DNA from: Mucilaginibacter conchicola
Lineage (GTDB): Bacteria; Bacteroidota; Bacteroidia; Sphingobacteriales; Sphingobacteriaceae
NCBI RefSeq assembly: GCF_003432115.1
Contig: NZ_QWDC01000004.1
Location: 310,765 to 374,764, forward strand
Reading direction: 5' to 3'
Length of the DNA stretch: 64,000 nt
The notes beneath the pieces were generated by a model, which saw nothing but the letters and a program-made list of their open reading frames with translations, was not told the origin of the DNA and made no database searches. The translations under genes and the position numbers were made by a program. Below, piece after piece: positions 1-64,000 of this stretch; positions within the stretch are counted from its first letter, which is position 1, and the number at the start of each line of letters is the position of its first letter.

Positions 1-2
1 TT

Positions 3-752
3 GTTGCCTGGGAAAAAGAAGTAAGGGGGCGAATAATTGATCTGGCCCAGGTCTATTCTGGCTTGCCGAAAATGCAGAAGGCCGGGATTCTGGATAACAT
101 TTTTGAGGTCAACCAAAAGCTTACGAGGCTTATCGCTGTAAAGGCTTTTATCAGTCTGGTATTATTAAGCGGCGGTATCTACTTCTTCAGGAAGTTCCTG
201 AAAGCTACGAGCATGTCTTTTCTGAAACCGGCTTTAGCTACAATGGGGCTAATAGTTGTTTTTATTGCTGGCAAAGTTGTTTTCACCATAGCATTCACTA
301 CCCAGCCGGGTGCTACTTTTGTTAAGGTAGATGCAGATGCCAAATCCTTTAAAGATATCATCAGCAAGAATTTTCAGGGAAAAGTGGTGTACGTAGATTT
401 CTGGGGAACCACCTGCGGGCCATGTTTAGAAGAGTTTGACAATTTTACCCAACCGCTTAAAGAGCACTATAAAAACCGCAGCGATATAGCTTACCTGTAC
501 ATAGCAAATGGCAATAACTATTTATGGAAGAAACAGATAGTTAATCATAAAATAACCGGCAACCATTTATTTCTTGATTTGGATGAGTACAGCAAACTCT
601 ATCATCAGGCCGCACAAAACGATACGGCAGAAGTATTGATGCCGCACTATGTTATTGTAGATAAAACCGGCAAGATCACCGCGCCAGATGCCGCCCGCCC
701 AAGTGATTACACTGTTTTAGTGGGGCAATTGGATAAAGTGTTAGGGCAATGA
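3..752 (+). CDS. Membrane-anchored thioredoxin (TlpA/ResA-like) protein, 5' end cut by window edge
   Basis: The frame is open to the left edge, so the true start lies outside; the internal TTG at 63 is unconvincing. Counted from that TTG, two hydrophobic stretches (about residues 24-42 and 54-79) precede a thioredoxin-like domain with the redox motif CGPC at 118-121 (context DFWGTTCGPC) and the later 'PHYVIVDKTGKI' strand typical of TlpA folds. The family uses the two cysteines to reduce or oxidise disulfides; with the membrane segments in front, the domain probably faces the periplasm. The missing N-terminal part may hold another domain. No operon partner is visible downstream, where a repeat and a convergent gene follow. 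Confidence 0.75.
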   Translation, partial: VAWEKEVRGRIIDLAQVYSGLPKMQKAGILDNIFEVNQKLTRLIAVKAFISLVLLSGGIYFFRKFLKATSMSFLKPALATMGLIVVFIAGKVVFTIAFTTQPGATFVKVDADAKSFKDIISKNFQGKVVYVDFWGTTCGPCLEEFDNFTQPLKEHYKNRSDIAYLYIANGNNYLWKKQIVNHKITGNHLFLDLDEYSKLYHQAAQNDTAEVLMPHYVIVDKTGKITAPDAARPSDYTVLVGQLDKVLGQ

Positions 753-764
753 CAGAACAAAAAA

Positions 765-870
765 CCGTCATTGCGAGCGTAGCGTGGCAATCCCCGACTT
801 ACAGAGCGGCTATGCAAGTGCCTCTGTATATCGGGGATTGCCACGTCGCTGTCGCTCCTCGCAATGACGG
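765..870. repeat. Family A palindromic element (CATTGCGAG type), complete copy
   Basis: Imperfect inverted repeat. The left end reads ccgtcattgcgag and the right end ctcgcaatgacgg; inside these, 'gtggcaatcccc' pairs with 'ggggattgccac'. The centre is a short non-palindromic spacer. Related copies or halves lie at 24915-24952, 25813-25917, 48142-48234 and 63933 onward. It lies between convergent genes and is followed directly by a terminator hairpin. Two small ORFs that cross it are repeat translations, not genes. Confidence 0.85.
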
Positions 871-874
871 AAAT

Positions 875-904
875 AAAAAGGCCCTGCATTTGCAGGGCCT
901 TTTC
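875..904. terminator. Bidirectional intrinsic terminator
   Basis: The stem aaggccctgca / tgcagggcctt has a 2-nt loop, with an A-tract on the left and a T-tract on the right, so it can stop transcription both ways. It sits just past the stop of the minus-strand aldo/keto reductase and downstream of the thioredoxin-like gene. Confidence 0.8.
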
Positions 905-907
905 TCT

Positions 908-1939
908 TTAATAAAACTTCGGCAGAGGATTCAACTTAGTATCCTGGCGTTGGTGCCAGTATGGGTATATCGGGTCGCGGTCGCTGGCGGCATCAAGTTT
1001 CTTAACTTGCTCCGTGGTTAAGTTCCAGCCAACGGCATCAAGGTTTTGTTTTAGTTGTTCCTCGTTGCGGGCACCTATAATAATATTGGCAACGGTAGGG
1101 CGCTGTAACAACCAGTTGATAGAAACCTGTGCAACAGATTTACCGGTTTCCTCGGCTACTTCATCCAAAGCATCAACAATAGTATAAAGGCGTTCCAGGT
1201 CGGTTTCCGGGCCGTGGCTGCCACCCTGGGCGCGGCGGTTATCTTTAGGTAACTCTTGTCCGCGGCGGAATTTACCACCCAGTTGGCCTGATGCCAGCGG
1301 GCTCCAAACAATGGTGCTCACTTTTTGGTCGATACCCAGTGGCATTAGTTCCCATTCAAACTCGCGGTCTAATAACGAATAATAGGCCTGGTGTGCCACG
1401 TATTTAGCCCAGCCATAACGCTCAGATACCGACAGCGATTTCATCAAATGCCAGCCCGAGAAATTTGAGCAGGCAATGTAACGGATCTTACCATCGCTGA
1501 TTAAAGTGTCTAAAGTACGCAGCGTTTCTTCAACAGGCGTATTGCCGTCAAAGCCATGCAGGTGGAAGATATCTATATGATCTGTTTTTAAACGTTTAAG
1601 GCTATCCTCAACAGAGTTGATGAGGTGATAACGAGATGAGCTGAAATCGTTAGGCCCATCGCCCATGCGGAAGGTGGCTTTGGTTGAGATGAGTACACGG
1701 TTACGCAAGCCTTCTAAAGCCTGGCCCAGTATCTCCTCAGATACGCCGCGCGAGTAAACGTTGGCTGTATCAAAGAAATTTACACCGGCATCAAGGCAAA
1801 GGTGAACCAGCTTTTTAGCATCCTCTAATTGCGTATTGCCCCAGGCTTTAAAAAAGTCGCCCTGACCGCCAAAAGTTGCTGTTCCGAAACTAAGAACGGG
1901 TACATTAAGGCCCGAGCCTCCTAATTGTCTGTATTCCAT
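908..1939 (-). CDS. Aldo/keto reductase
   Basis: A 343-residue (alpha/beta)8-barrel oxidoreductase that would use NADPH to reduce aldehydes or ketones in the cytoplasm. The catalytic tetrad is visible as D57, Y62, K87 and a histidine in the FHLHGF segment (126-128). The C-terminal 'IIIGARNEEQLKQN' cofactor-binding segment is also present. Length fits the YajO/IolS-like AKR families. It starts at ATG 1939, is transcribed alone, and ends at the terminator at 875-904. The substrate cannot be told from sequence. Confidence 0.92.
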   Translation of the reverse strand: MEYRQLGGSGLNVPVLSFGTATFGGQGDFFKAWGNTQLEDAKKLVHLCLDAGVNFFDTANVYSRGVSEEILGQALEGLRNRVLISTKATFRMGDGPNDFSSSRYHLINSVEDSLKRLKTDHIDIFHLHGFDGNTPVEETLRTLDTLISDGKIRYIACSNFSGWHLMKSLSVSERYGWAKYVAHQAYYSLLDREFEWELMPLGIDQKVSTIVWSPLASGQLGGKFRRGQELPKDNRRAQGGSHGPETDLERLYTIVDALDEVAEETGKSVAQVSINWLLQRPTVANIIIGARNEEQLKQNLDAVGWNLTTEQVKKLDAASDRDPIYPYWHQRQDTKLNPLPKFY

Positions 1940-2123
1940 TTTTATGAGTTTTTATAGTAAATGTTTGATGATCTGTGAACCATCGCCGCCAAATCTCGGG
2001 CATATCGGCTAACAAAATATCATGCTAATACCATAAAGTGTAATTGAGTTTGGCCTCGTTTAAGGTTAGCACAAATAAAGTCGGTATAAAAACATAATTT
2101 CGCTGCCAATAGTTACATCTATT

Positions 2124-2888
2124 ATGGCAAAAATAGCATTAATAACAGGTGCCACCGCCGGTATAGGCGAGGCCTGCGCACATACCTTCGCTCAGCATGG
2201 TTATGATCTGATACTTACCGGCAGGCGTTTGGAGAGGTTGGAGAAGCTGGCGCATCACCTTAATGATAAGTATAACGTAGAAATAGCGGTATCATCTTTC
2301 GATGTACGTAACCGCGAAGAAGTGGTACGCAGCCTGGATAGCCTGCCATCAAAATGGCGCGCGGTTGATGTGCTGGTGAACAACGCCGGCCTAAGCCAGG
2401 GACTGGATCCCATCAACTCGGGCAGTTATGAGGACTGGGACACCATGATAGATACCAACGTTAAAGGCCTGCTGTATGTTAGCCGTGTAGTATCAAACTG
2501 GATGATCACCAACGGCCGCGGGCATATCGTAAACCTGGGTTCAATTGCCGGTAAAGAGGTTTATCCTAACGGGAACGTTTACTGTGCCAGCAAACATGCC
2601 GTTGATGCCTTAACAAAAGGCATGCGTATAGATCTACTGCAGCACGGTATTAAAGTAACCGCAGTGCATCCCGGTATGGTAGAGACTGAATTTTCTGAAG
2701 TACGCTTTAAAGGCGATAAAGACCGCGCCAAAAAGGTGTACGAAGGTTTTGAACCACTAAAAGCCGAAGATATTGCTGACACCATCTGGTTTGTAGCATC
2801 GCGCCCGGCACACGTTAACATTAATGATATATTAATAATGCCAACCGCGCAAGCCACGGCAACTAATGTGATAAAGAAGAATACATAA
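2124..2888 (+). CDS. Short-chain dehydrogenase/reductase (YdfG-like)
   Basis: A 254-residue classical SDR. The Rossmann nucleotide motif TGATAGIG is at 8-15 and NNAG at 86-89. The catalytic residues are S140, Y153 and K157 (YCASK). 'TGRRLERLEK' after the second strand suggests NADP preference. The family includes YdfG-type 3-hydroxy acid and serine dehydrogenases; the sequence looks closest to those, but the substrate is inferred only. It is a single gene followed by a family B repeat. Confidence 0.9.
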   Translation: MAKIALITGATAGIGEACAHTFAQHGYDLILTGRRLERLEKLAHHLNDKYNVEIAVSSFDVRNREEVVRSLDSLPSKWRAVDVLVNNAGLSQGLDPINSGSYEDWDTMIDTNVKGLLYVSRVVSNWMITNGRGHIVNLGSIAGKEVYPNGNVYCASKHAVDALTKGMRIDLLQHGIKVTAVHPGMVETEFSEVRFKGDKDRAKKVYEGFEPLKAEDIADTIWFVASRPAHVNINDILIMPTAQATATNVIKKNT

Positions 2889-2900
2889 TATTATATAATA

Positions 2901-2999
2901 TGTCATTTCGAACGACAGTGAGAAATCCTGTTAGATAAGACAAGCAGTGTGCTTAGCATTAACAACAAGATTTCTCCTCGTACCTCGTTCGAAATGACA
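2901..2999. repeat. Family B palindromic element (CATTTCGAAC type), gene-less copy
   Basis: The inverted ends are tgtcatttcgaacga and tcgttcgaaatgaca, extended inward by 'gagaaatc' against 'gatttctc'. About 40 nt lie between the arms and no ORF is present. The same ends bound the 420-bp unit at 44654-45073 that carries a GIY-YIG nuclease gene, so this copy looks like its short, non-coding relative. Confidence 0.85.
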
Positions 3000-3054
3000 A
3001 TCGGGGTTTCAAAATCACTAATTCACTCATTCAACAACTCACTCATTAAATAAA

Positions 3055-3504
3055 ATGTCACTCATCACCCAAATAGACCAGGATATTAAACAAGCCATGC
3101 TAAGCAAACAGGCCGACAGGCTGCGTGGCCTTCGCGCTATTAAATCGGCTTTGTTACTGGCTAAAACCGAAAAAGGCGCTGCCGAAGAATTGACGCAGGA
3201 AGCAGAAATTAAAGTGTTGCAGAAACTCATCAAACAACGTAAAGAATCTGCAGATATCTACAAAACACAGGGTCGCGAAGACTTATACGATATTGAGATG
3301 GCCGAGATGTATGTAATAGAGCCTTATCTCCCACAGCAAATGAGCCGTTTCGAGATAGAAGGTTACATACAGGAAGTGATATCGCGCCTGGGCGTAACTT
3401 CAGTAAAAGATATGGGCCGCGTTATGGGCGTAGCCAATAAAGAGCTTGCGGGCCGTGCCGATGGCAAAACTGTATCTGAGGTAGTTAAACAACTTTTAGG
3501 TTAA
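3055..3504 (+). CDS. GatB/YqeY domain protein
   Basis: A 149-residue helical protein spanning the whole YqeY family: the N-terminal 'LITQIDQDIKQAM' and 'RGLRAIKSALLLA' helices, then the C-terminal domain 'MGRVMGVANKELAGRADG' that resembles the tail of the GatB amidotransferase subunit. The family is linked to tRNA-dependent amidation by similarity, but a catalytic role is not established. Here it stands alone between a repeat element and an alpha/beta hydrolase operon. ATG at 3055 is preceded by an AT-rich leader without a clear ribosome-binding site, as usual here. Confidence 0.9.
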   Translation: MSLITQIDQDIKQAMLSKQADRLRGLRAIKSALLLAKTEKGAAEELTQEAEIKVLQKLIKQRKESADIYKTQGREDLYDIEMAEMYVIEPYLPQQMSRFEIEGYIQEVISRLGVTSVKDMGRVMGVANKELAGRADGKTVSEVVKQLLG

Positions 3505-3628
3505 TACAACCGTATTAATTGTATATAAAAGGTGTAAACTATTTTTATAATTATAATTTTACAACAAATAGGGCGGTTTAAAATTGCCGCCTTAAGGTAT
3601 TATTTAGCAGAACTTACACACAATTTAT

Positions 3629-4390
3629 ATGGAGCTGGTGCTTAGAGAAGAACACGGATTTAGCTATATCGAAGTTGGCGAAGGCGAACCGCTTTTGCTT
3701 TTGCACGGTTTGATGGGCGCGCTAAGTAACTGGCATGATGTTGTTGAGCAATTTAGCAAAGAGTACAAGGTTTTGATCCCTATGCTGCCAATTTATGATC
3801 TGCCGATATTAACTACCGGCGTAAGGGCGCTATCAAAATTTGTACACAAGTTCATCAAGTTTAAAAAGTTAAAAAACGTTACGTTGCTGGGCAACTCGCT
3901 TGGTGGCCACGTAGGTTTAATATATGTATTGGCGCATCCGGGTTATGTAAAAGCTTTGGTGTTAACCGGTAGTTCGGGTTTGTATGAAAATGCTTTTGGT
4001 GGCTCGTTCCCGCGCCGCGAGAGTAAAGATTTTGTACGCGAGAAAGTACAGTTCACCTTTTACGACCCGGCCATAGCAACTGATGAACTGGTTGACGAAG
4101 TTTTTGAGACCATTAATGATAGAGCAAAGGTGATTCGCATACTGGCCATGGCAAAATCGGCCATTAGGCATAACATGAAAGATGATCTGCGTAAAATTAC
4201 CATGCCGGTTTGCCTGATATGGGGCCGCGATGATAAAATTACCCCGCCTGAGGTGGCTGTTGAGTTTAACCAACTAATGCCAAACTCTGAGCTGCACTGG
4301 ATAGATAAATGTGGCCATGCGCCAATGATGGAACGCCCGGTAGAGTTTAACGAATACCTTAAAGCGTTTTTAGAGAAACAAAAAAGATAA
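3629..4390 (+). CDS. Alpha/beta hydrolase
   Basis: A 253-residue alpha/beta hydrolase fold. The oxyanion HG dipeptide is in 'LLLLHGLMG'. The nucleophile elbow GNSLGG has S90, the acid is D201 or D202 in 'WGRDDKITP', and the catalytic histidine is H230 (KCGHAP). Substrate unknown; the fold covers esterases, C-C hydrolases and haloalkane or epoxide enzymes. It ends 3 nt before the CBS-domain gene and probably heads a run of hydrolase, CBS protein, nadK and DUF6089, all within a few bases of each other. Confidence 0.88.
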   Translation: MELVLREEHGFSYIEVGEGEPLLLLHGLMGALSNWHDVVEQFSKEYKVLIPMLPIYDLPILTTGVRALSKFVHKFIKFKKLKNVTLLGNSLGGHVGLIYVLAHPGYVKALVLTGSSGLYENAFGGSFPRRESKDFVREKVQFTFYDPAIATDELVDEVFETINDRAKVIRILAMAKSAIRHNMKDDLRKITMPVCLIWGRDDKITPPEVAVEFNQLMPNSELHWIDKCGHAPMMERPVEFNEYLKAFLEKQKR

Positions 4391-4393
4391 CAA

Positions 4394-5056
4394 ATGCGTG
4401 CAATTGAGCTGATAGAAGACGCCATACCGCCGGTACATACTTCTGATAGTATTCAGAAAGTGTTTGACCGCATGGCAGAGTTTCGCGTTAGCCACATGCC
4501 AATTGTAAACGAAGATCAGTTTCTGGGCCTCGTAAGCGAGGATGATCTGGTTGAGGAGCCCGATTATAATACCCCGATAGGTGCGCTGGCATTATCGCTG
4601 GTGAACCCTTACGTGGTAGAGGAACAACATATTTACGATGTTATCCGCTTGTTTTATGAGCAGCAGCTTACGGTAGTGCCGGTACTCAACCAAAAGAAAG
4701 AGTACCAGGGCCTTATTAGCATTAATTGCCTTGCGGCATATTTTGCTAAACTTACCTCATCATCAGAACCGGGTGGCATTATCGTGTTAGAAGTTGATAT
4801 CAAGAACAACTCGCTGGCGCACATGTCGCAGGTGGTAGAGTCTGATAATGCGCAGATCCTTAGCTCATACACGCGCACCTTTCCCGATTCAACCCGAATG
4901 GAAGTTACCCTTAAAGTAAACAAACAGGATATATCCGGTATCCTCTCAACTTTTCAGCGCTATAACTACGAGGTAAAGGCAACATTCAACTTTACCGATA
5001 ACAACAACAACTCCATGGATAGGTACGACTCATTGATGAACTACCTCAATTTATAA
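4394..5056 (+). CDS. CBS-domain protein with C-terminal ACT-like region
   Basis: A 220-residue protein. Two CBS motifs (about 12-55 and 70-125) form a Bateman pair that typically binds adenine nucleotides. A C-terminal stretch of about 80 residues ('IIVLEVDIKNNSLAHMSQVV' region) looks like an ACT-type small-molecule domain. No enzymatic domain is present, so a regulatory or sensing role is likely. It lies 3 nt after the hydrolase and 9 nt before NAD kinase; this placement next to nadK is common in Sphingobacteriaceae, which suggests but does not prove a link to NAD(P) metabolism. Confidence 0.85.
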   Translation: MRAIELIEDAIPPVHTSDSIQKVFDRMAEFRVSHMPIVNEDQFLGLVSEDDLVEEPDYNTPIGALALSLVNPYVVEEQHIYDVIRLFYEQQLTVVPVLNQKKEYQGLISINCLAAYFAKLTSSSEPGGIIVLEVDIKNNSLAHMSQVVESDNAQILSSYTRTFPDSTRMEVTLKVNKQDISGILSTFQRYNYEVKATFNFTDNNNNSMDRYDSLMNYLNL

Positions 5057-5065
5057 AAACCGCAA

Positions 5066-5947
5066 ATGAAAATAGCAGTTTACGGCAGGCAGTTTAACGA
5101 TGCATCGATATTCCCATACATACGCCAGGTGTTTGATACGCTGGTGCAGCATAACGTAGAGGTTTGCATCCACCCGCAGCTTAACGAGAACCTGCAGGGC
5201 AATATAGATACATCGGCCTTTACAGTTTTAAATTGCGATTCGGCATTAAAAGGCCATATAGATATTTTTCTAACCCTTGGTGGCGACGGTACCCTGCTGG
5301 ATATGGTTACCGTAGTGCGCGACAGCGGCATTCCTGTTATTGGTATCAACTTTGGCCGTTTGGGTTTTTTGGCCAGTATCAACAAAAGCGACATTGCGGC
5401 AGCAATACATGCCGTGGTAAATGGCGAGTACACGTTGGATAGCCGCGAACTGCTGGTAATAGATTCTGACGAGAAAGTTTTTGGCGATAACAACTTCGCC
5501 CTTAATGATGTCACCATCCACAAGCGCGACGACTCGGCCATGATCACCTCGCACGTAGCATTAAACGGCGAGTTCTTAAACTCATACTGGGGCGATGGTA
5601 TCATCGTATCAACTTCAACGGGCTCAACGGCTTATTCGCTTAGCTGTAATGGTCCTATTATTTTCCCGCAGTCAAATAGCCTGGCGCTAACGCCTGTTGC
5701 CCCGCATAACTTAAATGTGAGGCCTGTAGTACTGCCAGATACCAGCACCATATCTATTGATGTGGATTATCGTGGTAACAACTACATTGTATCATGCGAT
5801 AGCCGCACGGCTATTGTTGATAAGCCTATGCAATTCAGGGTTTACAAAGCCGATTTTAAGCTTAACCTCATCAGGCTTAATAATGAAAGTTATTTATCTA
5901 CGTTAAGGAAAAAGTTATTATGGGGATTAGACGCCCGTAATTATTAA
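5066..5947 (+). CDS. nadK: NAD kinase
   Basis: Phosphorylates NAD to NADP in the cytoplasm. The 293-residue protein has the family's GGDGT motif at 72-76 (context FLTLGGDGTLLDM), followed by 'GINFGRLGFLA' and the NAD-binding 'STGSTAYSLSCNGPI' segment. Length and motif order match bacterial NadK. It follows the CBS gene by 9 nt and precedes the DUF6089 gene by 9 nt, so it is probably co-transcribed with them. Confidence 0.95.
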   Translation: MKIAVYGRQFNDASIFPYIRQVFDTLVQHNVEVCIHPQLNENLQGNIDTSAFTVLNCDSALKGHIDIFLTLGGDGTLLDMVTVVRDSGIPVIGINFGRLGFLASINKSDIAAAIHAVVNGEYTLDSRELLVIDSDEKVFGDNNFALNDVTIHKRDDSAMITSHVALNGEFLNSYWGDGIIVSTSTGSTAYSLSCNGPIIFPQSNSLALTPVAPHNLNVRPVVLPDTSTISIDVDYRGNNYIVSCDSRTAIVDKPMQFRVYKADFKLNLIRLNNESYLSTLRKKLLWGLDARNY

Positions 5948-5956
5948 CTTTACCTA

Positions 5957-6730
5957 ATGCCTAAATACTTTACTGTATTACTTTTAATGCTTTTAAGCTT
6001 TACTGTACGCGCCCAAACCTGGGAAGTTGGCGGTAGTGTAGGCGCATCTGCATATATAGGCGATCTGAATACCAATAACATTTTTAAGCCGAGCGGGGCT
6101 TACGGAGGTGTTTTTGTAAAACGCAACTTTGACAGGTATCTTGGCCTGCGCCTTAATTTTATTTATGGCGAAATAGCCGCCGATGACAGCAAATCGAGCA
6201 TTGAGCAATTTAGAGAACGTAACCTTAGCTTTTCCGATCAACTGAAAGAATTGAGTTTAACGCTCGATTTTAACTTTATGAGCTACATACCGGAAGCCGG
6301 TAAAAATAAATATACACCTTACGTATTCCTGGGGGCGGGCGTAACTTCGTATGCCCCGCGCACAATCTACAATTACCGCGAGGTTAGCCTTCGTAACCTT
6401 AAAACAGAAGGTACTGCTTATGGTACAAGAACCGTTGTTGTGCCTTTTGGTGCCGGTTTTAAATATAACATAGGCGGCAAATGGACACTGGGTGCCGAGC
6501 TGGGTTACCGTTATACCAATACCGATTTTTTGGATGATGTAAGCGGCGTTTACAAAGCTTTCCCTACGCCAAACAGTGCTTCGGCACGTTTGGCTGATAG
6601 ATCGCGTGAAGTGGGGGCAGGCCCGGCAATTGTAGGATCGCAACGCGGCGATTTTAATCCTAAAGATTTTTATGGTTTCTTTGGCCTTACCCTTTCATAC
6701 ACTTTTATTACCTCTAAGTGTTATTATTAA
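5957..6730 (+). CDS. Outer-membrane beta-barrel protein, DUF6089-like
   Basis: A 257-residue protein with a signal peptide (cleavage after VRAQ, about residue 20). The body is rich in alternating hydrophobic and aromatic beta-strands ('YLGLRLNFIYGE', 'YTPYVFLGAGVTSY', 'FYGFFGLTLSYTF'). I assign it to DUF6089 from its look and position: in Bacteroidota such a barrel usually sits between nadK and uppS-bamA, as here. Function is not known; the neighbourhood suggests envelope assembly or structure. It is the last gene of the hydrolase-CBS-nadK run. Confidence 0.78.
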   Translation: MPKYFTVLLLMLLSFTVRAQTWEVGGSVGASAYIGDLNTNNIFKPSGAYGGVFVKRNFDRYLGLRLNFIYGEIAADDSKSSIEQFRERNLSFSDQLKELSLTLDFNFMSYIPEAGKNKYTPYVFLGAGVTSYAPRTIYNYREVSLRNLKTEGTAYGTRTVVVPFGAGFKYNIGGKWTLGAELGYRYTNTDFLDDVSGVYKAFPTPNSASARLADRSREVGAGPAIVGSQRGDFNPKDFYGFFGLTLSYTFITSKCYY

Positions 6731-6768
6731 AATAAGTGATGGATAAGTAAGATATAAACAAAATTAAA

Positions 6769-6799
6769 TTTTGTTTATTGAAACAAAACGGTATATTTA
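6769..6799 (+). promoter_or_regulatory. Candidate Bacteroidota promoter for exbD
   Basis: A TTTTG box at 6769-6773 is followed after 18 nt by TATATTTA at 6792-6799. This resembles the Bacteroidota -33/-7 pair (TTTG and TAnnTTTG) with one mismatch in the last base. It lies 49 nt upstream of the ExbD start and suggests that gene has its own transcript. Confidence 0.5.
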
Positions 6800-6848
6800 T
6801 CGGTATGATAATTAAATAACCAATTATTAACCTTTAAACTATATCGCC

Positions 6849-7367
6849 ATGGCCGAGTTAAATTCCACCCCACAAAAAAGCGGTAACAAAGTACGCGCAA
6901 GGAAATCAGTCCCAAGGGTTGATCTTACCGCAATGGTTGATCTGGCGTTTTTGCTGATCACCTTTTTTATGCTCACAACTACATTAAGTAAACCCAAGGC
7001 TATGAATGTTGTAATGCCGGTAGGAGATAGTAGCCCCGTGCCGCAATCGCGCACCATGACCATTTGCCTGGGTAAAGATGGTAAGGCACTATGGTACCTG
7101 GGCGAGGCTACACATCCTTTAATAGCAGCTACTACAACCAATTATAGTAAAAGCGGCTTGCGCCGTGCTATAAGTGAAACCCGCCAATGGGTTTTAAAAA
7201 CTACCGGCAAAAGTATGATAGTGGTGATAAAACCCGCCGAAACATCGGTTTACGGAGACCTGGTGAATACACTTGACGAGATGAACATCAATAACATACA
7301 GCAGTTTGCTTTGGCTACAATTGATAAAACAGATATTGATATGCTGAAAGCTAAACAGGCATTCTGA
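6849..7367 (+). CDS. ExbD/TolR-family biopolymer transport protein
   Basis: A 172-residue protein with one N-terminal membrane segment (about 28-46) carrying the membrane aspartate D31 (MVDLAFLLITFF). That residue is conserved in ExbD/TolR, where it carries protons that power TonB or Tol. A periplasmic domain of about 120 residues follows. No exbB/tolQ or tonB lies beside it, so it is an orphan here and must pair with partners encoded elsewhere. It sits between the DUF6089 gene and uppS with its own likely promoter and terminator. Confidence 0.88.
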   Translation: MAELNSTPQKSGNKVRARKSVPRVDLTAMVDLAFLLITFFMLTTTLSKPKAMNVVMPVGDSSPVPQSRTMTICLGKDGKALWYLGEATHPLIAATTTNYSKSGLRRAISETRQWVLKTTGKSMIVVIKPAETSVYGDLVNTLDEMNINNIQQFALATIDKTDIDMLKAKQAF

Positions 7368-7393
7368 AGATTTTTTTACCTAAACCATGTGTG

Positions 7394-7428
7394 AGGCGCT
7401 GCGGCTGTAAGGTTGCGGCGCTTTTTTT
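7394..7428 (+). terminator. Intrinsic terminator after exbD
   Basis: The G/C-rich stem gcgctgcggc / gttgcggcgc (with G-U pairs) is followed by a run of seven T. It lies 27 nt after the exbD stop. Confidence 0.65.
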
Positions 7429-7522
7429 ATACACTATATTAAAAGCTGATTAACAGCGCCAAAGTTAAAAATGGGGGATATTTCTTTTTTAACGCATACT
7501 AAAATAATACAAACTAAGTTTT

Positions 7523-7530
7523 TACCTTTG
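7523..7530 (+). promoter_or_regulatory. -7 box (TACCTTTG) upstream of uppS
   Basis: An exact TAnnTTTG match 107 nt before the chosen uppS ATG. No convincing -33 TTTG was seen at the usual distance. Confidence 0.45.
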
Positions 7531-7637
7531 TCACCTGAAAAAAATAACATAAGTTATTGAGTGCTTTATTGCAACAAAATGGCAATTGGGCAAAAGGTAC
7601 ATCAGCATAAACGGTGCTGCAAAAAACCGTTAAGCAA

Positions 7638-8378
7638 ATGAGTTATAAAGACCAGATAGATCTTCAGAAATTACCCCGCCACATAGCCGTTATTATGGAT
7701 GGTAACGGGCGCTGGGCAAAAGGAAAGGGCAAGCTAAGGGTTTTTGGTCATCATAACGGGGTATTATCTGTTCGTGATGTGGTTGAGGCCGCCGGCGAGT
7801 TAGGGGTGGAGTATCTTACACTTTATACCTTTAGCGCCGAGAACTGGAACCGCCCCAAGCTTGAAGTTACTGCCATTATGGAGCTTTTGATATCAACCCT
7901 AAATAAGGAGATAGCAAAGCTTATGAACAATAATGTACGCCTTAACGCCATTGGCGACCTAAGTAAACTGCCGGGCAAATGCCATAGAGAGCTGCTGGCT
8001 GCTATTGAAAAAACATCGGTAAATACAGGTTTGGTGCTTACACTGGCGTTAAGCTACAGCTCGCGCGATGAGATAGTGCACGCTGCGCAGCAACTGGCAG
8101 CCAAAGTGCAAAGCGGCGAATTACAGCCGCAGGATATTAACGAACAATTGTTTGAGGATAATTTATACACCGGCGGTATGCCCAACCCCGAGCTTTTAAT
8201 AAGAACGAGTGGGGAGTACCGTATAAGTAATTATTTACTTTGGCAGATAGCCTACGCCGAGCTGTATTTTACACAAAAGCTATGGCCCGATTTTAGGCGC
8301 GAAGACCTGTTTGAGGCCATTTTAGACTACCAGAAACGTGAACGCAGATTTGGCAAAACCAGTGAACAAGTAAATTAA
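7638..8378 (+). CDS. uppS: Isoprenyl transferase (undecaprenyl diphosphate synthase)
   Basis: Makes the C55 lipid carrier precursor by cis-condensing isopentenyl diphosphate units. The catalytic motif MDGNGRW sits at 20-26 with D21 as key aspartate. 'LTLYTFSAENWNRP' and the C-terminal 'LLIRTSGEYRISNYLLWQIAYAE' family signature (shortened here to its core, RTSGEYRISN) are present. I start at ATG 7638; the longer frame from GTG 7614 adds eight residues that do not match the family. It heads the envelope block uppS-bamA-ompH-ompH, a standard Bacteroidota order. Confidence 0.95.
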   Translation: MSYKDQIDLQKLPRHIAVIMDGNGRWAKGKGKLRVFGHHNGVLSVRDVVEAAGELGVEYLTLYTFSAENWNRPKLEVTAIMELLISTLNKEIAKLMNNNVRLNAIGDLSKLPGKCHRELLAAIEKTSVNTGLVLTLALSYSSRDEIVHAAQQLAAKVQSGELQPQDINEQLFEDNLYTGGMPNPELLIRTSGEYRISNYLLWQIAYAELYFTQKLWPDFRREDLFEAILDYQKRERRFGKTSEQVN

Positions 8379-8439
8379 ATTTACTTTTAACAAATTTTAA
8401 CAACTGTATAAATTATTTTTAGCCCACTAAAATATTCGG

Positions 8440-11001
8440 ATGAATAAAGTTTTTTTTGCTCTTATCTTATCATTTATAAGCACTGCGGCGTTGGCACAAA
8501 TAACCGGCGGCGGGCAGCGTAGTGTTCTTTCCGGCGGTTCATCTATCCCTGCAGATAGCCTTAATTATCTTAATCCAAAAGATTACATTATTGGTGGTGT
8601 TACCATTGCCGGTGTACAGCACCTGGATAAAGATGTTATCCTTACTATATCAAAACTTAATAAAGGCGATAAAATCAACCTTCCGGGCGAGCAAAATGCT
8701 AATGTTATAAAAGACCTTTACAAACAAGGCTTGTTTGATGATGTGCAATTAAACGTTACCGCTATACATGCCGATACCATTTTCCTGGAGATTGCCGTTA
8801 CCGAGCGCCCGCGTTTATCGCGCCTGCATATTACCGGCCTGCGTAAAGGTGAGGTTGAAGACCTTAACAAAAAACTGAACGACAAAACGGGTAAAATTGT
8901 TAACGAGAACCTGATAAGCACCACTACAGCTATCATCAAAAAACACTTCCACGAGAAAGGTTATTTGAACACTACCGTAGATACCAAACAAACAAAAGAC
9001 CCGGGCGATCCTAACAGCGTTATACTTGATGTTGCTGTAAACAAGCACAAAAAGGTTAAAATTAACAGTGTTACATTTGAAGGTAACAGTAAGCTGTCTG
9101 CATCTACATTACGTGGTTTCATGAAAAACACACGTCCAAAGAAGTTCTGGCATATATTCGGCTCAAAGAAATTTAAGCAGGATAAATATGATGAGGATAA
9201 ACAAACCTTAGTTGAGAAAATGCAGGAGCGTGGTTACCGCGACGCCGAGATAGTAAGCGATACCGTTACCATGCATGATGAGAAAACAGTTGATGTTCGC
9301 GTTAAACTGCACGAAGGCCCTAAATATTACTTCGGTGATATCAAATTCTCTGGTAATGCAACTTATAACTCAGACCTTTTAACCCGCATTCTTTCTATCG
9401 AGAAAGGACAGGTGTTTAGCGAAGAGGAATTAGGCAAACGCTTAACCGGCCCAACGCCAAATAATGATGATGTATCATCATTATACCTTAACAACGGTTA
9501 CCTTACTTTTAATGCAGACCCGGTTCAAACCCGCGTACATAATGATACTGTAGATTTGGATATCCGTATCTACGAAGGCCCGCAGTACACCATTAACCGT
9601 GTTATATTAAAAGGTAACGATGTTACCAACGATAAAGTGGTAATGCGCGAGATCCGTACAAAACCGGGTCAGAAATTTAATAAAGAGTTATTGATACGCA
9701 GTGCGCGCGAGATAGGCCAGCTGGGTAACTTTGACGAGCAAAAAACCGAACCGAAACCAACCAACATTAACCCTGTTGACGGTACGGTTGATTTGATATA
9801 CAACGTGGTTGAAAAACCATCAGACCAGATAGAGTTATCGGGCGGTTTTGGTGGTGGCCAGTTGGTAGGTACACTGGGTTTAACATTCAACAACTTCTCG
9901 TTACGTAACATATTTAACTGGAAAGCTTACAAACCGCTGCCAAAAGGCGATGGCCAGAAACTGAGCTTAAGAGGCCAGTCGAGCGGTCGTATATACCAAA
10001 ACTTCTCGTTCACATTCTCTGAGCCATGGTTGGGCGGTAAAAAGCCAATTTACTTTGCGGTATCAGCTTATACCCAGGGTGCTTCAACCGGCCAGTACTA
10101 TCCAAAAACAAGCCCTAACTATAACAGGCTTCGTATCAACGGTGTGGGTGTAACATTGGGCCGTCGTTTAAACTGGCCTGATAACTACTTCCAGTTAAAC
10201 TACTCGCTTAACTTTGACCACTATGATCTGGATAACTACGGTGGTTATGTATTGCAGAACGGTACATCATACAACATTAAGTTAACCCAGGAGCTAAGCC
10301 GTAACTCAATTGATGCGCCTATATATCCAACACAGGGTTCAAACATTAAGTTAACTATACAGGCTACGCCGCCATACTCGTTGTTTAATAACGTAAACTA
10401 CAAAATTGCAACACCTGAGGAGCGCTACCACTTTGTAGAGTACTACAAATGGAAATTTGATGCACAATGGTTTAACCGTATAGCCGGTAAATTGGTATTA
10501 ATGTCGCAGGTACGTTTTGGTTACCTGGGCCAGTATAACAAAATTGTAGGTGCATCGCCGTTTGAGCGTTTTAAACTGGGTGGTGATGGTATGCAAAGCT
10601 ACCAATACTTGCAGGGTACTGATATAATTGGTTTACGCGGTTATGAGAACTTCTCAATTGTACCGGTAGGCTCAAACCAAAACTCAAACACTAACCAGGG
10701 TAATGCTATCTACAACAAGTACACGCTTGAGTTAAGGCACCCGGTTATTGCAAGCCAGTCGGCAACTATCTTCCTTGAGGCATTTGCCGAGGGTGGTAAC
10801 GTGTGGGATAATTTTAGCCAGTTTAATCCGTTTAACGTAAGGCGTTCGGTGGGTGTGGGTGCAAGGATATTCTTACCTATATTTGGTTTGCTTGGTTTGG
10901 ATTATGGTTACGGTTTCGACAAAATTCCGGGCCAGCCAGATGCAAACAAAGGTCACTTCCACTTCACAATTTCACAAAGCTTAAGCGGCGGATTTAATTA
11001 A
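8440..11001 (+). CDS. bamA: Outer membrane protein assembly factor BamA
   Basis: Core of the machine that inserts beta-barrel proteins into the outer membrane. The 853 residues comprise a signal peptide ending ALAQ (about 1-20), a POTRA region of several repeats (about 45-470; e.g. 'VNSVTFEGN'-like and 'VILKGNDVT' starts), and a C-terminal 16-strand barrel. The barrel carries the 'GLRGYENFSIVP' segment (RGF/RGY loop) and ends in a run of aromatic strands. Length is normal for Bacteroidota BamA. Two Skp-like chaperone genes follow, the first 16 nt after the stop. Confidence 0.96.
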   Translation: MNKVFFALILSFISTAALAQITGGGQRSVLSGGSSIPADSLNYLNPKDYIIGGVTIAGVQHLDKDVILTISKLNKGDKINLPGEQNANVIKDLYKQGLFDDVQLNVTAIHADTIFLEIAVTERPRLSRLHITGLRKGEVEDLNKKLNDKTGKIVNENLISTTTAIIKKHFHEKGYLNTTVDTKQTKDPGDPNSVILDVAVNKHKKVKINSVTFEGNSKLSASTLRGFMKNTRPKKFWHIFGSKKFKQDKYDEDKQTLVEKMQERGYRDAEIVSDTVTMHDEKTVDVRVKLHEGPKYYFGDIKFSGNATYNSDLLTRILSIEKGQVFSEEELGKRLTGPTPNNDDVSSLYLNNGYLTFNADPVQTRVHNDTVDLDIRIYEGPQYTINRVILKGNDVTNDKVVMREIRTKPGQKFNKELLIRSAREIGQLGNFDEQKTEPKPTNINPVDGTVDLIYNVVEKPSDQIELSGGFGGGQLVGTLGLTFNNFSLRNIFNWKAYKPLPKGDGQKLSLRGQSSGRIYQNFSFTFSEPWLGGKKPIYFAVSAYTQGASTGQYYPKTSPNYNRLRINGVGVTLGRRLNWPDNYFQLNYSLNFDHYDLDNYGGYVLQNGTSYNIKLTQELSRNSIDAPIYPTQGSNIKLTIQATPPYSLFNNVNYKIATPEERYHFVEYYKWKFDAQWFNRIAGKLVLMSQVRFGYLGQYNKIVGASPFERFKLGGDGMQSYQYLQGTDIIGLRGYENFSIVPVGSNQNSNTNQGNAIYNKYTLELRHPVIASQSATIFLEAFAEGGNVWDNFSQFNPFNVRRSVGVGARIFLPIFGLLGLDYGYGFDKIPGQPDANKGHFHFTISQSLSGGFN

Positions 11002-11017
11002 TTTGCATATTCGCATT

Positions 11018-11548
11018 ATGAGGAAGATAATTTTAGTACTGTTTTTTACGTTCAGTGCATTTACAGCAGCATTAGCACAACGTTTTGCTTATGTTGATTC
11101 TGATTACATTTTAAAGCACATGCCAGAGTACGCTTCATCGCAGAAACAGCTTGCCGCTTTGTCAGAGTCATGGCAGAAAGATGTTGACGGCCGTTTCCAG
11201 GAAATTGAACGCCTTTACAAAGCCTACCAGGCCGACCAGGTGTTAATGACGCCTGAGCAACGCAAACGCCGCGAGGCAGAAATTGTAGAAAAAGAAAAGA
11301 CCGCTAAAGACTACCAACGCCAGATTTTTGGCCCCGAAGGTGAGCTGTCTAAAAAAAGTAACGCCCTGATTAAACCTATACAAGATAGGGTGTCTAAAGC
11401 TGTACAGGCGGTAGCTGAAAGCGAAAACCTGGATATGGTATTTGATAAAAACAGCGAGGTTATAATGCTTTATGCAAGCCCTCGTTATAACAAGAGCGAT
11501 GAAGTGATAACCCGCCTGGGCCTAAAACCGGGTGTGTTAGCCAAGTAA
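11018..11548 (+). CDS. OmpH/Skp-family periplasmic chaperone (copy 1)
   Basis: Skp-type chaperones hold unfolded outer-membrane proteins in the periplasm for BamA. With ATG 11018 the protein begins with a clean signal peptide (MRKIILVLFF...ALAQ); the longer TTG frame at 11003 would add five residues before it. The mature part starts 'RFAYVDSDYILKHMPEY', then a charged coiled-coil arm (about 55-125), then a return beta element, as in Skp. It follows bamA directly and is paralogous to the next gene. Confidence 0.92.
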   Translation: MRKIILVLFFTFSAFTAALAQRFAYVDSDYILKHMPEYASSQKQLAALSESWQKDVDGRFQEIERLYKAYQADQVLMTPEQRKRREAEIVEKEKTAKDYQRQIFGPEGELSKKSNALIKPIQDRVSKAVQAVAESENLDMVFDKNSEVIMLYASPRYNKSDEVITRLGLKPGVLAK

Positions 11549-11590
11549 AGATTATACAATAGAACTATTATTAAACACGAAAAATCAAAA

Positions 11591-12103
11591 ATGAAAAAAC
11601 TACTTAAAGTTGCTTTAGTTGCAGCAGGAATGTTATTTGCAGGCAACTTTGCCCAGGCGCAGTCTAAGATCGGTCACATCAACTTCCAACAGTTAATTGA
11701 CCTTATGCCTGAAACTAAAACCGTTAAAACACAGCTTGAAGCATACCAAAAACAATTCATTGATCAGCTAACTACTATGAACAATGAGTACCAAACTAAA
11801 GGCCAGGCTTACACAAGCAAAAGAGCAAGCATGACTGATGCTCAGAAAACTGCTGCTGAGAACGAATTGCAAGACATTGCAAAACGTTTACAAGATTACC
11901 AACAGTCTTCACAACAACAAGTAGAAGCTAAACAACGCGAGTTGGGTAAACCACTTATTGATAAAGCACGTGGTGCTGTTGAAGCTGCTGCTAAAGAAAA
12001 AGGTTACGGTTATGTTTTAGATACTACTAACGATTACTTAGTTGTATCTCCGGCTGCTGACGACCTGTTACCGGCTGTTAAAACCAAATTAGGCTTAAAA
12101 TAA
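11591..12103 (+). CDS. OmpH/Skp-family periplasmic chaperone (copy 2)
   Basis: 170 residues: signal peptide ending FAQAQ (about 1-24), strand 'KIGHINFQQLIDLMPE', a glutamine-rich coiled coil (about 45-115), then 'KEKGYGYVLDTTNDYLVV'. Same architecture as the upstream copy but clearly diverged. Pairs of Skp-like genes after bamA are common in the phylum. A terminator-like hairpin follows at 12124-12160, so this is probably the end of the uppS-bamA-ompH transcript. Confidence 0.93.
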   Translation: MKKLLKVALVAAGMLFAGNFAQAQSKIGHINFQQLIDLMPETKTVKTQLEAYQKQFIDQLTTMNNEYQTKGQAYTSKRASMTDAQKTAAENELQDIAKRLQDYQQSSQQQVEAKQRELGKPLIDKARGAVEAAAKEKGYGYVLDTTNDYLVVSPAADDLLPAVKTKLGLK

Positions 12104-12123
12104 TTTAAACGTTAAATAACAAG

Positions 12124-12160
12124 AAAAGCGCCCGCAATGCAGGGCGCTTTTTTTATTTTT
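12124..12160 (+). terminator. Intrinsic terminator after the ompH pair
   Basis: The arms aagcgccc / gggcgctt pair perfectly around an 8-nt loop and are followed by a T-rich tract. The end of that tract also forms the TATTTTTG box before murI. Confidence 0.85.
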
Positions 12161-12161
12161 G
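12154..12161 (+). promoter_or_regulatory. -7 box (TATTTTTG) immediately before murI
   Basis: An exact TAnnTTTG match made from the T-tract of the preceding terminator. Only five bases separate it from the murI ATG, so a transcript made from it would have almost no leader. No TTTG box was recognised at the -33 position. Confidence 0.4.
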
Positions 12162-12166
12162 AGCAA

Positions 12167-13003
12167 ATGACAACACAGGGGCCAATAGGTATTTTTGATT
12201 CGGGCATAGGCGGGTTAACCGTGTTCCGTTCTATTGTTGAGCAGCTGCCTCAGTACGATTACCTGTACCTTGGCGATAACGGCCGCGCTCCTTATGGTAA
12301 TCGTTCTTTCACTACTATTCACCAATACACCTGGGAGTGTGTGCAATGGATGTTTGCACAAGGTTGCCCGTTAATTATCCTGGCCTGTAATACCGCATCT
12401 GCCAAAGCGTTGCGAACCATACAGCAGAACGACTTACCAAAAGATCATCCTGATGAACGCGTGTTAGGTGTTATTCGACCAACGGCAGAAGTTATTGGCA
12501 GCTATACCCAAACAAAAAACATCGGCGTATTAGGTACCAACGGCACGGTACAGTCGGGCTCATACCTGTTAGAGATTGAACATTTTGCGCCCGAACTGAA
12601 AGTTTACCAGCAGGCCTGCCCGCTATGGGTGCCGCTGATAGAAAGCGGCGACTATAAAAATGAAGGGGCTGATTATTATGTAAAACAGTATCTGGATGAA
12701 CTAATGGCGCAATCAGCAGATATTGATACCGTTTTGCTGGCCTGCACCCATTATCCGCTGTTGCAGGATAAGATCAAAGCATACCTGCCATCAAATATAA
12801 AAGTAGTTGGCCAGGGCGATATTGTGGCCGAAAGTCTATCTGCTTATCTGCAGCGTCACCCCGAGATGGAGCAACGCCTTACCCAAAACGGTACACGTCA
12901 GTTTTTCACTACTATGGATAATACCCCTGAGTTTGATAAACATGCTTCAGAATTTTTTGGTGGCGATATCCAAAGCACCTTTACTGATGTGCGCCGGTGT
13001 TAG
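12167..13003 (+). CDS. murI: Glutamate racemase
   Basis: Interconverts L- and D-glutamate to supply D-Glu for peptidoglycan. The two catalytic cysteines are C74 in 'ILACNTASA' and C193 in 'LLACTHYPLL'; the N-terminal 'IGIFDSGIGGLTV' is diagnostic. I place the start at ATG 12167, because the longer frame from 12137 begins inside the terminator hairpin of the previous gene and adds residues the family lacks. The length of 278 residues is normal. Confidence 0.95.
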   Translation: MTTQGPIGIFDSGIGGLTVFRSIVEQLPQYDYLYLGDNGRAPYGNRSFTTIHQYTWECVQWMFAQGCPLIILACNTASAKALRTIQQNDLPKDHPDERVLGVIRPTAEVIGSYTQTKNIGVLGTNGTVQSGSYLLEIEHFAPELKVYQQACPLWVPLIESGDYKNEGADYYVKQYLDELMAQSADIDTVLLACTHYPLLQDKIKAYLPSNIKVVGQGDIVAESLSAYLQRHPEMEQRLTQNGTRQFFTTMDNTPEFDKHASEFFGGDIQSTFTDVRRC

Positions 13004-13090
13004 GCGCTCATTAACAGAATGTGGGTAGAAACATTCTAAATAAGCCTTAAAAAACCACTACCAAAACAGTCAACTATCCCCCGTATTTAG

Positions 13091-13098
13091 TAAGTTTG
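13091..13098 (+). promoter_or_regulatory. -7 box (TAAGTTTG) for the nuoH-N operon
   Basis: An exact TAnnTTTG match 18 nt before the nuoH TTG start, in the 113-nt gap after murI. It suggests that nuoH-N is transcribed from here, apart from any nuoA-G genes elsewhere. Confidence 0.5.
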
Positions 13099-13116
13099 CA
13101 ACCTTAGCAAACCGAC

Positions 13117-14187
13117 TTGAATTTTTATCTTACATATTTTATCGTAGCTGCGGGTTTATTTGGTTTTGTGGCCCTGTTTACCATGTTTGGCGTATATGCC
13201 GAACGTAAAGTGAGCGCCTTTATCCAAAACCGTTTGGGCCCTATGGAAACCGGTAAATACGGTAGTCTGCAGGTTTTGGCAGATATGATAAAAATGGCAC
13301 AAAAAGAGATCATCATCCCTGCTGCTGCCGATAAGATCCTGTTCATTGCTGCACCCATCATCATTTTTATTGGTGTTTATCTTGGCTTTGTAGCACTGCC
13401 ATGGGGGCCGGGGCTTATCCCTGCCAATATCAATATCGGCTTATATTACGTGTTTGCCATCATCTCTATCGAAACATTGGGTATCCTGATGGCCGGTTGG
13501 GGATCAAACAACAAATATTCAATACTGGGTGCTATGCGTTCTGCCGCGCAGATCATTTCTTACGAGATCCCTGCAGGTTTTTCAATCATAGCAGTGGTGA
13601 TGGTAGCGCAAACGCTTAACCTGCAGGATATTGCCATGCAGCAGGGCGTGCTATCGGCAGAGAAAGTGAAGTTTTTTGGTTTGTGGGATGTAACGCATAT
13701 TGGCGGCATCCTATCATGGAATGTTTTTAAAGCCCCGCATTTGCTGGTGGCTTTTGTGATATATTTTATTGCATCGTTAGCAGAGAGTAACCGTGCACCG
13801 TTTGATATCCCCGAGGCGGAATCTGAACTGGTGGCCGGTTTCCATACCGAGTTTACCGGCTTGCAGTTTGCACTGGTTTTTTTGGCCGAGTATTCGATGA
13901 TGTTCCTGGTATCCATGATAGGCGTGGTGCTGTTTCTTGGTGCCTGGAATACCCCGCTGCCCAACATCGGTGCAGCCAAACTTGCCGACTGGACAACAGG
14001 CGCAGGCTGGGGCATATTGTGGATACTGTTGAAATCGCTTGGCCTGGTTGGCGTACAAATGTGGATAAGGTGGACGTTGCCGCGTTTACGTGTAGACCAG
14101 CTCATGAACCTCTGCTGGAAGGTGCTTACACCCCTGGCATTTTTATGTATGCTGATATCGGGCGTGTGGCGGCTGTGGGTGATGTGA
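13117..14187 (+). CDS. nuoH: NADH-quinone oxidoreductase subunit H
   Basis: Membrane subunit of complex I that forms much of the quinone chamber. The 356-residue protein has eight or more hydrophobic segments and family signatures 'YAERKVSAFIQNRLGP', 'SYEIPAG', and the charged 'ESNRAPFDIPEAESELVAGF' loop (key part FDIPEAESELVAG). The start codon is TTG; no ATG fits. It is the first nuo gene here: upstream is murI, with no nuoA-G in the preceding 13 kb. Confidence 0.96.
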   Translation: MNFYLTYFIVAAGLFGFVALFTMFGVYAERKVSAFIQNRLGPMETGKYGSLQVLADMIKMAQKEIIIPAAADKILFIAAPIIIFIGVYLGFVALPWGPGLIPANINIGLYYVFAIISIETLGILMAGWGSNNKYSILGAMRSAAQIISYEIPAGFSIIAVVMVAQTLNLQDIAMQQGVLSAEKVKFFGLWDVTHIGGILSWNVFKAPHLLVAFVIYFIASLAESNRAPFDIPEAESELVAGFHTEFTGLQFALVFLAEYSMMFLVSMIGVVLFLGAWNTPLPNIGAAKLADWTTGAGWGILWILLKSLGLVGVQMWIRWTLPRLRVDQLMNLCWKVLTPLAFLCMLISGVWRLWVM

Positions 14188-14250
14188 CGTTAAGTTAAAA
14201 GTTAAAAGTTGAAAGTAAAAAGTCAAAAGTATTTTGGCTTCAGAAATATT

Positions 14251-14304
14251 AATATCGAACATCGAATGCAGGATGATGAATTAAGAACTTCATCATTCGA
14301 TATT
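14251..14304. repeat. Palindromic repeat overlapping the 5' part of nuoI
   Basis: The left arm begins aatatcgaa and continues to gatgatgaa; the right arm ttcatcattcgatatt at 14289-14304 is its reverse complement apart from 14 extra bases in the left arm. The flanking 14190-14230 is a low-complexity 'agttaaaagtt' run. Both types are normally intergenic in Bacteroidota, yet here they read into the nuoI frame. Confidence 0.7.
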
Positions 14305-14919
14305 GGGAGTTCATTATTCAGGATTAAATTGATCAGACAAACAATAAAAGGATTAACAACTGCATGGAAGGGCCTATCCCTTACCATCAAAACCCTTTTT
14401 ACGTCTAATTCAAAACGCAAGGTTATTTCGGTAACGGATAACAATTACTTTAAGCAAAAAGAGAGTACCAATACCATCCAGTACCCAAGTCAGCAATTGC
14501 CCGTGCCCGAGGTTGGTCGCTATCAGCTGGATGTAGAGATGGACGATTGTATTGTGTGCGACCTGTGCGCCAAGATCTGCCCGGTTAACTGTATCGATAT
14601 AGAATCGATAAAATCTACCGAGGGTGTTATCGGCGAAACCTCTGACGGTTCAAAGAAATTGCTTTACGCGGCTAAGTTTGATATTGATATGGCCAAATGT
14701 ATGTACTGTGGCCTGTGCACCATTGTGTGCCCTACAGAGTGCATCACCATGACCAACCAGTACGACCGCACAGTTTTCCAACTGGCCGATCTGAACTACG
14801 AGTTCTCAGACATGTCGCCGGCTGATGCTGCCGAGAAACGCCGCCTGTTTGATGAGCAGCAAGCCGCCAAAGCCGCCGCAAAAGCAGCAGCAATGAAAGC
14901 AAAGGAGGGTGGGGCATGA
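14266..14919 (+). CDS. nuoI: NADH-quinone oxidoreductase subunit I
   Basis: Carries two [4Fe-4S] clusters that pass electrons toward quinone. Motifs CIVCDLCAKICPVNC and CMYCGLCTIVCPTEC supply all eight cysteines, and the C-terminus is alanine- and lysine-rich. The start is uncertain. The frame is open from TTG 14209 (236 aa), the only ATG near the 5' end is 14266 (217 aa, inside a repeat element), and a TTG at 14329 (196 aa) would give the usual family length, whose similarity begins near 'TTAWKGLSLTIKTLF'. I report the ATG. It overlaps nuoJ by 4 nt. Confidence 0.9.
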   Translation: MQDDELRTSSFDIGSSLFRIKLIRQTIKGLTTAWKGLSLTIKTLFTSNSKRKVISVTDNNYFKQKESTNTIQYPSQQLPVPEVGRYQLDVEMDDCIVCDLCAKICPVNCIDIESIKSTEGVIGETSDGSKKLLYAAKFDIDMAKCMYCGLCTIVCPTECITMTNQYDRTVFQLADLNYEFSDMSPADAAEKRRLFDEQQAAKAAAKAAAMKAKEGGA

Positions 14920-15470
14920 CAATGGTAAAGATCCTTTTCTGTTTGATGGCTTTTGTTACCCTCGGCTCGGCATTGGTAGTGGCGGCGGGCAGGAATTTGG
15001 TAAGAAGCATTTTTATGTTTTTTGTCACGCTGTTCGGATTAGCGGGTCTATATGTATTAGCGCTGGCCGATTTTGTTGCCGTAACGCAGGTGGTAATTTA
15101 TGTGGGCGGTATTTTGGTATTGATATTATTTGCCTTTATGCTCTCGGGTAAAGAGGCACTGGATAAGGTAGAAGAGCAGAGCAGTAAGTTTATCAGTTTG
15201 AAGAATGCCCCGGCGTTGTTCCTGGCGGGATTGTTTGTAGTGATAATGCTTAATGTAGTATTTAAAGCCGAGGTAGATAACCTGCCCTGGATACACCGGG
15301 CTATAGAAACCCACAATGTAATGCCGGTTGATGGCACGGGGATAAACGAGATTGGCGTTAATTTGATGACGCGTTATTTGCTGCCCTTTGAGGTTATATC
15401 TATATTGCTGATGGTGGCCTTAATTGGCGCGGCGCATTTATCGCGCAGGGAAGGAGCAAATCAGTCATGA
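14916..15470 (+). CDS. nuoJ: NADH-quinone oxidoreductase subunit J
   Basis: A 184-residue membrane subunit with five predicted helices, part of the proton-pumping arm of complex I. 'ALADFVAVTQVVIYVGGILV' is the family's conserved helix with the pi-bulge region. The start ATG overlaps the nuoI stop (ATGA). An AAAGGAGGG tract at 14901-14909 lies seven bases before it, one of the few Shine-Dalgarno-like sequences in the window, although it also encodes nuoI's C-terminus. Confidence 0.95.
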   Translation: MTMVKILFCLMAFVTLGSALVVAAGRNLVRSIFMFFVTLFGLAGLYVLALADFVAVTQVVIYVGGILVLILFAFMLSGKEALDKVEEQSSKFISLKNAPALFLAGLFVVIMLNVVFKAEVDNLPWIHRAIETHNVMPVDGTGINEIGVNLMTRYLLPFEVISILLMVALIGAAHLSRREGANQS

Positions 15471-15772
15471 TAGCGCAGCAGGATTTTATGATCGTAAGCG
15501 TGCTGCTGTTTTGCATCGGCCTGTTTATCATCGTATCAAAAAAGAATGCCATACAGATACTGATAGGTATTGAGCTGATGCTGAATGCCGCTATTTTGAA
15601 TTTAGTGGCCTTTGGGAAGTTTGATCGTGCCAACAACGGCGGGCAGGTTTTTGCTTTGTTTGCCATTGTGCTGGCGGCTGCAACAACTGCGGTTGCCTTG
15701 GCTATAATTTTAAATGTTTATCGCCGGTATAAAACTATCAACCCCGATAAAATAAACCAGTTAAGAGATTAA
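15467..15772 (+). CDS. nuoK: NADH-quinone oxidoreductase subunit K
   Basis: A 101-residue, three-helix antiporter-like subunit of complex I. The conserved membrane glutamates appear in 'GIELMLNAAILN' (helix 2) and the second in the family position of helix 3 is not obvious from reading. Length is exactly typical. It overlaps nuoJ by 4 nt (ATGA) and shares one base with the next gene (TAATG), which is not nuoL as usual but the first of two inserted secreted-protein genes. Confidence 0.95.
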   Translation: MIAQQDFMIVSVLLFCIGLFIIVSKKNAIQILIGIELMLNAAILNLVAFGKFDRANNGGQVFALFAIVLAAATTAVALAIILNVYRRYKTINPDKINQLRD

Positions 15773-16659
15773 TGAAACGGCTGTTGATCATTTTGCTTGT
15801 ATTGTTTACCGTTGGCAGCGCTGATGCCCAACGGAAGAAAAGCAGTTCGAAAAAGAAAGCGAAGCATTCGTCTGTAAAGAAATCGTCAAAGAAAAAGCGC
15901 CATCGCAGTCGCGGCGGCAGCAGTTATTCCGAGCCTGATCCCGAGCCGGAAGAAGAGTTCCAGTACGTAACCATGGGCGCCGATAAACGCATGGTATTTC
16001 ATGATCAGCCCGACGGTGAGCAAAAACCTTATGTACTGATAAACGACGTGCCTTACGAGGGCAACCTGCAGGATCTGAAGGTTGACGATGTGATAGAAGT
16101 ATCGGTAGTGAAACGCAAAAGTGCCCGCGCCATGTACGGTGCCAAAGCAGCAGCCGGCGCGGTATTCATCAAAGCCAAGAACCTGCCAAACGGAACGGCT
16201 GCAGCGGCAGTTACACGACCGAGTCAGTTGCCGGTTAAAAAATCGTTCATGTATAACGAGGAAGTAACCTTCGGCAGCGTGCAGGATATATCGCCGGATA
16301 AGATCCTGGTGATAGATACCTTGATACAACCCAAATTTGTTGGATCAAAGGATAATGATACCACACTGAATGTAACTTCAAAAGTGTACGGCAAAAAGTT
16401 GTACCAGTACAAGTTTGGTACGTTCTCGAAAGCCTATAAGAGTTATATCCGCAGTCGCCGCGGTAAGGATGATGGCGTAAATTATTTGGTAAGTGATGGC
16501 ACAACGCTTGTTGGCGGCAACGCGGATGATCTGCTTGCACTGTTCAATTTATACAGTGCAGATATTGCCTCGGCCACCTTTGTGCCGGCTAAAGGCACGC
16601 GTAAGAACCGCACACCGGCAACATTAAACATCGAATTAAACCAGGTACCGGCACCATGA
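15772..16659 (+). CDS. Secreted protein with basic linker and one degenerate TonB-receptor plug-like motif
   Basis: 295 residues, function unknown. A signal peptide (about 1-20, ending ADAQ) is followed by a Lys/Ser/Arg-rich tract (22-48) and an acidic Glu/Pro stretch (54-63). A plug-like segment lies at about 85-137 (pattern 'LINDVPY...DVIEVSVVKRKSARAMYGAKAAAGAVFI', read as IESI-VLK-ALYG-NGV). The C-terminal region from 'FGTFSKAYKSYIRS' to the end resembles the C-terminus of the next gene (FAKFSKEYKSYLMA). The 1-nt overlap with nuoK and 4-nt overlap (ATGA) with the next gene show it belongs to the nuo transcript. It is not a known complex I subunit. Confidence 0.8.
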   Translation: MKRLLIILLVLFTVGSADAQRKKSSSKKKAKHSSVKKSSKKKRHRSRGGSSYSEPDPEPEEEFQYVTMGADKRMVFHDQPDGEQKPYVLINDVPYEGNLQDLKVDDVIEVSVVKRKSARAMYGAKAAAGAVFIKAKNLPNGTAAAAVTRPSQLPVKKSFMYNEEVTFGSVQDISPDKILVIDTLIQPKFVGSKDNDTTLNVTSKVYGKKLYQYKFGTFSKAYKSYIRSRRGKDDGVNYLVSDGTTLVGGNADDLLALFNLYSADIASATFVPAKGTRKNRTPATLNIELNQVPAP

Positions 16660-17873
16660 AAAAATTATTATTAGCTATTTGCTTGTTTGCATCGGTTGGT
16701 GCAATGGCACAGGAAAGCCCAAAGTCAGATCTTCCGGTAAAATGGAGAGGCACTTTTGGCGATAAGAAGCCAGGCTTGGTCATTCTTGACGGGAAGAAAT
16801 ACGAAGGGCAACTGGAAGATATTAAAGCCGACAGCATAAAGAGTATATCGGTACTTAAAGATAAAGCATCAACAGCCCAATATGGCGAAGAGGCTAAAGA
16901 CGGTGTGATTATTATCAGCACAAAAGCCGCCGCGGGCACAGTAAATATACTTGCATCTGATGCATCGGCAACTAAAAGCTTAGAACCGCTGTATATTATT
17001 GATGGCGTAAAAGCCGATAAACGCCGGGTAAGTGCTATAAACCCGCAGGAGATTGAAAGTATCAGCGTTTTAAAAGACGCTAATGCAACGGCGCTGTATG
17101 GCTCAGAAGGGATGAACGGCGTGGTATTGGTAACCACCAAAGCCGGCTTAAAAGGAGCTAAAACACTAATTAAACCCGATGCGAAATTGGCACCGCCAGC
17201 TAACGAACCGCTTTATGTGGTTGATGGCATAAAAACAGACGCTACCAAAGCGAAAGCTATCGACCCTAAAGAGATTGAAAGTATAGATGTGTTGAAAGAT
17301 ACCAGCGCTACAGCGCTTTATGGCTCGGAAGGCAGCAATGGTGTAATAAAAGTTACTACTAAAGCCGGCGAAAAATCTAAGTCGACCCGAGTTAGACTTG
17401 ATGGTGATATGCACCCACGCCCCCAGCCATTATACATAGTTGACGGTGTAAAGAGCGATAGCACAAAAGTTAAAGCTATAAACCCAAAAGATATAGAAAG
17501 TATTAATGTGTTAAATGGAGCAAGCGCCTCCGCCCAATACGGTGAAGATGGTAAAAATGGTGTTATACAGGTAACCACCAAAGCTGGATTAAAAGATTTT
17601 ACTGTAAAAGTCGGTAAGGAGTATCTGAGTAAGTTTGCAAAATTTTCGAAAGAATATAAATCTTATTTAATGGCTCATAAGAGCGATGATAGTAGGTTAA
17701 TTTATTTTATTTATGACGGAACCGTATTGTCCAGCGATAAAGCGGAAGATGTTAAGCAATTAAATATGATATCTGAAAAAGAAATAGATAGTATCATTTT
17801 CAGCTCTGATTCTCAAACAGCTACTGGTAATAAACCAGGAATGGTATCAATCAAATTGAAAACAAAGAATTGA
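16656..17873 (+). CDS. Secreted protein made of four tandem SusC-type plug motifs, no barrel
   Basis: 405 residues with a signal peptide (1-18, ending AMAQ). Four 54-residue repeats lie at 39-92, 111-164, 185-238 and 258-311, each of the form PLYxxDGxK...EIESIxVLKDxxATALYGSxGxNGVIxVTTKAG. This is the short plug signature seen near the N-terminus of SusC/TonB-dependent receptors, but no receptor barrel follows. A weaker fifth copy may occupy 349-402 (IYDG...EIDSI...GMVSIKLK). Repeats 2-4 are the most alike; repeat 1 is divergent. It overlaps the upstream gene (ATGA) and nuoL (TTGA), so it is translationally coupled inside the complex I operon. Function unknown. Confidence 0.85.
   Translation: MKKLLLAICLFASVGAMAQESPKSDLPVKWRGTFGDKKPGLVILDGKKYEGQLEDIKADSIKSISVLKDKASTAQYGEEAKDGVIIISTKAAAGTVNILASDASATKSLEPLYIIDGVKADKRRVSAINPQEIESISVLKDANATALYGSEGMNGVVLVTTKAGLKGAKTLIKPDAKLAPPANEPLYVVDGIKTDATKAKAIDPKEIESIDVLKDTSATALYGSEGSNGVIKVTTKAGEKSKSTRVRLDGDMHPRPQPLYIVDGVKSDSTKVKAINPKDIESINVLNGASASAQYGEDGKNGVIQVTTKAGLKDFTVKVGKEYLSKFAKFSKEYKSYLMAHKSDDSRLIYFIYDGTVLSSDKAEDVKQLNMISEKEIDSIIFSSDSQTATGNKPGMVSIKLKTKN
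16770..17588 (+). repeat. Coding-level tandem repeat: four 54-codon plug modules
   Basis: Modules at 16770-16931, 16986-17147, 17208-17369 and 17427-17588. Each is separated by a 19-20-residue variable linker, giving a period of 72-74 codons. Conserved points are DG, IESI, VLK, YG and NGV followed by TTKAG. The constant module length points to internal duplication of one ancestral unit. Confidence 0.85.
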
Positions 17874-19930
17874 TCCCCATACTCTCACATACCGATGCAC
17901 AAACCGTAAGCTTCGCCATTTGGGCGGTGGCATTGCCATTTGTTGCATTTGCCTTAAACCTGTTGTTGTTTGGCAAAAGCAAGATAGCTGCATTGATATC
18001 AACCATTGCAATTGTGGCAAGTTTGGTGCTTGCAGTAAAAGTATTTTTATCGGTATGGAACGCACCTGTTATTCACGCGCAAACAACCTGGTTTATAATA
18101 GGTGCTACCAAAGTACAGGCAGGCCTGTTGTTGAATAATCTTTCGGTACTGATGTTACTGCTGGTGCCGGTGATCGCCCTGCCGGTGCATATTTACTCTA
18201 TCGCTTATATGAAGGCCGATGAGGGGTACAGCCGTTACTTCCGCTACCTTAGTCTGTTTTGTTTCAGCATGCTGGGCTTGGTGGTGGTTGATAACCTCAT
18301 ATTGCTTTATGCGTTCTGGGAACTGGTAGGTTTTTCATCGTACCTGCTTATTGGTTTCTGGTTTACCCGCCAAAGCGCGGTTATGGCCAACAAAAAGGCT
18401 TTCATCATGAATCGCATAGGCGATATTGGTTTGCTTACCGCTATCATCATCCTGTACACGTTGTTCGGCACTTTTGATATTCAGGCTTTGTTTGGTAAAG
18501 ATGGTTTTGTGCAATTATCAAACATTGCGGCAGGTATGTGGGCTGGTCCGCATAGTGCAATACCTGCCGTTTGGCAATATGTGGCTTTTGCAGGGATATT
18601 TTTGGCAGTGGCGGCAAAATCTGCACAATTTCCGTTGCATACCTGGCTGCCCGATGCCATGGAGGGGCCAACTTCGGTTTCGGCATTGATCCACGCAGCT
18701 ACCATGGTGGCTGCCGGCGTTTTCCTGCTGGGCAGGGTTTACCCGCTCTTCATCGAAAGCGAATTAACCATACTTGCTATTGTTGGTGCTTTTACCGCAT
18801 TTATGGCGGCAACCATCGCCCTCACCCAAAACGATCTGAAACGCATCCTGGCCTACTCAACCATTTCGCAATTGGGCTTTATGGTGCTGGCCATGGGGGT
18901 AGGGGCTTATGCTTCATCGCTGTTCCATTTGGTTACGCATGCGTTTTTTAAATGTTTGCTGTTCCTGGTAGCAGGTATCGTTATCCACCAGATGAAACAC
19001 ATCAAGGATGATAGCAACCTTGATATCGATCCGCAGAATATCCTGTACATGGGCGGTTTGCGTAAAAAGCTGCCGCTTACATTTATCGCAACTATTATTG
19101 GTGCGCTGGCACTTATCGGCCTGCCGTTAACATCGGGTTATTTATCGAAAGACGGTATCCTGATCCAGGCGTTTGATTGGGCGGAGAGTCGCGGCGCGAT
19201 ATTTAACATCATCCCATACGCAGCACTGCTCACCAGTTGGCTTACCGCTTTCTACGTTGCAAGGCTGGTGGTAAAAGTATTCTTCGGCGAGTTCAGGCTG
19301 CACAAAGCCAACCCGCATATTCACATCCACATGGGTGATGGCAGTTGGTTATACAAAGCGCCGCTGGTGTTTTTAGCTATTTGTAGTTTATTTCCGCTGT
19401 TCTCCAACAGCCCGATTTTTTATGAGGATGCCTGGATCTACAAAAGCTTCCTGCCATCTAATTTCCTGGCACGCGAGAACCTTTATCACATCATCATCCC
19501 TGCATTGGTAAATATCCTTGCGGTGGTGGTAATGTATGCTGCCTTTGCTATTTATGGCAAACGTAATGCATGGGCTTTCCCGCAAGCGGGGTTGCTGTAC
19601 CGTTTATCATTTAATGAGTGGTATATTGATAGGTTTTACAGCCGCGTTATCATCAAATTTGTGATGTGGTTTAGTAACCTGCTGTACTGGTTTGATAAAA
19701 AAGTGGTGGATGGTGTTGTTGATCTCTTTACCAATATGGGCATCGCCCTGGCCAAACTTGCTGCCTGGTTAGACAGAAATATAGTTGACGGGCTGCTGCA
19801 TTTAGTGTCTGCCGTTGTACAATCCATAGGTAACTTTGCCCGCCGTTTTCAGGGTGGCAAGGTGCAATATTATTTATACAGCATGCTGCTGGTGGTGGCT
19901 GTTGTTTTTATTTTTAAAATGATCTTTTAA
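17870..19930 (+). CDS. nuoL: NADH-quinone oxidoreductase subunit L
   Basis: The largest antiporter-like proton-pumping subunit of complex I, 686 residues with about 16 membrane helices and the long C-terminal lateral helix region (around 580-686). Signatures include 'YAFWELVGFSSYLLIGFW', 'AKSAQFPLHTWLPDAMEGPT' (key lysine and histidine) and 'LTQNDLKRILAYSTISQLGF'. The start is TTG overlapping the stop of the upstream plug-repeat gene by 4 nt. nuoM starts 4 nt after its stop. Confidence 0.95.
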   Translation: MIPILSHTDAQTVSFAIWAVALPFVAFALNLLLFGKSKIAALISTIAIVASLVLAVKVFLSVWNAPVIHAQTTWFIIGATKVQAGLLLNNLSVLMLLLVPVIALPVHIYSIAYMKADEGYSRYFRYLSLFCFSMLGLVVVDNLILLYAFWELVGFSSYLLIGFWFTRQSAVMANKKAFIMNRIGDIGLLTAIIILYTLFGTFDIQALFGKDGFVQLSNIAAGMWAGPHSAIPAVWQYVAFAGIFLAVAAKSAQFPLHTWLPDAMEGPTSVSALIHAATMVAAGVFLLGRVYPLFIESELTILAIVGAFTAFMAATIALTQNDLKRILAYSTISQLGFMVLAMGVGAYASSLFHLVTHAFFKCLLFLVAGIVIHQMKHIKDDSNLDIDPQNILYMGGLRKKLPLTFIATIIGALALIGLPLTSGYLSKDGILIQAFDWAESRGAIFNIIPYAALLTSWLTAFYVARLVVKVFFGEFRLHKANPHIHIHMGDGSWLYKAPLVFLAICSLFPLFSNSPIFYEDAWIYKSFLPSNFLARENLYHIIIPALVNILAVVVMYAAFAIYGKRNAWAFPQAGLLYRLSFNEWYIDRFYSRVIIKFVMWFSNLLYWFDKKVVDGVVDLFTNMGIALAKLAAWLDRNIVDGLLHLVSAVVQSIGNFARRFQGGKVQYYLYSMLLVVAVVFIFKMIF

Positions 19931-19934
19931 CCCG

Positions 19935-21539
19935 ATGAACCTGTTATCGCTCCTCATATTTACCCCCGTGCTGTTTGGTATTATCATCCTGATACTGCCA
20001 TCGAGCATGCGTGCGAGCTTCAGATACCTTACACTGGCGGCAACGCTGGTGCAACTGGTGATAAGCGTTATTATCTACCTTAACTTTAAAACAGGTACAA
20101 CCTTCGGCGGCATTAATCACGAAGATCAGTTTCAGTTTGCGCAAAAGCTGCCCTGGATAGATCTTAACCTCGGCAGCCTGGGTAAATTACAAATAGAGTA
20201 TTTTGTGGGGATTGACGGCATATCGGTAACCATACTGGTAATGTCAGCATTAGTGATGGTGGTTGCGGCTATTTCATCATGGGAGATCAACAGTAACCTC
20301 AAAGGTTTCTTCGCACTGTTCCTGCTGCTGGATATGGCAGTGATGGGCGTGTTCTGCGCGCTGGATTTCTTCCTGTTCTATACCTTTTATGAGCTGATGT
20401 TGCTGCCGCTTTATTTCCTTATCGGGATGTGGGGTGGCGTGCGCCGCGAGTATGCCGCTATCAAGTTTTTCCTGTACACCTTATTCGGTTCGGTGTTTAT
20501 GTTATTGGTGATGGTGGGTTTATACCTGTCCGTAACCGACCCTGCAACGGGCAATCATACGTTCAATATCATCCAGATGATGAACCCGAACAATTACACA
20601 AATGGTTCGGTATTCTCAGCTTCAAGTCATGCTACTATCCTGGGCCTGCCTGCGCGTATGGTAGGTTTTGTGGTGCTGTTCATAGCCTTTGCCATCAAGG
20701 TACCTGTTGTGCCATTGCATACCTGGCTGCCCGATGCACACGTAGAAGCGCCAACGCCGGTATCTATCATCCTGGCGGGTGTGTTGCTTAAAATAGGTGG
20801 TTACGGAATCATCCGTATCTGTATGGGTATCTTCCCTGATGCGGCCGTCTCTTCAGCTTTCTGGTTGGGGTTGCTTGGTGTTATTTCCATCCTTTACGGT
20901 GCCTTTAACGCTTTGGCCCAGCGGGATCTGAAACGCCTTATCGCTTACTCATCTGTATCGCACATGGGTTTTGTGCTGCTGGGTATTGCATCCGGCACAG
21001 CCGAGGGCGTAAGCGGCGCCATGATGCAGATGATCAGCCACGGCTTCCTGTCGTCAATGCTGTTCTTCCTCGTAGGCGTGGTTTATGGCCGCGTACACGA
21101 CAGAGATATTTACAACTTCCGCGGACTTGCATCTTTGATGCCGCGCTATACCGTATATGTGATGATCGCCTTTTTTGCATCGCTGGGTTTACCGGGCTTC
21201 TCGGCCTTCGTGGCTGAGGCATTCTCGCTGGCCGGTGCATTTAAATCAAGCTCAGTAAACGGACTGTTGCCACAATGGATGGCAGTTTGTGGTGCCGTAG
21301 GCATCTTATTAGGCGCGGCTTACCTGTTATGGACGCTGCAAAGAATGTTCTTCGGCACGGTATCATTAAAAGGCGGCGAGATATGGAAGATAGCCTTAAC
21401 TGATATCAACTTCCGCGAAACGGCAGCTTTGTTGCCTTTAGCGCTTTTAGCATTAGCCTTAGGTATTATGCCATCACTGGTATTTGGTAAAATAAACGAT
21501 GCCGTATTGGCCTTTGTAAGCTTTTTGCAGTTGAAATAA
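19935..21539 (+). CDS. nuoM: NADH-quinone oxidoreductase subunit M
   Basis: A 534-residue antiporter-like subunit of complex I. Conserved 'FFLFYTFYELMLLPLYFLIG' carries the membrane glutamate, 'AIKVPVVPLHTWLPDAHVEA' the lysine and histidine of helices 7 and 8, and 'LAQRDLKRLIAYSSVSHMGF' the helix-10 signature. It lies between nuoL (4-nt gap) and nuoN (3-nt gap). Length is slightly above the E. coli protein, as usual in this phylum. Confidence 0.96.
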   Translation: MNLLSLLIFTPVLFGIIILILPSSMRASFRYLTLAATLVQLVISVIIYLNFKTGTTFGGINHEDQFQFAQKLPWIDLNLGSLGKLQIEYFVGIDGISVTILVMSALVMVVAAISSWEINSNLKGFFALFLLLDMAVMGVFCALDFFLFYTFYELMLLPLYFLIGMWGGVRREYAAIKFFLYTLFGSVFMLLVMVGLYLSVTDPATGNHTFNIIQMMNPNNYTNGSVFSASSHATILGLPARMVGFVVLFIAFAIKVPVVPLHTWLPDAHVEAPTPVSIILAGVLLKIGGYGIIRICMGIFPDAAVSSAFWLGLLGVISILYGAFNALAQRDLKRLIAYSSVSHMGFVLLGIASGTAEGVSGAMMQMISHGFLSSMLFFLVGVVYGRVHDRDIYNFRGLASLMPRYTVYVMIAFFASLGLPGFSAFVAEAFSLAGAFKSSSVNGLLPQWMAVCGAVGILLGAAYLLWTLQRMFFGTVSLKGGEIWKIALTDINFRETAALLPLALLALALGIMPSLVFGKINDAVLAFVSFLQLK

Positions 21540-21542
21540 TTT

Positions 21543-23054
21543 ATGGAGCAGCTGGTACCAAATATCTCCGCACAACTAAACGACGTTCTGCAAAGCCTGC
21601 ACTTTTTTGTGCCCGAGCTTTACCTCACCGTGCTGTTTATTGTGGTGTTAGTAACCGATCTTTTATTTGGTAAACGCTCAGCCAAAATGTGCCGCCTGGT
21701 AGCTACCGGCGGTTTGCTGCTGGTAATTTTACAAGTTATCAATCAGCAGGTAGTCTTGCCTCATGATATGGCCCAGCGTGTATTTAACGGTATGCTGGTA
21801 TTGCACCACCCGGCCATTAGCTTTAAACTGGTGATAGATGTACTGGCGCTGATACTGCTGATGTATTTTGCCTGGGATAATAAGCTTAAACAACATACAA
21901 AGGGTTTGTCTGATCTGTATTCTATTGTGATAGGTTCATTGCTGGGCCTGCATGTAATGGCTATGGCGGTTAATTTGCTCAGTATTTATTTGGGCATCGA
22001 GTTCGTTTCCATTGCATCGTACCTGCTGGCATCTTACCGTACCGGTAATGCCAAAAGCACCGAGGCCGGTTTAAAATATGTACTGTTTGGCGCGGCGGCA
22101 TCAGCGGTGATGCTTTACGGTATCTCGCTCATTTATTCGTTTACCGGCACGCTTGATATTTTTGCTCCGCAGATGCAAGAAGGTTTAACTCATGTAAACG
22201 GTGTAAGTTCAACCTTTGCGGTTGGCCTGGTATTGTTGGGTATAGGTTTTAAGCTATCATCAGTACCGGTACATTTTTACGTGCCCGATGTGTATGAAGG
22301 TGCTGCTACGCCGGTAACAGCCTACCTATCAACCCTGCCAAAAATTGCCGGTTTTGCTTTGCTGGTTAACTTTATTACACCGCTTATTTTATTTGGCACA
22401 GGCGCAAATTGGGCGGGTATCAATATCAGGATCGTATTATCTGTAGCTGGCATTATTACCATGATAGCCGGTAACTTTGCAGCGCTTTGGCAAAACAGTG
22501 TGAAACGGATGCTGGCCTATTCGGGGATAGGCCATACCGGTTTTGCGCTGATGGCTGTTACTACGTTCAGCGCGGCGGGTCTGTCATCAATAACTTATTA
22601 TTTGTTCGTTTACGGCCTGGCTAACATAGCCGCCCTGATGATGGCCAACTTTTTTGAGAACAATGAGGATATCACCAACATCAGCGATTATAAAGGTCTG
22701 GGCTTTAAATATCCGCTGATCTCAGTAGCTTTTGTTGTGGTGATGATATCGCTAACGGGTATCCCAATTAGTGCGGGTTTCACAGGTAAGGTGCTGGTAT
22801 TCTCAGCAGTTTATGATATTTACCAGCAAACGCACGATGTTTGGCTGTTGGCATTAATGGCAACCGGTGCCATTACTACCGTTGTAGGCCTGTTTTATTA
22901 CATCAAGATCCCGCTAAACCTTTTCCTCAAAAGGGTGGAGATAGTCCCGAATGAAATTCTGAAATCTACTAATTTAGTAGTTTTTTCTTCTGTAATTGCA
23001 TTATTGTTAATTATATTCGGTATTCTTCCTCATTTATTGACTAAAGTCCTTTAA
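21543..23054 (+). CDS. nuoN: NADH-quinone oxidoreductase subunit N
   Basis: A 503-residue antiporter-like subunit, the last gene of the operon. The family motifs 'FVSIASYLLASYR', 'GIGFKLSSVPVHFYVPDVYEG' (with the pumping lysine) and 'LWQNSVKRMLAYSGIGHTGF' are present. The stop is followed by an AT-rich 87-nt gap before the ammonium transporter gene; no clear terminator hairpin was seen there. Confidence 0.95.
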   Translation: MEQLVPNISAQLNDVLQSLHFFVPELYLTVLFIVVLVTDLLFGKRSAKMCRLVATGGLLLVILQVINQQVVLPHDMAQRVFNGMLVLHHPAISFKLVIDVLALILLMYFAWDNKLKQHTKGLSDLYSIVIGSLLGLHVMAMAVNLLSIYLGIEFVSIASYLLASYRTGNAKSTEAGLKYVLFGAAASAVMLYGISLIYSFTGTLDIFAPQMQEGLTHVNGVSSTFAVGLVLLGIGFKLSSVPVHFYVPDVYEGAATPVTAYLSTLPKIAGFALLVNFITPLILFGTGANWAGINIRIVLSVAGIITMIAGNFAALWQNSVKRMLAYSGIGHTGFALMAVTTFSAAGLSSITYYLFVYGLANIAALMMANFFENNEDITNISDYKGLGFKYPLISVAFVVVMISLTGIPISAGFTGKVLVFSAVYDIYQQTHDVWLLALMATGAITTVVGLFYYIKIPLNLFLKRVEIVPNEILKSTNLVVFSSVIALLLIIFGILPHLLTKVL

Positions 23055-23141
23055 TAATTTCAATTTTTTCAAATTTTTTCTGTTTGTATTGATAAAATGT
23101 ATAAATTGAGGCCGTTTTAACCAGACGAAACCAATTTAAAC

Positions 23142-24449
23142 ATGAAACGCTACTTTCCCTTCGGTGTTATTCTTGTCATTTTAGCACTAACGTTCATTTT
23201 TCCTTCTGTTGATTTCGATAAAACCGAAAATCACAACTTTAATACCGGCGATATTGCCTGGATGCTGATGTCAACCGCGCTGGTTTTGATCATGACGCCC
23301 GGATTAGCATTTTTTTACGGCGGTATGGTGAATAAAAAGAACGTTATCTCAACAATGCTGCAAAGTATTGTATGTATGGTGATCATTACCGTAATGTGGG
23401 GTATTTTTGGTTTCAGTTTAGCCTTTGGCGATAGCATTGGGGGCGTAATTGGTAATCCCGGCACTTATTTTATGATGAAAGGCATGCTGGGTAACGCCAG
23501 CTGGAAGTTAGCACCAACCATTCCGTTGCTGCTGTTCGCCATGTATCAGTTAAAATTCGCTATCATAGCCCCGGCGCTTATTACCGGTGCCTTTGCCGAG
23601 CGCATTCGTTTCAACTCATATATTATATTCCTTATACTGTTCTCTGTATTCATCTTTTCGCCGCTGGCCCACGCCACCTGGCACCCCGATGGCATTTTAG
23701 CCAAGCTGGGCGTGTTAGATTTTGCAGGCGGAACGGTAGTACACATGTCGGCAGGTTGGGCGGCACTGGCTTCGGCCTTGTTCCTTAAACGCCGTAACGA
23801 GGCCAGCCATTCGCCGGCGCGTATTACCTATGTAATGATAGGTACCGGTTTATTGTGGTTCGGCTGGTTTGGTTTTAACGCAGGGTCGGCGTTTGGTGCA
23901 AGTCATTTGGCGGTAACCGCATTGGCTACCAGTACAACAGCATCGGCAGCTGCGGGCTTAACATGGATATTTTTTGATATGCTGCGCGGGCGCAAGCCAT
24001 CTGCTATGGGCACCTGTATTGGTGCAGTGGTAGGTTTGGTGGCTATTACACCTGCTGCAGGTTTTGTGAGTGTACCGCACTCGCTGGCCATTGGTATTAT
24101 ATCTGCCGTGGTGAGTAACTTGGTAGTTGAGTGGCGTACCCGCACCTCTATCGATGACACACTGGATGTGTTCCCTTGCCATGGTGTAGGCGGTATGGTA
24201 GGTATGTTGCTTACCGGTGTTTTTGCCAACCAGAACGTTAATCCCAACAACACCACCGGCGACGGTTTATTCTTCGGCCATACGCATTTGTTCCTCATCC
24301 AATTGGTAGCTTTGATAGCCACGTCTATATTTGCATTTGTAGGCTCAATGGTCTTATTGAAAATAACCGACATGATATCGCCATTACGTGTATCAAAAGA
24401 AGAAGAAGAGTTGGGCCTGGATATCAGCCAGCACGGAGAGAAATTGTAA
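23142..24449 (+). CDS. amt: Ammonium transporter (Amt family)
   Basis: A 435-residue, 11-12 helix channel that imports ammonium. Signatures are 'DIAWMLMSTALVLIMTPGLAFFYGGMV', here recognised by its core MTPGLAFFYGG, 'FAGGTVVHMSAGWAAL' with the first pore histidine, and 'DVFPCHGVGGMVGMLLTG' with the second. A P-II regulator gene (glnB/glnK), often adjacent, is absent here. Terminated by the hairpin at 24474-24503. Confidence 0.96.
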   Translation: MKRYFPFGVILVILALTFIFPSVDFDKTENHNFNTGDIAWMLMSTALVLIMTPGLAFFYGGMVNKKNVISTMLQSIVCMVIITVMWGIFGFSLAFGDSIGGVIGNPGTYFMMKGMLGNASWKLAPTIPLLLFAMYQLKFAIIAPALITGAFAERIRFNSYIIFLILFSVFIFSPLAHATWHPDGILAKLGVLDFAGGTVVHMSAGWAALASALFLKRRNEASHSPARITYVMIGTGLLWFGWFGFNAGSAFGASHLAVTALATSTTASAAAGLTWIFFDMLRGRKPSAMGTCIGAVVGLVAITPAAGFVSVPHSLAIGIISAVVSNLVVEWRTRTSIDDTLDVFPCHGVGGMVGMLLTGVFANQNVNPNNTTGDGLFFGHTHLFLIQLVALIATSIFAFVGSMVLLKITDMISPLRVSKEEEELGLDISQHGEKL

Positions 24450-24473
24450 GGTTTTCTGTATTATAATTTGTGT

Positions 24474-24503
24474 AGAGACGCGATACTTCGCGTCTCTTTT
24501 TGT
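24474..24503 (+). terminator. Intrinsic terminator after amt
   Basis: The stem agagacgcg / cgcgtctct is followed by five T. It lies about 25 nt after the amt stop. Confidence 0.8.
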
Positions 24504-24516
24504 ACCGGCACTTTTT

Positions 24517-24524
24517 TATATTTG
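24517..24524 (+). promoter_or_regulatory. -7 box (TATATTTG) for the small membrane protein gene
   Basis: An exact TAnnTTTG match 21 nt before the ATG at 24546, just after the amt terminator. The nearest TTTG upstream (24499-24502) is only 14 nt away, shorter than usual. Confidence 0.5.
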
Positions 24525-24545
24525 ATGAAAATCCTATAATACCTT

Positions 24546-24848
24546 ATGGCAGGGACTATCACTACAATTGGCTTATTAGCACTCGCATTTCTTGTTGTGC
24601 TGTTTACGTTTACCATAAGGCTTAAGCGACCAAAACTTATCTTTTTGGTTCACTTATCTGTAATTGTATTCTACAATGTGATAGGCTGGGGGTATCTATT
24701 CACCTATCTTGATGCAGGTGGTGCAAGTTTAGGCCCCGGCCTTTATTTATTAGCGGCCTCGGGCTTGCATTTTGCTTTTGCCGGGATATGTTATTTGATT
24801 TTCTTAGTGCGCCTGGCAGGGGATGTGGATACAGCAGTCAATAAATAG
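24546..24848 (+). CDS. Small three-helix membrane protein of unknown function
   Basis: 100 residues with three hydrophobic segments (about 5-25, 32-57 and 67-92) and few charged residues apart from the loop 'RLKRPK'. I do not recognise a family. It has a clear -7 box in front and a repeat element behind, so it appears to be a single-gene unit. Codon use is like its neighbours. Confidence 0.65.
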   Translation: MAGTITTIGLLALAFLVVLFTFTIRLKRPKLIFLVHLSVIVFYNVIGWGYLFTYLDAGGASLGPGLYLLAASGLHFAFAGICYLIFLVRLAGDVDTAVNK

Positions 24849-24863
24849 AAGCATTTTAAGCCC

Positions 24864-24952
24864 ATCATGCCGAATTTATTTCGGCATCTCACTTGAACGC
24901 CTTCTCTGTAAGTAGGGGATTGCCACGTCGCTATCGCTCCTCGCAATGACGA
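24864..24952. repeat. Chimeric palindromic element (family E left end, family A right end), copy 1
   Basis: The left part 24864-24893 is itself a hairpin (gccgaa ttta ttcggc) flanked by tcat and atctcac. The right part 24915-24952 is a family A right half (attgccacgtcgct...ctcgcaatgac). The outer ends therefore come from two different families. Confidence 0.75.
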
Positions 24953-24967
24953 GTGGAGAACTTCATT

Positions 24968-25756
24968 TTACCTGTATAATTCCGGTTTAAACCTTTTACC
25001 CAACAAACCGGTAGCTTTCCCCAAATCGATATCAACAACAATAACGCCTTCCTGGCCATAGGCCTGATAAGCTAAACATTTACCATCAGGCGCGATGATG
25101 GCCGACGTTGATTCCTGGTATTTCATGGCGTAGCCAACGCTGGCAAAGTAGATGGTGTTTTCCAGGGCACGCATCATCATGGCTTTTTCGTAGTATGGGC
25201 TATTAGGGTTGCACCATTCGGTGATCTGATTACCTTTTAAATCGCTGCCGCTGAGGTAGGGGTGAAAAACCACATGCGCACCTTCGCGAGCCGCCCAGCG
25301 CACCGATTCTGGATAACGAAAACCCTCGTGGCAAATAGTGATACCGAATTTTAATTCGCCCACTTCAAATAGCCGGCGCTCTGTCCCAGGTTGCCAGGTG
25401 GTATCTTCTGATGGATCTAACTGGTTTTTGGTTTGGTAGCCCAACACTTCGCCGTTTGCTGATGCTACTTGGGCAAGATTGTAGAATTTATCGTCCTCGT
25501 ACCAATCCATCGGGATGATGATGGCAATGTTGTTGGCCTTAGCTATTTCGCAAACTTTGTTCAGCGCCTCTGCCAACTCTTCCTGCGATGCCTTCGGTAC
25601 CTCAACATCAGCCAAAGGATAACCGGGAATAAAAGTCTCCGGGAAGCAAACCACCACAGCGCCCTGCTTTGCAGCATCGGTGGCCAGTTGTTCTACTTTG
25701 TTCAGTCCGTCGGTAATTGAGGTTGGGAAGTGAGGTGTGGCAAGGGCGATTTTCAT
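24968..25756 (-). CDS. Carbon-nitrogen hydrolase (nitrilase superfamily)
   Basis: A 262-residue enzyme with the full Glu-Lys-Cys triad: E40 (CFPETF), K110 (GYQTKNQL) and C142 (ITICHEGFRYPE). The superfamily cleaves amides, N-carbamyl compounds or nitriles; the substrate is not evident. It is complete and starts at ATG 25756. It is bracketed by two chimeric repeat elements in the same orientation (24864-24952 and 25813-25917). Confidence 0.9.
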   Translation of the reverse strand: MKIALATPHFPTSITDGLNKVEQLATDAAKQGAVVVCFPETFIPGYPLADVEVPKASQEELAEALNKVCEIAKANNIAIIIPMDWYEDDKFYNLAQVASANGEVLGYQTKNQLDPSEDTTWQPGTERRLFEVGELKFGITICHEGFRYPESVRWAAREGAHVVFHPYLSGSDLKGNQITEWCNPNSPYYEKAMMMRALENTIYFASVGYAMKYQESTSAIIAPDGKCLAYQAYGQEGVIVVDIDLGKATGLLGKRFKPELYR

Positions 25757-25812
25757 GAAGGTAAATTTAAGAGATACATCGCAAATTTTCGATTTGTTAT
25801 TACCGTAATTAA

Positions 25813-25917
25813 CGTCATGCCGAATTTATTTCGGCATCTCACCTGCTAATCCCCGACTTACAGAGCCGCTCTATATATCGAGGATTGCCACGTCGCTGCC
25901 GCTCCTCGCAATGACGG
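25813..25917. repeat. Chimeric palindromic element (family E left end, family A body), copy 2
   Basis: It begins cgtcatgccgaatttatttc (family E) but from about 25848 matches the centre and right half of the family A copy at 765-870 (ccccgacttacagagc...ggattgccacgtcgct...ctcgcaatgacgg). The 381-nt gap 25757-26137 holds this element, the one at 25948-26034 and the purF promoter. Confidence 0.75.
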
Positions 25918-25947
25918 ATGGTGCATAGTTTTGGTACACGTGGTAAA

Positions 25948-26034
25948 TCAGCGTTAGCGATAGCAGCGGATACCGGCCCTCGCGCCTAAGGCCTGCAGGC
26001 GTATGAGCGGATAGCGCGGGCCGCAGGTAACGTA
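25948..26034. repeat. Family G repeat (GGATACCGGCCC type)
   Basis: Contains 'agcagcggataccggccc' on the left and 'gagcggatagcgcgggcc' on the right; ggccctcgcg and cgcgggcc form the core inverted repeat. G/C-rich against an A/T-rich background. Only one copy in the window. Confidence 0.6.
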
Positions 26035-26112
26035 ATAACCTTTAAATTATAACCTCATTAAAAAAGTACCAATTAATGACACGCTGTTTAAACACAATAT
26101 AAGATAAAGTCT

Positions 26113-26120
26113 TACCTTTG
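26113..26120 (+). promoter_or_regulatory. -7 box (TACCTTTG) for purF
   Basis: An exact TAnnTTTG match 17 nt before the purF ATG. A loose TGTTTA lies about 23 nt further upstream where the -33 box is expected. Confidence 0.6.
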
Positions 26121-26137
26121 CGTGCTCATTCCCAATC

Positions 26138-28045
26138 ATGAGCGATCAGATTAAACATGAATGCGGTGTGGCATTTATCCGCTTATTAAAGCCACTCTCT
26201 TATTATCAGAAAAAGTACGGCACTGCGCTGTACGGATTAAACAAGCTTTACCTTTTAATGGAAAAACAGCACAACCGCGGGCAAGACGGTGCGGGTGTTG
26301 CTACCATTAAACTGGATATTGAGCCCGGTAAACGCTACATAAGCAGGCACCGATCGATGGCTTCAAATGCTGTGGCTGATATTTTCGAATACATCCAGAA
26401 AAAGTTTGCTGAGATACAAAAGGAGATGCCTGAGAAAATGGCTGATACCGAATGGCTCAAAGAGCACGTAAGCTTTACCGGCGAAGTGTTATTGGGCCAT
26501 TTGCGTTATGGTACGCACGGTAAAAACAGCATTGAGAGCTGTCACCCTTTTCTGCGCCAGAACAACTGGATGACCCGTAACCTGGTTATTGCCGGTAACT
26601 TTAACATGACCAATGTTGATGAGTTGCTGCAACAGCTTTACGAGCTTGGCCAGCACCCTAAGGAGCAGGCTGATACCGTAACTGTGCTGGAGAAAATTGG
26701 CCACTTTTTGGATACCGAGAACCAAGGCTTGTTTGACCAGTACAAACGCGAGGGCATGAATGATAACCGCGAGATCAGCAAGATGATAGCGAACGACCTT
26801 GACGTTGCCAAAATTCTGACCAAATCTGCCAAGAACTGGGATGGTGGTTATACCATTGTAGGTATCATGGGTCATGGTGATGCTTTCGTAATGCGCGACC
26901 CATCAGGTATTCGCCCGGCGTACTACTTCCAGAATGATGAGATTGTAGTGGCTGCTTCTGAGCGCCCTGCTTTGCAGACAGCCTTTAATATTCCGGTTGA
27001 GGAAATCAAGGAAATTAAGCCTGGTCATGCGCTGATCGTTAAGAAGAACGGTCAGATATCTGAGGATATGTTCAGCGAGCCTAAAGAGAAAAAATCATGT
27101 TCATTTGAGCGGATCTATTTCTCGCGCGGCAGCGATAGTTCTATCTACCGCGAGCGTAAACAACTGGGCCGTTTGCTTTGTCCGCAGATATTGGATGTGG
27201 TTAACAACGACATCAAGAACACCGTATTCTCATATATCCCTAACACTGCCGAGGTTGCGTTTTACGGCATGGTTGAGGGTGTACACAAATACATTAAAAA
27301 ATACCAGCGCGACAGGCTCCTGAACCGTGCTGATAAAATTAGCGAAGAAGAGTTAACTGAGGTTTTAGCGCTTGCGCCACGCGTGGAGAAGATAGCTATT
27401 AAGGATGTTAAGCTGCGTACATTTATTACCCAGGATGCCGACCGCAGCGAGATGGTGGCCCACGTTTATGACAGCACTTACGGCCTGATAAAACGTGATA
27501 ACGATACGCTGGTGGTATTAGACGACTCTATTGTTCGTGGTACTACGCTGAAACAAAGCATTCTGAAGATCTTAGACCGCCTTGGTCCTAAAAAAGTGGT
27601 GGTGGTATCATCCGCACCGCAGATCCGTTACCCGGATTGTTACGGTATCGATATGTCGCGTATGGGCGAGTTTGTTGCTTTTGAGGCAGCTATTAACTTG
27701 TTGAAAGAACAGGGTAAAGAAGATATCATTATCGATGTTTACAACAAATGTAAAGCCAGCACAGATGTACCTAAAGAAGAGGTGGAGAACTACGTAAAAG
27801 CTATTTACGCTCCGTTTACTGATCAGGAAATATCTGACCGTATTGCTAAGATCATCACCCCGGCAAACATCAAAGCGGAAGTACATGTGCTTTACCAAAC
27901 TCTGGATAACCTGCACAAAGCCTGCCCTGATCACCTGGGCGACTGGTACTTTAGCGGCGATTACCCAACCCCGGGTGGTAACAAAGTTGTAAACCGCGCC
28001 TTTGTTAACTGGATGGAAGGTAATAACCAAAGAGCTTATATGTAA
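26138..28045 (+). CDS. purF: Amidophosphoribosyltransferase, long Bacteroidota form
   Basis: Commits PRPP to purine synthesis by transferring the glutamine amide nitrogen. The N-terminal glutaminase has the nucleophile C9 (HECGVAF), preceded by eight residues that would be removed if processed as in Bacillus PurF, and 'EKQHNRGQDGAGVA'. The PRPP-binding loop 'VVLDDSIVRGTTL' is at about 458-470. At 635 residues it is over 100 longer than the classic enzyme, with extra sequence between the domains (about 195-235) and at the C-terminus. The call rests on both catalytic modules; a variant role cannot be excluded. Confidence 0.85.
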   Translation: MSDQIKHECGVAFIRLLKPLSYYQKKYGTALYGLNKLYLLMEKQHNRGQDGAGVATIKLDIEPGKRYISRHRSMASNAVADIFEYIQKKFAEIQKEMPEKMADTEWLKEHVSFTGEVLLGHLRYGTHGKNSIESCHPFLRQNNWMTRNLVIAGNFNMTNVDELLQQLYELGQHPKEQADTVTVLEKIGHFLDTENQGLFDQYKREGMNDNREISKMIANDLDVAKILTKSAKNWDGGYTIVGIMGHGDAFVMRDPSGIRPAYYFQNDEIVVAASERPALQTAFNIPVEEIKEIKPGHALIVKKNGQISEDMFSEPKEKKSCSFERIYFSRGSDSSIYRERKQLGRLLCPQILDVVNNDIKNTVFSYIPNTAEVAFYGMVEGVHKYIKKYQRDRLLNRADKISEEELTEVLALAPRVEKIAIKDVKLRTFITQDADRSEMVAHVYDSTYGLIKRDNDTLVVLDDSIVRGTTLKQSILKILDRLGPKKVVVVSSAPQIRYPDCYGIDMSRMGEFVAFEAAINLLKEQGKEDIIIDVYNKCKASTDVPKEEVENYVKAIYAPFTDQEISDRIAKIITPANIKAEVHVLYQTLDNLHKACPDHLGDWYFSGDYPTPGGNKVVNRAFVNWMEGNNQRAYM

Positions 28046-28096
28046 TTTTTGACGCTAAAGCTGAAAGGTAAAAGGCCAAAGTTTTTAATAATATAG

Positions 28097-28128
28097 TCCC
28101 TCTTCGTTTTTGCGGAGAGGGATTTTTT
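28097..28128 (+). terminator. Intrinsic terminator after purF
   Basis: The arms tccctct and agaggga (with c/g pairs inside) are followed by six T, about 50 nt after the purF stop. Confidence 0.8.
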
Positions 28129-28140
28129 GTTGAATGATTT

Positions 28141-28207
28141 TGTCATGGTGAGCTCGTCGAACCACTATTCGCGCGGCGAGGTCTTCGAGAGGCTCAGACT
28201 GACAACA
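28141..28207. repeat. Family C palindromic element (CATGGTGAGC type)
   Basis: The left arm tgtcatggtgagctcgtcga pairs imperfectly with the right arm tcgagaggctcagactgaca. A solo left half is at 60730-60755. Confidence 0.7.
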
Positions 28208-28263
28208 ATATAAATGCGCTAAAAAATAAATCAACTAACCTACCGCATTCGCCATTGCTTAAC

Positions 28264-28271
28264 TATTTTTG
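28264..28271 (+). promoter_or_regulatory. -7 box (TATTTTTG) just before pabB
   Basis: An exact TAnnTTTG match with only seven bases before the chosen ATG at 28279. It also lies inside the longer TTG-initiated frame, which argues against that start. Confidence 0.45.
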
Positions 28272-28278
28272 CTGCGTG

Positions 28279-29541
28279 ATGAGCCGGCTAACCGATATTG
28301 ATTCTTTTAAACAAAAGGCCCTGCAATGGGCTGCCGGGTTTGATACCTGTTGTTATCTGGATAGTCATAATTTTACGAACCCTTACGGTAAATTTGATAC
28401 GCTGATAGCTGTGGGAAGCAAAGCTGTACTCAAAGCTGATGCCGGCGACGCCTTTGCGCAATTAGAAGCCTTCAGGGCGACGAACCCTGGTTGGGTGATG
28501 GGTTTCTTAGGTTACGACCTAAAGAACGAGGTAGAGGCGCTTAGCTCTGCCAATGTCGATTACCTGAACTTTCCTGATCTATATTTTTTTGTGCCGGAGA
28601 CCATTATTCGTATAAAAGGGGATGAGATAATGGTTGATGGGGGAGATATAAATGATATACTTGAAGCCGGGACGAGATTCGAACTCGTACCATCTATGAA
28701 GCAACGCGCGGTTAATTTCAAACCACGTTTTTCTAAAAACGAATATACGGAATCTATTGAGCAAATAAAGCAGCACATTGTGCGTGGCGATATCTACGTA
28801 ACCAATTTTTGCCAGGAGTTTTATGCTGATGATACAGAGGTAGATCCGCTGATGGTGTACGATAGGCTGAAAGCTGTTTCGCCTACGCCGTTCTCTACTT
28901 TTTTTAAATGGGAAGGGAACTACATCATCTGTGCCTCGCCCGAACGTTTTATGGCCAAACGGGGTAATAAACTCATCTCGCAACCCATAAAAGGCACCGC
29001 CCGCCGCGACGCGGATGCACTGGTTGACCAAAGCCTGATAGAGGAACTACGCAATCATCCCAAAGAGCTGCAGGAAAACGTAATGATAGTTGACCTGGTG
29101 CGTAATGATCTTACCCGCTCAGCCAAACAAGGTACCGTACGCGCCGAAGAGCTTTACGGTATACAAAGCTTTGCCCAGGTGCACCAGATGGTATCAACCG
29201 TGGTATGCGAAAAGCGCGAGGATATCAGTGATGTGCAGGCTATTAAAAATACCTTCCCCATGGGCAGCATGACGGGGGCGCCCAAATTAAGCGCTATGCA
29301 GCTGATGGAGCGCTACGAACGCAGCAAACGCGGCGTGTACTCCGGCGCGGTGGGGTATTTTAGTCCCGATGGTGATTTTGATTTTAACGTGGTGATACGC
29401 ACGCTGCTGTACAGCTCTGCTAATAAATATCTTTCCTTCCACGTAGGCAGCGCTATTACCTACCATGCTGATGCGGAGAAAGAGTACGAGGAATGTTTAC
29501 TGAAAGCTAAGGCGATATTTGAGGTGCTGGGGGAATTATAA
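28279..29541 (+). CDS. pabB: Aminodeoxychorismate synthase component I (chorismate-binding)
   Basis: Converts chorismate and ammonia to 4-amino-4-deoxychorismate for folate. The C-terminal chorismate-binding domain shows 'QPIKGTARRD', 'ENVMIVDLVRNDL', 'FPMGSMTGAPK' and 'GVYSGAVGYFSPDGDFDFNV' (core YSGAVGYF). Anthranilate synthase TrpE shares this fold; 'PIKGT' is the form associated with PabB-type enzymes, so the call is likely but not certain. No glutaminase partner (pabA) is adjacent. Start chosen at ATG 28279, eight codons inside a longer TTG frame. Confidence 0.85.
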   Translation: MSRLTDIDSFKQKALQWAAGFDTCCYLDSHNFTNPYGKFDTLIAVGSKAVLKADAGDAFAQLEAFRATNPGWVMGFLGYDLKNEVEALSSANVDYLNFPDLYFFVPETIIRIKGDEIMVDGGDINDILEAGTRFELVPSMKQRAVNFKPRFSKNEYTESIEQIKQHIVRGDIYVTNFCQEFYADDTEVDPLMVYDRLKAVSPTPFSTFFKWEGNYIICASPERFMAKRGNKLISQPIKGTARRDADALVDQSLIEELRNHPKELQENVMIVDLVRNDLTRSAKQGTVRAEELYGIQSFAQVHQMVSTVVCEKREDISDVQAIKNTFPMGSMTGAPKLSAMQLMERYERSKRGVYSGAVGYFSPDGDFDFNVVIRTLLYSSANKYLSFHVGSAITYHADAEKEYEECLLKAKAIFEVLGEL

Positions 29542-29583
29542 CAATATTCCAAATATTCGATTTTTAGAAAATTGTTATATTTA
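29537..29583 (+). promoter_or_regulatory. Promoter and possible operator of the toxin-antitoxin pair
   Basis: TATATTTA at 29576-29583 resembles the -7 box, 17 nt before the antitoxin ATG. Around it, tataacaat (29537-29545) and attgttata (29571-29579) form a perfect 9-bp inverted repeat overlapping the box. Between them AATATTC occurs twice, 9 nt apart (29543 and 29552). Such symmetry over the promoter fits autoregulation by a toxin-antitoxin complex. Confidence 0.5.
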
Positions 29584-29600
29584 CTTAAAACAAGAAAGCG

Positions 29601-29837
29601 ATGTCACTACAATATATATCTGATGATGCAGGCAATCATACTGCGGTTATCATACCCATCAACGAATGGAACGAGATAACTGCGAAACATGCTGACTTAA
29701 AAGAATTGCAGGATAAGCCTGAGTCTGCAGTAAAAAAGAAGCCTTCTGAATATGCCGGGACGATGAGTAAAGAAGAGGCGCAAAAGTTCATTGAGTATGT
29801 TGAACAAAGCCGCAACGAATGGGAAAGAGATTTTTGA
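29601..29837 (+). CDS. Antitoxin of a type II toxin-antitoxin pair (VapB-like)
   Basis: A 78-residue acidic/charged protein starting 'MSLQYISDDAGNHTAVIIPI', which suits a short beta strand for DNA binding followed by helices that wrap the toxin. The C-terminal part ('KEEAQKFIEYVEQSRNEWERDF', last residues EWERDF) overlaps the toxin gene by 19 nt. The assignment depends mainly on its place and size relative to the PIN toxin; the exact antitoxin family is not recognised. Confidence 0.75.
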   Translation: MSLQYISDDAGNHTAVIIPINEWNEITAKHADLKELQDKPESAVKKKPSEYAGTMSKEEAQKFIEYVEQSRNEWERDF

Positions 29838-30196
29838 TCGACACAAATGTATTAGTCGATTTTCAGGTACGATCCCTTCCGCAAAAAGGTTTGGACTTCG
29901 TTTCTGAGGCTATCGATGATTCTTTTATCATATCATTTGTAAACTACATAGAGTTTTTAGGATATAACCATATATCCGAATCAATGGAAAGTTTTATAAA
30001 GCTGGCTACGGTTGTTGAGATTGATAAGAATATTATCAACCAGACAATAAAGATCCGTAAAGAAACCAGCCTGAAACTCCCCGACGCAATTATTGCCGCT
30101 ACTGCAATTACGAACAATTACACGCTTATCAGCCGCAACTATAAAGACTTCAAGGCTATAGAAGGTTTGGATTGGATAAATCCACACGAACTTTAA
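29819..30196 (+). CDS. PIN-domain toxin (VapC-like ribonuclease)
   Basis: A 125-residue PIN domain. VapC toxins cleave RNA with a cluster of acidic residues: here D8 (LIDTNVLVDF), E45 (NYIEFLG), D89 (LKLPDAIIAATA) and N107/D110 (ISRNYKDF). Size and motif spacing are typical and nothing key is missing. It overlaps the antitoxin by 19 nt in another frame, so the two are translationally linked. The stop is 5 nt from the convergent DUF2071 gene. Confidence 0.88.
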   Translation: MGKRFLIDTNVLVDFQVRSLPQKGLDFVSEAIDDSFIISFVNYIEFLGYNHISESMESFIKLATVVEIDKNIINQTIKIRKETSLKLPDAIIAATAITNNYTLISRNYKDFKAIEGLDWINPHEL

Positions 30197-30200
30197 TTTT

Positions 30201-30950
30201 CTACTCCGGCAATACCGGCGCAAACAATAACTTATCCGCTATCCTTACCGCAATTTCAGATCCATTGGCCCAAAATGCCGAGAACGGTTTCGCACTCAGA
30301 TATGGCACAAAAGCTTCGCCGTACAATTCTTTTATATCTGCTTCAAATACGTAGTCTTTCACTTCGGCTATTTGCCATTGGATATGCTCTACTTCGTACT
30401 GCATGGTCTTGTGCACATTAAGGCGGTTATAACCCCAGTAATGCTCAAAAATAAACTCTTCGGCACTGCCGGGTTCAATGGGTTTTAAACTGTTGCGCAC
30501 GGTTACGCCCAGTTTGTTCCAGTTGCCTTTTAGCTTCCACTCGTACAGAAAATTGGTATGGTCCGCGCCATCCTTAGTGATGGAATGGCGCATAGGCAGG
30601 GCGCGATAGTGTTCTTTGTAAAGATTATTGGCTATGAGAACGATCATGCTCTTCGGCACCAGTTCGCTGATGAACACTGCGCCGCGTTTCCATTGCTTGC
30701 CATCAAAATGGCGTACGTAAAAACGCAGGTTCACTTCCTCGAAATTTACATGCCCCGGCCATTTTACGCCCATCACGCGGGTTTCTTTAAACAGGAAACC
30801 AACCATGCTTACCAGGCATTTGCCTTCCCAAAGGTCTATCTCGGTGTAGGCAGGCAGATAGGGTTTCAATATCTCAGGATCAACCTCGTAATTAAGCATT
30901 ACCAGGTTGCGCCATTGGGCAGTTAGGAAACGAGATTTAGATGCAGCCAT
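30201..30950 (-). CDS. DUF2071 (YqjF-like) protein
   Basis: 249 residues beginning 'FLTAQWRNLVMLNYEVDP', the characteristic opening of the DUF2071 family ('W..L..l.y.v....l...lP'), followed by 'CLVSMVGFLFKETRVMG'. The fold is acetoacetate-decarboxylase-like; no enzymatic activity is established. It starts at ATG 30950 and is transcribed alone toward the toxin-antitoxin pair. Confidence 0.82.
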   Translation of the reverse strand: MAASKSRFLTAQWRNLVMLNYEVDPEILKPYLPAYTEIDLWEGKCLVSMVGFLFKETRVMGVKWPGHVNFEEVNLRFYVRHFDGKQWKRGAVFISELVPKSMIVLIANNLYKEHYRALPMRHSITKDGADHTNFLYEWKLKGNWNKLGVTVRNSLKPIEPGSAEEFIFEHYWGYNRLNVHKTMQYEVEHIQWQIAEVKDYVFEADIKELYGEAFVPYLSAKPFSAFWANGSEIAVRIADKLLFAPVLPE

Positions 30951-31000
30951 TACTTGATTAACCTGTAGAATGACTTTAGTGTTTTAATAAGTTCATTAAT

Positions 31001-31118
31001 TGACTCACCCCCAACCCCTCTCTACTTTGCAAAGAGGGGAGCTTTTCTTCTTCCCTTTTCTTACCTTCTTTCCGCTTGCGGAGAGAGGGTCGCGCACGCA
31101 GTGCCGCGGGGTGAGTTA
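31001..31118. repeat. Family F element (TGACTCACCCC ... GGGGTGAGTTA)
   Basis: The left end tgactcacccccaacccctc contains a hairpin around 'tttgcaaagagggg'; the right end 'ccgcggggtgagtta' mirrors the left. A relative is at 57121-57261. It occupies the gap between the DUF2071 promoter and the terminator of the M48 gene. Confidence 0.65.
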
Positions 31119-31120
31119 AA

Positions 31121-31160
31121 ACACAAAGGTCACGAAGCTTAACTCAGTGACCTTTGTAAA
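31121..31160 (-). terminator. Intrinsic terminator of the plsY-M48 unit
   Basis: Perfect 11-bp arms acaaaggtcac (31123-31133) and gtgacctttgt (31147-31157) around a 13-nt loop, with T-rich sequence on the minus-strand 3' side. It lies 20 nt past the M48 gene stop. Confidence 0.7.
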
Positions 31161-31179
31161 TATTATGATTAGCTTACCC

Positions 31180-31983
31180 TTACGGCTTGTAATATTTCAT
31201 CGCCTCTGGTATCAGATTTTGGATGTTGGCAATACGTGTGGCATCAGAGGGGTGGGTGCTTAAAAACTCGGGCTGGGCACCGCCTTTGCTTTGGGCTGCC
31301 ATGCGCTGCCAAAAGGCTACTGCCTCATGCGGGTCATAACCTGCCATTGCCATAAAAGTAAGGCCAAGGCGGTCGGCTTCTGATTCTTGTGCGCGTGAGT
31401 ATTTTAACAAGGCTAACTGTCCGCCTACGCCGTAAAGCGTGTTGATGGCTGTTTGTGTGGCTGATGATTGCCTGCCTGCTGCTACGCCCACGGCTGCGCC
31501 GCCGGCCTGCAGGGCCAGTTGCTGTGATAAGCGCTCTGCCGAGTGGCGTGCAATAGCGTGGCCTATCTCGTGGCCCATTACAACGGCTAAACCTGCATCG
31601 GTTTTGGTAACGGGTAGCAGACCGGTATAAACGGCAACTTTACCGCCGGGCATACACCATGCATTCACCTCATCGCTTTGTATCAAATTAAATTCCCAGG
31701 CAAACTGGTATTTATCGGCATAACCGTTTTGTTGCAGGTAACGCTCAATAGCGCTCGCCAAACGGCTTCCTATTACCTTAACCTTTTGTGATTCGGTACC
31801 GGTATTAATAACCTTGGTTTTAGGGTCTGATAATAATTGCTTGTAGCTGGCTGCTGCGGCAGGGTTAACTTCACTGTCGCTTACTAAGCTTAACTGTGAA
31901 CGGCCCGTTAAAGGCACGGTTGAACAAGCGTAAAGACCTACAGCTAATGTAGCTGCAGCAAGTGTGAGTTTTAGATTTTTCAT
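31180..31983 (-). CDS. M48-family metallopeptidase lipoprotein
   Basis: 267 residues: lipoprotein signal with lipobox LYAC (C20), then a peptidase M48 domain with the zinc site HEIGH at 138-142 and the third ligand region ESEAD at 200-204. 'NAWCMPGGKVAVYTGLL' is the usual substrate-cleft strand. The closest known proteins are periplasmic LoiP/BepA-type proteases for envelope quality control, so membrane-anchored periplasmic activity is likely. It lies 6 nt downstream of plsY on the same strand. Confidence 0.9.
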   Translation of the reverse strand: MKNLKLTLAAATLAVGLYACSTVPLTGRSQLSLVSDSEVNPAAAASYKQLLSDPKTKVINTGTESQKVKVIGSRLASAIERYLQQNGYADKYQFAWEFNLIQSDEVNAWCMPGGKVAVYTGLLPVTKTDAGLAVVMGHEIGHAIARHSAERLSQQLALQAGGAAVGVAAGRQSSATQTAINTLYGVGGQLALLKYSRAQESEADRLGLTFMAMAGYDPHEAVAFWQRMAAQSKGGAQPEFLSTHPSDATRIANIQNLIPEAMKYYKP

Positions 31984-31989
31984 GGGGTA

Positions 31990-32637
31990 TCAGGCTGTTT
32001 TTTTCTTGAACAAATTTACTTTCGACTCCTTACCCTTCAATAATCGCTCTATATTTTTTTGATGTGTTACTAATACCAGTATAAATATGCACATCCCATA
32101 TATGATGACCGATTTTACATACACCGGGAAAATAAACGTTACACCGATGGGATATATAAAACCTGCCAGTATAGATGATAGGGATACATAACGGGTTATC
32201 AGCAGCGTTACAATAAATACCGATACGCAGAGTAAAGCAGCCGGCAAGTTAATAGCCAATATCATTCCAAAAAGAGTGGCAATGCCTTTACCGCCCCTAA
32301 AACCGGCAAATACCGGGAACAAATGGCCCATTACTGCTGCTACACCCAAAGCCAGCTGTAAATTAACAAAAGCGATAGAATGGAACGCGCCAGTAGTACT
32401 TACACCAACCATGTACGCAAGATTGGTAGCCGTCCATCCTTTAAGGATGTCTAACAGCATTACAGGGATACCTGCTTTTTTGCCCAGCACGCGGAAGGTA
32501 TTGGTAGCACCGGCATTGCCGCTGCCGTATTCCCTTACATCAATGTTGTAAAAGGCCTGCCCGATCCAAACAGCAGTTGGAATAGAACCGAACAGATAAG
32601 CAAGAATAAGCGCCGAAATCGAGTAGATTGATAGCAT
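31990..32637 (-). CDS. plsY: Glycerol-3-phosphate acyltransferase
   Basis: Transfers acyl groups from acyl-phosphate to glycerol-3-phosphate, the first step of phospholipid synthesis, in the inner membrane. 215 residues with five hydrophobic segments and the family motifs 'YLFGSIPTAVWIGQ', 'GSGNAGATNTFRVLG' and 'GFRGGKGIATLFG'. The C-terminus is basic. It is first gene of a two-gene unit with the M48 lipoprotein. Confidence 0.95.
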   Translation of the reverse strand: MLSIYSISALILAYLFGSIPTAVWIGQAFYNIDVREYGSGNAGATNTFRVLGKKAGIPVMLLDILKGWTATNLAYMVGVSTTGAFHSIAFVNLQLALGVAAVMGHLFPVFAGFRGGKGIATLFGMILAINLPAALLCVSVFIVTLLITRYVSLSSILAGFIYPIGVTFIFPVYVKSVIIYGMCIFILVLVTHQKNIERLLKGKESKVNLFKKKTA

Positions 32638-32695
32638 CTGCCTGCAATATTATTAATTTGCCGTAATAACCGCAATATAGTTATTATAATGTTAC

Positions 32696-32832
32696 GAGCC
32701 CCTCTAAATCTCCCCCCGAAAGGGGAGACTTTAAGCTGCCTCTTATTAAAGATTTTAACTGGCTCTCCTCCGCTATTTGGGATGGAGACTTTTAAAGCCC
32801 TCCCTTTCGGGGAGGGTTTGGGTGGGGCTCAG
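32696..32832. repeat. Composite element of two CCCCxxAAGGGG hairpins
   Basis: The outer ends gagcccctc and ggtggggctc are inverted. Inside lie two hairpins, ccccccgaaaggggaga and ccctccctttcggggaggg. It fills most of the 197-nt gap between plsY and nadC and ends 3 nt before the nadC stop. A solo hairpin of the same type forms the lon 3' end (40908-40939). Confidence 0.7.
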
Positions 32833-32834
32833 GC

Positions 32835-33677
32835 TTATACAGCTTTAAGACTAAGATCTAAACTTTTAACCGAGTGGGTTAACGCGCCCACAGATATATA
32901 ATCTACACCGCAATCAGCATAATCGCGGATATTATCAATAGTGATACCGCCCGATGCCTCGGTAACGTATTGGCCTTTAATAACAGCCACAGCCTGGCGC
33001 AAATCATCAAAGTTGAAGTTATCCAGCATAATGCGGTTTACATTGCCGGTTTGCAATACCTGCTCCAGTTCATCAAGGTTGCGTACCTCGATCTCGATGG
33101 CCAGTTTGCGACCGGTTTTTTGCAGATAATTGTTGGCATTCTCAATGGCCTGGCGTATGCCGCCCGAGTAATCAACATGGTTATCTTTTATCAGGATCAT
33201 ATCATACAAGCCAATACGGTGGTTTACGCCACCACCTATGCGCACAGCCCATTTCTCCAGGTAGCGCAAGCCGGGCGTGGTTTTGCGGGTATCTAATACT
33301 TTGGCGTTGGTGCCCTCTAAAAGTTTTACAATATCGTGGGTGCGGGTAGCAATACCGCTCATACGCTGCATGCAGTTAAGTACCAGTCGCTCGGCTTTCA
33401 AAATGCTTTGGGCATCGCCCTCAACTTCCAATGCAACATCTTTTGGTTTTACCGCAGCACCATCTCTAAGAAAAATGTTCAGCTTAAGGTTAGGGTCAAC
33501 CTCGCGAAAGATCTCTTCGGCAAGTTCAACGCCGGCCAATATGCCGGTATCTTTTACCAGTAACCTGGCTTTGCCCTGTGTGCCTGCATCAATGGTGGCA
33601 AGTGATGTATGGTCGCCATCGCCAACATCCTCGCTTAAGGCATTTTGTATGAATTGATGTATAATTTCCTTATCCAA
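32835..33677 (-). CDS. nadC: Nicotinate-nucleotide pyrophosphorylase (carboxylating)
   Basis: Converts quinolinate and PRPP to nicotinate mononucleotide in NAD synthesis. 280 residues with 'LNCMQRMSGIATRT', 'LDTRKTTPGLRYLEKWAVRIGGGVNHR' (core TRKTTPGLR), 'ILIKDNH', and 'EASGGITIDNIRDYA'. The start codon is TTG at 33677. An exact -7 box lies 21 nt upstream on the minus strand. It is transcribed alone; nadA/nadB are not in the window. Confidence 0.95.
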   Translation of the reverse strand: MDKEIIHQFIQNALSEDVGDGDHTSLATIDAGTQGKARLLVKDTGILAGVELAEEIFREVDPNLKLNIFLRDGAAVKPKDVALEVEGDAQSILKAERLVLNCMQRMSGIATRTHDIVKLLEGTNAKVLDTRKTTPGLRYLEKWAVRIGGGVNHRIGLYDMILIKDNHVDYSGGIRQAIENANNYLQKTGRKLAIEIEVRNLDELEQVLQTGNVNRIMLDNFNFDDLRQAVAVIKGQYVTEASGGITIDNIRDYADCGVDYISVGALTHSVKSLDLSLKAV

Positions 33678-33698
33678 ATTTTTACTTTTTTAGCGTTT

Positions 33699-33706
33699 CA
33701 AAAGTA
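33699..33706 (-). promoter_or_regulatory. -7 box (TACTTTTG) for nadC
   Basis: CAAAAGTA on the plus strand gives an exact TAnnTTTG box on the minus strand, 21 nt before the TTG start. Confidence 0.5.
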
Positions 33707-33724
33707 AAAACAATCAGCGATTAA

Positions 33725-34117
33725 TTAGGTTTTTTCGCTTTCAATACGCATCTCTATGATTTCCATGGTTTTACCCACTTCCTTAAGCGTATAGGTTATC
33801 CTGAATTTACCTTTATCCGTAACTAATGATATCACGGCATAGTTATAATTAACATTTGAACTTATGCGGTGCAATATTTTTACAGCATGCGGTTTATGCT
33901 CTTTGAAAAATTTATCCAGCAACATTTCGGCCTGTGCCTTTGAGTAGGTGTTGGCCTCATCCATCAACGTGATATCCAAATTGGCCGAAAAATAAGCGGC
34001 TATTTCATGGGTGTTGCCCTTCTTAAACAATTCGGCAATTTTTTCAATAGGGCCTGCGTTCACTACCACGGGTAGTAAGAAAAGTAGGGTAAGTAATGGC
34101 AGGTTATGTAGTTTCAT
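33725..34117 (-). CDS. DUF4783-like secreted protein
   Basis: About 130 residues from ATG 34117: a signal peptide (to VVVNAG, about residue 20) then an NTF2-like small domain ('IEKIAELFKKGNTHEIAAYF...ISSNVNYNYAVISLVTDKG', core NTHEIAAYFS) that matches what I know of DUF4783, a family often beside nadC. No catalytic function is known. The longer TTG frame from 34162 adds residues before the signal peptide and is rejected. Divergent from gpmI. Confidence 0.75.
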   Translation of the reverse strand: MKLHNLPLLTLLFLLPVVVNAGPIEKIAELFKKGNTHEIAAYFSANLDITLMDEANTYSKAQAEMLLDKFFKEHKPHAVKILHRISSNVNYNYAVISLVTDKGKFRITYTLKEVGKTMEIIEMRIESEKT

Positions 34118-34204
34118 CTCTAAGTATACGACAGTTGAAGTACCAAAAAGTTGCACCGCCAATAAAAAAGGTGACGTTTAAGTTTAATGTTTAAACGTTG
34201 CTTT

Positions 34205-34212
34205 TATATTTG
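34205..34212 (+). promoter_or_regulatory. -7 box (TATATTTG) just before gpmI
   Basis: An exact TAnnTTTG match four bases before the GTG start at 34217 and inside the longer ATG 34187 frame. If used, transcription would begin at or next to the GTG. Confidence 0.5.
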
Positions 34213-34216
34213 CATT

Positions 34217-35740
34217 GTGGAAGATAACAAAAAAGTAGTATTAATAATACTGGATGGCTGGGGTTACGGTCGTAACGATGCCTCAAATGCAATTGTAGCC
34301 GCTAAAACGCCGTTTTTTGACGCTGCGTTAACCAAATATCCAAACTCAAAATTAGAAGCATCGGGCTTAGCCGTTGGTTTGCCCGAGGGGCAGATGGGTA
34401 ACTCTGAGGTTGGCCACATGAACCTGGGTGCAGGCCGTGTTGTTTACCAGGAGCTTGGCCGTATCAACAAAGCCGTGCTTGATAACGAGTTTGTGCAAAA
34501 CGAAACCATCCTTGGCGCATTTAACTATGCTAAAGAGAATGATAAAGACCTTCACTTTATTGGTTTGGTAAGTGATGGCGGTGTGCATGCCCATATCAAC
34601 CACTTAAAAGGTTTAACAGATGCCACCAAAGCTTTGGGTTTAGAGAAAGTATTTGTACATGCCTTTTTAGATGGCCGCGATACCGACCCAAACTCGGGTT
34701 TAAAGTTTATTACCGACCTTGAACATCACATTGCCGATTCGCCTGCGCGTTTGGCATCGGCCATTGGCCGATACTACGCTATGGACCGCGATAACCGCTG
34801 GGAACGTGTTAAACTGGCCTATGACCTTATGGTTAAAGGCGAAGGCGCACCAACTAATGATATTTTAGCATCGATTGAGAGATCGTACGCCGAAGGTGTT
34901 ACCGACGAGTTTATTAAACCGATAGTAAAAGTTGGTGAAGATGGCCAGCCGATAGCGGTTATAAAAGACGGTGACGTGGTGATCTGCTTCAACTTCCGTA
35001 CGGATAGGGGCCGCGAAATTTCGCAGGCACTTACCCAGAAAGAGTTCCCGGAGTACGATATGAAGCCACTTGATATCGACTATGTTACCATGACCTCTTA
35101 TGATGAGACGTTTAAAAACGTAAAAGTGGTTTTCCGTAAGGATGATCTGAGCAAAACCCTTGGCGAAGTTTTAGAAAGCGCCGGCAAAAAGCAGATCCGC
35201 ATTGCCGAGACGGAGAAATATCCGCACGTAACGTTCTTCTTCTCGGGTGGCCGCGAAAAAGAATTTGAAGGCGAAAAGCGTTTATTAGTGCCATCACCAA
35301 AAGTGGCTACTTATGACCTGCAGCCCGAAATGAGTGCCGAAGGTATCCGCGATGCCATCATCCCCGAGCTGGAGCAAAGCTGGCCTGATTTTGTGTGTTT
35401 AAATTTTGCCAATACTGATATGGTTGGCCACACCGGCGTATTTGAGGCTGTTGTTAAAGCTGCCGAAACTGCCGATGCCTGCACACAGGCTGTGGTTGAA
35501 GCGGGTTTAAAAACAGGTTATTCGTTCATCATCATTGCCGACCACGGTAATGCCGATTATATGATAAACGAAGATGGTTCGCCAAATACTGCACACACCA
35601 CCAACCTGGTGCCATGTATTATAATTGATAACGATGTTAAGCAGGTAAAAGACGGTAAACTGGGCGATATTGCCCCAACCGTATTAAACATTTTAGGCGT
35701 GCCTATCCCTGCAGAAATGACCGGTAATGTATTGGTATAA
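34217..35740 (+). CDS. gpmI: 2,3-bisphosphoglycerate-independent phosphoglycerate mutase
   Basis: Interconverts 3- and 2-phosphoglycerate in glycolysis using two manganese ions. From GTG 34217: 'VVLIILDGWGYG' with metal ligand D13, and 'MGNSEVGHMNLGAG' with the phospho-serine S63; 'DGRDTDPNSG', 'DRDNRWER' and 'ADHGNADYM' complete the active site. The frame also opens at ATG 34187, but the extra ten residues (MFKRCFYICI) are foreign to the family and cover a promoter box. It overlaps the following lipoprotein gene by 14 nt. Confidence 0.94.
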   Translation: MEDNKKVVLIILDGWGYGRNDASNAIVAAKTPFFDAALTKYPNSKLEASGLAVGLPEGQMGNSEVGHMNLGAGRVVYQELGRINKAVLDNEFVQNETILGAFNYAKENDKDLHFIGLVSDGGVHAHINHLKGLTDATKALGLEKVFVHAFLDGRDTDPNSGLKFITDLEHHIADSPARLASAIGRYYAMDRDNRWERVKLAYDLMVKGEGAPTNDILASIERSYAEGVTDEFIKPIVKVGEDGQPIAVIKDGDVVICFNFRTDRGREISQALTQKEFPEYDMKPLDIDYVTMTSYDETFKNVKVVFRKDDLSKTLGEVLESAGKKQIRIAETEKYPHVTFFFSGGREKEFEGEKRLLVPSPKVATYDLQPEMSAEGIRDAIIPELEQSWPDFVCLNFANTDMVGHTGVFEAVVKAAETADACTQAVVEAGLKTGYSFIIIADHGNADYMINEDGSPNTAHTTNLVPCIIIDNDVKQVKDGKLGDIAPTVLNILGVPIPAEMTGNVLV

Positions 35741-36281
35741 TACGATCAAAGAAACATTTGTAACTACAAGCGTGCTGCTGCTTTTAAGCGGCAGCTACGC
35801 CTGTAATAAGCCCGAAATAAAAGAAACCGGTGCCGAGCTGAAGTACTTTGATCTTAAAGGATATTTTAAGCAGCAAGCCGACCAATTGAAGCAGGCAAAC
35901 CCCGAGGTGAATAAATCTGTTGCACACAACGGAACTACCGAGGCCAAAAAGGTGCACATTACCGCCTGGAGCCAGGAGTTGAACCTGTTTGCCGAGAGTG
36001 ATATTAACAAACCTGCCTGGCGCAGCAGCTACGCAGTAAAAAGCAATGCAGACAGCATTATCTATACGGCGCTGTCGCCCGAATTAAAGACCCGCCAGGT
36101 CATCATCAGGAAAAATGGTGCTAATGTTACCGAGATAGCCATATTTAACAGCGCGCATAACTTTTTGTATAACACTACCGAAAGGCTTGTTTACATGCCC
36201 GGCAAGTATTATTCAATAGATAAAAACCAAAAGGTAAAAGTAATGGGGGCTAATGATTACCGCATTAAAGGCAATTTTTAA
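35727..36281 (+). CDS. Putative lipoprotein of unknown function
   Basis: 184 residues. A hydrophobic stretch 'SVLLLLSGSYAC' ends in a lipobox cysteine (C26), so a lipid-anchored envelope protein is likely; the rest has no motif I recognise (contains 'KVHITAWSQELNLFAESDI' and 'LKTRQVIIRKNG'). The ATG lies within the end of gpmI (14-nt overlap), so translation is probably coupled. Its stop overlaps the stop of the convergent TPR gene by 4 nt. Confidence 0.7.
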   Translation: MYWYNTIKETFVTTSVLLLLSGSYACNKPEIKETGAELKYFDLKGYFKQQADQLKQANPEVNKSVAHNGTTEAKKVHITAWSQELNLFAESDINKPAWRSSYAVKSNADSIIYTALSPELKTRQVIIRKNGANVTEIAIFNSAHNFLYNTTERLVYMPGKYYSIDKNQKVKVMGANDYRIKGNF

Positions 36282-36901
36282 TGATGGCCTACGGCTGTAG
36301 CCAGTTTTTCTTTAGATAACTCTATCAGTGATGCAATATCGGCCCGGTTAGGATTGTCGTTGATCACTTTTTCCAGGTCGGCAATTGAAGCTTTTAATGA
36401 GCTGATGCCCCTCGCTTTATCAAATGTATGTGTATTGGGCTGCAGCTTAAATTCGGCATATTCGCGATAGGCTATCCCTCGGGTTTGCAGGCATTTACCC
36501 CTTTCGGCAGGGTCAATGGCAATAGACTTGGTGAGGTCAAATATCGCCCCTAATAAATATTTCTCTCGCTCCTGCGGCGATAGGTAGGTATCTTTCCCCA
36601 TATAACCTTTTGCACGGGCACGGTAGTAATATGCCGATGCATCGGTAGGGTTTATAAAAATTACCTTATCATAAGAGCTGATGGATTTGCGATAGTTTTG
36701 GCTGTGATAGTACGAGTAACCCAGCATCCAATACGCATTGGCGTTTGTAGAATCAATCATACATCCTTTCTCCAACTGTTTTACGGCGGCTTTAAAGTTG
36801 CCATCCAAAAACGCCTGCTGGCCCATTTTTACATAGGCATTTTGTGCCGATGACTCGAGCGAGGTAAAAAGGAATAAAGAGATGATAGCGGGTAGCCTCA
36901 T
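36278..36901 (-). CDS. Secreted TPR protein
   Basis: 207 residues with a signal peptide (about 1-20, ending SSAQ) and at least two tetratricopeptide repeats: about 37-70 ('NAYWMLGYSYYHSQNYRKSI') and 71-104 ('ASAYYYRARAKGYMG'). TPR domains bind partner proteins, but nothing shows which. It is related in design to the TPR gene at 41787. Converges with the lipoprotein gene with a 4-nt overlap of stops. Confidence 0.8.
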   Translation of the reverse strand: MRLPAIISLFLFTSLESSAQNAYVKMGQQAFLDGNFKAAVKQLEKGCMIDSTNANAYWMLGYSYYHSQNYRKSISSYDKVIFINPTDASAYYYRARAKGYMGKDTYLSPQEREKYLLGAIFDLTKSIAIDPAERGKCLQTRGIAYREYAEFKLQPNTHTFDKARGISSLKASIADLEKVINDNPNRADIASLIELSKEKLATAVGHH

Positions 36902-37013
36902 TTAATTAATACGCGTATAAGCCAATAACTAACAATACAACATTTTATTATGTACGCTAATTGAATTTTAATCAATTATTTGCGCTACACTTCAAAATAA
37001 ACCCTCATGCTAA

Positions 37014-38180
37014 TTGCCAGGGCCATTTAGCAAGTATAGTATTTTTAAATTAATAACATTTGGTGTTGTTTTAAATGTTATTTCTTGGTTAATTACGTTA
37101 ATAATAAAGCAAGCTGCTGCAACCAATTATAAGCTGATGGATTTTTTAAAAGCGATAGTAAACGATTTTAAAGGTTTCTGGAACCTTAGCGGACTGATAG
37201 ATATCATCAGCTCGGGTAACTATGATAAATTTTTAACGTACGATGGCATGCTCTCCCTGCTTGGGCCTGTGGTGCCGTTCCTGCTACTGTTTGAGATTAT
37301 CCGTGCTGCCTTTTATAAACGCTTTAAGGTGATCAATTACAAGATCTCTTTTTGGACGTACGTGCTGAATGCCTTTGTAGGTCGCGTTATATCGTTTGGC
37401 TTAGTGGGGCTTTGTATCAAATGGCTTTTGCCGCATGCGCTTTTTAAAACCAGCTTTACCTGGTACTGGTTTATTTACAGCTATATTATTTGGGAGTTTG
37501 CGCATTTCTGGTACCATTATCTGGCGCACAAAGTAAGGGTGCTGTGGTGCCTGCACTCTACCCATCACGCGCCCGAAGATATGAACCTCGCGGTAAGCTA
37601 TGCCCACTTCTTTTTGGAAGCGCCTTATGCCGATTTTATCCGCACATCCATCGCTATTTTATTAGGTGTAAACCCTGCTGTGCTTTTTGTGATCATGTTT
37701 ATTGATGGTTTCTGGGGAACGCTGATCCACGTAGGCGAAAATATTGTAAAAGACGGCCGCCTGGGTTTTCTTAACAAAATAATCCTTACCCCATCGCACC
37801 ATCGTGTGCACCATGCACGTAATGTGGTTTATATGGATACCAATTTCTGTAACCTGCTAAACGTATGGGACAGGGTATTCCGCACCTATCACGAGGAAGA
37901 TATCAAGATCCCGATTGAATACGGTATCAGCAGGCCCATGATCAAAAACAGTTTTCTGGATGCTTATTTCGGCGAGATCATTGCGCTGGCAAAAGATGTT
38001 TATCGCGCGCCGGGCATCAAAAATAAGATCATGTACATTTTTATGCCACCCGGCTGGAGCCATACCGGCGACCATAAAATGACCCACGTGGTGCGCAAAA
38101 AATACTTTGAAGACCTGGCCAAACATAAAACAGATGCCACGCAGGTTGCCCCGCAAAACAGCGAAATGGTAAGCAGCTGA
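37014..38180 (+). CDS. Sterol desaturase / fatty acid hydroxylase superfamily protein
   Basis: 388 residues with several membrane helices (about 12-30, 80-100, 115-135, 150-170, 210-235) and the di-iron histidine clusters of this superfamily: HFWYH then a nearby 'LAHK', HSTHH, and 'SHHRVHHARN'. The enzymes add hydroxyl groups or double bonds to lipids using oxygen. The true substrate is unknown. The start is a TTG; the nearby ATG at 37007 is in another frame with an early stop. Transcribed alone. Confidence 0.88.
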   Translation: MPGPFSKYSIFKLITFGVVLNVISWLITLIIKQAAATNYKLMDFLKAIVNDFKGFWNLSGLIDIISSGNYDKFLTYDGMLSLLGPVVPFLLLFEIIRAAFYKRFKVINYKISFWTYVLNAFVGRVISFGLVGLCIKWLLPHALFKTSFTWYWFIYSYIIWEFAHFWYHYLAHKVRVLWCLHSTHHAPEDMNLAVSYAHFFLEAPYADFIRTSIAILLGVNPAVLFVIMFIDGFWGTLIHVGENIVKDGRLGFLNKIILTPSHHRVHHARNVVYMDTNFCNLLNVWDRVFRTYHEEDIKIPIEYGISRPMIKNSFLDAYFGEIIALAKDVYRAPGIKNKIMYIFMPPGWSHTGDHKMTHVVRKKYFEDLAKHKTDATQVAPQNSEMVSS

Positions 38181-38345
38181 GCAAGCATCGCCCCAAAACT
38201 TACTGACTTTTTTTCATCTTTTAAGGAAACTCTTTGGCGTGCCTTATATTTTAATTTGGCCTTAAATTGTTAATAACGAGTTTGTTGCAAACCATTTGGC
38301 GCAAGCCATCGTAAATAGAGCATACTGGCACAGCTCTTGAAACCT

Positions 38346-38353
38346 TATATTTG
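38346..38353 (+). promoter_or_regulatory. -7 box (TATATTTG) upstream of lon
   Basis: An exact TAnnTTTG match 95 nt before the lon ATG, in a 268-nt gap that otherwise holds no gene longer than the 17-codon frame at 38415-38468. It implies a comparatively long leader. Confidence 0.55.
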
Positions 38354-38448
38354 CAAGTTATATTTATACTTCAATTAGCATTACTTACTTGCACGTTGGT
38401 ATTTAACTGCCATTATGACGCTAATTGAGCCTACACGAAAGGTGATTA

Positions 38449-40926
38449 ATGAGTTACGACCCGTTTGATTTTAAGAATACAATGCCTTCTATTAATGAAG
38501 ATTCCGAATTTTTCCCGCTGATGTCATCAGAGGATGAAGAGGAAATGAATAATGAGCAGGTACCTGATATAGTTTCTATCCTTCCGCTGCGCAATACGGT
38601 GCTTTTCCCGGGCGTGGTTATCCCTATCACCGTTGGCAGGGATAAATCTATCAAACTCATTCGCGATGCTAACAAAGGTAACCGTCTTATCGGCGTGGTT
38701 GCCCAGCAGGATGTGAATGTTGAAGACCCTGCGTTTGAGCAACTGCACAAAACAGGTACAGTAGCCCTCATCATAAAAATGCTGCAAATGCCCGATGGTA
38801 ACACCACCGTTATCTTGCAAGGTAAAAAGCGTTTCAGGTTAGGAGAGGAGATACAAAGCGACCCTTACATAAAAGCTACCATTGAGCCTTTTAAAGAGGT
38901 AAAACCAAAAGAAGATAAAGAGTTTAAAGCCTTGTCGGCATCTATTAAAGACATGGCCATGAGCATTATCCAGTTGTCGCCCAACATCCCGAGCGAAGCT
39001 GGTATTGCCATCAGGAATATCGAGAGCACATCGTTTTTGATCAACTTTATTGCATCAAACATGAATGCCGATGTACCGGCCAAGCAGAAGCTGCTGGAAA
39101 CCCTGAGCCTGCGCGACAGGATGAATGCTGTATTAGAGCATTTAACGCTTGATCTGCAGATGTTGGAACTGAAAAATCAGATCCAAACCAAAGTACGCGT
39201 TGACCTGGATAAGCAACAGCGCGATTATTTCCTTAATCAGCAATTGAAAACTATCCAGGAAGAGCTTGGCGGTTCAACCCCCGACCTTGAACTGGATAAC
39301 CTGCGCCAGCGTGCCCTTAAAAAGAAATGGCCTGCCGAGGTAAAAACTCATTTCAGTAAAGAGCTGGAGAAACTGGGCCGAACCAACCCCGCCGCGGCAG
39401 ATTATTCGGTACAGATAAACTATCTGGAGTTATTGCTCGATCTGCCATGGAACGAGTTCACCAAAGATAACTTTGATTTGAAGCGTGCGCAGAAAATACT
39501 GGATAAAGACCATTTTGGTTTGGATAAAGTAAAGCAGCGCATCATCGAATATCTGGCGGTGCTGAAGCTTAAACACAACATGAAAGCGCCTATCCTTTGT
39601 TTGGTTGGCCCTCCGGGTGTTGGTAAAACGTCACTGGGTAAATCAATTGCGAAGGCTTTAGGGCGTAAATATGTGCGTATGGCGCTTGGCGGCGTGCGCG
39701 ATGAGGCCGAGATACGTGGCCACCGTAAAACATACATCGGCGCTATGCCGGGCCGAGTGATACAGTCGTTGAAGAAAGCCGGTGCTGCCAACCCTGTTTT
39801 TATTTTGGATGAGATTGATAAGGTAAGCAACGATTTCCGTGGCGACCCTTCATCAGCCCTCTTAGAGGTGCTGGATCCCGAACAGAACAGCACTTTTTAT
39901 GATAACTACGTGGAGATGGATTTCGACCTGTCTAACGTAATGTTCATCGCTACAGCAAACTCGCTGAGCAGCATACAGCCTGCTTTGTTAGATCGTATGG
40001 AGATCATTGAGGTGAACGGTTATACTATTGAGGAGAAAACCGAGATAGCCAAACGCCACCTGGTACCCAAACAGCGCGAAGCACACGGTTTAACCAGCAA
40101 AGAGGTGAATATCAAAAACGATGTGCTGGAGAAGATCATTGAGGATTATACCCGCGAGTCGGGCGTGCGCTCATTGGAGAAAAAGATAGGCTCTGTAGTA
40201 CGTGGTGTTGCCAAAAGCATTGCCATGGAAGAGACTTACAATACCCAGGTAAGCAAAAAAGATGTAGAGAAGATTCTGGGCGCTCCCATTTTCGACAAAG
40301 ACCTTTACGAGAATAATGATACCGCAGGTGTGGTAACAGGCCTAGCCTGGACATCTGTTGGCGGCGATATATTGTTCATAGAAGCAAGTCTTAGTCCCGG
40401 TAACGGCAAACTGACGCTGACAGGTAGTTTAGGTGATGTGATGAAAGAATCTGTCACTATCGCCTTAGGTTACCTGCGTGCCCATGCTGCAGAGTTTGGT
40501 ATCGAGTATAAATTATTTGAGCAATGGGATGTGCATGTACACGTGCCCGCGGGTGCAACACCTAAAGATGGCCCATCAGCAGGTATTACGATGTTGACGG
40601 CGCTGGTGTCGGCATTTACCCAACGCAAAGTAAAACCGCACCTGGCCATGACGGGCGAGATAACCCTGCGCGGCCGCGTGTTGCCTGTTGGCGGTATAAA
40701 AGAGAAAATCTTAGCCGCGAAACGTGCCAACATCAAAGAGATCATCCTTTGCAGATCGAATCAGAAAGATATCCTCGAAATAAAAGAAGACTACATTAGA
40801 GATATGCAGTTCCACTACGTAACTGATATGGGCGATGTGATCAAGCTTGCCCTGTTGAACGAGAAGGTGAAAAACCCGATAGATTTAACAGTGAGGGAGA
40901 AACAACCGAGCCCCCCAACCCCCTGA
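38449..40926 (+). CDS. lon: ATP-dependent protease Lon
   Basis: 825 residues. N-terminal substrate-binding domain (about 38-235), AAA+ ATPase with Walker [10 protein letters not shown] at 387-395 and '[10 protein letters not shown]', then the serine protease domain with S710 ([10 protein letters not shown]) and the catalytic lysine in the KEK segment at 751-753. It degrades misfolded and regulatory proteins in the cytoplasm. The last residues (about EKQPSPPTP) come from a palindromic repeat that contains the stop codon. Upstream in-frame TGA at 38443 fixes the ATG start. Confidence 0.97.
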
Positions 40927-40939
40927 AGGGGGAGCTTTT
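40908..40939 (+). repeat. Solo family F-type hairpin forming the lon 3' end
   Basis: gagccccccaaccccctga pairs with agggggagctttt; the lon stop TGA lies in the loop. The same sequence type is intergenic elsewhere (32696-32832). Confidence 0.7.
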
Positions 40940-40947
40940 GTAGAAAT

Positions 40948-40978
40948 AAAAGAGCTACTTAAAAAGTAGCTCTTTTAT
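40948..40978 (+). terminator. Intrinsic terminator after lon
   Basis: Stem aaaagagctactt / aagtagctctttt with a short A loop and a trailing T-rich run, about 20 nt after the stop. Confidence 0.8.
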
Positions 40979-40993
40979 TTTAATAAATAAGGC

Positions 40994-41022
40994 TTGTCAT
41001 GCTGAGGAACGAAGCATCTTTT
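40994..41022. repeat. Half element, family D (CATGCTGAGGAACGAAGCATC type)
   Basis: ttgtcatgctgaggaacgaa is followed by gcatctttt. Only the left half is present; the sequence after it (to 41188) is A/T-rich with no other feature I can name. Confidence 0.55.
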
Positions 41023-41188
41023 CGCATTCATAACAGCTGAAAGCTTCTTCTCTGCCAGTGTGAATGATTAATATATTAATTTCCCATCCGTTAAAATATG
41101 TTAACTATGTTAAATAAAGTTAATTGATGTTATAGATTTATTCTTTTGGGTTATAATTGTGTTGAAAATCAAAACTTGTTTCACAATT

Positions 41189-41707
41189 ATGAGAATTATC
41201 AAAACCATCCCTCTGGTGTTATTTGCACTGTTCGTTTTATCGTTAACCAAAACCAATGCACAATCTATCCCCAAAAACACATTTAAACTTGATGTAGGTG
41301 CCGAGGCCCTGCGGCCGCTTAGTGCTGCAAATGATTTTTACGATATTGGAATTGGCGGTACTGCACGCTTAAATTATGGCCTTACTGATAAGTTGGCTGT
41401 TACTTTAACATCCGGTTATTATCATTTCAATTATAAGGGTTCCGGTAATTATAATTTGTACGATGTTAACATTATCCCGATAAAGGCCGGCTTAAAATAT
41501 TTCCTTATCCCCAATGTATACGTAAACGGTGAAGCCGGGGTTGGCCTCGGAAGAACGCCCATAAATTATACAAAAACCATTATAAGTGGGGGCTTTGGCT
41601 GGGTATATAAAGGCCTGGATGTGGGCCTGAAGTATGAGAACAACTTTGGCCGTTATGATGGGTTCAAAAACATAGGCTTACGTGTAGGCTATGGCTTTAA
41701 ATTATAA
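41189..41707 (+). CDS. Outer-membrane beta-barrel protein (paralogue of 60913-61458)
   Basis: 172 residues from ATG 41189: signal peptide (MRIIKTIPLVLFALFV...TNAQ), then about eight amphipathic strands ('GGTARLNYGLTDKLAVTLTSG', core GLTDKLAVTLTSGYY; 'VYVNGEAGVGLGR'; 'GLDVGLKYEN') ending 'IGLRVGYGFKL'. That end, and the strand pattern, match the protein at 60913-61458 ('IGLRVAYGFGL'). A small barrel of the OmpA/OMPb-brl type is likely; function unknown. The longer frame from 41159 adds residues in front of the signal and is rejected. Confidence 0.82.
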   Translation: MRIIKTIPLVLFALFVLSLTKTNAQSIPKNTFKLDVGAEALRPLSAANDFYDIGIGGTARLNYGLTDKLAVTLTSGYYHFNYKGSGNYNLYDVNIIPIKAGLKYFLIPNVYVNGEAGVGLGRTPINYTKTIISGGFGWVYKGLDVGLKYENNFGRYDGFKNIGLRVGYGFKL

Positions 41708-41732
41708 AATCAATATCAGGTAAAATAAAAAG

Positions 41733-41760
41733 AGCAGGGAACATCACCCTGCTTTTTTTT
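41733..41760 (+). terminator. Intrinsic terminator after the beta-barrel gene
   Basis: Stem agcaggg / ccctgct around a 7-nt loop, then nine or more T. Confidence 0.88.
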
Positions 41761-41786
41761 ACATTAGTAATGAAATCCTCATCACA

Positions 41787-42335
41787 ATGAATAATAAATG
41801 CGCACTGTTGTTATGCCTGTTAATGTTAAGTGTTATAACAGGTTATGCTCAGAGTAAAAGGCACAATGCTGATTATTATTTTCATTCGGCCGCCAAATAT
41901 TTAGTCTCCCCGGGGGATGCAGTGACCGATAGCATAATTAAATCAAATATTGCTTTATATACAAAGGCTATTCAACTTGATCATAAATTTTATCAGGCTT
42001 ACCGAAACAGATCAAGAGAATACTACCAATTGAAGCTATACGATAAGGCGATTGCAGATCTGATCTCGGCTATCAGATATGCGAAACCCAAAGAGAAATG
42101 GTATTTATACGAAATGCGGGCCGATATTTATTATGAGATAAACAATTTCAAAGCTGCGGTATATGATTTGGGCTTTGTAATATCGGTTGATGGAAATGTC
42201 GCCAGGGCATATTTAAAGAGGGCAAAAGCTTACTGGCAATTAAATTTAAAAGATAAGGCTTGCAATGATTACAGTAAGGCTTTTAAAATGGATCCGTCTG
42301 TGGCTGATAACAAAGAATTTCTCATTTGTTATTGA
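41787..42335 (+). CDS. Secreted TPR protein
   Basis: 182 residues: signal peptide ending GYAQ (about 1-21), then three TPR-like units: around 47-80 ('IALYTKAIQLDHKFYQAYRN'), 81-115 and 138-175 ('ARAYLKRAKAYWQLNLKDKA'). The final 'ACNDYSKAFKMDP' is typical of TPR ends. Partner unknown. It follows a terminator, so it probably has its own promoter; none was recognised. Confidence 0.8.
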   Translation: MNNKCALLLCLLMLSVITGYAQSKRHNADYYFHSAAKYLVSPGDAVTDSIIKSNIALYTKAIQLDHKFYQAYRNRSREYYQLKLYDKAIADLISAIRYAKPKEKWYLYEMRADIYYEINNFKAAVYDLGFVISVDGNVARAYLKRAKAYWQLNLKDKACNDYSKAFKMDPSVADNKEFLICY

Positions 42336-42420
42336 ACTTTCTGTTCTTAAAATCCAATAAAAAGCCAATAATAAAACAAAGTGATATTCTTACATTAGCA
42401 ACTGCTATTAATCGCTTTTA

Positions 42421-43395
42421 ATGAAGAAATTTATTTTGCTTGCCGCTGTATGCCTGTTTGCTACAGCCGGTGTGTACGCGCAAAGTCGCTCTAAAGAAAT
42501 TGGTTTCCAATCAGATAATGATTCCTTTTTGGCGCAGGGGTCTGACCGTTATTATACCAACGGCTTTTTCCTGTTTTATCGTAAGGGCCTCAATATAGAT
42601 ACATCCGGTACAAACAAGCCTATAAAGCTGGCTAATGCTGTGTTTGGTTTAGAGCTGGGCCAAAAGATCTTCAACGCACGCTCGGGCAGATTGCCTAATG
42701 CCAGCTATGTAGATAGGCCTATTGCCGGTTATACCTATGTAGGCGCCTCGCTAAACCTGTTGGCTAAGGATGAATCGAACATCAAATTTACCGGCAGGGT
42801 AGGTGTTGTAGGCCCTGCGGCAGGTGGTTACCCTATCCAAAAATTCATTCACAAAACATTCGGGTTTTACCAGCTCAATACCTGGCAGTACCAGATACAA
42901 AACGATGTGGAACTAAATTTAACTGCCGATGCAAATAAATTGCTGGCACGCGCATCATGGATAGATCTTACAGCATCCGGTTACGTTAACCTTGGTAACG
43001 GTTTTACAGGTGCAGGCGTTGGCCCAATGATACGCTTGGGCAATTTTAACCAGTTGTTCCAGTCGGTAAGTACGCAGAGTACGGCCAGCCGGTTTGATAA
43101 CAGCCGCCTGCTGCACAAACAAGAAATATTTTTCTACTACAAGCCAATGGCTAATGTAGTAGCCTATGATGCTACTATACAAGGAAGTTTATTCAGGGAT
43201 CATCCGGTTGCCGGTACCGAAGAGATCACTTTAGATAAAAAGCCGTTCATCTTCAGCAACCAGTTCGGCGTAAGTTACGCCAGCAACCGCATAGTGCTTG
43301 ATCTGGGTGTAGTGGTACAAACCCGCGATACCAAACAAATGGTGAAATCAACCCACCAGTGGGGATCTGTTGGGTTGATGTACCGATTTAATTAA
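42421..43395 (+). CDS. LpxR-family lipid A deacylase-like outer-membrane protein
   Basis: 324 residues with signal peptide (to VYAQ, residue 21). The mature N-terminus carries the LpxR signature: 'SDNDSFLAQGSDRYYTNG' with N33, D34 and T46, and further on 'IHKTFGFYQLNTWQYQI' where the catalytic histidine and GW-type motif are expected. LpxR removes the 3'-acyloxyacyl group of lipid A from the outer leaflet. The barrel end is normal. Many Bacteroidota carry such proteins, but lipid A activity here is inferred. The stop overlaps arfB's stop on the other strand by 4 nt. Confidence 0.82.
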   Translation: MKKFILLAAVCLFATAGVYAQSRSKEIGFQSDNDSFLAQGSDRYYTNGFFLFYRKGLNIDTSGTNKPIKLANAVFGLELGQKIFNARSGRLPNASYVDRPIAGYTYVGASLNLLAKDESNIKFTGRVGVVGPAAGGYPIQKFIHKTFGFYQLNTWQYQIQNDVELNLTADANKLLARASWIDLTASGYVNLGNGFTGAGVGPMIRLGNFNQLFQSVSTQSTASRFDNSRLLHKQEIFFYYKPMANVVAYDATIQGSLFRDHPVAGTEEITLDKKPFIFSNQFGVSYASNRIVLDLGVVVQTRDTKQMVKSTHQWGSVGLMYRFN

Positions 43396-43802
43396 TCATC
43401 AAACGCACGGCGGCGATCGGCTTTCTTAGCTGAGTGCTTCTTTTTATCATCCACACGGGCCGCTTTTGCGGCCCTGCTCATTTTGGTAGGTTTACGCACC
43501 TTTCGCTTTTGCATAGCTTGTGTAAGCAGAACTATCAGGCGCTCAACGGCTATCTCTTTGTTCAGAAACTGGCTGCGCTCTTCATCGCAAACCACCTGCA
43601 CCAAACCATCCTTATTAAACCGCGATTGCAGTTTTTCGCCCAGGATGGTCTTCTCTTCATCGCTAAACAAAGCTGAATCATGGATAGAAAAAAGCAACTC
43701 AACCTTGGTTGATACCTTGTTAACATTTTGCCCGCCTTTGCCGCCACTGCGCGATGTTTTATATTGCACCTCTCGCTGCAGGTCTGCCTTGTTTAAGTTC
43801 AT
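43392..43802 (-). CDS. arfB: Alternative ribosome-rescue peptidyl-tRNA hydrolase
   Basis: 136 residues with the release-factor GGQ motif at 23-25 (SGGKGGQNVNKVST) and a long basic C-terminal tail (from about 100, 'KMSRAAKAARVDDKKKHSAKK', core KKKHSAKKADRRR) that enters the empty mRNA channel. The family frees stalled ribosomes without a stop codon. Its ATG is only five bases from an excellent -33/-7 promoter, suggesting a nearly leaderless mRNA. Divergent from cmk. Confidence 0.93.
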   Translation of the reverse strand: MNLNKADLQREVQYKTSRSGGKGGQNVNKVSTKVELLFSIHDSALFSDEEKTILGEKLQSRFNKDGLVQVVCDEERSQFLNKEIAVERLIVLLTQAMQKRKVRKPTKMSRAAKAARVDDKKKHSAKKADRRRAFDD

Positions 43803-43807
43803 GATAG

Positions 43808-43837
43808 CAAAGGTAATTAATCAAACCGAGCTGCAAA
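43808..43837 (-). promoter_or_regulatory. Promoter of arfB (-33 TTTG, -7 TACCTTTG)
   Basis: On the minus strand TTTG (43834-43837) and TACCTTTG (43808-43815) are separated by 18 nt, an ideal Bacteroidota promoter. Five bases lie between the -7 box and the ATG. The -33 box falls in a 'ctgcaaact' repeat unit. Confidence 0.7.
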
Positions 43838-43893
43838 CTGCCAACCGGCTACTGCAAACTAATCAACAACTGCAAACTATAAACTGCAAACTG
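43831..43893. repeat. Short degenerate tandem repeat of CTGCAAACT
   Basis: The unit ctgcaaact recurs at about 43831, 43852, 43869 and 43885 with variable spacers, filling the divergent arfB/cmk promoter region. Confidence 0.7.
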
Positions 43894-43915
43894 AAAACCG
43901 TATCTTCGCTGTACG

Positions 43916-44590
43916 ATGAGCAAGAATATTGTAGTGGCCATTGATGGCTATTCGTCATGCGGGAAAAGTACTTTGGCTAAGGCATTGGCTAAAAAGCTGC
44001 ACTATATATATGTTGATAGCGGCGCAATGTATCGCGCTGTAGCCCTTTATTTTTTGCGCAATAATGTGGATACTCAAAACCACGAGCAGATAGAAGAGGC
44101 CCTAAAAAATATTCATCTCAATTTCCACTCCCGCGATTACGAAACCCACATCACCCTTAACGAAGAGGAAGTATCTGAAGAGATCCGCCAGATGCCTGTA
44201 TCAGAAAAAGTGAGCGAGGTATCGGCTTTGAAAGAAGTACGCCGCGAAATGGTGAAACAGCAGCAGCGTATGGGCAAGTCCAAAAACATTGTAATGGATG
44301 GCCGCGATATAGGCACTGCCGTGTTCCCTGATGCATCCCTCAAAATATTCATGACAGCAGACCCGGCCGTACGCGCCAAACGCCGCTACGACGAGATCCA
44401 CGCCAAGAACCCCGACATCACCTTAGAAGAGATCTTCGAGAATATTGCCCACCGCGATTACCAGGATACCACCCGTGCCGAAAGCCCGCTGGTACGCGCC
44501 CAGGATGCCATTATACTGGATAATACCGATCTGACGCCTGAGCAGCAGCTACAGTTTGCACTGGATAGGGTGGAAAGTTTGAATCGTTGA
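43916..44590 (+). CDS. cmk: Cytidylate kinase
   Basis: Phosphorylates CMP/dCMP with ATP. 224 residues, P-loop GYSSCGKS at 11-18, 'YVDSGAMYRAVAL', 'IVMDGRDIGTAVFPDA' and 'DYQDTTRAESPL' are family signatures; length is standard. Start ATG 43916 is preceded at 43901 by TATCTTCG, one mismatch from a -7 box. It is followed by a repeat island that contains the GIY-YIG unit. Confidence 0.95.
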   Translation: MSKNIVVAIDGYSSCGKSTLAKALAKKLHYIYVDSGAMYRAVALYFLRNNVDTQNHEQIEEALKNIHLNFHSRDYETHITLNEEEVSEEIRQMPVSEKVSEVSALKEVRREMVKQQQRMGKSKNIVMDGRDIGTAVFPDASLKIFMTADPAVRAKRRYDEIHAKNPDITLEEIFENIAHRDYQDTTRAESPLVRAQDAIILDNTDLTPEQQLQFALDRVESLNR

Positions 44591-44593
44591 TTC

Positions 44594-44634
44594 GTCATTG
44601 AGTCATTTCGCTGCGCTGTCATTGGGTCATTGGA
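44594..44634. repeat. Half of family J repeat (CATTGAGTCATT type)
   Basis: gtcattgagtcatttcgctg ... gtcattgggtcattgga. A fuller copy is at 45558-45633 past the dCMP deaminase start. The two bracket the GIY-YIG unit and the deaminase gene. Confidence 0.6.
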
Positions 44635-44653
44635 TAAAGTGTTACCTAAATCA

Positions 44654-45073
44654 TGTCATTTCGAACGAGCGTAGCGAGGAGAAATCTTCTACGCTAAGTG
44701 CTTACGGAGGAAAGGCAACTAACCATTCACTTCATCATTCAAAAACCTCCACTCAGGATTGTTAGAATTGATCAACGCGTATTTTTTTTCGCGTCGCCAT
44801 TTCTTTATCTCTTTCTCGCGTTCAATAGCGTGTTCAATATTTGAGAAATGCTCGTAGTGAACTAAATAATGGCAGTAGTATTTTGCTGTGAAAGACTTGC
44901 CGTTTCCTTTGCCTTCGCGATGCTCGAATAATCTTCTGCTTAAATCATTGGTAACACCAATGTACAACACAGTGTTTTCGTAATTGGTGGTGATGTAAAC
45001 ATAGTAATTGTAATTCCACATAGTTACTTATCGCTTTCAGAAGATTTCTCCTCGTACCTCGTTCGAAATGACA
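44654..45073. mobile_element. Inverted-repeat unit enclosing a GIY-YIG nuclease gene (family B ends)
   Basis: The left end 44654-44690 reads tgtcatttcgaacgag, six or so variable bases, then gaggagaaatcttct. The right end 45039-45073 is its reverse complement with one small length difference. The only gene inside, a 100-residue GIY-YIG nuclease, fills nearly all the space. The ends match the gene-less element at 2901-2999. No target-site duplication was recognised. Calling it mobile is inference from structure. Confidence 0.6.
44719..45021 (-). CDS. Small GIY-YIG nuclease (UPF0213/YhbQ-like)
   Basis: A 100-residue, single-domain GIY-YIG endonuclease. The two-part motif is VYI at 8-10 and YIG at 20-22, followed by catalytic arginine region 'DLSRRLFEHR' (26-35) and metal-binding E69 in 'IEREKEIKKW'. 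The subfamily is common and multi-copy in Bacteroidota; its cellular role is not established. Its stop is 28 nt from the left repeat arm and its ATG 17 nt from the right arm, so the gene is wholly packed within the inverted repeats. Confidence 0.9.
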   Translation of the reverse strand: MWNYNYYVYITTNYENTVLYIGVTNDLSRRLFEHREGKGNGKSFTAKYYCHYLVHYEHFSNIEHAIEREKEIKKWRREKKYALINSNNPEWRFLNDEVNG

Positions 45074-45096
45074 ATTAGATAATATCAGGCAAATAT

Positions 45097-45561
45097 TTAC
45101 TCCCCCTTAAACTGCACAGCCTTCACGCCAAACTTGTTTAAAAAATCAACGCCTTCATCGCTGGCGAGCCCTTTGTATTGGGCGTATGATTTATCAAAGA
45201 AAACATGTTTGATACCTGCAGAGAATATCAGCCTTGCGCATGGCAAACATGGCGACAGTGTGGTGTACAGCGTAGCACCTTCCAAATTAGCACCGTTTTT
45301 AACGGCGTAAAGGATAGCATTTTCTTCGGCATGCAGGGCAAGGGAGCAACTGCCTTTTGAGTCGCGGGCGCAGCCTGTATCGGGCCATTCCTCGTCGCAG
45401 TTGTGGGTGCCTGCAGGGGGGCCGTTATACCCGATAGAAATAATGCGGGTATCTTTAGCTAAAACGGCACCGACCTGTGCCTTAACGCAATGTGAGCGTT
45501 GGGCCAGGTCGGTTGCCAGATTCATAAAAATATGTTCGAAACTGGGTTTCATGTTGTTCAT
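45097..45561 (-). CDS. dCMP deaminase (ComEB-like)
   Basis: 154 residues of the zinc deaminase fold. HAE at 77-79 supplies a zinc histidine and catalytic glutamate, and C105/C108 in SPCLPCA complete the site; the extra 'NCDEEWPDTGCAR' cysteines (C55, C64) suit the second zinc of dCMP deaminases. It makes dUMP for thymidylate synthesis. ATG at 45561 is used; M4 at 45552 is an alternative. Lies between family B and family J repeats. Confidence 0.92.
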   Translation of the reverse strand: MNNMKPSFEHIFMNLATDLAQRSHCVKAQVGAVLAKDTRIISIGYNGPPAGTHNCDEEWPDTGCARDSKGSCSLALHAEENAILYAVKNGANLEGATLYTTLSPCLPCARLIFSAGIKHVFFDKSYAQYKGLASDEGVDFLNKFGVKAVQFKGE

Positions 45562-45633
45562 TGAGTCATTCGCTTCGCTGCCATTGGGTCATTAGATTTG
45601 AATAATGACTCAATGACCTAATGACTCAATGAC
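45558..45633. repeat. Family J palindromic repeat
   Basis: tcattgagtcattcgcttcg ... ccattgggtcatt on the left faces aatgactcaatgacctaatg ... actcaatgac on the right. It fills the gap between the dCMP deaminase start and the end of the MFS gene. Confidence 0.7.
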
Positions 45634-45640
45634 AAAATTC

Positions 45641-47254
45641 TTAGTGTCCTCCGCCTGCTTCAAGGTTATCTACATCGATACCTTGTTTTTTAAGGATGGC
45701 GCCTGCTTTAAATGCAAAGAATGCAAGGTAAGCAAAACCGATAACCGGGATAATGTATGATTTGTGGATACCGATGCCATCAGCTAAAATACCTTGTACC
45801 GGTGGGATGATCGATCCACCCAGGATCATCATGATCAAAAATGCCGAACCCTGACTGGTGTATTTGCCTAAGCCGGTTACCGATAATGAGAAAATTGATG
45901 GCCACATGATTGAGCAGCATAAACCACCTGCAGTGAACGCGAAGATAGCAATCATGCCTGATGATACTAAACCTACAACCATGAAAATAGCACCTAAAAT
46001 ACCGAACAAAGCAAGCGTACGTACCGGTTTTTGGTTACCAATAAGGAAGCCAATTACCAGCAGTGCAACACATGCTGCATAAGGGTAAAGCATGCTAACA
46101 TCAGTACCGCTAATGCTGTTTACCAATAATACTACGCCAAATGCTACAAACGGTACAACAACGGTTAAGATAAATTTAGTTGCTTTTGAAAGGTTAAAGG
46201 CTGCGATGGCGCCTGTCCAGCGGCCTATCATTAAGCTACCCCAATATAACGAGATGAAAGGAGCAACCTGGTCAGTAGTAAAGCTGCCAAAAACAGGCGT
46301 TTCTAATAACGCACCCATGTTACTTTGGATGGTTACTTCAACACCCACGTAAGTGAATATAGCCAGCATACCGTAAACTAACTGAGGGTATTGCATAGCA
46401 CCCCAACCACCATCTTTACTTTTACCGGCTGCAGAAGCAGAACCGATAAGCGTGAACAAAATGATTGCCAGCGCAGCATAAACAAGATATGATTTTTCGA
46501 TACCGGTTGCCTGCGCGATAGGTGTTGCCGCCAAAATAAGCAGGAAAGCGATAAATATGATACCTAATGGTTTATTGGCTTTATTACTTGGCTCTATCTT
46601 TTCGTCGCTGGTTACGCTTGGTAATTTAGAGATCCAGAAGAACGCTGCCACGGCGAGGAACAAACCCGCCAGTATCATATATAAGGTATTTACCGATGAT
46701 ATTTTTACTTCAGATGCAGGGATCTTTGCTGATGCCGAGCCGAACAAAACGAAGCCAACGATTACCGGGCCCCAAATACTGCCAAAGTTGTTTACACCAC
46801 CTGCAAAGTTTAAGCGGTGGGTACCAGTCTCGGGGCTACCCAAAGCTACCACAAACGGGTTTGCAGCAGTTTGCTGTAAAGAGAAACCTAAAGCGATGAC
46901 AAAGAAGGTAAATAATATAAATGCAAACGAACCTGAGTTAATGGCCGGGATCATGATCAAAGCACCTACTGCTGAAATTAACAGACCGTAGATGATACCA
47001 TTTTTGTAACCTATCTTGTTAAGGATGTCAACTTTTGATGCTGCTGAAGCAAAATACAGTATCAGCGAGCCGATGAAGTAGCCACCGTAGAATGTAAAGT
47101 CGATCAATTGCGACTCAAATTGGGTTAAGCTAAAATGTGCTTTACAAAATGGGATGAAAATACCGTTAGAGGCCGCTAAAAAGCCCCAAAAGAAAAACAC
47201 AGTAATAATGGTGTATAATGCCGAACCATTACTCTTAGAGTTGTCTTGTGCCAT
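45641..47254 (-). CDS. Sugar MFS transporter (FucP/FHS-like)
   Basis: 537 residues with about 14 hydrophobic segments. '[19 protein letters not shown]', '[13 protein letters not shown]' and '[13 protein letters not shown]' resemble the fucose/glucose-galactose (FHS) permease branch, whose ligand-binding half is here extended by an inserted helix pair compared with the 438-residue E. coli FucP. The substrate sugar cannot be named. A single-gene unit, divergent from the LysE gene with 187 nt between. Confidence 0.88.
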
Positions 47255-47441
47255 TGTATAATATCAGGTTGTTTTAAACTGGTTAAAATAAAGTTCTAAA
47301 CATAATTATTTTTTGGGTTTGGTTTCTTAAAATTTTCAAAATATAAATCCCAATGGCACTTTTGTTGTTAAACAGATTAAAAGTTGCATATTAGTGTCCT
47401 GATTTTATCAGTCAGGCAAATTAGGGACATAAGCCTAAATA

Positions 47442-48095
47442 ATGATAGACGCTATTATTTCGGGGATTGGTTTTGGATTAGTGCTTACGTTTCTTACAGG
47501 CCCCGTATTTTTCGCTTTAATAAAAACCAGTATCGATAAGGGCTTCCATGCGGGCGTTGCTTTGGCGCTGGGTGTGGTGTGCAGTGATATGGTTTTTGTG
47601 GGCGCCATCCTCTTCGGTTCGCAATACTTTGATTTTACAGCACACGATAAAACCCTGGCTGGCATCATCGGCAGTGTTATCCTGTTCTCAATAGGTATTT
47701 ACTACATCTTCAAAAAATCTGACGTTAACTATAAAAGCGCTGTGCCTGCCAAGGTGAACAAGGCCGGTTATTTTTTTAAAGGATTTTTGATGTGCATATT
47801 TAACCCTACTATCCTTTTCCATTGGACGGTGGTTATCGGCGTTGCCAGCACGGCTTACCACGAAGGCGTACCCAATCGCTCGCTGAAAATTGCAGTAATG
47901 TTCCTTACTGTACTTATCGTACAATTTGGGTTGGATACAGTGAAAGCATTTTACGCCAACAAACTCCGCGAAAAGATCTCTCCCAAGGTTGTACACCGTT
48001 TAAATGAGGTAGCCGGTGTAGCTTTGATCATTGCTGCATTGGTTTTGCTGGATAGGTTGGTTACTCATTTCTTCTTTTCGGCACATCCGGCTTAG
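47442..48095 (+). CDS. LysE/RhtB-family amino acid exporter
   Basis: 217 residues, six helices. The N-terminal 'FGLVLTFLTGPVFFALIKTS' contains the family's GP(x)F motif and 'CSDMVFVGAILFG' the second signature. Family members export basic amino acids, threonine or homoserine; the substrate is unknown here. ATG at 47442; the 187-nt gap before it has a small palindrome near 47399-47417 (cctga...tcagg) but no clear promoter. Confidence 0.88.
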   Translation: MIDAIISGIGFGLVLTFLTGPVFFALIKTSIDKGFHAGVALALGVVCSDMVFVGAILFGSQYFDFTAHDKTLAGIIGSVILFSIGIYYIFKKSDVNYKSAVPAKVNKAGYFFKGFLMCIFNPTILFHWTVVIGVASTAYHEGVPNRSLKIAVMFLTVLIVQFGLDTVKAFYANKLREKISPKVVHRLNEVAGVALIIAALVLLDRLVTHFFFSAHPA

Positions 48096-48141
48096 GGGAG
48101 AGAGTCAGGACTGTTAGAGTCAGGAATCAAGATACCCACTA

Positions 48142-48234
48142 TGTCATTGCGAGGAGCGACAGCGACGCGGCAATCTCATAGGCAACCGCGCGTTTTTGTC
48201 CTGTGAGATTGCCACGCTATCGCTCGCAATGACA
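48142..48234. repeat. Family A palindromic element, complete copy
   Basis: tgtcattgcgaggagcgac on the left and gctatcgctcgcaatgaca on the right, with 'gcggcaatctca' against 'tgagattgccacg' inside. The outer flanks are ta on both sides, possibly a duplicated dinucleotide. It lies between the LysE gene and the purA terminator. Confidence 0.85.
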
Positions 48235-48249
48235 TATATTATACAACAA

Positions 48250-48275
48250 AAAAGCCCCGCATTAGCGGGGCTTTT
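48250..48275. terminator. Bidirectional intrinsic terminator
   Basis: Perfect stem aaaagccccgct / agcggggctttt around tta, with A/T tracts on both sides, between the convergent lysE-type gene and purA. Confidence 0.88.
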
Positions 48276-48296
48276 AATATGAAATGGCAATCTTGC

Positions 48297-49574
48297 TTAG
48301 TGCAACACCAAAGTCTGTTTCCTGTCTGGCCCTACTGATAGGTATTTAACCGGAACCTCAAGTTCTTTTTCAAGGTAGTCAATATAGTCTTGCAGTTTGG
48401 CAGGGATCTCGCTTAACTCGGTGATACCTGTCAAGTCTTCGTTCCAGCCGTCAATTTCTTTCCATACCGGCTCAGCTTCAACCGAGCAGATATCGTAAGG
48501 CATATAGTCGATAGTTTCACCTAAGTAGTTGTAGTGCGTACAAGCGTAGATCTTGTCGAAACCGCTTAACACGTCAGCTTTGGTCATTACCAGTTGGGTA
48601 ACACCATTAAGCATAATAGCATATTTAAGTGCCGGAAGATCTATCCAGCCGGTACGGCGTGGCCTGCCTGTTGTTGCGCCAAACTCGTGACCAATTTTGC
48701 GTAGCTCTTCGCCGGTCTCGTCATGTAACTCAGTAGGGAAGGGGCCGCCGCCAACACGGGTACAGTAGGCTTTAAAAATACCTATCACCTCGCCAATTTT
48801 ATTGGGGGCTATGCCTAAACCGGTACAAGCACCGGCGGTAGTAGTATTTGATGAAGTAACAAAAGGGTATGAACCGAAGTCGATATCCAGCATGGTGCCT
48901 TGTGCGCCTTCTGCCAGTACTTTTTTACCTTCTTTAAGGTAGTTGTTCACCAATTGCTCAGAATCAACCAACTCAAATTTCTTGATTAGTTCAATAGCTT
49001 CAAAGAAAGCTGCCTCGCGCTCGCTGAAATCAGCCACCTCGCCATAAAGCGATTGCAGCATTGAGGTATGTTTATCAACCAGTTTCTGGTATTTTTCTTT
49101 AAAGTTTGGCAGGGTGATATCGCCAATGCGTAAACCATTACGGCCGGTTTTATCCATGTAAGTTGGGCCGATACCTTTTAAGGTAGAACCAATTTTGCCA
49201 TCGCCCATCTTCTTTTCAGAAGCAGCATCAAGCAATTGGTGGGTTGGTAAGATCAGGTGTGCTTTTTTACCGATAACCAGGTTGCCTTTAGCTAACAGGT
49301 CGTGGCCGGCATCTTTTAGTTTATCTAATTCTTTTTTAAGGGTGATAGGGTCTATCACTACGCCATTACCAATAAGGTTAAGGGTGTTATCGAAAAATAT
49401 GCCCGAAGGAATGGTGTTAAGTACAAACTTTTTGCCTTCAAACTCAAGCGTGTGGCCTGCGTTTGGTCCGCCCTGGAAACGGGCAATAAGGTCATAGCCT
49501 TTGCTTAATACGTCAACAATTTTTCCTTTACCTTCGTCGCCCCACTGGAGGCCCAATAATACGTCAACAGCCAT
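48297..49574 (-). CDS. purA: Adenylosuccinate synthetase
   Basis: Joins IMP and aspartate using GTP, the first step to AMP. 425 residues with the GDEGKGK motif at 12-18, 'QGGPNAGHT', 'GVVIDP', 'KGIGPTYMDKTGRNGLRIGD' (core GIGPTYMDK), and 'EGAQGTMLDIDFGSYPFVTSS'. The 'TTGRPRRTGWIDLPAL' segment binds IMP/GTP. Standard length and start. 45 nt upstream on the same strand is the fur stop, so fur and purA may be co-transcribed. Confidence 0.97.
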   Translation of the reverse strand: MAVDVLLGLQWGDEGKGKIVDVLSKGYDLIARFQGGPNAGHTLEFEGKKFVLNTIPSGIFFDNTLNLIGNGVVIDPITLKKELDKLKDAGHDLLAKGNLVIGKKAHLILPTHQLLDAASEKKMGDGKIGSTLKGIGPTYMDKTGRNGLRIGDITLPNFKEKYQKLVDKHTSMLQSLYGEVADFSEREAAFFEAIELIKKFELVDSEQLVNNYLKEGKKVLAEGAQGTMLDIDFGSYPFVTSSNTTTAGACTGLGIAPNKIGEVIGIFKAYCTRVGGGPFPTELHDETGEELRKIGHEFGATTGRPRRTGWIDLPALKYAIMLNGVTQLVMTKADVLSGFDKIYACTHYNYLGETIDYMPYDICSVEAEPVWKEIDGWNEDLTGITELSEIPAKLQDYIDYLEKELEVPVKYLSVGPDRKQTLVLH

Positions 49575-49619
49575 TAATTAAATATTAGAAATAAGCTTAA
49601 AAAAGAATTGAAAATCGGT

Positions 49620-50093
49620 TTATGATACCTTACGGTCGCAAGTACCACCATCGCGTAGCTTGGTGCAGTTGCCGTAAAGGTTTAATGAGTGGTGTTTGAT
49701 ATCAAATTTAAGGATATCGCCCATCATGCTTTGTATCTGCTGAATGCGCGGGTCGCAAAACTCAACCACCTTACCGCAATCGATACAAATAATGTGGTCA
49801 TGCTGCTTGTAACCGTATGATTTCTCAAACTGCGCCATATTTTTACCAAACTGGTGTTTGGTAACCAGATCACACGATACTAAAAGTTCGAGGGTGTTGT
49901 AAACAGTAGCACGGCTAACGCGGTACTTCTTGTTCTTCATGTGGATGTAAAGCGATTCCACATCAAAATGATCGTTTCTTGAATAGATCTCTTCGAGTAT
50001 GGCAAAACGCTCAGGGGTTTTCCTGAGGCTTTTATTTTCGAGGTAAGCCTCAAAAATCTTCTTCACCATAGCAATGGTTTCCTGTACAGGCAT
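49620..50093 (-). CDS. Fur-family transcriptional regulator
   Basis: 157 residues: winged-helix DNA-binding domain (about 10-90, '[30 protein letters not shown]', core [14 protein letters not shown]; recognition helix '[15 protein letters not shown]') and a dimerisation domain with the structural zinc cysteines '[12 protein letters not shown]' plus C150 near the end. The family senses iron, zinc, manganese or peroxide; which one is not decided by reading. An exact -7 box lies 18 nt before its ATG. Confidence 0.93.
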
Positions 50094-50111
50094 AATGTTA
50101 AATTAACAATG

Positions 50112-50119
50112 CAAAGGTA
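50112..50119 (-). promoter_or_regulatory. -7 box (TACCTTTG) for the Fur-family gene
   Basis: CAAAGGTA on the plus strand; 18 nt upstream of the minus-strand ATG at 50093. Confidence 0.55.
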
Positions 50120-50140
50120 TTAATTATTTTAGAATGTTGT

Positions 50141-50281
50141 GATTAAGAATCAAGATACAAGAGTCAAGAATCAAGAAAAGAAAATCAACACATTAGAGCC
50201 AATAGACAAGAATTAAGAACAAAGAGATTATTTTGATCTCAATAAAGGGTCTTGACTCTTTATTCTTATCTCTTGGCTCTA
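50141..50281. repeat. Family K repeat (AAGAGTCAAGAATCAAGA type)
   Basis: The left part has aagagtcaagaatcaagaaa; the right part has gggtcttgactctttattct and 'ctcttggctct', its rough reverse complement, with 'agagccaatagacaagaatt' between. It fills the gap between fur and rel. A half copy lies near 48105-48135 (agagtcagg...caagata). Confidence 0.6.
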
Positions 50282-50286
50282 CTACA

Positions 50287-52509
50287 CTAAGATGCTTTCT
50301 CCACTGCCGAATCAAACCTTACCACCTGGGTAATGCCCTTAACCTGGTTCAGTTTTTTGATGAGGTTTTCCAGATGGTCGGTATCATTCACGTACACCAT
50401 TATCGATCCTTCAAAAATACCGTTATCGCTATCAACCGTAATAGATCGGATATTCACCTTAAAATCCTGAGAGATAACTGTGGTGAGTTTATTGATCAAA
50501 CCAACATCATCAATACCGGTAATACGCAAACCTGTTAAAAAGGCCAGTTCCTGTTGGTTGGTCCAGCGGGCTTTTACAATGCGGTAGCCATAATTGGCCA
50601 TTAGCTTGGCGGCGTTAGGGCAATTGGTACGGTGGATCTTGATACCATCGCCAACGGTAATAAAGCCAAAAACGTCATCGCCGGGGATAGGGTTACAGCA
50701 GGCAGCCAGCTTGTAGTCTATCTTCTGCATGTCCTCGCCAATGAGCAGTATATCGCTATCCTTGGTCTTGATGCTTTTTACCAGGCTCTGCAATTGGTCA
50801 ACCTCTATCTTATCCTGTGGCTTGTTCTCAATTACTTTTTCTGATGCCTGATACTCGCGCAGGTCTTTAATATCAATAAGGCCTTTAGCTACGTTGTAAA
50901 ACAGATCTTGTGTTGATGGCAGCTTAAAGTAATAGCTAAGTTTCTGCAGGTTCTCTGAATTGTAAGTCAATTTTATCGACTTCATCTTACGCTCCAGTAT
51001 CTCCTTGCCATCCTCGGCTATCTTACGTTTCTCCTCTTTAAGGGCCGATTTGATTTTGGCTTTAGCCTTTGCGGTAACCACAAAGTTCAGCCAGTCTTCC
51101 TTAGGGGTTTGCTTGCCCGAGGTGATGATCTCTACCTGGTCGCCGTTTTGCAGTTTATGGCTAAGCGGTACCAGCTTGTGGTTCACCTTGGCACCAATAC
51201 AGCTTGCGCCCACATCGGTGTGGATCTCAAAGGCAAAATCAAGCGCGGTAGCATTCAATGGCAACTGGATCAGCGCTCCTTTAGGCGTAAAGATGAAGAT
51301 CTCATCGCTGAACAGGTTCATCTTGAAATCATCCAGGAAATCAAGCGCGTTCGAGTCCGGGTTTTTCAGCATATCACGCACCTTTTGTACCCATTGGTCA
51401 AGGCCGCTATCTGTTGATGATTCTTTGTATTTCCAATGTGCCGCAAAACCTTTCTCGGCAATCTCGTTCATGCGTTTGGTGCGGATCTGTACCTCAACCC
51501 ATTGGCCGCGCGGGCCCATTACCGTGGTGTGTAACGATTCATAACCGTTTGCCTTTGGCGATGAGATCCAGTCGCGTAAACGGTCGGGGTTAGGGCGGTA
51601 CAGGTCGGTTACTATGGAGTAGGCCTTCCAGCACTCAGCTTTCTCGTTCTCCGGTGTACTATCAAGGATGATACGGATGGCAAAAAGGTCATACACTTCC
51701 TCAAAAGGGATGGCCTTTTTCTTCATCTTATTCCAGATGGAATGGATGGATTTAGGCCTGCCGAATACCTCGCCATGCAGGTCTTGTCCTTCTAAAACTT
51801 TCTGAACCGGCTTTATAAAGTCAGAGATAAAACGCTCGCGTTCGGCTTTTTTCTCGTTCAGTTTATTTTTGATGAACTGGTAGGTTTCGCGCTCCATGTA
51901 TTTCATAGAAAGGTCTTCCAGTTCAGATTTTATGGCGTATAAACCCAGGCGGTGGGCCAGCGGCGCATACAGGTACACCGTTTCTGACGATAGCTTCAAC
52001 TGCTTATCGCGCGGCATAAACTCCATGGTGCGCATGTTGTGCAGGCGGTCGGCCAGTTTTATCAGTATCACCCTCACATCATCGGCAAGGGTAAGCAGCA
52101 TCTTACGGAAATTCTCTGCCTGTAACGAGCTATTGGTATCAAAAACGCCCGATATTTTGGTTAAGCCATCAATAATTTTGGCTACTTTTTTGCCAAACTC
52201 CAGCTCAATATCTTCTAAAGTAACATCGGTATCTTCAACTACATCATGCAACAGGGCACACACAATAGAGGTGGTACCCAGGCCTATCTCTTCGGCTGCT
52301 ATCTGGGCAACCGCAATAGGGTGGTAAATGTATGGCTCGCCACTTTTGCGGCGCATATCCTTATGGCTCTCTAAAGCCATCTCAAACGCCTTACGTATCA
52401 GTCTTTTGTCGCCTTTTTGCAAAGTAGATTTGCTGGCGCGCAGCAAGGCACGGTAGCGTTTTAAAATCTCCTTTTTTTCGGCTTCAAGGTCAATCACTAA
52501 ATCTTTCAT
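50287..52509 (-). CDS. rel: Bifunctional (p)ppGpp synthetase/hydrolase
   Basis: 740 residues with the full long-RSH layout. HD hydrolase domain with H63, H88-D89 (CALLHDVVEDTDV), synthetase domain ('NGYESLHTTVMGPRG', 'EVQIRT'), TGS domain ('IFTPKGALIQLP'), a zinc-finger-like stretch ('CCNPIPGDDVFGFI') and C-terminal ACT. The intact HD motif indicates that it can both make and degrade the stringent-response signal. It is divergent from the DUF4294 gene with 91 nt between coding starts. Confidence 0.95.
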   Translation of the reverse strand: MKDLVIDLEAEKKEILKRYRALLRASKSTLQKGDKRLIRKAFEMALESHKDMRRKSGEPYIYHPIAVAQIAAEEIGLGTTSIVCALLHDVVEDTDVTLEDIELEFGKKVAKIIDGLTKISGVFDTNSSLQAENFRKMLLTLADDVRVILIKLADRLHNMRTMEFMPRDKQLKLSSETVYLYAPLAHRLGLYAIKSELEDLSMKYMERETYQFIKNKLNEKKAERERFISDFIKPVQKVLEGQDLHGEVFGRPKSIHSIWNKMKKKAIPFEEVYDLFAIRIILDSTPENEKAECWKAYSIVTDLYRPNPDRLRDWISSPKANGYESLHTTVMGPRGQWVEVQIRTKRMNEIAEKGFAAHWKYKESSTDSGLDQWVQKVRDMLKNPDSNALDFLDDFKMNLFSDEIFIFTPKGALIQLPLNATALDFAFEIHTDVGASCIGAKVNHKLVPLSHKLQNGDQVEIITSGKQTPKEDWLNFVVTAKAKAKIKSALKEEKRKIAEDGKEILERKMKSIKLTYNSENLQKLSYYFKLPSTQDLFYNVAKGLIDIKDLREYQASEKVIENKPQDKIEVDQLQSLVKSIKTKDSDILLIGEDMQKIDYKLAACCNPIPGDDVFGFITVGDGIKIHRTNCPNAAKLMANYGYRIVKARWTNQQELAFLTGLRITGIDDVGLINKLTTVISQDFKVNIRSITVDSDNGIFEGSIMVYVNDTDHLENLIKKLNQVKGITQVVRFDSAVEKAS

Positions 52510-52595
52510 CTATTGGCGTATAGGGCTTAAAAATCATCACCATGCAACAATAATTTTTATTGCCGGTTAATATAAAATAACAAAATAAAATGCGT

Positions 52596-52603
52596 TAATT
52601 TTG
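52596..52603 (+). promoter_or_regulatory. -7 box (TAATTTTG) for the DUF4294-gpx unit
   Basis: An exact TAnnTTTG match 15 nt before the ATG at 52619. It includes the alternative TTG start at 52601, which is therefore unlikely to be translated from this transcript. Confidence 0.55.
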
Positions 52604-52618
52604 TATGTTAGTAAAAAT

Positions 52619-53236
52619 ATGAAATTAATATTACCACTGCTATTGTTTTGTTTGGCGCTGGGTAGTGCAAAGGCGCAGGATGATAAACCTGCCCCGCCTG
52701 TACATTTAGGCAAAAATGATACCATCAAGGTATACATGACGAAACTTGACGGTGAACTGGTGCCATGGATAGTGGCCCCGCCGGTTAATATTGTTGAAAC
52801 TCGTATTTTTGCCAGTGAGGCCGACAGATTGGCATACCGCCGCTTGCGATATAACGTTATGAAGGTGCTGCCTTATGCACGTTTTGCTGCCCAACGCTAT
52901 ATTCAGTTACAACGCGAACTTGCACTTACCGGCGATAAAAAGAAGCAGAAAGAGCTGATGAAGGCCTGCGAAAAAGACGTAAAAAACTTATTTAATAAAG
53001 ATATTAAAAACCTTACCATAAGCCAGGGCGAAGTGCTTATTAAACTTGTGAGCCGCGAAACAGGTACCACCAGTTTTGCTTTGGCTAAAGAACTAAAAGG
53101 TGGCTTTAATGCCTTTTTGTTCCAATCCGTTGCCCGTATATTTGGGCACAATCTTAAAGAAACCTATGATGCCTCTGAGGAGCGCGATATTGAAGCTATC
53201 CTTGCAAGTGTAGGATACGTTTCTAACTACAATTAA
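52619..53236 (+). CDS. DUF4294-like secreted protein
   Basis: 205 residues from ATG 52619: signal peptide ending SAKAQ (about 1-19), then an alpha-helical body ('ASEADRLAYRRLRYNVMKVLPYARFAAQ', core YRRLRYNVMKVLPYA) that I recognise as DUF4294, a Bacteroidota family of unknown function. Its stop TAA touches the gpx ATG, so the two are co-transcribed. Confidence 0.8.
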   Translation: MKLILPLLLFCLALGSAKAQDDKPAPPVHLGKNDTIKVYMTKLDGELVPWIVAPPVNIVETRIFASEADRLAYRRLRYNVMKVLPYARFAAQRYIQLQRELALTGDKKKQKELMKACEKDVKNLFNKDIKNLTISQGEVLIKLVSRETGTTSFALAKELKGGFNAFLFQSVARIFGHNLKETYDASEERDIEAILASVGYVSNYN

Positions 53237-53740
53237 ATGGACAGTAAAAGCATCTACCAGTTCACCGTTGAGAAAATTGATGGTGATGTTGTTAATTTAT
53301 CCCAATACAAGAACAAAGTACTTCTGATAGTAAATACGGCATCGCAATGCGGTTTTACCCCCCAACTACAGGATATTGTCGATCTGAAGAAAGAATTTGC
53401 CGGCCAGGATTTCGAAGTACTTGCATTCCCATCAAACGATTTTGGGCAGCAGGAGCCTCTTGAGGGAGCGGCTATCGAAGCGTTTTGCCATAACTACGGT
53501 AACAACTTCCCGCTGTTTGAGAAGATAAGGGTACGTGGCCCGCATGCGCACCCGCTATACCAGTTTCTGGCCGATAAGAAAGCCAATGGTAAAGTAAACG
53601 CCAAACCCCGCTGGAATTTTCATAAATACCTTATAAACAAGCAGGGCGAGGTGGTAGATTTCTATTTCCCGTTCACCAAGCCTACGTCATCAAAAATTAA
53701 AAAGAGCATTAAGCGCCTGCTGGCTGCTGATGCCAGGTAA
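53237..53740 (+). CDS. Glutathione peroxidase-family thiol peroxidase
   Basis: 167 residues with the catalytic C38 in 'NTASQCGFTPQ', and the glutamine and tryptophan helpers in 'AFPSNDFGQQEP' and 'PRWNFHKYL'. Cysteine, not selenocysteine, so it likely works as a thioredoxin-type peroxidase against organic peroxides. It starts one codon after DUF4294 and is followed 20 nt later by bshB1, forming a thiol-defence cluster. Confidence 0.93.
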   Translation: MDSKSIYQFTVEKIDGDVVNLSQYKNKVLLIVNTASQCGFTPQLQDIVDLKKEFAGQDFEVLAFPSNDFGQQEPLEGAAIEAFCHNYGNNFPLFEKIRVRGPHAHPLYQFLADKKANGKVNAKPRWNFHKYLINKQGEVVDFYFPFTKPTSSKIKKSIKRLLAADAR

Positions 53741-53760
53741 TACATCATCTTTTCTGCCAA

Positions 53761-54486
53761 ATGAAATTAGATATTTTAGTTTTACCCGTACACCCCGATG
53801 ATGCCGAACTGGGTTGTGCCGGTACCATCCTTAAGCATATAAAAATGGGCTATAAAGTCGGCATAGCCGACCTTACCCGTGGCGAACTGGGTACACGTGG
53901 CTCTGCCGAGATACGCGATAAAGAAGCAGCAAAAGCTGCCGAAATATTAGGCCTTACCGTTCGCGAGAATCTTTCGCTGCCCGATGGTTTTTTCCAGAAT
54001 ACAAAAGAATATCAGCTGGAAGTGATCGCCATAATACGTAAATACCAGCCGGATATCATCATTACCAATGCCTACCACGATCGCCACCCTGATCATGGCC
54101 GTGCAAACGAACTGGTTGAAGCATCAAGCTTTTTGGCCGGACTGCGCCGTATTGAGACCTTTGACGATAACGGCCAGCCCCAGGAAGCCTGGCGACCAAA
54201 CCAAGTGCTCCATTTTATTCAGGATAGGTACATTAAACCCGATATTATTGTTGATGTTACCGAGTTTTGGGATAAGAAGATAGAAAGCGTTTATGCCTAC
54301 AGCTCACAATTCCATAGCATGGAGTATAATGAGGATGAGCCGCAAACCTACATTTCATCCCCTGAATTTATTGACCAGATAAACGGCCGTGGCCGCGAGT
54401 TTGGCAAAAGTATCAATGCCAAATTCGGCGAAGGCTTTACCTCAAGGAAGATATTGGGCGTGGATGATCTGTTTGATCTGTTGTAG
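53761..54486 (+). CDS. bshB1: Bacillithiol biosynthesis deacetylase
   Basis: Removes the acetyl group from N-acetylglucosaminyl malate in bacillithiol synthesis. 241-residue LmbE-fold zinc enzyme with 'HPDDAELGC' (H11, D13, D14) and 'YHDRHPDHGRANEL'. It also has the C-terminal 'FGEGFTSRKILGVDDLFDLL' (core GEGFTSRKILGV) that separates BshB1 from other LmbE proteins. It follows gpx by 20 nt. bshA and bshC are not in the window. Confidence 0.9.
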   Translation: MKLDILVLPVHPDDAELGCAGTILKHIKMGYKVGIADLTRGELGTRGSAEIRDKEAAKAAEILGLTVRENLSLPDGFFQNTKEYQLEVIAIIRKYQPDIIITNAYHDRHPDHGRANELVEASSFLAGLRRIETFDDNGQPQEAWRPNQVLHFIQDRYIKPDIIVDVTEFWDKKIESVYAYSSQFHSMEYNEDEPQTYISSPEFIDQINGRGREFGKSINAKFGEGFTSRKILGVDDLFDLL

Positions 54487-54544
54487 GTAGAGGTTGGAGA
54501 TTGGTTTTTTATCATTGCGCTGGCGCACGCGTGCCTCTTTCAAT

Positions 54545-54672
54545 TCATTGCCGTCCCATTCATGGGACGGTTAACAAACAAGCTAAGCAGGCTTTAGCCG
54601 AAAACCTGAAGTTTGGCTAAAGCCACCTGCCTCTCCGTTGCGGAGACCGTTGGCTAAAGCCAACGGCAATGA
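54545..54672. repeat. Nested hairpin element (family H)
   Basis: The outer arms tcattgccgt (54545) and acggcaatga (ending 54672) are perfect inverted repeats. Within are ccgtcccattcatgggacgg (54551-54570), the pair ggctttagcc / ggctaaagcc (54590-54624), and ccgttggctaaagccaacgg (54647-54666). It makes up most of the gap between bshB1 and the next terminator. Confidence 0.75.
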
Positions 54673-54690
54673 GAAAAAATATGGATTCAA

Positions 54691-54724
54691 CAAAGAAGGC
54701 CGTTCATTTGAACGGCCTTCTTTG
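54691..54724 (-). terminator. Strong intrinsic terminator
   Basis: A perfect 16-bp stem caaagaaggccgttca / tgaacggccttctttg around tt. It directly adjoins the stop of the minus-strand gene at 54725. Confidence 0.8.
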
Positions 54725-55162
54725 TTATGCTCCTACGTACTCAAAACGATTACTATCGTTGTTGCGTTCGCGGCGCAGTTTGTTTTCTTTTGATAGTTTG
54801 AGCAGGATGCCGGATAATTCTGATGTTTTAAAATCCGAATTGAATTTTTCGCGGCAGTATTCGGCAATAGCCGATATCGAGTGTGGTGTCCTGAAATAAT
54901 CGCTGGTAAGCAGTTGGTTCAATACTTTGGTAGCACCTGGCTTTTTGCGGTTATTTGCATCGTCATCATGTTCGCCGCCGGCCGCTCGTCTTCCCCGTTT
55001 ATTGAAAACTTCTGATCCTTCCGCTTCACCTTTCTCTGCCTCTATCATCTCGTCTAAAAGCCTTTCTACAACTTTAACCTGTACTGCTTCAGACTGGAAA
55101 GAATTAACAACTTCAGCAAGCTCTGTAAGTTGTTTTTTTAATTTTTCAATATATCTGTTCAT
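54725..55162 (-). CDS. Unknown protein, possible winged-helix C-terminus
   Basis: 145 residues, not recognised. The N-terminus (about 1-42) is a coiled-coil-like helix with regular leucine/valine spacing. The middle (about 43-75) is charged and low-complexity with a basic patch (KRGRRAAGGEHDDD). The C-terminus (about 76-145, 'LNQLLTSDYFRTPHSISAIA' to 'KLSKENKLRRERN') looks like a small helix-turn-helix fold, so a DNA- or RNA-linked role is possible. Single-gene unit bounded by a strong terminator and an A/T-rich upstream region. Confidence 0.7.
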   Translation of the reverse strand: MNRYIEKLKKQLTELAEVVNSFQSEAVQVKVVERLLDEMIEAEKGEAEGSEVFNKRGRRAAGGEHDDDANNRKKPGATKVLNQLLTSDYFRTPHSISAIAEYCREKFNSDFKTSELSGILLKLSKENKLRRERNNDSNRFEYVGA

Positions 55163-55284
55163 CTCTCTAAATATCCTCTCTTCTATAATCTTAATACGTC
55201 ACAGGCGATGAAATAATAACAGCCGTTATTAAATATATTATTATAACGCCGCCGTGTAATTATATTATCTTAACTATACAAAAA

Positions 55285-55313
55285 AAGCGCCTTTCAGTTA
55301 CATGAAGGCGCTT
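55285..55313 (-). terminator. Intrinsic terminator of the lat gene
   Basis: aagcgccttt / gaaggcgctt hairpin with an A-tract on the plus-strand left side (T-tract on the minus strand), 24 nt past the lat stop. Confidence 0.75.
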
Positions 55314-55336
55314 GTAGCAATATTATTACAAATTAA

Positions 55337-56668
55337 CTATAGCTTTGGTAATATCTGTTCCATTACACCAAGGCCGGCATCAATGTTTTCTTTCTCGATA
55401 ATAAGCGCAGGCCTAAAGCGTATGGTTTTATCGCCACAGCCCAGGAACATTACATGTTGCTGTAAGCCCAGGTCCATAAAGCGGTTACGGGTGGCTGCAT
55501 CAGGGAAATCAAAGGCCGTTAACAGGCCCTTGCCGCGCACATTGGTGATATTATTGTTTTTAGCAGCAATATCTTTTAAGCGCTGTTGCAGGTAAGCACC
55601 GGTTTCGGCGGCTTTATCGCAAAGCTTATCTTCTTCTATAATATCTAATATTTTGGCCGAGCGTACCATATCTACCAGGTTACCGCCCCAGGTAGAGTTA
55701 ATGCGCGATGAAGTATTAAATACGTTATGCTCTACCTCATCTACACGCGTGCCGGCTAAAATACCACACACCTGCATCTTTTTACCGAAGGCAATAATAT
55801 CCGGCCTTGCCTTGTCGCCAAAGTGCTCATGCAGCCAGAATTTTCCGCTTAAGCCCACGCCGGTTTGCACTTCATCGTAGATCAGTAGGGCATCGTTCTC
55901 ATCAGCCAGTATGCGTAGTTGCTCCAAAAACTCCTGGCGCACGTGCTTATCGCCACCCTCAGATTGTACAGGCTCTATGATGATGGCACAGATATCATCT
56001 TTGTTGTCTACAAACGCTTGTTTTATCTGGGCGATAGATTGATCCTCACGGAATATCAGATCCTGCAGGTTATCATCCGTAAGCGGGAAACGAATCTCTG
56101 GCACAGATACCCTTGGCCAGTCGAATTTGGCGAACCATTTGGTTTTAACAGGCTGTGTGTTGGTTAAACTCAAGGTATAACCCGAGCGACCATGAAAAGC
56201 ATGTTCAAAGTGCAATACTTTATGGCCTTTTTCTTCGGTGTAGCCTTTGGCGAAGTTTTTCTGTACCTTCCAGTCCATAGCGGTTTTTAATGCGTTTTCG
56301 ATGGCTAAAGAACCACCAGCAATAAAGAAGGCATGCGGCAGGTAATCGGGGATGCCTACACGATCAAAGGTGTCAACAAATTGGGCGTATTGTTCGGTGT
56401 AGATGTCAGAGTTTGATGGGTTGGTTAATGCCGCCAGCATCAGGTTCTTTTTAAAACCTTCATCATTCAGCATTTTGGGGTGATTGTAGCCCAGTGGCAC
56501 CGACGCAAAGCAGGTGAAAAAGTCTAACAGGGTACGGTTGTTCTTAGCGTCGTAAATGTGTACGCCCTGGCTGCGTTCCATATCAAAAGTAAGATCGAAA
56601 CCATCGGCTAAAATATGTTTGCTCAAAGTATCATGAACAGTTTGCGGAGTAACTTTCATTTGGTGCAT
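55337..56668 (-). CDS. lat: L-lysine 6-transaminase
   Basis: A class III PLP aminotransferase of 443 residues that moves the lysine epsilon-amino group to 2-oxoglutarate. 'EPVQSEGGDKHVRQEFLEQL', 'LIYDEVQTGVGLSGKFW' (cofactor aspartate) and the PLP lysine in 'DIIAFGKKMQVCG' are present. The 'LLDFFTCFASVPLGYNHP' segment is typical of LAT rather than ornithine or acetylornithine enzymes, but the reaction is inferred from the family. Start ATG 56668; M4 at 56659 is possible. A -7 box lies 22 nt upstream. Confidence 0.9.
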   Translation of the reverse strand: MHQMKVTPQTVHDTLSKHILADGFDLTFDMERSQGVHIYDAKNNRTLLDFFTCFASVPLGYNHPKMLNDEGFKKNLMLAALTNPSNSDIYTEQYAQFVDTFDRVGIPDYLPHAFFIAGGSLAIENALKTAMDWKVQKNFAKGYTEEKGHKVLHFEHAFHGRSGYTLSLTNTQPVKTKWFAKFDWPRVSVPEIRFPLTDDNLQDLIFREDQSIAQIKQAFVDNKDDICAIIIEPVQSEGGDKHVRQEFLEQLRILADENDALLIYDEVQTGVGLSGKFWLHEHFGDKARPDIIAFGKKMQVCGILAGTRVDEVEHNVFNTSSRINSTWGGNLVDMVRSAKILDIIEEDKLCDKAAETGAYLQQRLKDIAAKNNNITNVRGKGLLTAFDFPDAATRNRFMDLGLQQHVMFLGCGDKTIRFRPALIIEKENIDAGLGVMEQILPKL

Positions 56669-56690
56669 GTACAGGTATATTGGTTTATAT

Positions 56691-56698
56691 CAAATATA
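56691..56698 (-). promoter_or_regulatory. -7 box (TATATTTG) for lat
   Basis: CAAATATA on the plus strand, 22 nt before the minus-strand ATG at 56668. It is the only gene-related signal I see at the start of the 620-nt gap 56669-57288. Confidence 0.55.
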
Positions 56699-56904
56699 GG
56701 GAAATGCCCACAGGAACGGTAGTTTTGCGGTTTTTGAACCGTAAGGCCAAAAAGTAACTTTAAATTAACTAAACCTGTTTTTTGTACCGATGTGCAGACT
56801 GGTATGAAAATATTTTTCAAAAAAAATGCGCAAAGGTGGCTTTTCGACTTGCTATTTCGGGTAGGGTAGCTCGTATGGAGCAAAAGAATTTCAGTGATGA
56901 TTAG

Positions 56905-57027
56905 CTACAAAGCGGTAGCCCCTACGGGGCAACATGGTAGAGAGCGTAAGTGATAATAAGTTATAATAGCCTTCTGCATGCAATTACAAAACAAATCCAA
57001 TGTCCCTTAGGGACTATCGCTTTGTAG
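56905..57027. repeat. Family I element (CTACAAAGCG ... CGCTTTGTAG)
   Basis: Perfect 10-bp outer arms, with inner hairpins gtagcccctacggggc and gtcccttagggac. It continues into 'ggtaggagctacccct' to about 57073. Part of the 620-nt gene-free gap between lat and the LolA-like gene. Confidence 0.7.
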
Positions 57028-57120
57028 AAAAAATATTGAACGAGATTTTGCTCGGTAGGAGCTACCCCTAAAGGCATTTGCTCATCAATTGATGAATCTA
57101 TATTAAGTCGCTTGTGCAGT

Positions 57121-57261
57121 TGACTCATCCCGACATCGCTGGAGCTTGTCGGCCCTCTCTACGCAAGCGTAAAGAGGGTAAAGAAGTAGATATTTTTCTT
57201 ACCCTCTTTGCTGCAAGCAGCAGAGAGGGTGGTCGAGCGAAGTAAAGACCGGGTGAGTCAA
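57121..57261. repeat. Family F element (TGACTCATCCCG ... CGGGTGAGTCA)
   Basis: The outer arms tgactcatcccg and cgggtgagtca are inverted; inside, ccctctctacgcaagc and taaagagggtaaagaa face tcttaccctcttt and gcagagagggt. Related to 31001-31118. The remaining part of the gap before 57289 shows nothing else. Confidence 0.7.
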
Positions 57262-57288
57262 ATATAAAATTGACAATTACCCCGATAT

Positions 57289-57960
57289 TTATCGCAAATC
57301 AACCAATTCGGCCTTCGGATAAGCTTTCTTATCAAACGTAAACACACTCTCGGCAACCTTTACATTTGGGGTAAAGCTGCGCAGGGCATAGGTGTACTTG
57401 CTGCCGTTCTTATCAAATATCTGGGCGCTGTACAGCTGGTTCTTAGCCTTGTCTATCATCAGCCTCACTTTAAAATAGCTCGATTTTTCGGCAGTAGGGG
57501 TAAGGTCAATCACCTGGTAGGTTTTGCCGCCTGCTGTTTGCAGGCCGGTGTAAATGTATTTGTAGCCGCTTTCGTAAATAGTAAAGATCTTGCCGGGATT
57601 AAAGCCCTCCTCGCTGTTATCGGCGTTGCTCAGCTGCACCTCGTTGGCATCCTGTAGATACGTCCATTGGCTTTTACCATCGCTGATAATTTCCTGGTTA
57701 ACCGTTTTTTTGCCCGGCTCCAAAACCGTTACTTTATACTTATTGGTTTTTGCACTGGATATAAGGGTACCGCTTTGGGTTGATTTGAAATTGGCCTGCT
57801 GATTATCAATACTCAGCGTAAAATCGGCTTTAACTACATTGTAAGTGCGGTATTGCTTGCTCAGTTTATTTAAGATGTTTTTTGCTTCAACATCTTTTTG
57901 GGCAAAGGCTGATGTTACGGTTATTGCGGATAATAATATATATGCGAAAAACTTTTTCAT
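57289..57960 (-). CDS. LolA-like outer-membrane lipoprotein carrier
   Basis: 223 residues with signal peptide (to SAFAQ, about 20). The mature part 'NILNKLSKQYRTYNVVKADFTLSIDNQ' (core YNVVKADFTL) and repeated beta strands match the LolA/LolB half-barrel that ferries lipoproteins through the periplasm. Bacteroidota LolA-like proteins are common next to ftsK, as here (76 nt downstream of it on the same strand). Role inferred from fold and neighbour. Confidence 0.85.
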   Translation of the reverse strand: MKKFFAYILLSAITVTSAFAQKDVEAKNILNKLSKQYRTYNVVKADFTLSIDNQQANFKSTQSGTLISSAKTNKYKVTVLEPGKKTVNQEIISDGKSQWTYLQDANEVQLSNADNSEEGFNPGKIFTIYESGYKYIYTGLQTAGGKTYQVIDLTPTAEKSSYFKVRLMIDKAKNQLYSAQIFDKNGSKYTYALRSFTPNVKVAESVFTFDKKAYPKAELVDLR

Positions 57961-58036
57961 GTACGGTATAAATTTAAAAGCACACTGATAACCATTATGC
58001 TGTATAATGGTTTAGAGCGATAGCAGATAAATTGGT

Positions 58037-60643
58037 TTAATCGCGCGGTTTTTGTAATTCTTCAAGGTGGCGCTCAAGGCTGTACTCATCAGGAAATAAT
58101 ACCTCACGAGCTTTGCTGCCCTCAAACGGGCCTACAATACCGGCAGCTTCCAGCTGATCGATAATACGGCCTGCACGGTTATAACCTAACTTCATTTTAC
58201 GCTGAATGAGCGATGTAGAACCTTGCTGATGCAGTACAATTAATCGTGCAGCTTCTTCAAACATCGAATCGCGGTCATCCGGATCAAAATCTTTAGGGCT
58301 GCTTCCGGCTTCGCCGTCGCCAACATACTCAGGCAGTAACAGGGCGGTAGGGTAGCCACGCTGATTGCCAATAAAGTCTGATATTTTCTCTACCTCAGGC
58401 GTATCTACAAAGGCACACTGCAAACGGATGAGATCGCTGCCTGTAGATAACAACATATCCCCGCGACCGATCAACTGATCGGCACCGCCCGCATCCAGGA
58501 TGGTGCGCGAATCTATTTTAGATAATACCCTGAACGCTAAACGAGCCGGGAAGTTGGCTTTAATAGTACCCGTAATAACGTTAACCGAAGGCCTCTGCGT
58601 AGCAATAACCAGGTGGATACCCACCGCACGGGCCAGTTGCGCCAAACGGGCAATAGGCTGCTCAACCTCTTTACCGGCGGTCATCATCAGGTCGGCAAAC
58701 TCATCAATTACCAGTACAATAAATGGCAGGTAACGGTGTTTCTCGGGGTCGCTTATTTTACGGTTTACGTATTTGGCGTTGTACTCTTTAAGGTTACGTA
58801 CCTGTGCATCTTTCAGCAGATCGTAACGCTGGTCCATCTCAATACAAAGGGAGTTGAGGGTGTTTACCACCTTTTTGGTATCGGTGATAATGGCATCGCT
58901 CTCATCGGGCAGTTTAGCCAAAAAGTGCCTTTCTATCTTGCGGAAAAGCGTTAACTCTACCTTTTTAGGATCCACCAACACGAACTTTAGCTCGGCAGGG
59001 TGGCGCTTGTATAGCAGCGATACCAGGATAGCATTGATACCAACCGATTTACCCTGGCCGGTAGCACCCGCAACCAGTAAGTGGGGCATCTTAGCCAAAT
59101 CGGCAATAAATACTTCGTTAGAGATGGTTTTACCCAGCGCAATTGGCAGATCCATGGTGTTACTCTGCCATTTTTCGGTAGCCAGTACTGATCGCATGGA
59201 AACCATCTCGGGGTGTTGGTTTGGTACCTCTATACCTATAGTACCTTTACCCGGCATGGGCGCTATGATACGGATACCCAACGCAGCAAGGCTAAGGGCG
59301 ATATCGTCCTCTAAGTTTTTAATTTTAGAGATCCGCACGCCCGGCGCAGGGATAATTTCATACAACGTAACCGTTGGGCCGATGGTGGCTTTTATCTTAT
59401 CTATCTCGATATTGTAGTGGTTAAGCGTCTCAACAATTTTGTTCTTGTTGGCTTCCAGCTCGTCCGCATCTACCGAAATTTTAGCCGTGCCGTAGTTCTC
59501 TAACAGATCTAACGTTGGCAGTTTGTATGATGCCAGCTCCAGCTTATGATCATACGTACCGAATTGCTCTACCAGGCTTTTGGCTTTATCGGTGTCGCTT
59601 TCCTCGATGCTCATCACCGGGTTAGGGCGCTCTACATCAATAGTAAACGGTATTTCAGTTTCTTCCTCAACTTCCTGCACTTTTTCAGGCACAGGCGTTA
59701 CCTCTGGTGTAAGCACAACAGGCTCGTGGTAAGTGTTTACCGGTGTAGGCATCACCTGCTGCTGCATTACAGGTTCAACAACTGCGGCAGCGGCAGCTTC
59801 TGCAGCCAACATATCTTTAATACGGTTGTTGGCGCCATTGCGCGGCCATTCAACAGGGATAGAAATATCTTCGTTCTCCAACTCAACAGGCTCCGGCGCT
59901 ATTACAGGAGCAACATCATCATTAAGGCGCTGCTTGCGGGCAGGTAATTTAAAGTCGATGTTGTAAGCGATAACCAATACGGCCAGCGCCAAAAATATAA
60001 GCAGGAAACCTGTACCTGATTGGCCTATCTGCGCAGCCAGCAAGCGGTTGGTCCAGAAACCGAAGTTACCCTCGGCAAAGTGCGGATAGTCTGACACGAA
60101 GGCGTGTACAAAACCAATGGTTACCGATAAAAATACAATACTGAAAAGCGTATACGCCAGCATTTTGCTTACCGAGAATAGCCTGATCTTGAACAACAAG
60201 CGGTAACCTATAATAAAGAAGATGAACACGAACAGGAACGAGGCCACACCAAACCACTCAAAAATAAACTGGTTTGATAGCAGCGCGCCGAATTTACCCA
60301 GCCAGTTGTCAACCACAGGGTTGGCTACGCCGTTCTCTATGAGCTCTTTGGTGGTTTTAAACAGGTTGCCCCAACCGCCGTTGGCTTTTGATACATAGCT
60401 TTGGTCCTGTTGCCAGGTGAACAGGTAGGATGTGAAGGCGATAAGGAAAAACACCGACAACACCAGCGAGAACAGGCCAACTATTTTGATGATACGGCCA
60501 TCGCGCAGGTTAAACATGGGCAGGCGCTCGGTTTGCTGCTGCCTTGCAGGGCGCTCGCGTTGTGGTTTTTTACCGCCGGTTTCGCGTGGCTGATTTTCTT
60601 CTTTAAAGCTGTTAGATCGAAATTGATTTCCTTTGACCGGCAT
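58037..60643 (-). CDS. ftsK: DNA translocase FtsK/SpoIIIE
   Basis: 868 residues: four membrane helices (about 50-215), a proline/glutamate-rich linker (about 240-350), then the RecA-like motor with Walker A GATGQGKSVG, Walker B 'IVLVIDEFADLMM', and the C-terminal gamma winged helix ('STSLIQRKMKLGYNRAGRIID', core IQRKMKLGYNRAGR) that reads KOPS-like sites. It pumps chromosome ends through the division septum. Linker shorter than in E. coli FtsK, as usual in the phylum. Start ATG 60643 with -7 box 19 nt upstream. Confidence 0.96.
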   Translation of the reverse strand: MPVKGNQFRSNSFKEENQPRETGGKKPQRERPARQQQTERLPMFNLRDGRIIKIVGLFSLVLSVFFLIAFTSYLFTWQQDQSYVSKANGGWGNLFKTTKELIENGVANPVVDNWLGKFGALLSNQFIFEWFGVASFLFVFIFFIIGYRLLFKIRLFSVSKMLAYTLFSIVFLSVTIGFVHAFVSDYPHFAEGNFGFWTNRLLAAQIGQSGTGFLLIFLALAVLVIAYNIDFKLPARKQRLNDDVAPVIAPEPVELENEDISIPVEWPRNGANNRIKDMLAAEAAAAAVVEPVMQQQVMPTPVNTYHEPVVLTPEVTPVPEKVQEVEEETEIPFTIDVERPNPVMSIEESDTDKAKSLVEQFGTYDHKLELASYKLPTLDLLENYGTAKISVDADELEANKNKIVETLNHYNIEIDKIKATIGPTVTLYEIIPAPGVRISKIKNLEDDIALSLAALGIRIIAPMPGKGTIGIEVPNQHPEMVSMRSVLATEKWQSNTMDLPIALGKTISNEVFIADLAKMPHLLVAGATGQGKSVGINAILVSLLYKRHPAELKFVLVDPKKVELTLFRKIERHFLAKLPDESDAIITDTKKVVNTLNSLCIEMDQRYDLLKDAQVRNLKEYNAKYVNRKISDPEKHRYLPFIVLVIDEFADLMMTAGKEVEQPIARLAQLARAVGIHLVIATQRPSVNVITGTIKANFPARLAFRVLSKIDSRTILDAGGADQLIGRGDMLLSTGSDLIRLQCAFVDTPEVEKISDFIGNQRGYPTALLLPEYVGDGEAGSSPKDFDPDDRDSMFEEAARLIVLHQQGSTSLIQRKMKLGYNRAGRIIDQLEAAGIVGPFEGSKAREVLFPDEYSLERHLEELQKPRD

Positions 60644-60662
60644 CCTTCACTCGTGGTTTTTG

Positions 60663-60670
60663 CAAATATA
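60663..60670 (-). promoter_or_regulatory. -7 box (TATATTTG) for ftsK
   Basis: CAAATATA on the plus strand, 19 nt from the minus-strand ATG at 60643. No -33 TTTG at the ideal distance. Confidence 0.55.
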
Positions 60671-60729
60671 AAGTTATTCAAAATCTAAGAAGAAACAATA
60701 ATGCAGCAGTTGGCAGTTTGTTAATAATT

Positions 60730-60845
60730 GTCATGGTGAGCCTGTCGAACCACTTGGCCCTTGTTGGTGTTGTCACCAACAAGCCGCGTTCAGGTGAAGC
60801 GTTAGAGCCTTGCATATATGTTGTTGGTGACAACACCAACAAGGG
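60730..60845. repeat. Half family C element joined to a perfect 25-bp GTTGGTG inverted repeat
   Basis: 60730-60755 is a family C left half (tgtcatggtgagcctgtcga). It runs into 60758-60782, whose exact 25-bp reverse complement is 60821-60845. Each arm contains its own palindrome ttgttggtg ttgt caccaacaa. The 38-nt centre is not symmetric. It lies in the 269-nt gap between ftsK and the barrel gene, where no gene is visible. Confidence 0.85.
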
Positions 60846-60912
60846 CGGAGATATTTAAAATAAAAAGATACGCCTGTTACCAAACGTACCTTTTCAATAT
60901 CAAGAGGTTTAT

Positions 60913-61458
60913 TTACAGTCCAAAGCCATAAGCCACACGCAGGCCAATTACGTTGTTACTGTAGCCGTTAGCTTTAAAGTTTTCGTAACGAACGCCAACG
61001 TCCCATTTTTTGTTAGCGTAGCCGAAACCGCCTGAAGACATAAATTTAGAATCGCCGCCACCGTTATCAACCTGGAAACCTATACCGGCTTCTGCACCTA
61101 TATAAATGTTAGAGGTTACAAAAGCCTTAAGTCCCAGTTTTACGGGGATAAGATCCAGATCGTTTTTGATGGTGTACTGTTGTCCGTTAAACTCAGCTGG
61201 TATAGCCTTCGGGAAGAAGTGATAAAGCCCCGATGTAAACGTGATGGCCACATGGTCATTAATGCCGTATTGTAAGCGCGGCGTAATACCCAGGCCAAAG
61301 TTAGTACTCTTACTAAGTTGGCCAACCGGTGCCAGGCCATCTAAGCCGATGCCGAAGCGCAGTTTGCTTTTTTGAATGGATTGGGCGTTTGACCGCGTGC
61401 CGATGAATAATGCCGACACTGTTAAGAGAATTGCGAATAGTTTTGTTGCTTGGTTCAT
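60913..61458 (-). CDS. Outer-membrane beta-barrel protein (paralogue of 41189-41707)
   Basis: 181 residues with signal peptide (about 1-25, ending SNAQ) and about eight amphipathic strands: 'RLQYGINDHVAITFTSGLYHF', core GINDHVAITFTSG; 'IYIGAEAGIGFQVDNGGG'; 'WDVGVRYEN'; ending 'IGLRVAYGFGL'. The central strand matches GLTDKLAVTLTSG of the barrel at 41189. Small OMP barrel of unknown function, ATG 61458. Confidence 0.83.
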   Translation of the reverse strand: MNQATKLFAILLTVSALFIGTRSNAQSIQKSKLRFGIGLDGLAPVGQLSKSTNFGLGITPRLQYGINDHVAITFTSGLYHFFPKAIPAEFNGQQYTIKNDLDLIPVKLGLKAFVTSNIYIGAEAGIGFQVDNGGGDSKFMSSGGFGYANKKWDVGVRYENFKANGYSNNVIGLRVAYGFGL

Positions 61459-61614
61459 GTGTTTATTGTTTGATTAGGCATCAAACGGCAAAAACACAAA
61501 AAATTGTAGCCTTTAACTTTATTTAACATAATGTAAAAAGGCTGCCAAAAGTCCTTAAGAAAATAGGGCAGGCGGTGTTTATAAATAATTGAAATTTTTG
61601 TATTATTACGGTTA

Positions 61615-62265
61615 ATGAGCATAGAAAATCTCGAAGAATACATTGCCAACGCCGATCTGGAGCAATTACAAACCCTGCTGGCTAACCATCCTGAACTGGC
61701 GACCGCTAAAACCAGTTTAAATGTATCTCCGCTGATGCTTTCATGCTATTACAAAAAGCCGCAGGTAACCGAGATCTTGCTCAGCCATGTTACCAATCCC
61801 GACCTGTTTGAAGCCTCGGCCGCCGGAGCTTTTGATAATGTGGCTTATCTGGTAACTGCACATCCCGGTAGGATAGATTATTATGCCGAAGATGGTTTTA
61901 CCGCCCTTGGCCTGGCCTGCTATTTTGGCCATTATGATATAGCACGTTATTTGGTGCTGAAAGGTGCCGACGTAAATAAACCATCAGATAATGGCTTTAA
62001 CGTTTACCCGCTGCACTCGGCCGCAGCCGGCGATTTTACCAATACCGCCCGCATGCTGATAGATAATGGCGCCGATGTGAATGTGAAACAACGCTCGGGG
62101 GCTACGCCGCTGCACTCCGCCGCGCAAAATGGTAATCTGGAATTATTGATTCTTTTGCTTGAAACCGGTGCCCATGTCGATATTCGCATGGAAGGCGGTA
62201 AACTCCCCGCCGATCTTGCCCGCGAGAAAGGTTTTGAAGAGATAGCCGAGATATTGGAGAGTTAG
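61615..62265 (+). CDS. Ankyrin-repeat protein
   Basis: 216 residues without a signal peptide, so probably cytoplasmic. Five or so ankyrin units are visible, the best at about 96-127 ('GFTALGLACYFGHYDIARYLVLKGADVN'-type, core ALGLACYFGHYDIARYL), 131-164 ('YPLHSAAAGDFTNTARMLID') and 165-197 ('ATPLHSAAQNGNLELLILLL'). Ankyrin repeats bind proteins; the partner is unknown. The end 'PADLAREKGFEEIAEIL' caps the array. Single-gene unit. Confidence 0.9.
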   Translation: MSIENLEEYIANADLEQLQTLLANHPELATAKTSLNVSPLMLSCYYKKPQVTEILLSHVTNPDLFEASAAGAFDNVAYLVTAHPGRIDYYAEDGFTALGLACYFGHYDIARYLVLKGADVNKPSDNGFNVYPLHSAAAGDFTNTARMLIDNGADVNVKQRSGATPLHSAAQNGNLELLILLLETGAHVDIRMEGGKLPADLAREKGFEEIAEILES

Positions 62266-62345
62266 GTATATGCCGGGATATTAATGATCTAATTATCCTG
62301 TAACAACTTACATGGGTTTTTATCCAATATCTAAACCTATCAACC

Positions 62346-63674
62346 ATGATCAAAAAAATACTCGCGTTAGCATTAACTGCCGCTGGTTTAGCAGCATCCG
62401 TACAAGCGCAAACCATAAACAAGCCACGTTTAGATAGCCTGTTAAATGTACTTGCTGCTAATAACAAAAGCATGGGCAGCCTGGCTATATCGCAAAACGG
62501 CCAAATAGTTTATCAGAAAAGCATAGGTAACGCGGCTATCGATAGCCCGGCCACCATCCCGGCTACGGCCAAAACCAAATATAGGATAGGGTCTATCAGT
62601 AAAATGTTTACGGGTGTTATGGTAATGCAGCTGGTAGAGGAAGGGAAACTTACGTTGGAAACTACACTGGATAAATTTTATCCGCAGGTGCCAAATGCAG
62701 CTAAAATAACCATAGGTATGATGCTGAACCATCATAGCGGCCTGCACAATTTTACCAATGATCCTGCCTACAACACCTATATGCTGGCCCCGCAAACGCA
62801 TGAGCAATTGCTGGCCAGGATAGCCGCCATGAAACCGGATTTTGAGCCGGGTAGCAAAGCCCAATACAGCAATACCAACTTTGTTTTGTTAAGCTACGTT
62901 ATTGAAAAAATTACTCAAAAGAGTTACGCGGAGTTGGTAAAACAGCGCGTGGTAAATAAAATTGGTTTAAAGGATACTTACTATGGCGTTAAAACCAACA
63001 CGGCCAATAACGAGGCGCTATCTTATACGTACGATGGCAAGTGGAACAAGTTTGCGGAAACAGATATGAGCATACCATCCGGTGCGGGGGCTATGGTATC
63101 TACCCCGGCCGATCTGGATAAATTTATTGAATCGCTATTTGCGGGCAAACTGGTGAAGCCAGCCACGCTCGAACTGATGAAAACCATGAAGGATGGCTAT
63201 GGCATGGCGATGTTTTTGACAATTAACGGCGATAAACAAAGCTACGGGCATGGTGGTGCCATAGATGCCTACCGGTCGGAGTTGGCGTATTTCCCGGTGG
63301 AGAAGATTGCGATATGTTATATCAGTAACGGTGGCAGTTATGGTATTGATAAGATATTTAAGGGTGTAAAAAGTATTGTTTTAAACCAAACATATACTAT
63401 ACCAACATTTAAAACCCTTGCGCTTAAAACCGAAGATCTTGATAAATATCTTGGTGTTTACACCAGCCCCGATTTTCCTGTTAAGATCACCATGAGTAAA
63501 GACAATACCACGCTGGTAGGCACGGCTGCCGGGCAAAGCGCCATTAAGTTTGATGCAGTCGCAAAAAATGTGTTCGAGTTTGAACCTTACGACATCCATT
63601 TAGAGTTTGATGTTGATAAAGGTCAATTTATATTGACACAACGCGGCAAGATAACGGTATTTACAAAGGAGTAA
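62346..63674 (+). CDS. Serine hydrolase, beta-lactamase/penicillin-binding class C fold
   Basis: 442 residues with signal peptide (to VQAQ, about residue 22). The SxxK catalytic motif is SISK in 'RIGSISKMFTGV', followed by YSN in 'AQYSNTNFVLLSYV', and an HGG-like motif ('YGHGGAIDAY') as the third element. The C-terminal 90 residues form an extra small domain seen in esterase/peptidase members. Peptidase, esterase or lactamase activity cannot be told apart. Exported. Confidence 0.9.
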   Translation: MIKKILALALTAAGLAASVQAQTINKPRLDSLLNVLAANNKSMGSLAISQNGQIVYQKSIGNAAIDSPATIPATAKTKYRIGSISKMFTGVMVMQLVEEGKLTLETTLDKFYPQVPNAAKITIGMMLNHHSGLHNFTNDPAYNTYMLAPQTHEQLLARIAAMKPDFEPGSKAQYSNTNFVLLSYVIEKITQKSYAELVKQRVVNKIGLKDTYYGVKTNTANNEALSYTYDGKWNKFAETDMSIPSGAGAMVSTPADLDKFIESLFAGKLVKPATLELMKTMKDGYGMAMFLTINGDKQSYGHGGAIDAYRSELAYFPVEKIAICYISNGGSYGIDKIFKGVKSIVLNQTYTIPTFKTLALKTEDLDKYLGVYTSPDFPVKITMSKDNTTLVGTAAGQSAIKFDAVAKNVFEFEPYDIHLEFDVDKGQFILTQRGKITVFTKE

Positions 63675-63683
63675 ATCGCAGTT

Positions 63684-63872
63684 TTATTCAAACTGCAATT
63701 CCCACTTATTTTCGCCGCCATCAACAACGCGGAAAATAGTTTTCTCTACTGATCTATCGCTGTCTGCCGATACGATGCGGATGGTCTCGTGGTCGTGATA
63801 TTCTATCTCATTCATTGGCACCATCACTGCGGTAAGTGTAGATGGGTCGCCGGGTACGGTTATGGTTTTCAT
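63684..63872 (-). CDS. Small uncharacterised protein
   Basis: 62 residues from ATG 63872 (MKTITVPGDPSTLTAVMVPM...ENKWELQFE). Not recognised; acidic, with a compact beta-rich look and no membrane segment. A longer frame from 63938 reads through the family A repeat start region and is less likely. It converges with the serine hydrolase with 9 nt between stops. Confidence 0.55.
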   Translation of the reverse strand: MKTITVPGDPSTLTAVMVPMNEIEYHDHETIRIVSADSDRSVEKTIFRVVDGGENKWELQFE

Positions 63873-63932
63873 GGTTTTAGCGTTTATATGAGAGGATAAC
63901 AATGGGGGATGGAAATGGTTTACTATTCCACA

Positions 63933-64000
63933 CGTCATTGCGAGGTACGAAGCTATCTCTTTAAGATTAGTTCTTCGTTAGGTATGGTTTTAACGATATG
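63933..64000. repeat. Start of a family A-type element running to the window edge
   Basis: cgtcattgcgaggtacgaag is the common left end of family A. The rest to position 64000 does not complete the palindrome within the window, so the copy is partial or continues beyond. Confidence 0.5.

Follow-up and report, generated by a model that had tools for sequence, protein, structure and literature searches.

The window, by which we mean the whole stretch of 64,000 nucleotides that was analysed, holds a 420-bp element (44654-45073) between cmk (43916-44590, + strand) and a dCMP deaminase gene (45097-45561, - strand), two convergent genes whose names rest on the reading of their translations only. The element comprises the following features.

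44719-45021, - strand: GIY-YIG nuclease gene (100 aa), enclosed by two inverted arms
44654-44690, + strand: arm 3' of the nuclease gene, a REP-like unit (TGTCATTTCGAACGAGCGTAGCGAGGAGAAATCTTCT) with the TGTC tag outermost
45039-45073, - strand: arm 5' of the nuclease gene (TGTCATTTCGAACGAGGTACGAGGAGAAATCTTCT), inverted, with the TGTC tag outermost
45022-45038, - strand: left inner end (GAAAGCGATAAGTAACT), ahead of the ATG

The outer parts of the arms (44654-44669 and 45058-45073) are 100% complementary over 16 nt, and so are the inner parts (44675-44690 and 45039-45054, also 16 nt). A sequence-only reading of this locus had placed the nuclease gene wholly inside the inverted arms, with 16 outer and 15 inner identical bases; the placement and the outer count held, and the inner count is corrected to 16 nt. 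The observation of a gene inside an inverted repeat is real and far above chance, because TGTCATTTCGAACG has 135 exact sites (67+68) in the 5.3-Mb genome and the pattern read backwards has none.

The 100-residue protein matches the Pfam GIY-YIG profile PF01541 with 54 bits (cut-off 22.6). Residues Y9, Y20, R30, H34, and E69 are invariant in all 41 relatives, and N88 is kept in 40 of the 41. By this sequence criterion, the window protein is a member of the GIY-YIG superfamily in which the catalytic Tyr, Arg, His, Glu, and Asn residues are present. Its predicted structure (pLDDT 89) is an ordinary GIY-YIG domain, and GIY-YIG entries (Slx1, UPF0213, UvrC, I-TevI) top the list of structure comparisons with Z of 5-8, unrelated rows having Z≤3.5. 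The closest solved sequences by profile are the UPF0213/YhbQ-like GIY-YIG proteins of PDB entries 1zg2 and 1ywl (E of 6e-12 and 1e-8), which were deposited as hypothetical proteins without assigned function. The gene is under purifying selection, with omega of 0.03-0.08 (0.03-0.05, where computable, among the three species carrying the element between the deaminase gene and cmk). A phage origin of the nuclease was rejected: no phage record matched the protein, and 7 plasmid records did.

The REP-like units have a common layout (C/TGTCAT-NNN...N'N'N'-ATC), in which a C/TGTC tag and AT are followed by three stem letters, then by a loop, and finally by the complement of those letters with a closing AT and C. 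The stems seen include TTC, CTC, TGC, GCT, CCT, TCT, GCC, and CCC. The regular expression used to find the units itself required complementarity, and stem closure was retested without that demand. In the flanks of nuclease genes, 219 of 389 GTCAT sites close with a complementary half-stem and AT, against a mean of 48 and a maximum of 68 when stem letters are shuffled among sites; in other taxa, 264 of 508 sites close, against 36 by shuffling. The stem letters vary between nuclease clades yet remain self-complementary. The units of the window element belong to the TTC class; their perfect stem has 5 bp, the loop is long, and the tail reads CT. A single TTC-class unit folds no better than shuffled DNA, and we found no support in this comparison for the single arm as a strong hairpin. 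The strong one is the whole short element (z of -9.1), the whole 93-bp element folding at -32 kcal/mol.

Sites of TGTCATTTCGAACG mostly form inverted pairs that bound gene-less elements of about 93-160 bp. We read 43 distinct elements of this kind, with lengths of 86-158 bp and 93 bp as the commonest, and found two interior types. Type A1 (CTTCTGCAAGCGATA...) has inner-end letters in common with the gene-bearing element: A1 elements such as G000:C1:860443-860535 (93 bp; G000 is the genome of the window) keep in BLAST, in colinear order, some 46 nt from its left end and some 41 nt from the right one. The colinearity of the arms is automatic, since they are inverted copies of each other, and the informative part is the approximately 10 nt past the left arm; these first letters of the left inner end are found again in many gene-less 93-bp elements of the same genome. 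Gene-less elements therefore have their tips and, partly, their inner ends in common with the gene-bearing one. Type A2 (CTTGTTA...) is the interior of the elements around L002 (G000:C9:165243-168467), the second nuclease gene of the TTC stem class in this genome. L002 is not inside an element: complete ones stand on either side of it, in a cluster of about six. The window itself contains further units.

2901-2999, no strand: gene-less element with arms of the same stem class as the window nuclease element, interior A2 (CCTGTTA...), 15-nt perfect outer inverted repeat
766-869, no strand: pair of TGC-class units forming an element without a gene; this stem class is the cognate of other nuclease clades (e.g., L005 of the same genome)
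48142-48235, no strand: pair of TGC-class units forming an element without a gene, TGTC tag
25813-25917, no strand: GCC-class unit (25813-25838, + strand) plus TGC-class unit (25883-25917, - strand)
24918-24952, - strand: lone TGC-class unit
40995-41018, + strand: lone GCT-class unit

The element at 2901-2999 had been put forward as having the same ends without the gene. This held for the arms; the interior is of a different subfamily (A2), and the 93-bp copies such as that at G000:C1:860443-860535 are closer counterparts of the gene-bearing element. The third small nuclease gene of the genome (L005, G000:C8:1017090-1020311) is interrupted by a TAG and has TGC-class arms on both sides; judging from sequence alone, it would be a decaying copy of a second cognate nuclease-repeat pair.

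The arm-gene-arm block occurs as a discrete unit at several loci. Two elements of genome G053 (L155 and L159) are 89% identical across 453 bp, and a third in G038 (L160) is about 80% identical. Their homology runs exactly from the CGTC to the GACG tips, with unrelated DNA beyond. No direct repeat or target duplication flanks these three, in the few cases inspected, and they do not meet the target-site duplication criterion of a classical MITE or DDE transposon. Other near-identical pairs lie within one genome (L351/L352 of G134, 99% over 420 bp; L384/L387 of G114, 94% over 481 bp). Their boundaries are less exact, as on one side the homology carries on beyond the unit, by a few bases up to some tens. 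Just downstream of L155 (G053:C44:5546-6715), the flanking sequence (QLINELNPDWNDLYDTLL) reads as the C-terminus of a further GIY-YIG gene, and it is possible from this flank that elements insert into or beside one another.

Three species, G000, G057, and G028, carry the element at the deaminase-cmk site, and the nine other species read lack it there. The sequence-only reading had proposed to look for empty sites, and orthologous sites without the element were thus found; the exact empty-site junction at the window locus remains unresolved by alignment because the intergenic DNA of the sister species is unalignable. Genome G006 has at this site a gene-less element of another class, and the deaminase locus of G006, G008, and G058 holds other repeat families. 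In comparisons between these carriers, dS is above 1 or saturated, yet the arms can still be recognised almost base for base. Given this saturation, the low omega, and the recognisable arms, we infer that gene and arms were kept together or were renewed by conversion. The same reading would have been refuted by a gene kept in place with random arms in sister strains, and this is not what is seen: the arms are conserved in the sister species G057 and G028.

Nuclease homologues are found in 57 of the 61 genomes of the genus. REP-like units lie on both sides of 57 of these 112 homologues and of none of the 30 control genes; roughly one homologue in two is without exact units on both sides. The nuclease flanks hold 215 units in 66 kb, compared with 18 in 101 kb of deaminase loci, 6 of the latter belonging to nuclease elements. 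In 36 of the 57 both-sided cases the tags point outward on either side, the gene taking the loop position; in 12 (-,+) the innermost units have the reverse orientation, that of a gene between complete elements (as for L002). Mapped on the nuclease tree, the stem class changes 8 times, against a mean of 37 with shuffled labels. When labels were shuffled only within genomes, the mean was 28.7 and the minimum 20 (500 trials), which removes the effect of genomes simply holding one repeat type.

Beyond the genus, inverted arms are present at 61 of 108 homologue loci and at 2 of 107 random blocks from the same contigs. This set includes a few further Mucilaginibacter, many other Bacteroidota, and loci labelled Chloroflexota, Clostridia, Verrucomicrobia, and candidate phyla; the taxa come partly from metagenome bins, and labels may be wrong. 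The sequence-only reading had proposed to test whether palindromic arms flank such nuclease genes more than expected, and they do so within the genus and beyond it. Homologues without palindromic arms in other genomes would have counted against its inference, and inverted arms do occur in other genera and phyla. Repeat copy number is also higher in genomes with the matching nuclease (median of 19 versus 2, Mann-Whitney p=9e-5), with clear exceptions. For this test, genomes were assigned to the clade by hand, using match scores together with the tree, and without a correction for relatedness. Many TTC-class repeats are found in genomes without a match to the corresponding nuclease (62 in G006, 47 in G026, 46 in G022), so repeats can persist or move without it. 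Taken together, the sequence data show that nuclease clades are paired with repeat classes in the genus and beyond.

We consider it likely (probability of about 0.72) that the small stand-alone GIY-YIG nuclease and the REP-like palindromes form one cognate system, built like REP-RAYT with another enzyme; cutting and transposition are inferred and not shown. In the mechanism we propose, the nuclease would bind its own unit as a single strand or an extruded hairpin and cut adjacent to the GTC tag. The ends would then be copied to other sites by replication or repair, without target duplication, and this copying would spread gene-bearing and gene-less elements alike. The cost to the host may be small, and a possible gain is that the repeats modulate recombination or DNA uptake. 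The earlier inference that the nuclease recognises or spreads the palindromic elements is therefore supported, with recognition, cutting, and the mechanism of spreading remaining inferences. Against this interpretation stand the homologues without exact units on both sides, the TTC-class repeats in genomes with no match to the nuclease, and the weak folding of a single TTC-class unit. Neither cutting nor movement has been observed, and to our knowledge there is no precedent for the supposed transposition chemistry of the nuclease.

Four other explanations were weighed. Intergenic clutter, i.e., bidirectional terminators gathering by chance anywhere, this gene included, would fit a locus between convergent genes, where such repeats gather, and the other repeat families at the deaminase locus of G006, G008, and G058. 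It is contradicted by the control genes, the random blocks, and the within-genome label shuffle, and is all but excluded. The nuclease gene could instead be a homing-type parasite that invades existing gene-less elements, splits them, and copies itself in via a cut at intact ones, something else spreading the palindromes. The gene does sit in the loop position of the element in the 36 outward-tagged cases, GIY-YIG homing enzymes such as I-TevI have the same fold, and repeats are present in genomes without the matching nuclease. However, the 12 cases with reversed innermost units place the gene between complete elements, whole arm-gene-arm blocks at unrelated loci are not given by homing into allelic sites alone, and inner ends as well as arms are common to gene-bearing and gene-less elements. 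We regard homing as unlikely.

A third alternative is that an IS200/IS605-type Y1 transposase (RAYT) mobilises the palindromes, the nuclease gene merely lying in REP-rich DNA. Y1 transposases are indeed present in 5 of the 6 genomes tested, but within genomes the stem class goes with the clade of the nuclease. This account is very improbable. None of the 14 Y1 genes of these genomes has real C/TGTC units nearby (there was one chance-like match) and several have unrelated terminal repeats, and we rejected Y1/RAYT as the partner. The Y1 loci L396, L399, and L401 (G000 and G056) have long inverted repeats of their own (e.g., with GCTTTCAGCTT), unrelated to C/TGTC units; we infer from their sequences that a second enzyme is paired here with repeats of its own, separately from the nuclease system. 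The remaining alternative, a domesticated regulator of recombination or DNA uptake, has a modest probability. The nuclease would cut incoming or lagging-strand single-stranded repeats without mobilising them, and ordinary recombination between repeats would move copies. In its favour are the purifying selection, the gene kept in place in three species, and the neisserial Ssn nuclease and NTS repeats, which reportedly act on transformation. On the other hand, genomes carry several diverged and recently copied nuclease loci (up to 15 matches, in G113), more like a selfish element, and the recurrent in-frame stops among homologues fit such an element better than one housekeeping gene.

The cognate nuclease-repeat system that we favour can be compared with several known ones. 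Di Nocera et al. (2013, PMC3733652) described C/TGTC-tagged REPs in Bacteroidetes and Neisseria, with high copy number and dimers, the CGTC type apparently lacking a dedicated transposase. The present units resemble these in the CGTC/TGTC tag at one end, the complementary AT first in the stem, the high copy number, and the dimers, but they are paired with a GIY-YIG nuclease. The published REPs have an 8-9 bp stem, a 4-5 nt loop, and a CCA-like tail, features not met by the window TTC-class units with their shorter perfect stem, longer loop, and CT tail. For these reasons, and because single units fold no better than shuffles, we class the latter as a sister type, outside the four published CGTC REP families. 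REP/REPIN-RAYT systems (REPtrons) also have a nuclease-type gene flanked by cognate palindromes scattered in the genome. They are defined by a Y1 HUH enzyme (RAYT) and GTAG-tagged REPs, and the window system, with GIY-YIG and C/TGTC tags, meets neither criterion. The REP/RAYT comparison made in the sequence-only reading thus holds by analogy only, the enzyme being unrelated and the Y1 transposases lacking units. Neisserial intergenic mosaic elements (dRS3 pairs around 70-200 bp RS cores, PMC10745880) are likewise short inverted-repeat units about a short core in hundreds of copies, but their description mentions no nuclease gene in the core.

The Ssn proteins (Nat Commun 2025) are reported to be site-specific single-stranded GIY-YIG nucleases with cognate NTS repeats in Neisseria and thousands of homologues. 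The likeness lies in a small GIY-YIG enzyme with hundreds of cognate genomic repeats and many homologues of differing specificity. The window system fits this description in that a stand-alone GIY-YIG enzyme of small size has many cognate repeats in its own genome. Single-strand cutting and an effect on transformation, both reported for Ssn, would hold for the window nuclease by analogy only. Judged by this layout of enzyme and repeats, the window nuclease probably belongs with the Ssn nucleases. If the Ssn report holds, the pairing of nuclease and repeat is already known in principle, and what is new here is the Bacteroidota system, the copied arm-gene-arm block with gene-less derivatives, and the within-genome test of specificity. 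Ssn descriptions are not known to include such a mobile block, and no paper joining GIY-YIG to REP-type repeats was found in the literature we searched by full text.

Under the main reading, CGTC-type REPs, said in 2013 to lack an enzyme partner (PMC3733652), are supplied with one. C/TGTC palindromes reach high copy number in several phyla, and that survey left open which enzyme, if any, makes or moves them. Each repeat class is paired with a clade of small GIY-YIG nucleases in many phyla and the exact element ends are given, so that 30-nt oligonucleotides and a single 100-aa protein would suffice to put the question to a bench test. The nuclease-target pairs form a large natural set, from which a specificity code might be read. 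A bolder reading takes the elements as a distinct class of mobile element in several phyla. A GIY-YIG nuclease would there take the place of a transposase and spread a block flanked by its own REP hairpins, leaving no target duplication and with gene-less derivatives alongside; it would be the missing partner of all C/TGTC-tagged REPs. Here the balance tips slightly towards doubt.

Two other observations concern small GIY-YIG genes more generally. Outside the window, a gene of about 91 aa in the same genome (L003, G000:C10:72879-76094) lies amid tRNA-like sequence, with the tail GAGGTCATCGGTTCGACTCCGATATTCTCCAC just upstream and again downstream and no REP arms seen around it; it may have inserted at a tRNA gene with duplication of the 3' end. 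Finally, a conserved leader, T(C/T)TGTAAGGA, is found about 30 nt upstream of the nuclease match at L355, L357, L370, L371, and L383-L387 (G125, G203, and G114, from several genera), and could be a ribosome-binding or regulatory signal.
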